Virus record (IMG/VR): IMGVR_UViG_3300032278_000053
Span: 1-34,729 of that record
Source of the DNA: a virus
Direction: 5' to 3' (one strand)
Length of the DNA: 34,729 bases
Shown: piece after piece, positions 1 to 34,729 of the stretch
How positions within the stretch are numbered: position 1 is the stretch's first letter
How the letters are laid out: every line of letters begins with the position of its first letter
Made by a program: the position numbers and the translations under genes
Notes under the pieces: generated by a model
Told to the model about the DNA's origin: nothing
What the model saw: the letters and a program-made list of their open reading frames with translations, nothing else
Database searches by the model: none

Positions 1-73
1 GTCTTTCGACGGTGCATCCCTATATTTTTGTGCAAAAAGCGCCAAAAACCCGTCATTTAGGCAACTGATCCCG

Positions 74-610
74 ATGAATTCAACGACTGAAGCCCCGGCC
101 GAATTGACCGAACCAGGGAACACCCACCCCCCGGGCGCCATAATCGTGGACCAGGTGACGGTTGCGGAATTGTATGACGTATCGGCCATGACGGTTTCAA
201 AATGGATAAATGCCGGGATGCCCGCGGACCGCGACCGGCGCCGGGGAACCGTCTCCATTGACTTGGGGCGGGCCATTCGGTGGCGTGAAAAAACCCTGGC
301 GGCCAGGTCCCAGGCGGACCCCGTCGCCCAGGAAAAAGCGGAAACGGAATTGGAATTGACCAAGGCCAAATTGGAGGCCCAATTAATCAAAAACAAGCGG
401 GACTTGGGGGACGTAATGGACCGGGCGGCGGTTTTGGAAACAATGCGGGGGCTTGGCGCCCATATCCAAGGCGCCGGGGAAAAAATATTGGTCCATTTCG
501 GCCAGGACGCGGCCGACATCATCCAGGACGGAATTGAAAGATTTTATACAACACTTTCGGAATATAGGGGGGTGGAAATTGTTGAACAACGAAATAATCA
601 CAACGATTAA
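74..610 (+). CDS. Terminase small subunit, Nu1-like
   Basis: DNA-recognition subunit of the packaging motor, expected to bind the packaging start site and load TerL. The protein is 178 aa, close to lambda Nu1 (181 aa). Residues about 26-75 look like the winged-helix domain of Nu1 (VAELYDVSAMTVSKWINAGM followed by a basic wing). Residues 85-115 form a charged helix rich in Glu and Lys, and the C-terminal part is the likely oligomerisation and TerL-contact region. The frame stays open upstream to the window edge, but ATG 74 is the only plausible start seen; its ribosome site is weak (AGG at 59-61). The 3' end overlaps the terL start, as expected for translational coupling. The family is inferred from fold pattern, length and position before terL. 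Confidence 0.82.
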   Translation: MNSTTEAPAELTEPGNTHPPGAIIVDQVTVAELYDVSAMTVSKWINAGMPADRDRRRGTVSIDLGRAIRWREKTLAARSQADPVAQEKAETELELTKAKLEAQLIKNKRDLGDVMDRAAVLETMRGLGAHIQGAGEKILVHFGQDAADIIQDGIERFYTTLSEYRGVEIVEQRNNHND

Positions 611-2561
611 AAGCGGGCGGTCATTTTTAACGCCCAGGAAAATCAGGTCAATCCGTGAATTTGCGGAACAGGAAATTACCATCCCCAACGGTCCGTTTAA
701 GGATTTGAAATTCAAAATAAACCGCCAACCATTCATTAAATTATATTTTGACCAGGTGGAATCCGGTAACTGGTCCAGGTTCATGGTGGTGGGTTGCGTA
801 CAGTCTGGGAAAACCCTGGGATGTTACATTATTCCGGCCTGTTGGTTTTTGTTTGAACTGGATGAGGATATCATCTTAGGGTTGCCGTCTGGGGAAATGG
901 CGACGGTAAAATGGAAGGCGGACCTTGAACCCGTGATTAAAAAAACCCGTTATTCTTCCCTATTGCCCCAAACCGGATCCGGTTCAAGGGGGGGGAAATT
1001 CACAGAGGCGAAATTCGGAAACGAACGGATGGTATTGTTTTTGACCGGCGGGGGTGGGGATGCCAAGCGCAGCGGGGCCACTAGCCGGGCGGTTTTTGTG
1101 ACGGAATTGGACAAAATGGACCAGGCCGGCAACCAGTCCAGGGAAACGGATAAGGTCAAACAAATTGAAGCCAGGACAAAAGCGTTTGGAAATCGCGCTG
1201 TTACTTTCGGGGAATGTACCGCCTCAATTGAAACCGGTAGAATTTGGGTTGAATACAAAAACGGGACGGAGTCCAAAATTGTTTGTCCATGCCCGAATTG
1301 TGGGAAATTTGTGACCCCGGAAAGGGAACACCTGGCAGGGTGGAAAGATGCGGAAACAGAATTGGACGCCATGGATTTGGCCCGGTTCCATTGCCCAGGC
1401 TGCGCCACCCCCCTGGACGATGACCAGCGGCGGAAAATGAACGAATCCGCCAGGTTAATCCATAGGGGGCAAACAATCACAAAAACCGGAAAAATACGGG
1501 GGAAAGCGCCACGCACCAGAACCCTGGGTTTTCGATGGAACGCGTTCAATAATTTATTATGGACCACCGCGGACATTGCCGGGATGGAATGGACGGCGGC
1601 CAGGGATCCGGATGATGAATCATCGGAACGCGAAATCCTTCAATTTGTATGGGCGAAACCATACCGCCCCAAAATTGAGGACGTGACCAGGCTGGATTCA
1701 AACGACTTACAACGCCGGACCAATGCGTTACCGCGTGGGATGGTCCCGGCGGACTCCCAGATCCTAACCTGTGGGATTGATGTGAACAAGTGGGGCGGGT
1801 CATATGTTTTGATTTCGTGGGCTAATGGCCGCGGGTTTGTCGTCGAATATGGGATTATAGAGTTTGATTATCAGACATTTGGAACAGAGAAAGGAATTGA
1901 TGTTGGATTGACTGATTTCTGGGAACGGATTGTCCAGGGCCGGGGGTGGACCCACCAGGGGCAACCGGAACCCATCCGCCCGGACGGTATTTTTATCGAT
2001 TCCGGGGGGACCTGGACAGATACCATATATGATTTTTGCCGCGATAAACCCCTATTCATGCCCGTCAAGGGGTACGGGACCAACGTATATTCAGACGGGA
2101 CAACCCGGCCCTATTCCGAACGGACAACGTTGACCCGGTTGGTTTTAAACGTCGGGGAGCGTTATCATCTGCAATACGCATCCGCCAAACGAATAAAATA
2201 CGTACAGGTAGACGCGGATCACTGGAAAACCTGGATTCATGAAAGGCTGTCAACGCCACCAGGGGAAAATGGTTCCCTGGTGTTGTATGATGCACCCAGG
2301 GCCGAACATTTCACATTCTCCAAACATTTGACCGCGGAAAAACAGGTAAAAAAATTCATTCCAGGCCGCGGGGATGTTATGACCTGGGAAACGGTCCGGT
2401 CAAATAACCATTATTTTGATGCCACATATTTGGCCGCCGTTTGTGGGCATTTCAAGGGTTTCAGGCTGGAAAAAAAATCCAAACCATTGAACCAGGGGGG
2501 CCACAACGGGAACCAGGGAAAACCTGGGGTCCAAAATTTAACGGATTATTTTAAGGGGTAA
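582..2561 (+). CDS. Terminase large subunit, GpA family
   Basis: ATPase and nuclease of the packaging motor. I place the start at TTG 582 (TTG 579 is equally possible) because a strong AGGGGGG site at 566-572 precedes it; an ATG at 453 would overlap terS by more than 150 bases and has no support. This gives 659 aa, similar to lambda gpA (641 aa). Walker A is GCVQSGKT at residues 71-78, and a Walker B-like segment is AVFVTELDK. A four-cysteine zinc site lies mid-protein (CPNC, then HCPGC), as in GpA-family terminases. The C-terminal nuclease region carries acidic residues in CGIDVNKWGG, IFIDSGG and HYFDATYLAAV. It sits directly after terS and before the connector and portal genes. Confidence 0.93.
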   Translation: MNNEIITTIKSGRSFLTPRKIRSIREFAEQEITIPNGPFKDLKFKINRQPFIKLYFDQVESGNWSRFMVVGCVQSGKTLGCYIIPACWFLFELDEDIILGLPSGEMATVKWKADLEPVIKKTRYSSLLPQTGSGSRGGKFTEAKFGNERMVLFLTGGGGDAKRSGATSRAVFVTELDKMDQAGNQSRETDKVKQIEARTKAFGNRAVTFGECTASIETGRIWVEYKNGTESKIVCPCPNCGKFVTPEREHLAGWKDAETELDAMDLARFHCPGCATPLDDDQRRKMNESARLIHRGQTITKTGKIRGKAPRTRTLGFRWNAFNNLLWTTADIAGMEWTAARDPDDESSEREILQFVWAKPYRPKIEDVTRLDSNDLQRRTNALPRGMVPADSQILTCGIDVNKWGGSYVLISWANGRGFVVEYGIIEFDYQTFGTEKGIDVGLTDFWERIVQGRGWTHQGQPEPIRPDGIFIDSGGTWTDTIYDFCRDKPLFMPVKGYGTNVYSDGTTRPYSERTTLTRLVLNVGERYHLQYASAKRIKYVQVDADHWKTWIHERLSTPPGENGSLVLYDAPRAEHFTFSKHLTAEKQVKKFIPGRGDVMTWETVRSNNHYFDATYLAAVCGHFKGFRLEKKSKPLNQGGHNGNQGKPGVQNLTDYFKG

Positions 2562-2564
2562 TAT

Positions 2565-2900
2565 TTGCCCATGGTTTCCAGGTTATCCAAAACCCGCGGC
2601 CCGGAATGTCCAAAGTGCGGATGTTCACAGGTTTCCAGGATGCGACAACAGGCCATCCGATGGCGTAAAAAATGGACGCGGTGGAATTGCGGGGCCTGTG
2701 GTAATATTTTCACCATTGCGCCGGAAAAAGAACCGGAAAACATGCCGGATGATTTGGTTTGTGTTGAATTCGCCCGGAATAATTGCCCGCATTGCCGGTC
2801 AAAATCAACGCAAATCGTCCGGACTATCCGCCCGATTCGATATCATAAATGCCAGGAATGCAACCGGACATTTAAAAGCCAGGAACGGGGGGACCCATGA
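2565..2900 (+). CDS. Small double zinc-ribbon protein
   Basis: A 111-aa protein with two likely zinc ribbons: CPKCGC paired with CGAC in the first half, and CPHC paired with CQEC in the second. Between the first cysteine pairs lies a very basic stretch (RQQAIRWRKKWTR). The start is probably TTG 2565, six bases after AAGGGG, rather than ATG 2571. It follows terL by three bases and is followed by a terminator, so it is the last gene of the terminase transcript. Nucleic-acid binding is likely from the ribbons and the charge. A role in packaging or late regulation is only inferred from position; I do not recognise the family. Confidence 0.72.
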   Translation: MPMVSRLSKTRGPECPKCGCSQVSRMRQQAIRWRKKWTRWNCGACGNIFTIAPEKEPENMPDDLVCVEFARNNCPHCRSKSTQIVRTIRPIRYHKCQECNRTFKSQERGDP

Positions 2901-3003
2901 AAAAACCAATAATCTATCCGGACGGGTAACCAATCCCAAACCCCATCAACCCATCCTAAACCCGTCCAATCATACCGCCAGGGGGCCAAAACCCCATCCC
3001 AAC

Positions 3004-3040
3004 ACCGCCCCCCCAAAACGGGGGCGGTTTCTATTTTCTG
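3004..3040 (+). terminator. Intrinsic terminator after terminase genes
   Basis: A perfect 9-bp GC-rich stem (ACCGCCCCC at 3004-3012, GGGGGCGGT at 3020-3028) with a 7-base loop is followed by a T-rich tail (TTTCTATTTT). The 2901-3116 gap contains no convincing gene; its left part is C-rich and G-poor. Confidence 0.8.
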
Positions 3041-3116
3041 GAAATGTTCCCAATTAAATTTCCCAAATCACCGTTTCCATTTGGTCCATGGGGTGGGTTT
3101 GTAGTATTCCCAATCC

Positions 3117-3371
3117 ATGGCGCTTTCCGACATCGACGCCCTGGTTACCACGGCCAATACACAGATTGACGCTGAAAACTGGTCCGGCGCATTCAAAACG
3201 CTATTAAAAGCCAAGGCCCTTTTGGCCGTTACTCCAGACGCCGAAAAAGGGGACCGCCGCGTCCGAATCCGCGGAATGGAAATTGATTCCCTATTAAAGT
3301 CAATTTCATCCATGGCCGGGGCCGCCCAGGGTATCCAGCGCACAGAAATAACTTGGAAACCCGCCACGTAA
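3117..3371 (+). CDS. Small head-tail joining candidate at the gpW position
   Basis: An 84-aa mostly helical protein lying between the terminase genes and the portal, the slot that holds gpW (head-tail joining, 68 aa) in lambda. Residues 1-40 (SDIDALVTTANTQIDAENWS and on) and 62-72 look amphipathic. A stop codon in frame at 3102 leaves ATG 3117 as the only start, although the nearest G-rich site (3090-3097) is about 20 bases away. It is the first gene after the terminator, so it would need its own promoter or readthrough. The gpW assignment rests on size, helical character and position, not on a recognised motif. Confidence 0.6.
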   Translation: MALSDIDALVTTANTQIDAENWSGAFKTLLKAKALLAVTPDAEKGDRRVRIRGMEIDSLLKSISSMAGAAQGIQRTEITWKPAT

Positions 3372-3375
3372 ATCC

Positions 3376-4884
3376 ATGTTTAACCGTTTAAAATCCATGA
3401 TTAGGCCAAACAGGACGCCCCGCGCAGCGGTGCCAGTCCGGGAAAAAATGGCGGAACCCCGCCAGGATTTCCACCGGTCCAGGTTCCAGGCGGCCAAAAC
3501 CAGCCGTCTAAATCAAACCCACTGGTCCAGCACGTCCCCCAGTTCAATCAATGACGCCCTGGCAGGGGGTGACCTGGCAACAATCCGGGAGCGTTGTATT
3601 TTTGAATTTTCAAATAATCCAAACATTGAGGGGATGGTTGAACAGTACGCGGTTGATTTGGTCGGAAAATTCGGGCCGTCGTTACAGGTTCAAAGCGAAA
3701 ATCCAGCATTCAATGAAAGCCTTGAATCATCCTGGAAAAACTGGTGGGCAATGCCCGACGCGCAAAACCGCCTGTCCGGTCCGGATATGCTTAAACTTAT
3801 GGTCCGGATGTTTTTTCAGTGCGGCGAAAACGTTATCCAAAAAGCGAATATAGCGGACGCCCCGGGACCAGTAAGTTTCCGCCTCAAAAATATCCACCCC
3901 AGGCGGTTGGATACGCCATTTGACAAGGCCGGGAGCGCGGACATCATTTTGGGGGTTGAGTTGGACAGCATTGGCCGCCCCGCGCGTTATTATATCAGCG
4001 TTGAGGAACTGGTTAACGGGATTTCCTTGGCGTCCACCACTTCCCTGGCGCTGGATGCGTCCAATATAATCCACTTGTTCATACAAAAAGAACCCGACCA
4101 GGTGCGCGGGTTGCCATGGTTAACAACCCCACTTTCAACAGCGGCGGATCTGCGGGATTATGAATCCCAGGTTATGGACGCCGCCAGGATTGCCGCCGAT
4201 AATGCCGGGTATTTATACACGGACCGAATGGATGCCCCATTCGTTGAGGTTGCGGGGTCGGTGGACATTGAACCGCGAACAATCAACACCTTGCCCCCAG
4301 GCTACAGGATGGAACAATTAAACCCCCGCCAACCGTCGGCACAATACAAGGACTTTCGTGATGAAAAACTGGAGGAATTAGGCGCCCCGGTTGGGATGCC
4401 TTTAATGAAAATAAAACGGAACGCGTCCGGCCATAATTATTCAAGCGCAAGATTTGACGCCCAGGGGTTCAACATGGCCATCAATTCCCTGGAGGGGTAC
4501 CTGGAAAGGAATTTGTTGGCGGAATGCGTCGGACAGGTGGCGCGGGAATTACAATTGGCCCCAACGGGCCAGCGGTTGGGACCGGTCCCCATGGACACAA
4601 AATTGGTTTGGACATGGCCCCAACCGCCCCATGTGGACCCGGTAAAAGAGGCGAACGCCGCGGGGATCCGGATTGACAACCAAATTTCCACGATAACGGA
4701 CGAATTGGCCGGCCAGGGGAAAACCCTGGAGGAATACATTGACAAGCGGCGCAGGGAATTGGACGCCCTGGACGCCGCGGGATTAAACCAGGACCAAAGC
4801 GCAGCGGATATACAGGCCGCGGATTTTAACGATGATGAAGGGGACGAAGATGAACCACCACGCCGAAAAATTCAAGCAATTTGA
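3376..4884 (+). CDS. Portal protein, lambda type
   Basis: A 502-aa protein that would form the dodecameric DNA entry ring at the capsid vertex; lambda gpB is 533 aa. Typical lambda-portal features are the early segment with IRERCIFEFSNNPNIEGMVE, the central FRLKNIHPRRLDTP, the ILGVELDSIGRPARYYIS strand and the YSSARFDAQGFNMAINSLEG helix near the end of the core. The acidic C-terminus (DDEGDEDEPPRRK) is probably disordered. It starts five bases after the preceding gene without a clear ribosome site, suggesting coupling. Its 3' end overlaps the protease-capsid gene by 35 bases. Confidence 0.93.
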   Translation: MFNRLKSMIRPNRTPRAAVPVREKMAEPRQDFHRSRFQAAKTSRLNQTHWSSTSPSSINDALAGGDLATIRERCIFEFSNNPNIEGMVEQYAVDLVGKFGPSLQVQSENPAFNESLESSWKNWWAMPDAQNRLSGPDMLKLMVRMFFQCGENVIQKANIADAPGPVSFRLKNIHPRRLDTPFDKAGSADIILGVELDSIGRPARYYISVEELVNGISLASTTSLALDASNIIHLFIQKEPDQVRGLPWLTTPLSTAADLRDYESQVMDAARIAADNAGYLYTDRMDAPFVEVAGSVDIEPRTINTLPPGYRMEQLNPRQPSAQYKDFRDEKLEELGAPVGMPLMKIKRNASGHNYSSARFDAQGFNMAINSLEGYLERNLLAECVGQVARELQLAPTGQRLGPVPMDTKLVWTWPQPPHVDPVKEANAAGIRIDNQISTITDELAGQGKTLEEYIDKRRRELDALDAAGLNQDQSAADIQAADFNDDEGDEDEPPRRKIQAI

Positions 4885-7003
4885 AAACGTAAACGCCACG
4901 CGGGACCTTTCCGGAATGACGTTTGGAAATTTGACGGTCCGGGCCGAAACCCTGGACCCTGAATCCCGATCCGTAGAGGCCATCCTGTCAACCGAACGCG
5001 TGACGGAGGTGTTTGACTGGGCAAGATTTGAAGTAATTGACGAAGTTTTAAGGGCGGACGGGTTTGAAATATCGGGGGAACAGGTCCCATTATTAAACAA
5101 CCACCGCCGGTTTGATCTGGACCAGGTTTTGGGGTCCGTCCGGAATATCCGCCAGGAAAATGACCAGGTTATTGGACGGTTATTTTTGGCGGACGGTGAC
5201 GAAATGGCAGAACGCGCCTGGAACAAGTTGAAACAGGGCCATTTAACGGACGTTTCTGTGGGATATCGCGCCCGCGGGTCCGAAACACTGAAACCAGGGG
5301 AAACAAAAACGATACAAGGAAAGGAATACACGGCGGACAACGGGCGGACCTTGCGGGTGACCACCGCCTGGCCATTAAAGGAATTATCATTGACACCGAT
5401 TGGGGCCGATGAGGCCGCCAAAATTAGATCGGAAATAAGTTTGATTGAGAGCCAAAACAGGGAATCCGATTCCCAAAAAACACATGAAAGGGGAATGGCC
5501 GAAATGAGCGCATCCCAAACAAATGAGGGGGCCGCCAACACGGAATCCCCTGAAAACTCCCCGTTGGTGACCATCGACGTGGACAACTTAAGAACGGAAG
5601 CCCAGGCGGAGGGCCGCAAGCAAGGCGCCGCAGCAGAACGCGCAAGGGTTCAGGAAATTAGGGAATTGGCAGGGACAGACACCCCCGCGGAACTGGTGGA
5701 ACGTGCGGTTAATGATGACTGGACGGTTGACCAGGCGGCCAGGGAATTCCTGGGGGCCGTCCGTAATGCCCGCCCGGAAACCGTGCCATCCGCCCCGGCG
5801 GCAATTATCCGCGATAAGGACCAGGACATTAATAGGGACGTTTTGGTGGCGGCCCTATGTCACAGAATGTCGGACGATTACGCCGCAAACGTGGCGGCAA
5901 CGTCCCCGGCATTTTCCGACGCGGAAAAAGAAAAAGCCAACCAGGTGGCAGAACGCGCCTGGAGATTCCGGGATTTTTCGCTTTTGGACATCGCCCGCGA
6001 ATCCGTGAAAATGGACCAGGCCAGGGATCCCCTGTCAAATAGCCAGCCACATACACGGTCAGAAATCATCCGCGCCGCAGTTTCAACCGCGTCGTTTTCC
6101 AACATCATGACCACAAATGTAAACGCCCGTTTACAACGGGCATATTCGGAGGCCGCCGATACAACGGACTGGTGTTCCGAATCGGACGTGGCGGATTTCA
6201 AGACCAATGAACGCCCGCAAATGGGCAAGGATGCGGGTCTAAAAAAACTCCCGTCCGGGGCCACCGCGGATCATGCAAAATATGAGGACAACGTGGAATC
6301 ATATAAAATTGCGCGTTATGCCAACCAGTTTGTGATGGACGAACAGGACATCATAAACGACAACTTGGGCGCCGTTGCCCGGATACCCACGGAATTGGGC
6401 CGCGCATCCGCCAGGTTGCGCCCGGACCTGGTTTATTCCATCCTTTTGGCCAATGCCAACATGGGGGATGGGACCGCCTTGTTTGCCGCGGGCCACGGTG
6501 GCAACACCGCAACCGCCGCGCTTTCCCTGGCAAATATCAAGGCCAGGGTGGCGAATATGGCAAAACAGACCCGGGATTCCGTCGTTTTGAATATCAACGC
6601 GGCGTATTTGGTAACCGGGAGGGACCTGGAATTCGACGCCCGGGAATATCTTGGAAGCCAAACCCAAATTGTTGATGGTTCATCCAGCCAGACATTCCGC
6701 GGAACGCGGAACGTGGTTTCCGATCTTGGGATCGGACTACGGGTTGACCATCGCATTTCGGGCGGCGTGACCGATCCGGATTCCGGGACGGCCCACACCG
6801 CATCAACCACGGCCTGGTTTTTGGCCGCCAATCCGGCGGACGTTGAAACCGTAGAGGTGGCATATTTGGCCGGAACGGGCCGTCGGCCCGTCTTGCGCCG
6901 GTTCAATCTGATACAAGGCCAATGGGGCGTTGGGTGGGATATCAATTTGGATATTGGCGCCAAGGCCCTGGATTTTCGCGGATTGGACCGCGGGAATACC
7001 TGA
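4850..7003 (+). CDS. Prohead protease-major capsid protein fusion
   Basis: A single 717-aa polyprotein. Residues 1-200 match the S78 (HK97-type) prohead protease: likely catalytic His85 in LLNNHRRF, Ser136 in DVSVGYR and Glu178 in WPLKELSLTPI. Residues about 200-340 are acidic and helical, suited to a scaffold or delta domain. The remainder is an HK97-fold capsid protein, with the N-arm near TTNVNARLQRAYSEA and later segments FVMDEQDIINDN and LRPDLVYSILLAN. Self-cleavage between scaffold and capsid parts is expected by analogy. I chose ATG 4850 over ATG 4832 because AAGGGG at 4838-4843 is correctly spaced for the later codon. Such fusions are known in other phages. Confidence 0.9.
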   Translation: MNHHAEKFKQFENVNATRDLSGMTFGNLTVRAETLDPESRSVEAILSTERVTEVFDWARFEVIDEVLRADGFEISGEQVPLLNNHRRFDLDQVLGSVRNIRQENDQVIGRLFLADGDEMAERAWNKLKQGHLTDVSVGYRARGSETLKPGETKTIQGKEYTADNGRTLRVTTAWPLKELSLTPIGADEAAKIRSEISLIESQNRESDSQKTHERGMAEMSASQTNEGAANTESPENSPLVTIDVDNLRTEAQAEGRKQGAAAERARVQEIRELAGTDTPAELVERAVNDDWTVDQAAREFLGAVRNARPETVPSAPAAIIRDKDQDINRDVLVAALCHRMSDDYAANVAATSPAFSDAEKEKANQVAERAWRFRDFSLLDIARESVKMDQARDPLSNSQPHTRSEIIRAAVSTASFSNIMTTNVNARLQRAYSEAADTTDWCSESDVADFKTNERPQMGKDAGLKKLPSGATADHAKYEDNVESYKIARYANQFVMDEQDIINDNLGAVARIPTELGRASARLRPDLVYSILLANANMGDGTALFAAGHGGNTATAALSLANIKARVANMAKQTRDSVVLNINAAYLVTGRDLEFDAREYLGSQTQIVDGSSSQTFRGTRNVVSDLGIGLRVDHRISGGVTDPDSGTAHTASTTAWFLAANPADVETVEVAYLAGTGRRPVLRRFNLIQGQWGVGWDINLDIGAKALDFRGLDRGNT

Positions 7004-7059
7004 TCCCAACCGAATCCATGACCGGGCCGGCGACTTGACCACGCCGACCCACCCCAACA

Positions 7060-7094
7060 GGGGGTCCCTGGCATCCAGTCCGCCAGGGGTCCCC
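7060..7094 (+). other. Stable hairpin between capsid gene and next gene
   Basis: Arms 7060-7072 and 7082-7094 pair over 13 positions, with CCCTGGC/GCCAGGG as a perfect inner core and two G-T wobbles further out. It is followed by a run of A, not T, so it is not an intrinsic terminator for the plus strand. It may protect or process the capsid mRNA. Confidence 0.5.
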
Positions 7095-7118
7095 AAAAAA
7101 AAACAAAGGGGGGACAAA

Positions 7119-7382
7119 ATGGCAAAAAAAACAACAAAGCCTGAACCCGTGAAAAAAAAACCAGCAAAATCACCCAAACGCGGCGCCGTGGTATTACTAC
7201 GAAACATAGCGTTGGGGGAGGGAAACCGGGAGGGTGGGTTTATCATTGGACAAATTGCGGCGGGGTCCAAATGTAAACCCGGGGACGTATTGGGACCCGA
7301 TGAAATAACCGCCGCCCCTGGCGTGACCGCCCGGGAAATATCAACGCTGTTAAATAATCCAACAGCGTATCAAATAAAATAA
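7119..7382 (+). CDS. Small basic protein of the head module, unknown
   Basis: An 87-aa protein with a strongly basic, probably disordered N-terminus (about ten lysines in the first 21 residues, with prolines) and a compact C-terminal part: a hydrophobic strand (GAVVLLRNIALG), then GKCKPGDVLGPDE-like turn residues and a helix ending in LLNNPTAYQIK. ATG 7119 has a good site (AAAGGGGGG at 7105-7113). The frame is open further upstream but lacks another well-placed start. It sits between the capsid and decoration genes, so a head-associated or DNA-contacting role is plausible. I do not recognise a family. Confidence 0.7.
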   Translation: MAKKTTKPEPVKKKPAKSPKRGAVVLLRNIALGEGNREGGFIIGQIAAGSKCKPGDVLGPDEITAAPGVTAREISTLLNNPTAYQIK

Positions 7383-7428
7383 AACCGGCACATATTAGCG
7401 CCGGGGACATAAAAAGGATGACAGAAAA

Positions 7429-7791
7429 ATGGCAGTACAGGCAGCACTGGTAAATGACTTAAACCATGTTCCAATGAAAATGACCGCGGGCGCCGCATTG
7501 GTTCCCGGGGAGGTTATCCCATCCGGTCCCGCGGGGATCCTGGGGGTATATGCGGGAATTGACGACGCGGCAAACGGTGACACAATCGCCGCCCACATTG
7601 CCGGGGTTTTTTCACTGAATGCAAAATCGGCGGATACCGGATCAGCGGGAACTGATTGGTATTGGGACGACACAAACAACGAAGCCACCACCACATCATC
7701 CGGGAACACGTTTTCGGGTGAGGGGACAGGGACCAAGGCGTCCGGTGATACCACCGTTGAATTGTTAATGAACCAGCCCGCCCTTCCGTAA
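7429..7791 (+). CDS. Capsid decoration (cement) protein, DUF2190-like
   Basis: A 120-aa protein likely to bind the outer capsid surface and stabilise the expanded head. The pattern resembles the DUF2190 cement family: GAALVPGEVIPSGPAGILGVY, then IAAHIAGVFSLNAKS, then DWYWDDTNNEATTT and a closing VELLMNQP strand. It has no signal peptide or membrane segment. AAGGATG upstream of ATG 7429 is a reasonable ribosome site. It occupies the slot of lambda gpD, directly after the capsid gene, and is followed at once by a strong terminator, which suits a protein needed in capsid-level amounts. Confidence 0.82.
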   Translation: MAVQAALVNDLNHVPMKMTAGAALVPGEVIPSGPAGILGVYAGIDDAANGDTIAAHIAGVFSLNAKSADTGSAGTDWYWDDTNNEATTTSSGNTFSGEGTGTKASGDTTVELLMNQPALP

Positions 7792-7830
7792 TGGGTGGAA
7801 ACGAAACCCGCGCAAGATAGCGCCCAAACG

Positions 7831-7868
7831 CGGCGGACACGCCCAACGGCGTGTCCGCCGTTTGTTTT
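7831..7868 (+). terminator. Strong intrinsic terminator closing the head module
   Basis: A perfect 13-bp stem (7831-7843 with 7848-7860, CGGCGGACACGCC and its complement), a CAAC loop and a TTTGTTTT tail. It lies between the decoration gene and the connector gene, so downstream tail genes would be read by partial readthrough, antitermination or a separate promoter. Confidence 0.9.
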
Positions 7869-7880
7869 ATGAGGTCAATG

Positions 7881-8261
7881 ATGCCGTCCGATTTTGACAA
7901 TAATTGGAAGGATTCCGCCCTGGTGGTAATGATGGACCATCACAAGGAATCCACCCAAATCACATACACGGCGACCGGGGAAAGCCCGGCCACAATTGAC
8001 GCAATAGTTACGCCCAGGACGGTTACCAACGAACAAGACGACCGGGGCCAATTTGATGTCCGGACCTTGGAGGTTTTAATTTATCAACGCGCAACCACCG
8101 GGATAAGCGCCCCCGATTTTGCGGATAAAATAACCTGGAATTCAACGGATTATTATGTAATTGAAATCGAACCGGACGCCCTGGCAGAAACGGCGGTCCT
8201 GATAGCCGTTAATAAATCCGCATTTGAACGGACGCGGGAAAATTATAGGGTAGGCGAATAA
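7881..8261 (+). CDS. Head-tail connector, FII-like candidate
   Basis: A 126-aa beta-rich protein near the size of lambda gpFII (117 aa) and in the equivalent place, after the decoration protein and before tail genes. The strands read as ITYTATGESPATIDAIVTPR, FDVRTLEVLIYQRA, ITWNSTDYYVIEIE and TAVLIAVNKSAFER, a layout typical of small neck or stopper proteins. Starts at 7869, 7878 and 7881 are all in frame; GAGG at 7871-7874 favours ATG 7881. The start lies just behind the terminator hairpin, so the transcript leader for this gene is very short if initiation occurs downstream of that hairpin. Confidence 0.6.
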   Translation: MPSDFDNNWKDSALVVMMDHHKESTQITYTATGESPATIDAIVTPRTVTNEQDDRGQFDVRTLEVLIYQRATTGISAPDFADKITWNSTDYYVIEIEPDALAETAVLIAVNKSAFERTRENYRVGE

Positions 8262-8264
8262 TTC

Positions 8265-8801
8265 ATGGTAACCGCCACGGGAAACACATCTGTCCAATTT
8301 GATGAATTAATTGACCTCTTGGCCAATTGCGCGGCATTCCAGACCTGGGTTGGCGCGGGTAGCGCCGCCGCTGCAAAAAATTCGGTATATATAGAGGGGT
8401 TTCTATCAGGCGGGGACATGGCGGGGAAACGTCCATTTGCCCTTTTTGGTATTCTCAATTTTGAGTCCGAATCATACGCCACCGGATCATCCAAGGCATT
8501 TTCCCAGATGAGGGATTATTCTTTAATGTTTGAAATTGACGTTACCGACGGAGACGACCACAAAGATGCAGCTTATCGGTTTTTTAATGCAATTGACGAC
8601 ATTGTGGACGAAATCATGGACCTGGCCGACACGGACAAACCAACCAGCGGGGTATATATCAACATTGACCGGTTGAGCCATGATGGCCCTTTTAGGTCCA
8701 ACGAACGGGACGGGGACGCGGATGGGGATTATATCGCCATTGATTTCAGGCTTTCGGTTGGATTTCCAACGACGTCCAGCGGCGGCGGGGGTGAGGTTTA
8801 A
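8265..8801 (+). CDS. Tail terminator or completion candidate (gpU-like position)
   Basis: A 178-aa protein, acidic overall. The first helix (FDELIDLLANCAAFQTWVG) is followed by beta segments such as RPFALFGILNFESES and DYSLMFEIDVTDG, then a long helix (AYRFFNAIDDIVDEIMDLA) and a final strand YIAIDFRLSVGF. This strand-helix-strand arrangement and the place between the connector and tube genes fit a tail terminator such as gpU. The poly-glycine C-terminus (SSGGGGEV) is probably flexible. AGGGTAGG at 8247-8254 precedes ATG 8265. No diagnostic motif was found. Confidence 0.5.
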   Translation: MVTATGNTSVQFDELIDLLANCAAFQTWVGAGSAAAAKNSVYIEGFLSGGDMAGKRPFALFGILNFESESYATGSSKAFSQMRDYSLMFEIDVTDGDDHKDAAYRFFNAIDDIVDEIMDLADTDKPTSGVYINIDRLSHDGPFRSNERDGDADGDYIAIDFRLSVGFPTTSSGGGGEV

Positions 8802-8802
8802 A

Positions 8803-9294
8803 ATGCTATCTGTAATATACAGGGAAAAAGGTTCCCCCCGTCAAAAATTAAAAAAATTCAAGCCGTATATTATGGAGGGACTGAGGGAGACACTTGAGTT
8901 TTGGCATGAGGAAATATTGGAAAAGCATTTTAAAGAGTCGGCATATTCGCGTTATAAATACACGGCCCGGGCGCGGTCCTATGTCAAAAGAAAACGGAAA
9001 AGATTGGGCCACAATCGGCCCCTGGTTTATTCGGGGAATACGCGGCGCCAATTGATGCGGGCCAGGCGCCTCAATGTCCGATCCGCTAAAAAAGCCAAGT
9101 TGATTATGACGGCGCCCGCACATGTCAATTATAGAACCACGCGCCGATCCAGCGCCCGGTCCATTGACAAAAAGGCGGAAATCACGGCCCTAATCGGGAA
9201 AGAAATGAAAAAATTGGAAAAAACAATGGACCGGGTGGTGGGTGAATTACTTAAACAACCCGGAAACATAACGGAAACGGAAAGGATGAAATAA
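8803..9294 (+). CDS. Basic minor tail or neck protein (gpZ/HK97 gp10-like position)
   Basis: A 163-aa, very basic protein. It opens with a helical stretch (REKGSPRQKLKKFKPYIMEG), continues through FWHEEILEKHFKES, then has clusters of Arg and Lys (RARSYVKRKRKRLGHNRPLV) and ends with a helix of the type MKKLEKTMDRVVGELLKQ. Basic virion-assembly proteins of this size occur beside the tail terminator in lambda and HK97 relatives. ATG 8803 follows GTGAGG at 8791-8796 and starts two bases after the upstream stop. The frame is open further 5' but that part is antiphase to the real upstream gene. Confidence 0.5.
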   Translation: MLSVIYREKGSPRQKLKKFKPYIMEGLRETLEFWHEEILEKHFKESAYSRYKYTARARSYVKRKRKRLGHNRPLVYSGNTRRQLMRARRLNVRSAKKAKLIMTAPAHVNYRTTRRSSARSIDKKAEITALIGKEMKKLEKTMDRVVGELLKQPGNITETERMK

Positions 9295-9295
9295 A

Positions 9296-10192
9296 ATGTC
9301 AACGTATGTATGGGATATCCACGGCGTGGAATACGGATCCAGCGATATAGGGCAAATAACGGGGCAATCCGTAAACCGCGGAATTCAGCGGATTTTAGGG
9401 ATTGGGTCCGGGGAGGTGGAACGCCAATATACATCTGTGGGGCGCGAAAATCCCGGGGGGACGTTCACAACAAAAGCGGTCAACACGGCCCTGGGAATAA
9501 TTGGGGTGAATGGCGCCGCAATCGGTACAAATGATTTAATCCTGTATAGAAAACGGATGGAACCAGGTGGGACGCGGTCAACCGGGTCCGTCCATGATAA
9601 AATCACAATTTCAGACGGAATTGTTTTTCCTGCCGGGTTAACCATCCCGGACGGTGATGACGCGGCCGTTTCTTATCAATGGTTCGGGGTTGACACCAAC
9701 GCGGACGGTACCAGCCCCGTAGCCGTAACAGTAAACCAGGCATTATCCGGGACAACAAACCATGATGAAGGCTACCGCCTGGGGCCATTGACCATCAACG
9801 GAACGACCGTTGACAATGTCCAGAGCGTGGACGTCAATTTCGGAATCCAGGTTGATTTTGTCCAGGGGGATGGAACAATTTTCCCCCGGGACTGTTACAT
9901 TGCCCAAATTTTGCCGGAATTAACTGTAACCTGTTTCGATTCTGCCGTTATTGCGCTAATAGGGGAAACTGGCCTGGACATTAACAACTCCACCAAGGTG
10001 GTGGTGAAATTGCGCCAGGTCAACAAAAATTCCGCCGTGTCCTATGCGGCGGGGATTACCTTGACCATTACGGACGGGATGGTCCACCTGGACGGATACC
10101 AGGGAACCCATGGCCAAAAAGGTGGCTTTTCGTTTCGCGTTGTCCCGACCAAGGATTCCGGGACGGACCTGATTGTCTTGGGGACCTTTTAA
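9296..10192 (+). CDS. Major tail tube protein candidate
   Basis: A 298-aa beta-rich protein in the place of lambda gpV, just before the frameshifting chaperone gene. Alternating strands and Gly/Asp turns run throughout, for example RNPGG-like turns, YRLGPLTINGTTVDNVQSVD and VVVKLRQVNKNSAVSY. The second half contains ITISDGIVFPAGLTIPDGDD and HLDGYQGTHGQKGGFSFRVV. The ribosome site is AAGGATG before ATG 9296. The assignment depends on position and fold impression. A 298-residue length allows an extra decoration domain compared with a minimal tube protein. Confidence 0.65.
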   Translation: MSTYVWDIHGVEYGSSDIGQITGQSVNRGIQRILGIGSGEVERQYTSVGRENPGGTFTTKAVNTALGIIGVNGAAIGTNDLILYRKRMEPGGTRSTGSVHDKITISDGIVFPAGLTIPDGDDAAVSYQWFGVDTNADGTSPVAVTVNQALSGTTNHDEGYRLGPLTINGTTVDNVQSVDVNFGIQVDFVQGDGTIFPRDCYIAQILPELTVTCFDSAVIALIGETGLDINNSTKVVVKLRQVNKNSAVSYAAGITLTITDGMVHLDGYQGTHGQKGGFSFRVVPTKDSGTDLIVLGTF

Positions 10193-10927
10193 ATGAATGG
10201 TTTCATGTATTTCCTGCCAGGGCGGTCCGGTGCCAATTCCGGGACCATTGAGGAATTGGGATTGGGGGGGCGCCTGGGGAACCAGGTCAAATTCGTCCCC
10301 GCCGTGGGTCCCACCCAATCCCCGGGGATGTTCGCCGCCCTGGATAAAGTTGAGGTCCGGGGATATGACCCCAAGGCCCAATCCTGGCAGGAAACAAATG
10401 AAGGATATTGGGTTGGGATGCAAAACGACAAACGGCCAGGCCCGGACGATTTAATCCGGGATACTGTCTATAATTCACATTCCGTGGAATTGGGGGACGG
10501 GAAAAAATGGCGTTTCCCAATTTTACGCGTTGCCATGACCGGGGAGATAATGCCCATAAACCGGGCGTTTACCCTGGACGCGAATGGGGATGTTGTGGCC
10601 ACACTCCAGGACGAATTCCTGGACCTGGGGGAAAGGGTTATGGGGATAGCCCAGCAATATTTCAACCGGATCGGGGCGGCGGAAATTGAAGGGGAGGAAG
10701 CGTTAAACGTGACTATATCAATTGCTGATGATTTCGCGATTTTGACCGATGCGTTGAGGATCAATTACCGGGTTACAAAGTGGGAATGTTCCCTTTTAAA
10801 ATTATTTAATCCCATGGCAATCCATAACTCAATCCAGGCCATTCTGGATGTTCCATCAATGTTTGATTTACTAAAAAAAAACTTTCAATCCGACGCGTCC
10901 AATTTGACCGATGGGAAAGACAATTGA
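10193..10927 (+). CDS. Tail assembly chaperone, G-type product
   Basis: A 244-aa protein ending 90 bases before the tape measure gene, the conserved place of the tail assembly chaperone. The C-terminal half is helical and holds a slippery run (CTA AAA AAA AAC) fifteen codons before the stop. Readthrough in the minus-one frame would add a separate tail (see 10882-11013), as in the lambda G/GT pair. The N-terminal half is unusual for this family: glycine- and aspartate-rich with FLPGRSGANSGTIEELGLGG and YDPKAQSWQETNEGYWVG, so the gene is longer than lambda G (140 aa). The start ATG 10193 directly follows the tube stop. Chaperone identity rests on position and the frameshift signal. Confidence 0.62.
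   Translation: MNGFMYFLPGRSGANSGTIEELGLGGRLGNQVKFVPAVGPTQSPGMFAALDKVEVRGYDPKAQSWQETNEGYWVGMQNDKRPGPDDLIRDTVYNSHSVELGDGKKWRFPILRVAMTGEIMPINRAFTLDANGDVVATLQDEFLDLGERVMGIAQQYFNRIGAAEIEGEEALNVTISIADDFAILTDALRINYRVTKWECSLLKLFNPMAIHNSIQAILDVPSMFDLLKKNFQSDASNLTDGKDN
10876..10882 (+). promoter_or_regulatory. Minus-one ribosomal slippery site A AAA AAC
   Basis: Zero-frame codons are CTA AAA AAA AAC TTT, giving the classic X XXY YYZ heptamer in the correct phase within a run of eight or more A. The minus-one frame is open from 10867 to 11013, across and beyond the zero-frame stop at 10925. I saw no clear downstream stem. Confidence 0.7.
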
Positions 10928-11013
10928 CCCCGGCCCGAAATATTGAGGGTTTGCCGACTTTCGCGGATATTTGGTACAAGTCTTATAATCTGCGCTGGAT
11001 GGCGGTGGAATAA
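10882..11013 (+). CDS. GT-type minus-one extension of tail chaperone
   Basis: Read in the minus-one frame after the slippery site, 43 codons follow before TAA 11011-11013, giving a predicted 273-aa GT-like product against 244 aa for the unshifted form. The added tail contains LPTFADIWYKSYNLRWMAVE, aromatic and well formed rather than random, and it ends four bases before the tape measure start. A TTG at 10924, overlapping the zero-frame stop TGA at 10925, is an alternative reinitiation start that would make a 29-aa peptide. In lambda the T extension recruits the tape measure protein. Here the added part is short, but its position and frame relationship are those expected. Confidence 0.65.
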   Translation, partial: LSIRRVQFDRWERQLTPARNIEGLPTFADIWYKSYNLRWMAVE

Positions 11014-11016
11014 ATA

Positions 11017-12561
11017 ATGGCCAATGTGACCTTTACCGTAGACGCCCAAACCGCCAAGGCGGTATCCGGTTTTATGAACCTGGTTGGCGCCCAGGATAAA
11101 GCCAAAAAAAAACAGGGGGAATTCACAAAAGAGGCCAAAAAAACATCGTCCGCCCTGGATGGACTTGAAAAAAAGGCGTTAAAATTGGTTGGCGCCTACC
11201 AATTAATTTCCGGGGCCTGGCGGTCAGCCATCGACATGGTCAACAGTTACGACCAAAATATGGACCGCCTGGCCAATAAATCCCAGGAATCCACACGGAA
11301 AATCATGTCATTTGCATTCCAACAACCCGCGGGGATGGTTGAACCACGTATCCAGGAAGCCGCCGCGGTGGGCGCCCAACACGGTGTCAAATTTGATGAA
11401 TCCTTACAGGTTATGAATATATTACAGGGGCAATATGGCGCGGACCCCCAAGCATATGAAAAAGCGTTGGCCGCGGCCCCTTCAGTTTTCACGGGAATAC
11501 AAGCGGGGCTTGATATGGACACGGCGGCAAAATTGACCGCCTCAATGATCCAACGGGGTTATGATCCCGGGTTGGGGGTTAGTTTGCCATTTTTGGCCGG
11601 GCTGAAATCATCCCGCGATCCGTTTACCCTGGGGAAGGCGTCCCGGGCCGTTGGCGGCCTGGCGGGGGACCCGTTTTTCACGTTCTCCGCCGCCGTCCCG
11701 CTTTTGGGGGCCAATTTGGGCGATGAAAATTTGCCCACATTATTGGAGGCCGCCGGGCGCGGTTTGATGACCCCAGCCAATGCCCAGGCCCAGGCATTAT
11801 TCAGGGGACAACCGGAGGCCACAAGCGGGGCCGATTTAATTGACCGGATGGAATTATTGAGGGAAAAAGGGTTGACCACCAAAAGCCGGTTGGCCGGGGC
11901 GGGATTTGATGAAAGATCATCCCGCGCCCTGGAGGTTATGGTCAACGCCATCCCCGAAATTCAGCGCCTAATGTTGGAATTGCAACAGACCCAACCCGGG
12001 GCCGTCGGATCCATGGTTAAAACCTTAAAAGGGACGCCAAGGATTGGGGCCATGTTCGACCTGGAAAAGGCCACAGCCGGGGCTGAATTGGCCGACGTGT
12101 CTGAAAAACGGGCCGCCAGGTCCATGATTCTAGAGGCAGAGGAAGCCAACATGTTGGCCGCGGCGCGGGACGGGGGTTTCGATTTTCTATTCGGTCCGGA
12201 GGGGAAAATAAAACCCGGGAAACGGTTGGCTATGCGGGAATTTTTCCCGGAAATCCGCCAGGGAACGCTGGAGAGTTTATATTCCGCGGGGCATATGACG
12301 GGCGGAGAACGGCGGGAACATGCCCAGTCGGTCCATGATGAGTTGATAGCCGGGGGCATGTCGGCCGGGGAAATCACGGATAAAACCGGGGTCCAGGTTA
12401 CGCAACCCGGGGGCGTTGCCGGCGGTCCTGGTCAAATTGTTAAGCCCAGGATGACGGGGGCCACCAAAACAGGCGTGGAAAGAATGATAGAATTACTGGA
12501 GGGCATTGAGGGAAAATTGACGGACCCGGCCGCAACAAATGGGGGGGGGCAGATTGAATAA
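11017..12561 (+). CDS. Tape measure protein
   Basis: A 514-aa largely helical protein that would set tail length and occupy the tube lumen. The first 80 residues are Lys- and Ala-rich (NLVGAQDKAKKKQGEFTKEA and on), typical of tape measure N-termini, followed by long helices with Gln/Ala repeats. At about 1.5 angstrom per residue a tail near 75-80 nm would be expected, so it is short for the class. I see no obvious lytic domain. A run of nine G at 12541-12549 encodes three glycines just before the C-terminus. The stop overlaps the next start (TAATG). Confidence 0.8.
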   Translation: MANVTFTVDAQTAKAVSGFMNLVGAQDKAKKKQGEFTKEAKKTSSALDGLEKKALKLVGAYQLISGAWRSAIDMVNSYDQNMDRLANKSQESTRKIMSFAFQQPAGMVEPRIQEAAAVGAQHGVKFDESLQVMNILQGQYGADPQAYEKALAAAPSVFTGIQAGLDMDTAAKLTASMIQRGYDPGLGVSLPFLAGLKSSRDPFTLGKASRAVGGLAGDPFFTFSAAVPLLGANLGDENLPTLLEAAGRGLMTPANAQAQALFRGQPEATSGADLIDRMELLREKGLTTKSRLAGAGFDERSSRALEVMVNAIPEIQRLMLELQQTQPGAVGSMVKTLKGTPRIGAMFDLEKATAGAELADVSEKRAARSMILEAEEANMLAAARDGGFDFLFGPEGKIKPGKRLAMREFFPEIRQGTLESLYSAGHMTGGERREHAQSVHDELIAGGMSAGEITDKTGVQVTQPGGVAGGPGQIVKPRMTGATKTGVERMIELLEGIEGKLTDPAATNGGGQIE

Positions 12562-12935
12562 TGGCAACGCCAACAATTGGGGTTTTAACATTTGATGAAA
12601 TGCGGGCAAACCCAGGGACTCCCAGGATGCGCCTGGAGACAATGAAACGCCCGGGGGTGGATGGCCAGGCATACAGAAAACTGGGTTTGGAGGGGCCGGT
12701 GTTTTCAATCGTTACAAAAAAAGGGGTTTCCGGGATAGCCATGGACGACACTATGGAAACTTACCAGGGATTGATTGGGACCACCGTTTCGATTATTGAC
12801 GACCTGGGGAACACGTTTCCAACTTGTATCATTTTGGATGTTCGCCGGGTCCGTGGTAAAAAATTCAGCGTTGCCGTTGGATTATCCGGTGACGCGATAC
12901 TTTCCGCCGAATGGACGATCCAAAGCAGCGTTTAA
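12561..12935 (+). CDS. Minor tail protein after the tape measure (distal tail candidate)
   Basis: A 124-aa protein directly downstream of the tape measure, where lambda has gpM and other siphophages have a distal tail protein. Its strands include TIGVLTFDEMRANPG, GPVFSIVTKKGVSGIA, GTTVSIIDDLGNTFPTCIIL and AILSAEWTIQSS; the paired short strands with a central loop resemble the small beta-barrel of distal tail or circularisation-type proteins. The start overlaps the tape measure stop by one base. Structural role is inferred from place and fold impression. Confidence 0.5.
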   Translation: MATPTIGVLTFDEMRANPGTPRMRLETMKRPGVDGQAYRKLGLEGPVFSIVTKKGVSGIAMDDTMETYQGLIGTTVSIIDDLGNTFPTCIILDVRRVRGKKFSVAVGLSGDAILSAEWTIQSSV

Positions 12936-12950
12936 AGGTCCCAAATAAAT

Positions 12951-13487
12951 ATGGCCGTAACTATAAACCAACCCCAGATTTTTGAAAATTCGATTTTATT
13001 TACTTGGTCCAGTGACCTGGGCGGAACCCCTGACAAATTTTGGGTATATTTAAACGGAACCCAAATTCTGGCCAATGTCCCGAATACTGAGTATTTGGCT
13101 TTTTCGGATCCGTCCATAAATTTAATAATTGAAGTATTTGACAGTTTAAGCCATACCCCAACCGAAATTCCCGGGGGCAATATGACCCTGTGCTGGTATC
13201 AACGCCCAGGGGTTTCCGAATGGTTGGTCCAGGAATACCAGTCCGGGACATGGGAAACGGTCACATATTTGGCCGATTCGGATGATTGGTTTTATGGTTA
13301 TTTTACCAGATTTCTGGAGGATGGGCAGGTCCACCGGTTCCGGGTTTCCCCGGTTTCCGGCGGGTCCTATGCCGGGGACCCCCTGGAATTTTCTTCCCTT
13401 ATGGTCCGCCACCCGGATCCCCCAAATGTTGCATATACTTACAACGGAGCCACACCCAAAACCTTGACCGTTGCGGCGGTGACCTAA
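12951..13487 (+). CDS. Beta-sandwich tail-tip protein, Fn3-like
   Basis: A 178-aa protein that reads as one or two immunoglobulin or fibronectin-type III sandwiches: SILFTWSSDLGGTPDKFWVY, then VPNTEYLAF, then WLVQEYQSGTWETVTYLADS and VHRFRVSPVSGGSYAGDP. The spacing of Trp and Tyr residues and the final strands (VAYTYNGATPKTLTVAAVT) support this. AAGG upstream of ATG 12951 gives a ribosome site. It overlaps the next gene by one base (TAATG). Its probable role is as an accessory module at the tail tip that contacts the host surface; no catalytic motif is visible. Confidence 0.5.
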   Translation: MAVTINQPQIFENSILFTWSSDLGGTPDKFWVYLNGTQILANVPNTEYLAFSDPSINLIIEVFDSLSHTPTEIPGGNMTLCWYQRPGVSEWLVQEYQSGTWETVTYLADSDDWFYGYFTRFLEDGQVHRFRVSPVSGGSYAGDPLEFSSLMVRHPDPPNVAYTYNGATPKTLTVAAVT

Positions 13488-15364
13488 TGGCGGCCGCCGA
13501 TCTAATCCCATATAACACCGGAGCCACGGCGGAGGGATCACCCAACGCCGACGAAGGGCGCAGCCTGGGCGGATATCGGGCGGGGTCCTGCCTGGAATCC
13601 CTGGGCCACACACTGGACGCCCCAATCCGTGGAATTGTGATTTTACACGTTGCCGGGCTGAATGGGGCGGGGAATGGACTTTTAACGGCTGTTTCAAATA
13701 ACTCCATTTCATGGGCGGCCCCGGGTGAATCGCCAGGGACCGCGGTGACAATTAACAACGGGGAAACAAAGGTCATAAAATCGGGGACCGGCCAGAAATA
13801 TATCCAGGTTTCCAGGACAACGGCGGACAATTTGGCCGGGGAATGTACCGTTACACTTTCGGAAATATTCCATAATGTTGTCGCATTTGAGCCGGCAACG
13901 GCCGGGGGTTCCACGGATTTCCGGGTTTTTATAATTAAAAACATAGGGGCCGCAAATATGGCAGGGATTAAAATTTGGATAGATCCCGCGGCGGTGACCC
14001 TGTCCATGGCCCTGGACGTTGTGGACGGGTCCGGATATGTCCGGGACCAAAGCATCCCAGGGGAAAATAATGACCCCGGTTTTTCATTCACCACCCCAAC
14101 AACGGAGGGGGGCGCCCTGGCGTTTGACCTTTCCGCCGGGTCATCCAGGGCGGTCTGGTTAAAAAGGGTTATTCCGGGGACCGGATCATCCATTGGAACC
14201 TTGCAAAAAATCCACGTCAAGGAACCCCTGGACAGTGAATCCCTGGAAATTTTTGGCCGTTACACACTCCAGGACCCGGCCCTGGACCGGTTTGAATCTT
14301 ACAAGGGATCTGATGCCCCCATTGATTATTCCACCCCCTGGGAAACGTTTTCCAGTCTGCCACACACCAGCGCGGCCCTGGCCGTAAGCCAAACCCATAA
14401 AGTGGTTGTCCGGAAACGGAACGCCTGGAATTATTTGTCCCAAAATATACGGGAATACGAAATTACCCTGGACGGGTCTGGGAATCTGGTGTCCGTTGCC
14501 CCCACCGCGCCCTTGGAAACATCAGTGGAAGCCCTGCCAGGGTTGTCCATTCGGGCCATTTCGCGATATGATTACGACGCGGACGGCACAAACCAGGCGG
14601 ACCAATGGTTGGTTTATTCCAAAATCGGGTCCGCGCCAGTCCCAGGGGTGGACACCCCCGCGGTGGTTACCATGTCCAAGGCGGACGGAATCGCCCCCCT
14701 GGCCCACGTTTTGACAGGTTACGCCGCCGGGGATGTTGTCCAGGTAATCGTCCAGGTGCGCCGATCTTCGGACACAAAGGATTCCACGAATAACACGCCA
14801 TATTCCGCCACGGCGGTGGAAACGATTTCAGAACCATCCCCGGGATGTTCTGGGGTTTCAAGGATTTCAGAACCGGACAACCTGGTTATTTGGACCCATG
14901 ATTCCAACAATTATTTGGAGGTTGACCGCGCCCGGGAGGTTTTGCGGATAGTTTTGGACGGCGCGGCGGTTGCCGGAATGGGCCGTGGTCGGACATTTAC
15001 AGCGGCGGGCGGGTTCAGGGAATGGAATTTATCGTCTAATTCGACGCAAAGCGCAGATATTGAATACGTGACAGGGACGCCCAATAAAATAAAAATAGGG
15101 GTTGGAAATGGGACCAAAACAACCGTGGCAGAGATCGACGCCAACGGCCTGGTTAAAATCGGAACCGCCCAGGAACAAGCCACATGGCCAAAATGGGGAT
15201 GGGCTGGCGGGGCTAATTATACGGATTACAATTCCACCCCGGACGCCCTGGAATTTTCACTGGACCTAATCCGAACCGCTTTCGATTTCCAAAAATATGA
15301 CCAAGGGGGCGGGATTTGGAATTCCAGATTACGCGCCAACAGATTCAGGGAGGGACAATTATGA
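13487..15364 (+). CDS. Large tail-tip structural protein, unknown
   Basis: A 625-aa beta-rich protein. ATG 13487 overlaps the preceding stop; longer upstream reading frames are antiphase to the real upstream gene. It has repeated sandwich-like segments (IIHVAGLN-type strands, FRVFIIKNIGAANMAGIKIW, YEITLDGSGNLVSVAP) and an Asp/Gly-rich loop DYDADGTNQADQWLVY that could bind calcium. The C-terminus carries IEYVTGTPNKIKIGVG followed by DANGLVKIGTAQEQ, the kind of decorated strand seen at the end of siphophage tip proteins. Its stop overlaps the beta-helix gene (TTATGA). A structural or receptor-contact role is inferred. Confidence 0.5.
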   Translation: MAAADLIPYNTGATAEGSPNADEGRSLGGYRAGSCLESLGHTLDAPIRGIVILHVAGLNGAGNGLLTAVSNNSISWAAPGESPGTAVTINNGETKVIKSGTGQKYIQVSRTTADNLAGECTVTLSEIFHNVVAFEPATAGGSTDFRVFIIKNIGAANMAGIKIWIDPAAVTLSMALDVVDGSGYVRDQSIPGENNDPGFSFTTPTTEGGALAFDLSAGSSRAVWLKRVIPGTGSSIGTLQKIHVKEPLDSESLEIFGRYTLQDPALDRFESYKGSDAPIDYSTPWETFSSLPHTSAALAVSQTHKVVVRKRNAWNYLSQNIREYEITLDGSGNLVSVAPTAPLETSVEALPGLSIRAISRYDYDADGTNQADQWLVYSKIGSAPVPGVDTPAVVTMSKADGIAPLAHVLTGYAAGDVVQVIVQVRRSSDTKDSTNNTPYSATAVETISEPSPGCSGVSRISEPDNLVIWTHDSNNYLEVDRAREVLRIVLDGAAVAGMGRGRTFTAAGGFREWNLSSNSTQSADIEYVTGTPNKIKIGVGNGTKTTVAEIDANGLVKIGTAQEQATWPKWGWAGGANYTDYNSTPDALEFSLDLIRTAFDFQKYDQGGGIWNSRLRANRFREGQL

Positions 15365-17358
15365 CAAATAAAGATAAAAACGGAATTCTATTCCCCCATA
15401 TTTTGGCGGCGGGGGCTTTGTGGTGCGCCATTTGGCCCATGGGGTGGTCCGCAGATGTAACCGGAATAAACATTGCGGATACTTCGGGAAATTATGACGG
15501 GACGGTGGAAATTGAACGGGACGGGTCCGACAATATGACATTTAAGGACGGAATCGTTACCGTTGCCAAACCATTGGCGGCATTTGTGGGTGGGTCGGGC
15601 CTGGGGTTCCTCACGGTTGCATCATCGACAGCCACCCACAAAGCGGCGGCAGATTATGAATGTGATGGAACGGCCGACGATGTACAAATCCAGGAAGCCA
15701 TTGACGCCATGCCCAACGGGGGGACCGTCATGTTATCGGAGGGGATTTTTAATCTGGCCGCATCCGTGGACATAAAAGATTTGATTTCCATTAAAGGGAC
15801 CGGGCCAAATGCCACAACCCTAAAAACCACGGCGGCGGACACCCCCGCCCTGGAGATCAACCCCGCGTCCGGGACTTATCAAAATATTGAAATATCGGGA
15901 ATATATTTTGATTCTACCACCCAAACGGCGTCAACGACGGCGGGCGGCGGGATATATAACAATACCGGCCATAATATCAATAATTTGTGGATCCATAACA
16001 ACCGGTTTTCATCGGCGAACGCGAACAACCACGGAATTTATTTCAATAATACCGCCGGAACCCGTGATTTTATATGGATCTATGACAATGTATTTACCGT
16101 GACCGCCGCGTCCCATTGCGTTGGGTTCAATGCGCCGGGGTCTAATATTTTCATCAGGGACAACCAGGTAAATTACAACGCCGCGGCCGCTGGGGCCACC
16201 AACGGCCTGACATTTTGGGAGGATGCCCGTGAAATAGTCATCCAAGGAAACCGAATTGTTTCCATCAACGATAACGCTATCGAATTGGGGACGGCGTCCA
16301 ATGTCCAGATTTTGGGGAATGATATTGACCCCGGGGCAACGGCGGGGGATTCGGCCATTATGATCCGTTGGAATAATGCCCTTGGGGGTTCCAGCACGTC
16401 GGAACAGATAACAATTGTGGGAAATGTAATCCACGACGGCGCGGACGGAATATCAATTGACCGGGACGACACGGACCAACCGGCCCCCAATCACATTATT
16501 ATCACCGCCAACGCATTCCAGGCGATGACCAAAGGGATAGACGCCAGCGCGGCGGATAATGTCCTGGTTTTTGGGAATTCATTTGATACCGTGACAACGC
16601 CCTGGACAGGTGGGACGGTGACATTTCAAAACATGAATATACGGTCCTCAATAGCCACCCTGGACGTGGCTGGCGTTTCCACCCTGGCGGGGACCCTGGA
16701 CGTGGCTGGCGTTTCCACCCTGGACGGAAATGTTTATTTGGGGGACGCGTCCACGGATTTTGTAACTGTAACCGGGAAAATTGACGCCGATTTTTTGCCC
16801 TACGCGTCCGCCAATCCGGTCCTGGGGAATACTTTAAACCGGTGGGAAAGCTCATATATTGATGACATGTCGGGGGGGTCCTTGACCCTGACGGGGGATT
16901 CCACCCTGGGGAATGGGGTGGCGGATACCGCGACGAATAACGGGGAGGCCCGGGGGTGGCCCGTTGTATTTACGGGGGGGGATGATACAAACGTCTGGCC
17001 CGCTTATGTGGTCACCTCACTTTATCTTGACGGCTACGTTATGGGGGATACCATCGGTTTTCAAACGTTGCGGGATGGATCAATTACCGGTCTAGCATTC
17101 CGGGCTGATTGTGAGCATTGTTATAATTACGGAATACAGAGCATTGATCTTTATGTGAACGCGTCGGAGGTTCTTTCTATTGCCTTTGCTGCAAGCAGCG
17201 CATGCCCAGCCCTTGGAATCGTTAATTACCGGACAACCCAAGCGCGGGGGACGGATACATTTTCAGCCGGTGACATTCTCCACATAAAAATAGATTCGAC
17301 AGCCGGGGGGATTCACCTGGATGACTATAATTATCAGATTGAGGTTATTTACGACTAA
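15361..17358 (+). CDS. Tail spike or fibre with beta-helix and signal-like N-terminus
   Basis: A 665-aa protein. Residues 1-35 form a signal-peptide-like segment: basic start (TNKDK), hydrophobic core (ILFPHILAAGALWCAIW) and a possible cleavage site GWSA-D. Next is a right-handed beta-helix of the pectate-lyase-like class, beginning IQEAIDAMPNGGTVMLSEG and continuing through many Asn-rich rungs. Near residues 433-456 there are two 12-residue repeats (TLDVAGVSTLAG and TLDVAGVSTLDG), followed by LPYASANPVLGNTLNRW, a shaft motif common in phage fibres. The C-terminal 130 residues hold paired cysteines. ATG 15361 has AGGGAGGG at 15347-15354. A polysaccharide-binding or depolymerase spike is likely; no catalytic residues were assigned. 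Confidence 0.68.
   Translation: MTNKDKNGILFPHILAAGALWCAIWPMGWSADVTGINIADTSGNYDGTVEIERDGSDNMTFKDGIVTVAKPLAAFVGGSGLGFLTVASSTATHKAAADYECDGTADDVQIQEAIDAMPNGGTVMLSEGIFNLAASVDIKDLISIKGTGPNATTLKTTAADTPALEINPASGTYQNIEISGIYFDSTTQTASTTAGGGIYNNTGHNINNLWIHNNRFSSANANNHGIYFNNTAGTRDFIWIYDNVFTVTAASHCVGFNAPGSNIFIRDNQVNYNAAAAGATNGLTFWEDAREIVIQGNRIVSINDNAIELGTASNVQILGNDIDPGATAGDSAIMIRWNNALGGSSTSEQITIVGNVIHDGADGISIDRDDTDQPAPNHIIITANAFQAMTKGIDASAADNVLVFGNSFDTVTTPWTGGTVTFQNMNIRSSIATLDVAGVSTLAGTLDVAGVSTLDGNVYLGDASTDFVTVTGKIDADFLPYASANPVLGNTLNRWESSYIDDMSGGSLTLTGDSTLGNGVADTATNNGEARGWPVVFTGGDDTNVWPAYVVTSLYLDGYVMGDTIGFQTLRDGSITGLAFRADCEHCYNYGIQSIDLYVNASEVLSIAFAASSACPALGIVNYRTTQARGTDTFSAGDILHIKIDSTAGGIHLDDYNYQIEVIYD
16657..16728 (+). 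repeat. Two 36-bp tandem units in the spike gene
   Basis: Units begin at 16657 and 16693; the first 31 bases of each are identical. They encode the repeated 12-residue shaft element TLDVAGVSTL(A/D)G. Near-perfect identity at the DNA level suggests recent duplication. Confidence 0.8.
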
Positions 17359-17382
17359 AAGGGGGGGAGGATAATTAGGGCC

Positions 17383-18030
17383 ATGGCATCAGGGCAAACA
17401 GTCCCGGCGGGTTTCTATGTCAGTAATTCCAAAAATGAGTCCACGTTTTACGCGGATAAAAATGGCGGTTTTTATTTTCGCGACAAATTAGAAACAGGCC
17501 AGAAATGGGTCAAAACTGATAAATGGAATTTTGACCACCTTTGTACTGTCCAAACAGTAGACGCCACCCAAGGCGCGGATATTTCAATGGATGACCATGA
17601 CGGGCGGGGCCTGGAAATTAAGGTGTCCGCCCAAATAGGCGCATCCATCACAGATGTTATTAAATGGCATTACATCAACCCAGACGGGAATCAGGCCACT
17701 TTGTGGGCCGGTCCATCCGTTGGGGTCGGGGAGGGGATCAGCGCGGATTGTGGGGTCTGGTATGACAAGGACGGGGATATCCACGTTAAAATAACCAGCA
17801 GCGGGGTTATCCCTCATTTATGTTTTGGCGCAAATCTTGTCATAAATCCCCGAACGGTCCAAAGCGCGGAAAAATCATTGACCAAACCAACGGCGCAAGA
17901 CAAAGCATTTTCCACCGGGTTAATGGAAGGGGTGACCGGCGGGATTGTGACCACGCCCCCCCCCGTTGTGACCGGTGCGGTTGCAACCGTCCACAAGGTG
18001 GCCAATAAGGTATGGAGTTGGATAAAATAA
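17383..18030 (+). CDS. Putative fibre accessory protein, unknown
   Basis: A 215-aa protein. The first 60 residues read as a beta domain (FYVSNSKNESTFYADKNGGF), and the centre carries DDHDGRGLEIKVSAQIG and GVWYDKDGDIHVKITSSG. The last 45 residues are different: a Thr/Pro/Val-rich linker (GGIVTTPPPVVTGAVATVHK) ending in the amphipathic VANKVWSWIK, which could insert into or lie on a membrane or bind the spike. ATG 17383 is preceded by both GGGGGGGAGG and TTAGGG. It lies between the spike and another exported protein. I do not recognise the family. Confidence 0.55.
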   Translation: MASGQTVPAGFYVSNSKNESTFYADKNGGFYFRDKLETGQKWVKTDKWNFDHLCTVQTVDATQGADISMDDHDGRGLEIKVSAQIGASITDVIKWHYINPDGNQATLWAGPSVGVGEGISADCGVWYDKDGDIHVKITSSGVIPHLCFGANLVINPRTVQSAEKSLTKPTAQDKAFSTGLMEGVTGGIVTTPPPVVTGAVATVHKVANKVWSWIK

Positions 18031-18049
18031 TTATAAAAAGGGGAAAAAA

Positions 18050-18523
18050 ATGAGGAATATATTGAATGGGGCGGCCTTGTTTTGGGCCGTGATGCCTGGC
18101 GTTTGGGCTGAAAATATAACGATTGATACAAAATTGCACGGGATTTCTGTGGAAATTGAGGATTCATATTCAACCGGAACATATAGTATGGCAATCGGTG
18201 ACGGGGTGACAACCAGGACAGCCCTGGCCGTCCAGGGAACTGGCGAAACTGTCCGGGCAGAATACAAGGATATACCCCTGGCGGGCGGCGAATTTGTCCT
18301 AATAATTGAAACCAACCCCGGGGGCGCTACATTCCGCCAGGGCGTGGAATTCCATGACCTGATTGATTTACAAAAGGGATTAAAGGCCGCAATCATGGAG
18401 GAAATTGACCCGGACGACCAAGTCCAATTTATGGAATCCATGCGCCGGGTAATTGGGCGGTTATTGTTTAACCGAACCACCACGGAAATCCAGGCGCGTC
18501 AAACGTCTATAATTGAGTTTTAA
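18050..18523 (+). CDS. Small exported protein with signal peptide, unknown
   Basis: A 157-aa protein whose first 20 residues form a convincing Sec signal peptide: MRNILNGAALFWAVMPGVWA, then ENIT, with a VWA-E cleavage site. The mature part begins with strands (DTKLHGISVEIED, AEYKDIPLAGGEFVLIIE) and ends in a helical stretch (LIDLQKGLKAAIMEEIDPDD and on). The signal resembles that of the spike two genes upstream in its Trp-rich h-region and its placement. AAGGGG precedes ATG 18050. A periplasmic or surface role in infected cells is inferred; a superinfection-exclusion role is possible but has no motif support. Confidence 0.6.
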   Translation: MRNILNGAALFWAVMPGVWAENITIDTKLHGISVEIEDSYSTGTYSMAIGDGVTTRTALAVQGTGETVRAEYKDIPLAGGEFVLIIETNPGGATFRQGVEFHDLIDLQKGLKAAIMEEIDPDDQVQFMESMRRVIGRLLFNRTTTEIQARQTSIIEF

Positions 18524-18533
18524 GGCCCTAAAA

Positions 18534-18797
18534 ATGCCGGACATGAAAACGGGCGCTTGGAAAATAGCGCCAAACAGGGAAAACCTGATTTGGTGGATTG
18601 TCGCCCTATTGTTTGGGGGGACCAACGGGTTTTCACTTTTTAATGATGCCGTCCAAACGAAAGAAAAATCCGGGTTGGAATCACGGGTGGAAAACCTGGA
18701 AGATTACCGGCGGCGGATTATTGAAACAGACCATGACAGGTTGATCGTGATGGAAAACGAAATCCGGCAATTATGGCGGATATCTGAAAACGAATAA
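18534..18797 (+). CDS. Single-pass membrane protein with coiled coil (lysis candidate)
   Basis: An 87-aa protein with one membrane segment at about residues 19-36 (NLIWWIVALLFGGTNGFSLF) followed by a coiled-coil tail (SGLESRVENLEDYRRR and IVMENEIRQLWRI). The topology, short cytoplasmic N-terminus and long coiled tail, is like an inner-membrane spanin or a small holin. ATG 18534 follows TAAGGCC; an in-frame TTG at 18513 lies inside the previous gene and is less likely. It opens a cassette that includes a second membrane protein, a lipoprotein and an endolysin. Whether it is holin or spanin cannot be decided from sequence alone. Confidence 0.6.
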   Translation: MPDMKTGAWKIAPNRENLIWWIVALLFGGTNGFSLFNDAVQTKEKSGLESRVENLEDYRRRIIETDHDRLIVMENEIRQLWRISENE

Positions 18798-18815
18798 TGG
18801 AAAAACAAAACAACA

Positions 18816-19364
18816 ATGGACAAGCCACCAACCGCCACCAATGAACAGCGTTTAACGCGCCTGGAAACTCAATTTTCCCAAATGGTTGAAAAAATTGATG
18901 ATCTGGTGGGCGCATATCGGGAGGATATGGTTGAACTTAAAACCGCGTTAAAAGACGAAACCCGCGAAATAAACAAAGCCATCAAGGCCCTGGTGATGGG
19001 CAAACAAATATCATGGCCCCTAATCATTGCCCTGGCAAGTTTCGCGGTTGGTTTTTTGATGATGTTTGGGGCGGCATTCGCAACCCTGGCGGGGCTAGGC
19101 CATTTATATGTCAAAACGCAGGTGGACCCCTTGCGGGATGCCCTGGCAAGTTATCCCCAGGACACCATCCAGGCGGAAAATATACAAGACGCAGGGATCC
19201 GGATGGCATTGACCGCCCAGGCCCGGGACCTGGTGTTGGTAAACCAGGCCCAAAACGGCGGCCCCTTGGATTTTGGGGCGCTGCCCCCCCTGGACCTGTC
19301 AATTTTGGACCCCCTAATTTTAAGTTTTCCAAACGGCGCCATCCAAAACAAGCCGGGAGGTTGA
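18816..19364 (+). CDS. Coiled-coil membrane protein (holin or spanin candidate)
   Basis: A 182-aa protein. Residues 10-65 are an amphipathic coiled coil (RLTRLETQFSQMVEKIDDLV and on). Residues about 66-97 form one long or two closely packed membrane helices (WPLIIALASFAVGFLMMFGA, then AFATLAGLGHLYV). The remaining 85 residues are Pro/Leu/Asp-rich (GALPPLDLSILDPLILSFPN). It lies between another membrane protein and a lipoprotein in the lysis-like cassette. The ribosome site is weak. It could be a holin with a large soluble head or part of a spanin pair with the lipoprotein downstream. Confidence 0.55.
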   Translation: MDKPPTATNEQRLTRLETQFSQMVEKIDDLVGAYREDMVELKTALKDETREINKAIKALVMGKQISWPLIIALASFAVGFLMMFGAAFATLAGLGHLYVKTQVDPLRDALASYPQDTIQAENIQDAGIRMALTAQARDLVLVNQAQNGGPLDFGALPPLDLSILDPLILSFPNGAIQNKPGG

Positions 19365-19368
19365 CCAA

Positions 19369-19599
19369 ATGAAAATCATTTTTCCCTTATTTTTTGCCCT
19401 GTTATCCCTGGGGGTGGGGGGGTGCGCCCGGTCAACTATCGAAAAAGGTACATTTCGCGCGACCTCAACCCGTTGGTTTTGGTCAACGGAAGGGTTTTCG
19501 GCGACTTACGACCCCAAAACCGGAATATACAGGGTGAGCCTGGGCCACACCGGCCAGGACCTTGAAAAATTAATCCAATTATTGAGGGCGGCAAAATGA
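19369..19599 (+). CDS. Lipoprotein, outer spanin candidate
   Basis: A 76-aa protein with a type II signal: MKIIFPLFFALLSLGVGG followed by Cys19 (lipobox VGGC). The mature part is short and has Arg/Trp-rich and beta-prone stretches (TRWFWSTEGFSATYDPKTGI), ending in a small helix LEKLIQLLRAAK. Outer-membrane spanins are small lipoproteins found near holin and endolysin genes, which fits, but the proline-rich character of many outer spanins is absent. It overlaps the next gene by four bases (ATGA), supporting co-expression with the lysis cassette. Confidence 0.6.
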   Translation: MKIIFPLFFALLSLGVGGCARSTIEKGTFRATSTRWFWSTEGFSATYDPKTGIYRVSLGHTGQDLEKLIQLLRAAK

Positions 19600-20027
19600 C
19601 CGAAACAAAACCAACAACGGATCAGGAACACATCACCAAATATATTTCCAGACACGTCCGGAAGGCTGACGTCGCGGCGTTTTGGGATGTCTATTCTTGG
19701 GTTTCCCAAAAATATCCAATGTTTAAATTCGATGGGGCCAGCCGTTTCCCCGATGGCCGCGGGAAGCGCGGGATGGGGTTGGTTTGGCTTGTGCATGATA
19801 TCGGATATTTTTTGGGTGGAAAACCAATTGCCCGGCGGAAAATTGACAGAATCGCAACGGATATGTTATCCCATCGGGGGCGGTGGTTTATCGCGGCGTT
19901 GGTCCTTTTTGGTTTGATGATCGGCCCCAAGTTATTCCGGAAAACGCGCCGCCGGTTTACCCACCGGACGGACGGAAAATCCTGGACAACTGAAACCCCC
20001 AAGGAAATAAAGGAAAAATTTAAATGA
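19596..20027 (+). CDS. DUF1353-like protein with membrane segment
   Basis: A 143-aa protein. The segment FDGASRFPDG, then VWLVHDIGYFLGGKPIARRK and IDRIATDML, follows the pattern of phage DUF1353 proteins (Asp-Ser/Pro motif, a hydrophobic-His-Asp-aromatic motif and a later Arg/Asp). It is extended by one membrane helix (RWFIAALVLFGLMIG) and a basic tail ending KEIKEKFK. The start ATG 19596 overlaps the lipoprotein stop and the end overlaps the endolysin start (ATGA), so the three are translationally coupled. The function of DUF1353 is unknown. Membrane anchoring beside the endolysin hints at a lysis role. Confidence 0.5.
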   Translation: MTETKPTTDQEHITKYISRHVRKADVAAFWDVYSWVSQKYPMFKFDGASRFPDGRGKRGMGLVWLVHDIGYFLGGKPIARRKIDRIATDMLSHRGRWFIAALVLFGLMIGPKLFRKTRRRFTHRTDGKSWTTETPKEIKEKFK

Positions 20028-20494
20028 GGACCCCAGGACCACAGGACCCAGGGGATTTAATTTTGGCCCCGGGTTTGAAATATTACGAAATACGTTGTAA
20101 AACAACCAAATCCGGGGGGGTCACCAGTGATGTTTTGGCCGCATGGTCCATCGTGCGCGACGAAATAAACCGGCCGATTGATATAATATCCGGTTACCGT
20201 TCCATAGATCATCAAAAAAAAATGATGGAAAGCGGGGTCAAAACCCGCCTGGATTCGTGGCACACCCACGGAATGGCCCTTGACCTGGACCCCGTAAGTT
20301 TGGGAAAGCGTGGGTATAATCTTTATAATTTGGAGGCGTTGCGCTTATTCTACCGCGCCGGTTTCAAAGGTTTAATATACGGAAATGGTCGTTTCCATTG
20401 TGATGTCCGGCCCATGGTGTTTATTGGGACCTATGACCAGGACGGCACCGTCCGCCCTGTGGAATCAATTATGGAATTAATGGGGGGGGTTTGA
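20024..20494 (+). CDS. Endolysin, M15 zinc peptidase
   Basis: A 156-aa M15-family (DUF882 or D-Ala-D-Ala/L-Ala-D-Glu peptidase-like) enzyme that would cut peptide cross-links of peptidoglycan. Signature motifs are all visible: SGYRS at 56-60, SWHTHGMALD at 78-87 with zinc ligands His80 and Asp87, and FHCDVR with His125. The size suits a single-domain phage endolysin. No signal peptide is present, so release would require the neighbouring holin candidates. It overlaps the upstream DUF1353-like gene by four bases and is followed two bases later by a large tail gene, an unusual neighbour for an endolysin. A tail-associated lysin is the alternative. Confidence 0.86.
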   Translation: MRTPGPQDPGDLILAPGLKYYEIRCKTTKSGGVTSDVLAAWSIVRDEINRPIDIISGYRSIDHQKKMMESGVKTRLDSWHTHGMALDLDPVSLGKRGYNLYNLEALRLFYRAGFKGLIYGNGRFHCDVRPMVFIGTYDQDGTVRPVESIMELMGGV

Positions 20495-20495
20495 T

Positions 20496-22736
20496 ATGGC
20501 ATTGACCGCCGCCCAAACGCGCCAGGTGACCACATATGAGAACCGGCGCCCGGTCGTTGAATATCGTGCAAATTGGAATGATGAGTGGTCCATTGCCAAA
20601 TATTTGACACCCATCAGGGGGGCCTGGATGGCCGCCCCGTCCAGGTCGGAAATGCAATTCCGCTTTGAATACGGAGACATCAAACGGGAGGACCACCCCG
20701 CCGAATTTTTGAGATATGGCCCTTATGCCCTTAAAAATAATTATATCCGCGTACAGATGACCACGCCCGCGGGGCGCCGGACATTATGGACCGGACTGAT
20801 CACGGATGAATCATTTGACGCATTCGGAACCGTGGACGGCGTGACAGGTAACCAGTTAATAACCGCCAGGGGCCTGGAAACGCTTTTGGACATGGTGGTT
20901 ATTGATAAGGGATGGATTAAATCAGGGGATGATATCGGGGCCAGCGGCCAGGAAATTGGAAGTATCCCGAAATTTAACCGCCTGGACCGTTATGGGGACA
21001 GCATCCTGGGAAATCGGACCGCCAGCGTGGATTCAACTTATGGGGTCCACATGTTTTCATCAGATTCCGCGGTTTGGTCAAATCTTGACATTATTAACCA
21101 TTTGTTCAGATTTTTCCAGCCGGCGGGGATCACCTTGGGATTATCAGGGGAGTCTGAATTATTGGGAAATATTACATTGCCCCACGATTTGGACGGGTTG
21201 ACATTGCGGGAATGCTTGATCCGTTTAGTTGACCGTCACCGGGGCCTTGGGTGGTGCGTACGTATGGCCGGGGCCGAACCGTCCATCCATATTTTTTCCA
21301 CATTCGGCCGCCCCATTTATGTGTCCAATACCGTATTTTTCCCGCCAAACCCGGAGCGCTTCCAGTACGTCGTTGATACCCTGGTTGACCTAAAAAGGGC
21401 GGTGGTGCAGTTGCACAATTCCCAAAAATTTGATCGGGTCATTGTCAACGGTGACCTGGCGGAGGTAGCCCTGACCCTGTCCCATGCTGAGGGATCATTG
21501 ACCCGCGGGTGGGAGTTATCAAATGAATATGACTACATGAGGGAGGATATAGGCAGCCAGGACACATCTGACGCCCTACTAAATGACGAAGCCCGGCGGG
21601 CGGACCGATTCCTGGCAGTTTACCAAGATCATGTCCTTAATCCGCTATGGGATGGGTATTCCGGGGACGGGACCAAACCCGATTTGGTGGACCGTTACAT
21701 TGCCGTCCCGAAAATCCAGGATGATGGGACGGTGGACGCGTCCCAAAAAGTTCCAATATTTATTTTTGGGCGGACGTTGTTGAGAAATATTCCTTTCAAG
21801 GCCACGGATTCCAATGAATTCCTGGCCCCCATCGCATTTATTCCGGACCCTGAGAATTCCGGAAAGTATATCCAGGTGGACCAGGTGGGGGATAATGTGG
21901 ACCGGCCAACCGCAACCGTCCGGGTCCTGGATGACCAAATGGGGGTCCGGATCCGGTCCAAAATAAATCATATTTTTGGGAAAAATTGGTTTGATATCGG
22001 GGTGCCGCCATCCCCCCCGGCGCCGTCCTACGCGTCCAATCATTCCGTTGTCTATGATTATACGGACTTATTTATTACAGCCATGATTCAATTGGACCAG
22101 CGGGTCCGCGTAGTCCGGCAAATATCAGGGACGCCCGGGGAGGCGCTCAAAACGTTATATATTCAGGTTGATGGGGCAAAACTCCAATATATTGTCCCGA
22201 CAACCACCTACAAAATAAACCAGGGGGACCTGGTGACACACGCCGGGGGAACCATCCGAAACGATAACGGGCGCCTGAATCTCATCGCCGGATTGGCCGC
22301 GGCCTGGTATGCGATCCCGCGATCATCCATTGAGTTGACATATTCCGGACTTATACAGGGGGGGAATGTGGGCGAATATATCGAATCCATATCATCGGGG
22401 TGGCAAGTCCAAAACGTTGGGACGCCCGTGACGGGGATAGCCTGGGATTTTTCGGCGGCCAATCCAACAACTAAAATAAAAACAGGGTATTGGGAACTGG
22501 ACGCCGCCCGCGTTTTTGACATGCCGGGGCATCATACCCCGCGCCAGATTGCCCGCGACATCCGCCAGGTATCCCGGGAGGTCCAAACCCTAAAGGAAAG
22601 GACCCAACGATTACCGGACAGGGAACCACCTGTCCAAACCGCGTCAACGTCATCGGGGACCGCATTATTTCCACCCCATTCCCATAATGGATATTATGAT
22701 GGCGGATGGGCGTTTGGATATTCTGGCGGATTTTAA
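20496..22736 (+). CDS. Tail hub or baseplate-like protein, HxH C-terminus
   Basis: A 746-aa protein. The N-terminal 300 residues have a hub-like character: RYGPYALKNNYIRVQMTTPA, RTLWTGLITDESFD and a later NQLITARGLETLLDMVV, patterns seen in hub proteins of the gp27/gpD type. Near residues 680-710 is a helical segment (RQIARDIRQVSREVQTLKER), then a Pro/Thr linker and a C-terminus with H728-S-H730 followed by NGYYDGGWAFGYSGGF, a metal-binding HxH motif used in trimeric phage tips. The ribosome site is the G-run before ATG 20496. Its place after the endolysin but before the giant tip gene is unusual. Confidence 0.55.
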   Translation: MALTAAQTRQVTTYENRRPVVEYRANWNDEWSIAKYLTPIRGAWMAAPSRSEMQFRFEYGDIKREDHPAEFLRYGPYALKNNYIRVQMTTPAGRRTLWTGLITDESFDAFGTVDGVTGNQLITARGLETLLDMVVIDKGWIKSGDDIGASGQEIGSIPKFNRLDRYGDSILGNRTASVDSTYGVHMFSSDSAVWSNLDIINHLFRFFQPAGITLGLSGESELLGNITLPHDLDGLTLRECLIRLVDRHRGLGWCVRMAGAEPSIHIFSTFGRPIYVSNTVFFPPNPERFQYVVDTLVDLKRAVVQLHNSQKFDRVIVNGDLAEVALTLSHAEGSLTRGWELSNEYDYMREDIGSQDTSDALLNDEARRADRFLAVYQDHVLNPLWDGYSGDGTKPDLVDRYIAVPKIQDDGTVDASQKVPIFIFGRTLLRNIPFKATDSNEFLAPIAFIPDPENSGKYIQVDQVGDNVDRPTATVRVLDDQMGVRIRSKINHIFGKNWFDIGVPPSPPAPSYASNHSVVYDYTDLFITAMIQLDQRVRVVRQISGTPGEALKTLYIQVDGAKLQYIVPTTTYKINQGDLVTHAGGTIRNDNGRLNLIAGLAAAWYAIPRSSIELTYSGLIQGGNVGEYIESISSGWQVQNVGTPVTGIAWDFSAANPTTKIKTGYWELDAARVFDMPGHHTPRQIARDIRQVSREVQTLKERTQRLPDREPPVQTASTSSGTALFPPHSHNGYYDGGWAFGYSGGF

Positions 22737-25700
22737 TGACTGATTACGCCACCCAATTTGACACAAAGTTTTCCTTAAATTCCAAATTGTCCGCCGGTTT
22801 TTCGATTACCGATGATTATGGAAACCGCCAGCCCCCACTATCCGCCGGGTTGTGGGATTATGACAACCGGACCCGAATTCACCACGCCACCGCAATCCAG
22901 GCATTAAACCCAATAAATGGGGATTATCGCCAGGAGGATATCCATGATTTTTTCGCGGCCGTCCATTCCGCCTTAACTTATCTACAATATTTAGTTGGTT
23001 GGTTTGCGGCGTCCCCCAGTTATCAATACAATGGCGCGTATTATTCAAATTTCTCCACATTCGCCACGTTTGAAATTGACGCCCAGGTTTCATCTGTAAA
23101 ATTAAGGTTAAAAAAAAACGGGGCAAATCCCTTGAATTCGACCATATACCAAAAGGGGGGGCGTGAGGATTACCATGAACCTATTGACTATACAGACACC
23201 GCTGGAGTTTTCCCCCAACCCGGGGACGTTCTAATCCCGGGCGGGAATTCGGTTTTACAGGAAAGAATCCACGCCAGAATCATCCAGGTCCAGGCGGAGG
23301 CCAGCGGTACCACGTTTGACGTGACGGTGGACCAATCGGTGGCAAATTCCACGGTCCTGGCGGACCCCGCCGGTTCCGCCCCCACTGTATCCATTGCGCG
23401 AAATGCGGCAAAAGAACCGGACAACTGGACGGAAATTCCGCCCGGGGTTGGGACATTTTGGGGGCGCCAGGTGGTTTTTGAATACGCGTCCACGGATGCG
23501 GAATGGGACACCGTCGCCCATGTTTTGACGCTGAAGGACACCGGACCAGGCGGCACGGACTGCGCCATTGCCTGGCCGATGGCAACCAGGGAAAAACCCC
23601 CAGGGGGGACCCTGGCGTCCAATATTAACGGGACATTTAAATTTGAACTTAAAACCAATATTTCAACCTATGAAGATATAACCGCCAGTTTGCGACAATA
23701 TGACGCCACACAAGGGAAATATATTTGGGCGGCAAAAACCGCACCCGTGAGCAGTTCAGACCATAAAACAACCATAGATTTATCCGGGATTATCCCCGCC
23801 ACGGTCGGGACCGTCCGGGTGACTTACACAATTCCAGACGCCGACAAAACCGCGGTGGGGGTCCATTCGCCCTGTTTGAGTCGCTGCGGTCATTGCCGTC
23901 TGGACCGCACCGGAACAATTGCGAACGTAAACACAACAACAAACGGGGTGGGGACTGATTCGCGGGGTTGGCATTGGTATTGCGACGCACGGGCCACCAC
24001 CCCGGCCCTAAACCTGAACCGATTCAGGGCGGCGGAGTGTTATGATATGGAATGCCCAAATTTTAAAATTGGGGACCGCGGCGGGCCGTCCGCCGGGCAT
24101 TTTGCCGAAATTTTCAGCGGGATGGGGGAGGCGTTGCGCCAATTGGGGTCTGGTAATTCCAGCGCGTCCAATTTCATCCATTTAAATATCCGCTGCCCGT
24201 CGATCTATTGGCTATTAACGCCGCCGCCGGTCTATTCGTCATATTTTGGGGCCTGGGGCCTTAATATCAGCCACTATTCCGGGGGCTATCATCAATTTAT
24301 CGGGACGGATGCGGATTTTGATGGCCACGACAACGACCGGATGGAATTTTCCACGGGCGCCCAGGTGAATTTTGCGGACAACATGGCGCTTTTGAATTGG
24401 TCCACAAATCGTTTTCCGTCCTCTTTATTTGGTCAATTGCGGCGCCGGTTGCCGTCCACCGATGCGCCTAATATGCAAATTTTCCCGGATGGGTCCAGCG
24501 CTCCGGATGCGACTAACGACCCGGCGGACAATGACCGCGCATGGCTGGGGGGGAGGGCGCCCGCGCCGGTGTCCAAATTAGCGGGACAACGCGGGGAGGA
24601 CCTTTATTTTTCAACCCGTGACATTCCGGGATTGGAGGGCGAAAACAGAATCCAACGATTTAACCGGGCAATCAAACGGATACAGCGGGACATTGATTCC
24701 GACACCGAAAGCGCGGACCCCACCCCAAACGCTGAATATTTTGAAAAATTCCCGGCATCCAAAACCATCGGGTCCCATTCATCCATTGACGCGGTTTTCC
24801 AAGTGCGCCGGGATGGCACACTGGACCCAGGACGGAAACGGGTGGGGGAGTCTGGGTTAAATGCGCGGGGTTACAGGGTTGAATCCTTGGGCGCGGGACT
24901 TTATAAAATCCATTGTTATCTGGGGCTTTATTTCTCACACACGACCGCAACCCAAACCGATATTATTGACACATTTTGGGCCTGTGGGAATGTGGTTGAT
25001 TTACCATGGCCATATAAATTTGAGGCGTCTATATACCAGGCCACCCGGCTGGGGACGGCCCGGAGAAAGGCAACCGTTGGGGATGTTGTGGATTTTCCAT
25101 CCCTTGGGTCGGATGCCAAATTTTGGGTTACCGCCGCAGAACCCGCCGCCGGGGATGACCTGTCCGCCGTATCCGGTGACGAATGGGTGGACCAAAAAAC
25201 CATTGGGAAATATTTTGATTTTTCGCCCTGGCAATCAACGGGGGGGGAAATAATTGATATCACAAGGGTCCAAATCCAATTTGTGTCTGGATCATTCCAG
25301 GACCATTTCACCCTGGCAAATCCGGCCCGGAAATTTACCAGGTGGGAGGATAGACCCCAGGAAAACGCCCAGGCCGCCGGGGATTTATCCCTGGCGTTTT
25401 TGGACCAGGACCGTTTTGAAGCCCCAAACCCGGCGGGGTCCCCCATTAATATTGTAGGAATAACGGACGGAGGGGCGCCGAATCATCCCCCGGAGGTCCA
25501 GACCAGCGCCCCCCATGGATTGCCAACGGCCACAAACGAATCCGTCATTATAACGGAATCGGATTCCACCCCAAAAATTGACGGGAATTGGGTGGCAATC
25601 GTTACCGGGGCGGACACCTTTGTTTTGGGAACCGTGGAATATAAATCCGACCCGATCACAAGCCCGGGGGCGGCGGGGAAAGTTTACCGCGTTTCTGCGG

Positions 25701-27574
25701 ACATGTTTGTCCAGGGAACTTTCGCCGCGTTTCCATCATATAATTGTCACCAGATCGCATACAGCACGGGGGCGGGCCTTTTAAATCCCAACATCAGATT
25801 GGATTTTTTAATCAACGGCGCAAATCCCCAAACGGTGGACCTGGCGTTGGAACTGCCAACCCTAAACCCAACATTTACCGCCGACATTTCCAGGGTTGCG
25901 GATTGGACTGTGGAATTTGAGGACCCCCGATTCCTGGGGCGCCAGGCCCTAAATTATGGGGGCATTATTTCCAATAATTACGACATAACAACGGCGGGGG
26001 CGTCGTTTTTTACCTGGCATTTTAACCCCACCACGGGGGAAATGGTTTTCCATCCCAACCTGGCGGGCGCCCGTATTATTGCCAGGTATTTTTCAACCAC
26101 AACCCAATCATTTGGGGATTCGCCGTCCGGGGTGTCGGCCAATACCGTGGCGGCAACCGAAACGATGCGAACCAAGGCCGATATATTAACCATCCGGGAC
26201 GAAATGGGCATCATTGACACCCTGGGGGAAAACGCGTTGGAAAACGTTGATTTTTATATCCGGACCGGTGGGGTTTTGTTGCCCCCTGATTTGTCAGGCC
26301 GGGCCGTTGTGTTAAAACACCGGACCGCGGGGGACACGCCCGGGGCCTGGTCAACGCTTGTCAATGGATCGGATTATCAAGTCCATTATGCCCGCGGGCG
26401 CCTTTATGTCCACGATACCGCCGCCGCCACCATAACCGGCGCCCGGGATATTGAGGCAACCGGAGACATTTCGAACGCCGCCCCCGAAACCCCCGCGCAA
26501 TTATGCCAAAATATTGTCCGTTGTCTGGATGCCCTGGACACCGTAAAAACCAATTTATCCCTGGGGAAATATGCCACATTTGGAGTGGCTACGGAGTCAT
26601 TTCTACCAGTCGGGACTGTTCCGCGCACCGATCCGCACGACCCCGCCGGGGTTCTTTGCAATTCCCCCCTGGTTTTGGGATCTCCGGCCCCATATCTCAA
26701 AGCGTGGACGGATCTTGGCGGCGATACGGTCAATAATTTGGACAACACCGGGACCTGTGGAATTGCAGATTGGAAATATGTGACCGCGACCAACCCCCCA
26801 GGCCGGGCGCTATCCGTTGGGTGTTCCCAGGTATTTGTCCCGGGGATTGGGGTGACGGGTTTAACTGCTTTTTATATTGGGGACGTTTATTCCGTGGACC
26901 TTCCTGATTTTCTCAAGAAATTGCCCCCGGATTCCGAAATTGTATCCGCAAAAATGACGGTAAAATTTGGGGAAAATACTGGATTTTTCCGGGAAATCCG
27001 CCACAGCGTCTCCAGACAATTGGGGGCGTTGGGGTATGCCGGACTGGATAGCACATACACGCCACCAGCAGACACCCCCCGGGAATTGATAGCCACCCCA
27101 TTAATTACCTGGTCACTATTCGGCCAAAAACCTGACGGCTATTGGGTAAATTTGGGTTCGGCCGCAGAATCCCAAACTGTTGGCATTGTGCCAGGCAAAT
27201 CCCGGGTATTGGATGCCACCGCCCTGGTGGCGTTATTGCTGGGGGTAAAGGCCGCCGCATATAAAAAAATTGCCATGGTCCCGTCCAAGGTGGAAACCGG
27301 GGCGGTGAGCGAAACGGTATCATCCGTGGGACAAGTGGATAAGCATTTGATTAATACAGCGGTCGAAAGTTTCGCGGAATTTACTGTCCAACATACTTAC
27401 CAAGACCCATCAAATTCATATTATTCCTATTATTGGGAATTGGAAACATTTGATTTTATCGTGGACACCCTTGAGATTTCGGAGTTGATGGTTGAATTTA
27501 AACTCCCCGGCGGCGTTATACAACAACGCCCAATTTATGGCGGAAATTGGCCGCATTTGGACCCAATCACCTGA
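22736..27574 (+). CDS. Very large tail-tip protein with Cys-rich insert
   Basis: A 1612-aa protein, the largest in the window and in the usual size class of siphophage tip or receptor-binding proteins. ATG 22736 overlaps the upstream stop (TAATG). Beta-rich domains run throughout. A cysteine-rich insert at about residues 379-440 holds CLSRCGHC, WYCDAR and ECYDMEC, with a zinc or disulphide pattern not typical of tail proteins. Sandwich-type segments later include FDVTVDQSVANSTV and YRVSADMFVQGTFAAFPS. Near the C-terminus are paired Tyr-rich strands (NSYYSYYWELETFDFIVD). It ends at the AT-rich boundary before the early promoter. Host recognition is the likely role. Confidence 0.6.
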   Translation: MTDYATQFDTKFSLNSKLSAGFSITDDYGNRQPPLSAGLWDYDNRTRIHHATAIQALNPINGDYRQEDIHDFFAAVHSALTYLQYLVGWFAASPSYQYNGAYYSNFSTFATFEIDAQVSSVKLRLKKNGANPLNSTIYQKGGREDYHEPIDYTDTAGVFPQPGDVLIPGGNSVLQERIHARIIQVQAEASGTTFDVTVDQSVANSTVLADPAGSAPTVSIARNAAKEPDNWTEIPPGVGTFWGRQVVFEYASTDAEWDTVAHVLTLKDTGPGGTDCAIAWPMATREKPPGGTLASNINGTFKFELKTNISTYEDITASLRQYDATQGKYIWAAKTAPVSSSDHKTTIDLSGIIPATVGTVRVTYTIPDADKTAVGVHSPCLSRCGHCRLDRTGTIANVNTTTNGVGTDSRGWHWYCDARATTPALNLNRFRAAECYDMECPNFKIGDRGGPSAGHFAEIFSGMGEALRQLGSGNSSASNFIHLNIRCPSIYWLLTPPPVYSSYFGAWGLNISHYSGGYHQFIGTDADFDGHDNDRMEFSTGAQVNFADNMALLNWSTNRFPSSLFGQLRRRLPSTDAPNMQIFPDGSSAPDATNDPADNDRAWLGGRAPAPVSKLAGQRGEDLYFSTRDIPGLEGENRIQRFNRAIKRIQRDIDSDTESADPTPNAEYFEKFPASKTIGSHSSIDAVFQVRRDGTLDPGRKRVGESGLNARGYRVESLGAGLYKIHCYLGLYFSHTTATQTDIIDTFWACGNVVDLPWPYKFEASIYQATRLGTARRKATVGDVVDFPSLGSDAKFWVTAAEPAAGDDLSAVSGDEWVDQKTIGKYFDFSPWQSTGGEIIDITRVQIQFVSGSFQDHFTLANPARKFTRWEDRPQENAQAAGDLSLAFLDQDRFEAPNPAGSPINIVGITDGGAPNHPPEVQTSAPHGLPTATNESVIITESDSTPKIDGNWVAIVTGADTFVLGTVEYKSDPITSPGAAGKVYRVSADMFVQGTFAAFPSYNCHQIAYSTGAGLLNPNIRLDFLINGANPQTVDLALELPTLNPTFTADISRVADWTVEFEDPRFLGRQALNYGGIISNNYDITTAGASFFTWHFNPTTGEMVFHPNLAGARIIARYFSTTTQSFGDSPSGVSANTVAATETMRTKADILTIRDEMGIIDTLGENALENVDFYIRTGGVLLPPDLSGRAVVLKHRTAGDTPGAWSTLVNGSDYQVHYARGRLYVHDTAAATITGARDIEATGDISNAAPETPAQLCQNIVRCLDALDTVKTNLSLGKYATFGVATESFLPVGTVPRTDPHDPAGVLCNSPLVLGSPAPYLKAWTDLGGDTVNNLDNTGTCGIADWKYVTATNPPGRALSVGCSQVFVPGIGVTGLTAFYIGDVYSVDLPDFLKKLPPDSEIVSAKMTVKFGENTGFFREIRHSVSRQLGALGYAGLDSTYTPPADTPRELIATPLITWSLFGQKPDGYWVNLGSAAESQTVGIVPGKSRVLDATALVALLLGVKAAAYKKIAMVPSKVETGAVSETVSSVGQVDKHLINTAVESFAEFTVQHTYQDPSNSYYSYYWELETFDFIVDTLEISELMVEFKLPGGVIQQRPIYGGNWPHLDPIT

Positions 27575-27593
27575 TTTTATTCATTTTCTGATA

Positions 27594-27659
27594 TTTTAAA
27601 AAAAACGTTAAAAAAAGCAAATTAGGGGGTTGACAAGGCCCGGCCTGTTATGTTCTAAT
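27594..27659 (+). promoter_or_regulatory. Early-region promoter P1 with A-tract upstream element
   Basis: TTGACA at 27630-27635 and TCTAAT at 27654-27659, spacer 18, fit a sigma70-type promoter. Upstream lie two A/T tracts (27593-27604 and 27608-27617), like an UP element. The spacer holds the palindrome AGGCC-C-GGCCT. The window's base composition is otherwise GC-rich, so this AT-rich block stands out. Confidence 0.72.
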
Positions 27660-27663
27660 TATG
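27648..27663 (+). promoter_or_regulatory. Direct TTATG boxes overlapping P1 minus-ten, operator candidate
   Basis: TTATG occurs at 27648-27652 and again at 27659-27663, 11 bases apart (one helical turn), overlapping the minus-ten hexamer. The second promoter (28790) carries TTATG at the same distance from TTGACA and an inverted copy beyond it. A ribbon-helix-helix regulator encoded at 28859 is the natural candidate to bind. Confidence 0.45.
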
Positions 27664-27706
27664 CCAGGTCAAACGACCCCAACAAATCAGGACTGGAGAA
27701 AAAACC

Positions 27707-27877
27707 ATGAAACTTAAATCAACCGAAAAACTGACAAGCCGGGACGGGAAAACCCTGTTTCTTGCAAAAACTGAGGGTGGGGCGGAATTGACACTGGACG
27801 CCAAGGAACTGGACCACCTGAAGAAAACCGGACGCCTGCCTTGGGCGGACAACCTGGGTGAATTCCGGACCTGGTAA
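27707..27877 (+). CDS. 56-residue protein, first gene after P1
   Basis: Starts MKLKSTEKLTSRDGKTLFLA and ends LPWADNLGEFRTW. It is charged, with mixed Lys/Glu and no cysteine, no membrane segment and no recognised motif. It is too short for a usual gene-length threshold, but has a good leader (AGGACTGGA nine bases before ATG 27707), codon use like its neighbours and a promoter 48 bases upstream. As the first product of the early operon it is a candidate regulator or host-takeover protein; this is inferred from position only. Confidence 0.6.
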   Translation: MKLKSTEKLTSRDGKTLFLAKTEGGAELTLDAKELDHLKKTGRLPWADNLGEFRTW

Positions 27878-27935
27878 ACATTGAAGGGGAGCCGGACCCC
27901 ACAACTGGCAAAATTTGGGACTGGAGTGTGGAATA

Positions 27936-28202
27936 ATGAGGAAAGCGCAATATCACATCAAAAAAAGGACGACCCACGGAGGCCGTTCATATGTCGCACC
28001 TGGGGGGTTTACTAATTTCACCTGGCAATGGGGAAAATGGAAAACCATTGGATCATTTCCGCTTTTGGACAATGCGATTGCAAACGCGGAAAGGGTGGAG
28101 ATTGGTCTTGACGAAATCGCGATTTTTTACAGAGGCGTTAAAATTTGGGACAAATATGACGGTTTTTTGGTCCACCCATATGATGGGGGGTTGAAATCGT
28201 GA
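27936..28202 (+). CDS. Small early protein, unknown
   Basis: An 88-aa protein, basic at the start (MRKAQYHIKKRTTHGGRSY), then aromatic (FTNFTWQWGKWKTIGSF), a helix (LLDNAIANAERVEIG) and a beta end (DEIAIFYRGVKIWDKYDGFL). ATG 27936 is preceded by GGACTGGA at 27918-27925, the leader motif also found before three other early genes. The GTGA overlap with the next gene indicates coupling. No family is recognised. The compact alpha/beta look and high Trp/Tyr content suggest a small binding domain rather than a linker. Confidence 0.6.
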   Translation: MRKAQYHIKKRTTHGGRSYVAPGGFTNFTWQWGKWKTIGSFPLLDNAIANAERVEIGLDEIAIFYRGVKIWDKYDGFLVHPYDGGLKS

Positions 28203-28765
28203 AAAAATCAGACACACAACGGCGCCGGGTATATGCCGCGGAACGTACCGTTTTCCCGATGATGCGACGGACCCAGGTGGATGACCTGGGCCACTGGCGG
28301 GCCTACGTTGACAAAATCGCGGGGTCCGCCTGGTGGAAACGCCGGTCCATAATCCGGAGCGTTTTAATTCACCCCAAACATTCAGGCAGCGCCACCGCCC
28401 GCCATTTCTGGAATACAGAAACCACTCTGTATATAACGGTTGATGGCGGTGGATTGTCGCCCGCGGGCGGATTGATCCGCCTTCCGGGATGGGCCATGAA
28501 TCAATGGGTTGTTATCCACGAAATGGCGCACATCCTGGCGCCGGACGGGGAACGACATGGGCGCCTGTTTTGCCGGGCATACCTGGCCCTGGTGGACCGC
28601 CAGTTGGGCAAGGACCAGGGGGACCTGTTGCGGAAATCGTTTAAGGCCCACCGGGTCAAATACTCCAAACCACATTCCATTGACGCCACGCGGCGCGCGG
28701 AACTTGAGGCCCGCGGGGCGGCCTTGGGAAAAAAATATTTAGGGAACCTGAAAAATCAACGATAA
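28199..28765 (+). CDS. HExxH zinc metallopeptidase-like protein
   Basis: A 188-aa protein starting at GTG 28199, eight bases after a G-run. The active-site motif is HEMAH at 107-111 with a downstream His120 in APDGERHGRLF, a gluzincin- or metzincin-like HExxH plus distal His arrangement. The motif sequence resembles the small TIGR04338-type putative metallohydrolase family. The N-terminus is basic (KKSDTQRRRVYAAERTVFPM) and the C-terminus is rich in Arg/Lys. No signal peptide, so it would act in the cytoplasm. It lies in a block of early unknown genes upstream of the RHH regulator. Substrate is unknown. Confidence 0.65.
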   Translation: MKKSDTQRRRVYAAERTVFPMMRRTQVDDLGHWRAYVDKIAGSAWWKRRSIIRSVLIHPKHSGSATARHFWNTETTLYITVDGGGLSPAGGLIRLPGWAMNQWVVIHEMAHILAPDGERHGRLFCRAYLALVDRQLGKDQGDLLRKSFKAHRVKYSKPHSIDATRRAELEARGAALGKKYLGNLKNQR

Positions 28766-28789
28766 AGAATACAAACGGCACCCCAGGGG

Positions 28790-28819
28790 TTGACAGTTGG
28801 GCCGCTATTATGAACTATT
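28790..28819 (+). promoter_or_regulatory. Promoter P2 upstream of the RHH gene
   Basis: TTGACA at 28790-28795 is preceded by GGGG exactly as at P1. The minus-ten is weaker; ACTATT at 28814-28819 (spacer 18) is the positional counterpart of TCTAAT in P1. The shared layout is GGGGTTGACA, 12 bases, TTATG. Confidence 0.55.
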
Positions 28820-28825
28820 ACATAA
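28808..28825 (+). promoter_or_regulatory. Inverted TTATG/CATAA palindrome at P2, operator candidate
   Basis: TTATG at 28808-28812 and CATAA at 28821-28825 form an inverted pair separated by eight bases, with further symmetric matches between them (14 of 18 positions). It overlaps the minus-ten region and the likely transcription start. It is 34 bases upstream of the RHH gene, as expected for autoregulation. Confidence 0.5.
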
Positions 28826-28858
28826 CGCGGGCAAGTTTCAGGGAAAGGGGGGGTAAAA

Positions 28859-29050
28859 ATGACCAACAACCGGGGGGGAATATTCCGGATGGGCGCATCA
28901 ATGCCCAAAGACCTGTATGACGAAATGGGCGCAACGGTCCAGGCTGAAAATCTGGAATATAAAGGGGTTTCCCACTTTGTCCAATTGGCGGTCCGGGAAA
29001 AATTGGACAGGATCATCCGGAGAAACAAAAACCGTGAGGGCAGGGGATGA
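28859..29050 (+). CDS. Ribbon-helix-helix (CopG/Arc-like) regulator
   Basis: A 63-aa protein with a typical RHH layout: a short beta strand (GIFRMGASMP), helix 1 (KDLYDEMGATVQAENLE), a turn (YKGVS) and helix 2 (HFVQLAVREKLDRIIRRNK). RHH dimers bind short direct or inverted repeats through the strand. GGGGGGG before ATG 28859 is a strong ribosome site. The gene has its own promoter with a palindrome, and the upstream early promoter carries the same TTATG element, so it may repress both. The next gene overlaps it by four bases. Confidence 0.72.
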   Translation: MTNNRGGIFRMGASMPKDLYDEMGATVQAENLEYKGVSHFVQLAVREKLDRIIRRNKNREGRG

Positions 29051-29325
29051 AAAAAAAGACACACGCGGAAACCATGGAAGGGATAGCGCTGGACCGTGGC
29101 GCGGGCGCCCCGGCGCCGGTCGCTGGCGTCGTTATCCCCTGGACCGTCCATCCGGTTTATGTCTGGACCCCGTCGGCCGCGTCCGGCCAGGTTGTCCAGG
29201 ATGGAATGGTCCGCCCCATGGATGCCGGGGACAAAACAGCGCTGGCCCAGGCGTTGGCGGGATATGGCCCCGCAATAATGGACCCGATGATTTTGACGAC
29301 CCGGGGAGAATCGCCCCGGGACTAA
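29047..29325 (+). CDS. Small Pro/Ala-rich protein, unknown
   Basis: A 92-aa protein, ATG 29047 overlapping the RHH stop (ATGA) with a GAGGGCAGGGG site. It starts with a basic helix (KKKTHAETMEGIALD), continues with PAPVAGVVIPWTVHPVYVWT, probably beta, and ends with a Met-rich stretch (YGPAIMDPMILTTRGESPRD). There is no motif I recognise. Being translationally coupled to the RHH gene, it may belong with that regulator or simply share its transcript. The stop codon lies in the conserved leader motif at 29319-29343. Confidence 0.55.
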   Translation: MKKKTHAETMEGIALDRGAGAPAPVAGVVIPWTVHPVYVWTPSAASGQVVQDGMVRPMDAGDKTALAQALAGYGPAIMDPMILTTRGESPRD

Positions 29326-29343
29326 TTACAGGAAAGGACTGGA
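29319..29343 (+). repeat. Conserved leader motif, copy A
   Basis: GGACTAATTA at 29319-29328 followed after seven bases by GGACTGGA at 29336-29343, five bases before ATG 29349. The same two elements in the same order occur at 31300-31322; GGACTGGA alone also lies before two genes near 27690 and 27918. Confidence 0.6.
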
Positions 29344-29348
29344 AAAAC

Positions 29349-29474
29349 ATGAACGGATCTAATGGCCGCGGATATGGCGGCCACATTTGGACCATGGCGC
29401 CCAGGCGCAACCCTGGGGGAAACGTCCAGCGGATAACCCGTTGGATTATCAATTTATTCAAGGGGTGGAAATAA
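29349..29474 (+). CDS. 41-residue glycine-rich basic peptide
   Basis: A 41-aa product (MNGSNGRGYGGHIWTMAPRR and on, ending INLFKGWK). ATG 29349 has a good ribosome site (AAAGGACTGG) and the stop overlaps the recT start (TAATG), which argues for a real coupled gene. The first half is Gly-rich and basic, and the last 16 residues form an amphipathic helix (RITRWIINLFKGW). It could be a small binding partner or a translational leader for recT. No family is recognised. Confidence 0.5.
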   Translation: MNGSNGRGYGGHIWTMAPRRNPGGNVQRITRWIINLFKGWK

Positions 29475-30553
29475 TGGATAAAGAAAACGAAACGACAACC
29501 ACAGCCCCCCCGGCGCCGTTGCCGGATTTCGGGGAGATTGTCCCCCTGGGGGATTCATCCGGCGGGGATTTATCCGTCCAGGGTGGTGGGGATTATCGCG
29601 CCCTGGAGTCCTGGTTAAACCCGACTATATTTGACCAATTACAACGGGCCGCCAAGGTTTTGGCCGCCGCGGAATTCCTGCCGCCGACATATAAGGGCAA
29701 ATTTCCGGAGATATTTGTGGGTTTACAATCCGCCTATCGTTTGCGAATTGATCCAATGGCATTTCTCCAAAATACCTATGTGGTGCCAGGAACGTCCAAG
29801 GTGGGAATGGAGGGGAAGCTGGTAATTGCCCTGGTTTCCCGTTCAACACGGATAAGAAATGGGACATTGGATTGGAAATTTTCCGGCGAAAAATTCACCC
29901 CTGATTATTGTTGCGTGTGTTCAGGGATCGAAAAAAACACCGGGACCCCCTTGGAAATGAAAATAGATTGGGCAACCGTCCAGGCCAATGGGTGGGACGC
30001 AGAGAAAAAACGCAAGGACGGGGGACGCGTCATTCCATCCAAATGGCGCCAATTGCCCGAAATGATGCTGAGATACAGGACCGCCAGTTGGTGGGCGCGG
30101 GCATATGACCCCGCCTGTTTAATGGGGTTTAGTGACGTTGAGGAAGTGCAAGAAATCGCCAGGGAAAACGACTTGGGGGACTTGGGGCCGTTGACAGTCC
30201 CCCGGCGAATATCGGACCCCGTGGACCCTGGTGACCCCAAGAAACCACCAGGGGCGCCCGTGGATGCAAAAACAGACCCGGACCCACCCCTGGACCCGGA
30301 CCCGGAACTGGACGCCGTGGCGGCCCCTAAACCGCCCAGGGCGCCAGCCGTCGAAACCACAACGGAAAAGGTTGGCCAACGCCTGGCGGCGCTTGGATTT
30401 TTGGACCCATCGGGGGCGCCAGATTTCGCCATGTTTTTCCACTGGACCCGTTCCCTATTCGGGAGGGGTACGGTGCAGGGTTTGACGGATAAACAAATCA
30501 ACGATATTTTTAAACATCTAAAATCTGAGAGGGAGAAATTGATCGTAAATTGA
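29474..30553 (+). CDS. recT: RecT-family single-strand annealing protein
   Basis: A 359-aa recombinase that would anneal single-stranded DNA after end resection. Characteristic RecT segments are FPEIFVGLQSAYRLRIDPMA, TYVVPGTSKVGMEGKLVIAL, a later KIDWATVQANGWDAE and the conserved PEMMLRYRTASWWARAY. Residues 247-294 are a Pro/Asp-rich linker (PDPPLDPDPELDAV and neighbours), followed by a separate helical C-terminal domain (EKVGQRLAALGFLDPSG to the end), which may mediate protein contacts. ATG 29474 has AGGGGTGG before it and overlaps the preceding small gene. It is followed by a nested inverted repeat and then the nuclease gene, so the two form a Red/RecET-like pair. Confidence 0.9.
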   Translation: MDKENETTTTAPPAPLPDFGEIVPLGDSSGGDLSVQGGGDYRALESWLNPTIFDQLQRAAKVLAAAEFLPPTYKGKFPEIFVGLQSAYRLRIDPMAFLQNTYVVPGTSKVGMEGKLVIALVSRSTRIRNGTLDWKFSGEKFTPDYCCVCSGIEKNTGTPLEMKIDWATVQANGWDAEKKRKDGGRVIPSKWRQLPEMMLRYRTASWWARAYDPACLMGFSDVEEVQEIARENDLGDLGPLTVPRRISDPVDPGDPKKPPGAPVDAKTDPDPPLDPDPELDAVAAPKPPRAPAVETTTEKVGQRLAALGFLDPSGAPDFAMFFHWTRSLFGRGTVQGLTDKQINDIFKHLKSEREKLIVN

Positions 30554-30558
30554 CGAAC

Positions 30559-30632
30559 GCGCCCGGGGTGCATTCCCGCGGACAAACCCGCGGAAATGTA
30601 TAATAAATGCCAACGACCACCACCCCGGGCGC
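30559..30632 (+). repeat. Nested inverted repeat between recT and nuclease gene
   Basis: The outer arms are a perfect 12-bp pair: GCGCCCGGGGTG at 30559-30570 and CACCCCGGGCGC at 30621-30632. Inside, CATTCCCGCGG (30571-30581) pairs with CCGCGGAAATG (30588-30598) with one mismatch. TATAAT at 30599-30604 follows the inner hairpin. The inner right arm contains an in-frame ATG (30596) of the nuclease gene, so the structure could control its translation, act as an attenuator or be a protein-binding site. Confidence 0.65.
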
Positions 30633-30658
30633 CCAATTTATATCAATTAGCCACTATA

Positions 30659-31234
30659 ATGGGCCTGGAATTTGACCCCGTTGGTCATACGTACCGGATG
30701 GATGGCCAAACCATTCCGTCCGTTACCGGGATTTTGAAGCGCCGCGGATTGGTCCCTGGCGCCGAATTTTTCACGGATTCAGCCCGCGCCCGCGGAACCG
30801 CCGTCCATCAGGCCATCCATTATCATTTAAGCGGTGATTTGGACTGGAATTCCGTGGATTTGCGCCTGGCTGGATATCTTGATGGGTTCAAAAAATTCCA
30901 GAATGATATGATTAAAAAGGTAATTGATGCGGAATTGGCCCTGGGTCATCCAGATTTATTTTACGCCGGGACGTTGGACCTTTTGGCCGTGGACAAATGC
31001 GGGGAAATTGTGTTGGTTGATTTCAAAACCGGCCCATATTCCCCCCAGTATGAATTACAATTGGCAGCATATGACATGCTGGCCGAATCGGCGCGGTCGA
31101 TAATCTGCCGCCATGCCTGGGCCGTCATGCTGACCAAAACAGGAAAATATAAAATTCACAGGGTGGAGGATTTGACAGACGCCCGGCGTAAGTGGTGTAA
31201 CGCCCTGGAATTGTCCAGGCACATAGGAGAATAA
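30659..31234 (+). CDS. PD-(D/E)XK exonuclease, RecT partner
   Basis: A 191-aa nuclease from ATG 30659 (a start at ATG 30596 would add a Pro-rich stretch that looks unlike the family, and would lie in the hairpin arm). The fold is read from DGQTIPSVTGIL, then RARGTAVHQAIHYHL, then the active site: GTLDLL with Asp107, VLVDFKTG with Asp121-x-Lys123, and QLAAY with Gln134 and Tyr138. This is the PD-(D/E)XK (RecB/Cas4-like) exonuclease set-up, so it would resect DNA ends for RecT. No ribosome site precedes either start, suggesting coupling or structural control. It is followed by a terminator. Confidence 0.82.
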   Translation: MGLEFDPVGHTYRMDGQTIPSVTGILKRRGLVPGAEFFTDSARARGTAVHQAIHYHLSGDLDWNSVDLRLAGYLDGFKKFQNDMIKKVIDAELALGHPDLFYAGTLDLLAVDKCGEIVLVDFKTGPYSPQYELQLAAYDMLAESARSIICRHAWAVMLTKTGKYKIHRVEDLTDARRKWCNALELSRHIGE

Positions 31235-31268
31235 CAGGTTTAAACGAATCCATGGGAAACCTGTTTTT
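31233..31268 (+). terminator. Intrinsic terminator after the exonuclease gene
   Basis: AACAGGTTT at 31233-31241 pairs perfectly with AAACCTGTT at 31257-31265; a TTTTT run spans 31264-31268. The loop is 15 bases. It overlaps the stop codon of the nuclease gene. Confidence 0.7.
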
Positions 31269-31279
31269 GGGATAATATC

Positions 31280-31298
31280 GACAGGGGCCAACCCTGTC
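31280..31298 (+). promoter_or_regulatory. Short palindromic stem-loop, operator or leader hairpin
   Basis: GACAGGG (31280-31286) and CCCTGTC (31292-31298) form a perfect 7-bp inverted repeat around GCCAA. It lies after a GATAAT minus-ten-like hexamer (31271-31276) and just before the second copy of the leader motif. It may control the following gene. Confidence 0.45.
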
Positions 31299-31299
31299 C

Positions 31300-31322
31300 G
31301 GACTAATTAAAAAAGGACTGGA
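31300..31322 (+). repeat. Conserved leader motif, copy B
   Basis: GGACTAATTA at 31300-31309 and GGACTGGA at 31315-31322, five bases before ATG 31328. It matches copy A at 29319-29343 except for the spacer (five bases here, seven there). Confidence 0.6.
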
Positions 31323-31327
31323 CGATT

Positions 31328-32113
31328 ATGAAAAATGATGTTGATTTCCCACCGCTGGTCATTAAACCGGATTTTATAACCGCCATGATTGCCAGGATCC
31401 CGGGTTTTCCGGCCCGGGAAATTCGTGACGTATTAGACAAAACCGGAAATCTGGCGGCCGTGAATGACACCCAGGGGCGGAAAGATGCCGCCGCCATGGT
31501 GCGACGCCTGGAAGCATTAAAAAGGGACATCCGTGACCATTTCAACCCATTGGCGGACGTTGCCAACAAATTCCATAAAGCCATCACCGGCCAGCGAAAA
31601 GCGGCCATGGAATTGGCGGAATCGGAATCCAACAGGGTCAAGGCTCAGATTCTGAATTTTGACGACGCCCAGGAACAAATGCGAAAAAAAAAGGCGGAAC
31701 GCATGGCCCAGGAGGCCAGGACCAGGGCGGAAAATGAGATGGAATACAGGCAGGACCGCGCCCTGGAACAGGCCGCACGATTAGACGCCCAGGGGCGCCA
31801 TGATGACGCGGCCAAGATACTGGACCGGGCGGCCAAGGAAATCCCGGGGCCGTCCGTATCTTTCCAAATACCGGACACAACGCCGCCACCAGCGGAAACC
31901 GGATTGGCAACCCGCCAGCGGTGGACATATGAAATCATCGACCTGGGCGCCCTGGTTGATGCCGTCCAGTCCGGCCACGCCCCCCCCGCATATGTCCAGG
32001 AAAATCCCGCGGCGATTGGGGCGGCGGTCCGGTCCCAGAAAAACGCGTTTTCATGCCCCGGGGTTAAGGTCCGCCAAATCAAAACATTGACAACGATTGG
32101 GGGGGCAAAATGA
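31328..32113 (+). CDS. Helical early protein of the recombination module
   Basis: A 261-aa protein. Residues 30-175 are a long charged helical or coiled-coil region (RRLEALKRDIRDHFNPLADV, QEQMRKKKAERMAQEARTRA and on). After a Pro-rich hinge (IPDTTPPPAETG) comes a separate C-terminal domain: YEIIDLGALVDAVQSGHAPP, then FSCPGVKVRQIKTLTT, predicted alpha/beta. Such coiled-coil plus small domain proteins occur beside recT in other phages (DUF1351-like), but I cannot assign this one firmly. The C-terminal domain could contact DNA or another replication protein. ATG 31328 carries the conserved leader motif and its stop overlaps the resolvase start (ATGA). Confidence 0.55.
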   Translation: MKNDVDFPPLVIKPDFITAMIARIPGFPAREIRDVLDKTGNLAAVNDTQGRKDAAAMVRRLEALKRDIRDHFNPLADVANKFHKAITGQRKAAMELAESESNRVKAQILNFDDAQEQMRKKKAERMAQEARTRAENEMEYRQDRALEQAARLDAQGRHDDAAKILDRAAKEIPGPSVSFQIPDTTPPPAETGLATRQRWTYEIIDLGALVDAVQSGHAPPAYVQENPAAIGAAVRSQKNAFSCPGVKVRQIKTLTTIGGAK

Positions 32114-32649
32114 CCGAATTGACCGGATTAAATTATTTAGCTATAGACCCAGGGACAACGGCATCCGGGTATTGTTGCGCGGTTATGACCCCCAGGGTTT
32201 TTTCCATCCAACGCGCCGGAAAATTAGACAACGAACAACTCCGGATATTGTTGAAATCCCACCCCTGGGGCGCCTGGGATTGGGTTATTTTTGAAAAATT
32301 CCAATATTTCCAGGGACGCCCCGCGGGGGATGAGGTTTTCAATTCTGTATTATGGACGGGGCGATTTATTGAGGCCCTGGGGGCCGGACAATCCTGGGCA
32401 ACGCAGCGCCGCCAAGTTATGTCCAGCCATATTTGTGGGGTGGGAAACGCCAAGGACGCCCAGGTCCGGGGTGCGATGGTTGAACGCCTGGGGCCGTATG
32501 GGTTAAAAAAAGACCCGGGACCAATGTATGGCATACGCCCAGGGGACGCCGTTTTGGCGCTGGCCCATTTGGTGGCATATGTAGAACGCTCAAACCCCCA
32601 GGTTATCATTGACCAGGAAAACCTGGAGATTCAGGGGTTGAGGCCATGA
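32110..32649 (+). CDS. RuvC-like Holliday junction resolvase
   Basis: A 179-aa protein (RuvC itself is 173 aa) that would cut branched DNA, useful for resolving recombination or replication intermediates before packaging. Acidic active-site candidates are Asp13 in YLAIDPGTTASG, Glu62 in WVIFEKF and Asp146 in RPGDAVLALAHL. The overall RNase H-like order (first strand with IDPGTT, then a central Glu, then a C-terminal Asp and hydrophobic helix) matches RuvC-type phage resolvases. ATG 32110 overlaps the upstream stop, and its own stop overlaps the microprotein start. Confidence 0.8.
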   Translation: MTELTGLNYLAIDPGTTASGYCCAVMTPRVFSIQRAGKLDNEQLRILLKSHPWGAWDWVIFEKFQYFQGRPAGDEVFNSVLWTGRFIEALGAGQSWATQRRQVMSSHICGVGNAKDAQVRGAMVERLGPYGLKKDPGPMYGIRPGDAVLALAHLVAYVERSNPQVIIDQENLEIQGLRP

Positions 32650-32726
32650 CCGGATTGGAAACCATGGGGCTGGGTATATTGTTATTATTGGCCGGATATT
32701 TATGGCCGGGGAATGGAGATAATTAA
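32646..32726 (+). CDS. 26-residue membrane microprotein
   Basis: ATG 32646 overlaps the resolvase stop (ATGA) and the stop TAA 32724-32726 abuts the next start. The product is MTGLETMGLGILLLLAGYLW followed by PGNGDN: a short N-terminus, one membrane-spanning segment and a polar tail. AGGGG at 32633-32637 gives a ribosome site eight bases upstream. Its tight overlap at both ends and hydrophobic composition support a real gene, though its size makes it easy to miss. Its role is unknown. Confidence 0.5.
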   Translation: MTGLETMGLGILLLLAGYLWPGNGDN

Positions 32727-33689
32727 ATGGCAAATAAACCATATATGCCCGTTTATGTGGGGGATTGGCTGCGGGATCCACGTTTGACACTTTGCAGCCC
32801 GCCAACCCGCGGAATATATTTTGATCTATTGTTGAATATTTACGATGACAACCAGGACGGAACCATCACCGGGACGTTGGAACAATTGGCCAGGTTGGGG
32901 CGTTGCAATATTCACGCCGCCATGATGGCCTTGGTTGAATTGCACGAAAACCGGACGGCTGATTTTTTGGTTAATGGGGAAAATATAGAAAACGATTTCC
33001 GCGGGCATATCCTAAAGGATAACGCAAAAATAACAATTATAAACAGGCGGTTGGCCAGGGAGTTAAAAACAAGGAAATCAAACAGGATGCGCCAACGGCG
33101 TTTCATTAAAAACGGACAGAATAATGGAAAAATAACCCCCCCTATATCAATATCAGTATCAAATTCAAAAGATAACCCCCTTAAATCCCCCAAAAAAATG
33201 GGGGGGTGTTCTGGATCCCGGAAAAAACAATTTGATCCCATGGACCTGTCCCCATGGCCCGATCATTTCCGGACCCATTCAGAATTCCAAAAAGCCTGGG
33301 AACAGTTTGTTGATTACCGCAAACAGGAGCGGGGGAAACCAATCACGGCGCGGGCGGGCGAATTACTCAGGAAAAAATTGGCGGCCATCGACCCGTCCGG
33401 CGCCAGGGCGGCCCTGGAAAATTCCATTTCCAATTCGTGGACCGGGGTTTTTCCGGACAAAACCGCGGCCATGATACCGGCACCCAAACGCCTGGGGGAC
33501 CCGACGCAAAAAACCGGGGAGCGTGACCCGGCGCCCGTGCAATGCAAAAAATGCCAATGGTCTGGTGACATCAGGGACCTGAAAGAATCAAGCCCGGGGA
33601 GTTTGTATTTTGATCAATGCCCAAATCCCAAATGTGGGGCGGTGGGGGAAACCATTGAAATCATAAAAGTGGGGGAGGTGAAAATATGA
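32727..33689 (+). CDS. DUF1376-type replication protein with C-terminal zinc ribbon
   Basis: A 320-aa protein. Residues 1-110 are the DUF1376 pattern (YMPVYVGDWLRDPRLTLCSP, RGIYFDLLLNIYDD, then a winged-helix-like LEQLARLGRCNIHAAMMALV). A Ser/Asn/Lys-rich linker follows, then a region with WPDHFRTHSEFQKAWEQF typical of DnaT/O-type primosome parts. The last 55 residues add a zinc ribbon (CKKC, then CPNPKCG). It probably marks a replication origin and recruits host helicase. GGAG at 32715-32718 precedes ATG 32727. A run of C-A7-G repeats at 33189-33206 in the linker is a hairpin and slippage-prone tract. Confidence 0.7.
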   Translation: MANKPYMPVYVGDWLRDPRLTLCSPPTRGIYFDLLLNIYDDNQDGTITGTLEQLARLGRCNIHAAMMALVELHENRTADFLVNGENIENDFRGHILKDNAKITIINRRLARELKTRKSNRMRQRRFIKNGQNNGKITPPISISVSNSKDNPLKSPKKMGGCSGSRKKQFDPMDLSPWPDHFRTHSEFQKAWEQFVDYRKQERGKPITARAGELLRKKLAAIDPSGARAALENSISNSWTGVFPDKTAAMIPAPKRLGDPTQKTGERDPAPVQCKKCQWSGDIRDLKESSPGSLYFDQCPNPKCGAVGETIEIIKVGEVKI

Positions 33690-33976
33690 GATATTACGAC
33701 GCGGAAAAACTTAAACCATTAAAGGAATGGCATTTCCAGGGGTTTGTCCAATATGAAATCAACGCGACAAATCCCAACAGTTGCCAATTATTTTATTTGT
33801 ATAATCCGGTTTCGGGACTTCCAGCCACTAGGAGGAAACGCCTGGGGATATGTAAAAAAGACCCGCGGACGGGTTACTGGGTCGGCCAACATAAAAGGGG
33901 GTATCGTGTTTATTTTTCCAACCCCACGCCCGTGGGGTATGGGGTAATAACTGGGGAACTGGCAAAAATGGGGTGA
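33686..33976 (+). CDS. Small early protein, unknown
   Basis: A 96-aa protein coupled to the replication gene (ATGA overlap at 33686). It has many Tyr and basic residues: YYDAEKLKPLKEWHFQGFVQ, then SCQLFYLYNPVSGLPATRRK and GICKKDPRTGYWVGQHKRGY. The arrangement suggests a small beta-rich nucleic-acid or protein binding domain. Two cysteines are too few for a zinc ribbon. It lies in the replication module, and no family is recognised. Confidence 0.55.
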   Translation: MRYYDAEKLKPLKEWHFQGFVQYEINATNPNSCQLFYLYNPVSGLPATRRKRLGICKKDPRTGYWVGQHKRGYRVYFSNPTPVGYGVITGELAKMG

Positions 33977-34167
33977 GGTGTTGGGATTGTCGCCAGGGTC
34001 ATGGCGGCACGTTGACCGCATCCCAAGCCCGCCGGGTTACGACAACCGCCCGGCGGGGACCACATAAAACATTGAATTGGAGGGATAAACGTGATTTCCG
34101 GCACATGGACCGCCCTGGGTTTATCTTTCATAATTTGGGGCATAATAGCGGCCATCGTTTCCAATGA
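33973..34167 (+). CDS. Possible 64-residue basic peptide, doubtful
   Basis: GTG 33973 overlaps the preceding stop (GTGA). The first 40 residues (MRCWDCRQGHGGTLTASQAR and RVTTTARRGPHKTL) are basic with a CxxC, and use codons like the neighbours. The last part overlaps the next, better supported gene by 77 bases. No clear ribosome site is present. I rate it as possible, perhaps a short gene with a wrong end or a chance frame. Confidence 0.28.
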   Translation: MRCWDCRQGHGGTLTASQARRVTTTARRGPHKTLNWRDKRDFRHMDRPGFIFHNLGHNSGHRFQ

Positions 34168-34309
34168 TTTTTCCTTGACATACAAGGCCGCCCTGGTTGG
34201 TTTGCAATTATTCATCATTGGGTTGGCGTTTTGTATTATCCAAAAACTTGATGAAATATTAATGGCGCTGATATCCAGGACCAGGGGGTCAAAAAATCCA
34301 GATGATTGA
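34091..34309 (+). CDS. Small two-helix membrane protein
   Basis: A 72-aa protein from GTG 34091, with GGAGGG at 34079-34084. Two membrane segments are clear: WTALGLSFIIWGIIAAIVS and ALVGLQLFIIGLAFCII, with a short polar hairpin between them and a charged C-terminal tail (SRTRGSKNPDD). Both termini would face the same side. It could be a superinfection-exclusion or membrane-anchor protein of the early region; no motif decides this. Confidence 0.65.
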   Translation: MISGTWTALGLSFIIWGIIAAIVSNDFSLTYKAALVGLQLFIIGLAFCIIQKLDEILMALISRTRGSKNPDD

Positions 34310-34382
34310 TCCCAGGGACAATAATGACGAAAATGAATATATTTTATGGGATGGATTGGACCCGGAACCCCTGGGGCCTTGA
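34302..34382 (+). CDS. Possible 26-residue acidic peptide
   Basis: ATG 34302 overlaps the preceding stop. The product MIDPRDNNDENEYILWDGLD plus PEPLGP is strongly acidic and protein-like, but the ribosome site (GGGGGT at 34283-34288) is distant. An alternative ATG at 34324 in another frame gives an unconvincing basic peptide. I rate it as possible only. Confidence 0.3.
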   Translation: MIDPRDNNDENEYILWDGLDPEPLGP

Positions 34383-34407
34383 AAAAATGCGCGATGGAGG
34401 ATCTTGA

Positions 34408-34729
34408 ATGATAAGCCAACTTTCCCAGAACGTTGTTAAATTGTGGGATTATATCTTGGAAAAAGATGGAAAAACCAAAACCAAACTGGACAGGGATGAA
34501 CCGGGATTTATTAAACGCCTGGCGGAATCCGCGGAACGTGTTTTCCACGTCGCCCGGTGGTTGCATTATGCCGGGGCCACTGTTCAAATGCCTGGGATGA
34601 CATATCGAAACGCCCCGAATTATTCGGACGATGGATTGACCCGGGCCAGGGATATGGGGGACATTTGGGCGCGGGTCGATGATGGGGCGCCCTGGTTGCG
34701 TTTTGAGGTCAAATGCCTAAAAGGGGAAT
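34408..34729 (+). CDS. Partial gene with nuclease-like GDI...EVK motif, runs off window
   Basis: Open from ATG 34408 to the window edge (107 codons without a stop), with GGAGG at 34396-34400. It begins with a helical region (VVKLWDYILEKDGKTKTKLD). The segment RDMGDIWARVDDGAPWLRFE-VKCLKG places Asp85 and Glu100-Val-Lys102 as in the PD-(D/E)XK nuclease core. It may be an early endonuclease or homing-type nuclease. The 3' part lies beyond the window, so family assignment is tentative. Confidence 0.5.
   Translation, partial: MISQLSQNVVKLWDYILEKDGKTKTKLDRDEPGFIKRLAESAERVFHVARWLHYAGATVQMPGMTYRNAPNYSDDGLTRARDMGDIWARVDDGAPWLRFEVKCLKGE

Follow-up and report, generated by a model that had tools for sequence, protein, structure and literature searches.

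Two probable extended -10 promoters of one design at the head of early gene groups in the virus record IMGVR_UViG_3300032278_000053

Two promoter-like sites, here named P1 and P2, are present in the IMG/VR virus record IMGVR_UViG_3300032278_000053, whose full 34,729 bases were analysed and are called the window below, and we consider it likely, with a probability of roughly 0.8, that both are sigma-70-type extended -10 promoters for early genes, read by the host RNA polymerase. Both carry the word TTATG at a fixed distance after the -35 hexamer, and an earlier note on this DNA had taken this word as an operator common to both promoters and bound by the product of a neighbouring ribbon-helix-helix (RHH) gene. 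That part of the claim is not supported, given that the first TTATG stands at the extended -10 position and that the second boxes, which would complete the operator, differ between the two promoters in orientation and spacing.

The motif GGGGTTGACA-N12-TTATG has exactly two copies in the window, at 27626-27652 (P1) and 28786-28812 (P2), the sites that the earlier note had described, and mismatch-free TTGACA-N12-TTATG is likewise found only there (27630-27652 and 28790-28812). GGGG directly precedes TTGACA at both sites, and only 2 of the 28 plus-strand TTGACA hexamers of the whole window, those of P1 and P2, have TTATG 12 bases on. Exact matches are expected 0.015 times per window, and two matches occurred in 0 of 400 simulated windows with the dinucleotide make-up of the real one; as a promoter-like pair, P1 and P2 are well beyond chance. 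Compared segment by segment, they agree in 4/4 bases of GGGG, 6/6 of the -35, 2/12 of the N12 and 5/5 of TTATG, and past TTATG in 4/7 over the two bases plus hexamer and in 8/31 over the 31 bases downstream; their likeness is one of promoter elements plus GGGG, and it ends at the -10.

The window starts with terminase, portal and head protease/major head protein genes and ends with RecT-like, exonuclease, Holliday-junction resolvase and O-like replication genes. P1 lies within the gap 27575-27706 and P2 within the gap 28766-28858 (gene limits by our own reading), both of them gaps where early gene groups begin, and these positions, together with the shared elements, support the earlier idea of two promoters of one design heading such groups. 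The first gene after P1 encodes 56 aa of no assigned family (27707-27877), and the last before P2, among the early genes, encodes a HEXXH metallohydrolase-like protein of 188 aa (28199-28765; TIGR04338, E 2.1e-12, below the cut-off). Downstream of P2 come the gene of a 63-aa protein (28859-29050), discussed below, that of a RecT-like ssDNA annealing protein (29474-30553; phrog_561, E 2.2e-40) and that of an exonuclease of the PD-(D/E)XK type (30596-31234; phrog_298, E 4.5e-29; PF12705), and all of these features, like P1 and P2 themselves, are on the plus strand.

Both sites have the layout expected of an 18-bp spacer, TTGACA-N12-T-TATG-n-hexamer, in which TATG begins 13 bases after the -35 and TG falls one base before the hexamer (TATG-T-TCTAAT at P1, TATG-A-ACTATT at P2), and 18 bp is an allowed spacer length (16-18 or more). 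At P1, an A-rich tract (27599-27624), which may act like an UP element and gives 74% A+T in the 35 bases before TTGACA, is followed by GGGG and the -35 (27626-27635, with TTGACA at 27630-27635), TTATG (27648-27652) and the -10 TCTAAT (27654-27659). At P2 the preceding 35 bases have 51% A+T, and GGGG with the -35 (28786-28795, TTGACA at 28790-28795) is followed by TTATG (28808-28812) and the weak -10 ACTATT (28814-28819), which has no A at -11. The -35 matches TTGACA in 6/6 positions at both sites and the -10 matches TATAAT in 5/6 at P1 and 3/6 at P2, counted against the sigma-70 consensus. PMC2613000 describes a tendency of TGn promoters towards spacers of at least 18, with three or fewer -10 matches in 38% of them, gives TRTG as the extended -10 motif of gram-positive bacteria, and recognises a -35/TGn class whose -10 is poor, in which we place P2. 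P2 resembles the -35/TGn sigma-70 promoters gapAP1 and T4 Pminor of the same source in its good -35, its TG just before a weak -10 and its long spacer, whereas P1 shares the layout but has a better -10 and the A-rich upstream tract; GGGG before the -35 sets P1 and P2 apart from those two.

The register of TTATG was examined in unrelated phage DNA by scanning viral_contigs for GGGGTTGACA-N12-TTATG with no -10 demanded, which gave at least 119 stretches; 118 of these were usable (one site lay too close to an end), and merging near-duplicates at 75% identity over 80 bases left 66 non-redundant sites among the matches listed, 57 outside long ORFs and 9 inside. Among these listed matches, spacer 17 shows a hexamer agreeing with TATAAT in at least 5/6 positions in 12/66 and spacer 18 in 16/66, making 28/66 at one register or the other and leaving 38/66 with none, while at none of the 17 further offsets in the table does the count exceed 4 of the 66. 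A control scan with the scrambled word TATTG gave at least 120 stretches, a total not comparable with that of TTATG, and 37 non-redundant sites among the matches listed, with the hexamer at spacer 17 in 12/37 and at spacer 18 in 1/37; comparison of the two sets, as listed, gives p=0.14 for spacer 17 but p=0.005 for spacer 18. In unrelated phages, TTATG at this distance therefore accompanies extended -10 promoters with an 18-bp spacer. The TATTG sites often look like promoters too, of the 17-bp kind, and therefore TTGACA carries much of the signal. The layout of P1, TTGACA-N12-TTATG-A-TCTAAT, recurs in two viral contigs similar to each other (L277 and L279), where it precedes an ATPase-like gene (Walker A motif, by our reading) and has no second box in the 20 bases after the site; behind the third match of the long pattern (L278) no ATPase-like gene follows closely. 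TTATG-nn-CTA, common within the window to P1 and P2 only, was considered as an element of its own and rejected, since GTTGACA-N12-TTATG-nn-CTA[AT]T has only 3 matches in viral_contigs and the extension is therefore not a widespread motif.

In the reading that we prefer, the host RNA polymerase would start the early genes from both sites, with TTGACA as the -35 and TTATG as the holder of a TATGn extended -10 at a distance fixed by the 18-bp spacer; if the first TTATG is the extended -10, then the fixed 12 bases reflect polymerase geometry and not operator design. P1 would add its upstream tract and good -10 to the -35/TGn elements, in the layout UP/-35/TGn/-10, and would drive the group 27707-28765, whereas P2, with its weak -10, would rely on the -35 plus TGn and would drive the RHH-like gene, RecT and the exonuclease. 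Start sites would lie at about 27666 and 28826, and we infer these as well as promoter activity, the kind of sigma factor and the extent of each operon; the sequence elements, their uniqueness and their register in unrelated phage sites are direct observations. Some observations do not fit so easily: GGGG, which begins at 1.5% of positions, is no sigma-70 element and does not follow from the promoter reading; a simple promoter scan of the window listed neither P1 nor P2; the -10 of P2 is poor and has no A at -11; 38 of the 66 listed phage sites have no good hexamer at either spacer; and both second boxes occupy positions at which a bound repressor would obstruct RNA polymerase, which counts against plain promoters.

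These second boxes were correctly seen by the earlier note, and each arrangement has one copy in the window. P1 has TTATG-N6-TTATG (27648-27663), the second box (27659-27663) being direct, 11 bases start to start, and beginning on the final base of the -10; P2 has TTATG-N8-CATAA (28808-28825), with CATAA (28821-28825) inverted, 13 bases start to start, downstream of the -10 but short of the likely start site, and ending 33 bases before the start of the 63-aa ORF at 28859. Neither half-site spacing nor orientation is constant across the two promoters. According to PMC2812701, the documented operator of the RHH repressor RelB is strict on spacing, two bases added between its half-sites causing a 45-fold derepression, in contrast with the 11 versus 13 bases of the claimed TTATG operator. 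TTATG or CATAA is held by 3.8% of the 20-base stretches of the window, a repeated 5-mer, direct or inverted, by 72% of its 40-base stretches, and a second TTATG/CATAA follows within 20 bases of the first in 9/66 of the unrelated phage promoters among the matches listed (in 6 cases it adjoins the first directly, in 3 it lies at 11-12 bases). Two second boxes by chance would thus have a probability of about 0.1% at the window rate or about 2% at the phage-promoter rate among the matches listed, figures which are post hoc and do not allow for the many words, orientations and spacings that could have been chosen. The second boxes are far less beyond chance than the promoter pair; their co-occurrence is suggestive at most, and they are most likely due to chance.

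The neighbour that the earlier note called an RHH gene is probably one, on evidence that is mixed. In favour are a match of residues 2-55 to the NCBIfam NikR profile (E 0.0062, falling far short of the cut-off), two helices (17-35 and 39-60) that a single-chain model made without an alignment predicts with low confidence (pLDDT 68.5), and G-V-S between these two helices, a G-x-S/T/N turn being named for RHH proteins in PMC2812701. On the other side, the single-chain model has no strand, a Pfam search of the protein gave no RHH_1 match even at E 10, a genome search with the NikR family gave no match, fold searches with the low-confidence model returned no match, and no relative by sequence was found among solved structures. 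Relatives of the gene were also absent from viral_contigs, phages, genome_contigs and 21 related records, and plasmids gave one insignificant match (E 0.2). No close relative of the window was found either: megablast of 26500-30000 against phages gave no close relative, and RecT has remote phage relatives only, with none in viral contigs, genome contigs or the 21 related records. The terminase has relatives at 21 loci (32-46% identity) and the head protein at 10 loci (38-42%), two of which are contigs already found through the terminase; RHH_1 is matched in 0/29 of the distinct terminase/head-protein relative records, and the P1/P2 motif has a one-mismatch copy in 3/21 and an exact copy in 0/21 of the terminase-relative records. 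Most of the relative records are fragments, and the absence of the RHH gene and of RecT is therefore weak evidence.

Small RHH regulators often control their own promoters, Arc of phage P22 being an autorepressed example; the P2 locus is like that of Arc in having a small probable RHH gene directly behind a promoter with short repeated words near the -10, and differs in that the repeats of P1 and P2 are unlike in orientation and spacing and the first of them is explained by the promoter. The same likenesses and differences are found with the autorepressed RHH operon relBE (PMC2812701), and a literature search on autoregulation of phage early promoters by RHH proteins returned no papers. By analogy, the 63-aa protein may well act on P2 and could regulate its own gene. 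It is conceivable, if clearly second to the plain promoter reading, that the RHH protein represses P2 only, through a sequence other than TTATG, with P1 not among its targets; the imperfect dyad around the -10 and the region between start site and ATG are examples of candidate sites. P2 does lie directly upstream of the gene, and such control is common in this class of regulators, but no operator candidate stands out, the sole other inverted repeat of at least 7 bases in 28740-28870 having arms 82 bases apart.

We think it unlikely that the protein binds TTATG pairs at both P1 and P2, repressing its own gene and the early operon. The gene begins right after P2, its product is probably an RHH protein of a kind often autoregulatory, and a second TTATG or CATAA stands between -10 and start at both promoters with the low chance figures given above; against this, the first TTATG is already explained as an extended -10, the second boxes are unlike each other, those figures are post hoc, and the searches for relatives of the gene found none apart from the insignificant plasmid match. 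A variant, in which the 63-aa protein would read the extended -10 word TTATG plus another copy, direct or inverted, at the start site, the core element itself thereby being the operator, appears more doubtful still; if true, P1 and P2 would be shut off together once the protein accumulates.

In many of the phage promoters picked with GGGGTTGACA, the loop of a G+C hairpin contains the -35, and the T-run behind the hairpin forms the promoter spacer. Among the matches listed, a stem above the set score is present at 36/66 TTATG sites, against a mean of 12.0 and a maximum of 18 in 50 shuffles, and a stem with a T tail at 25/66; for the TATTG control the listed matches give 21/37 and 14/37. One overlap type, a GGGG-TTGACA-CCCC hairpin with the -35 in its loop, a T-run spacer and then the -10, is seen in the viral contigs L041, L044, L047, L050, L054, L072, L150, L167 and others, with further copies away from the bait site in L050 and L150. 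Outside the bait sites, TTGACA falls in the loop region of 6/85 and 11/92 terminators of these contigs, many of these matches lying near copies of each other, and in 0/6 terminators of the terminase/head-protein relatives. Such overlaps would, if true, terminate one transcript and initiate the following one; the term terminator-promoter occurs in PMC11347151 and PMC6978380. Neither P1 nor P2 is a clear case, their stem scores being 9 and 6 against a cut-off of 10 and their RNA folding no more stably than shuffled sequence (z -1.14 and 0.13), and the two Rfam matches are at chance level and away from both sites. Least probable of all is that an additional factor binds the shared GGGGTTGACA, or that this sequence is what remains of a terminator-promoter overlap like those of other phages, its GGGG pairing with CCCC in the spacer: GGGG is common to both sites beyond the sigma-70 consensus, a weak terminator-like stem is listed at 27627-27646 and such stems are frequent in other phages, but the scores and folds just given speak against it.

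Other elements of the window deserve mention. At 31230-31276 a terminator-like hairpin, AATAACAGGTTT/AAACCTGTTTTT, which folds no better than shuffles (z -0.75), has a T-run leading straight into TGG-GATAAT (31268-31276), possibly an extended -10 promoter, without a good -35, for the genes from 31328. One leader is present in two copies, at 29300-29349 and 31280-31327, each made of a G+C hairpin, GGACTAATTA, 4-6 bases, AGGACTGG and a start codon, and in either copy the fold is more stable than in shuffled sequence (z -2.47 and -2.03); AGGACTGG also precedes the gene at 27707. Inside the ORF 19596-20027, upstream of an endolysin-like gene at 20024, TTGACA-N13-TATG-T-TATCCC (19843-19872) may be an internal extended -10 promoter.

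In summary, a word at a fixed distance after the -35 can pass for an operator while being an extended -10, and a register test on unrelated phage DNA tells the one from the other. For this phage, its likely early promoters are now named, and if the 63-aa gene acts at P1 or P2, it would be the only candidate regulator seen among the genes examined.
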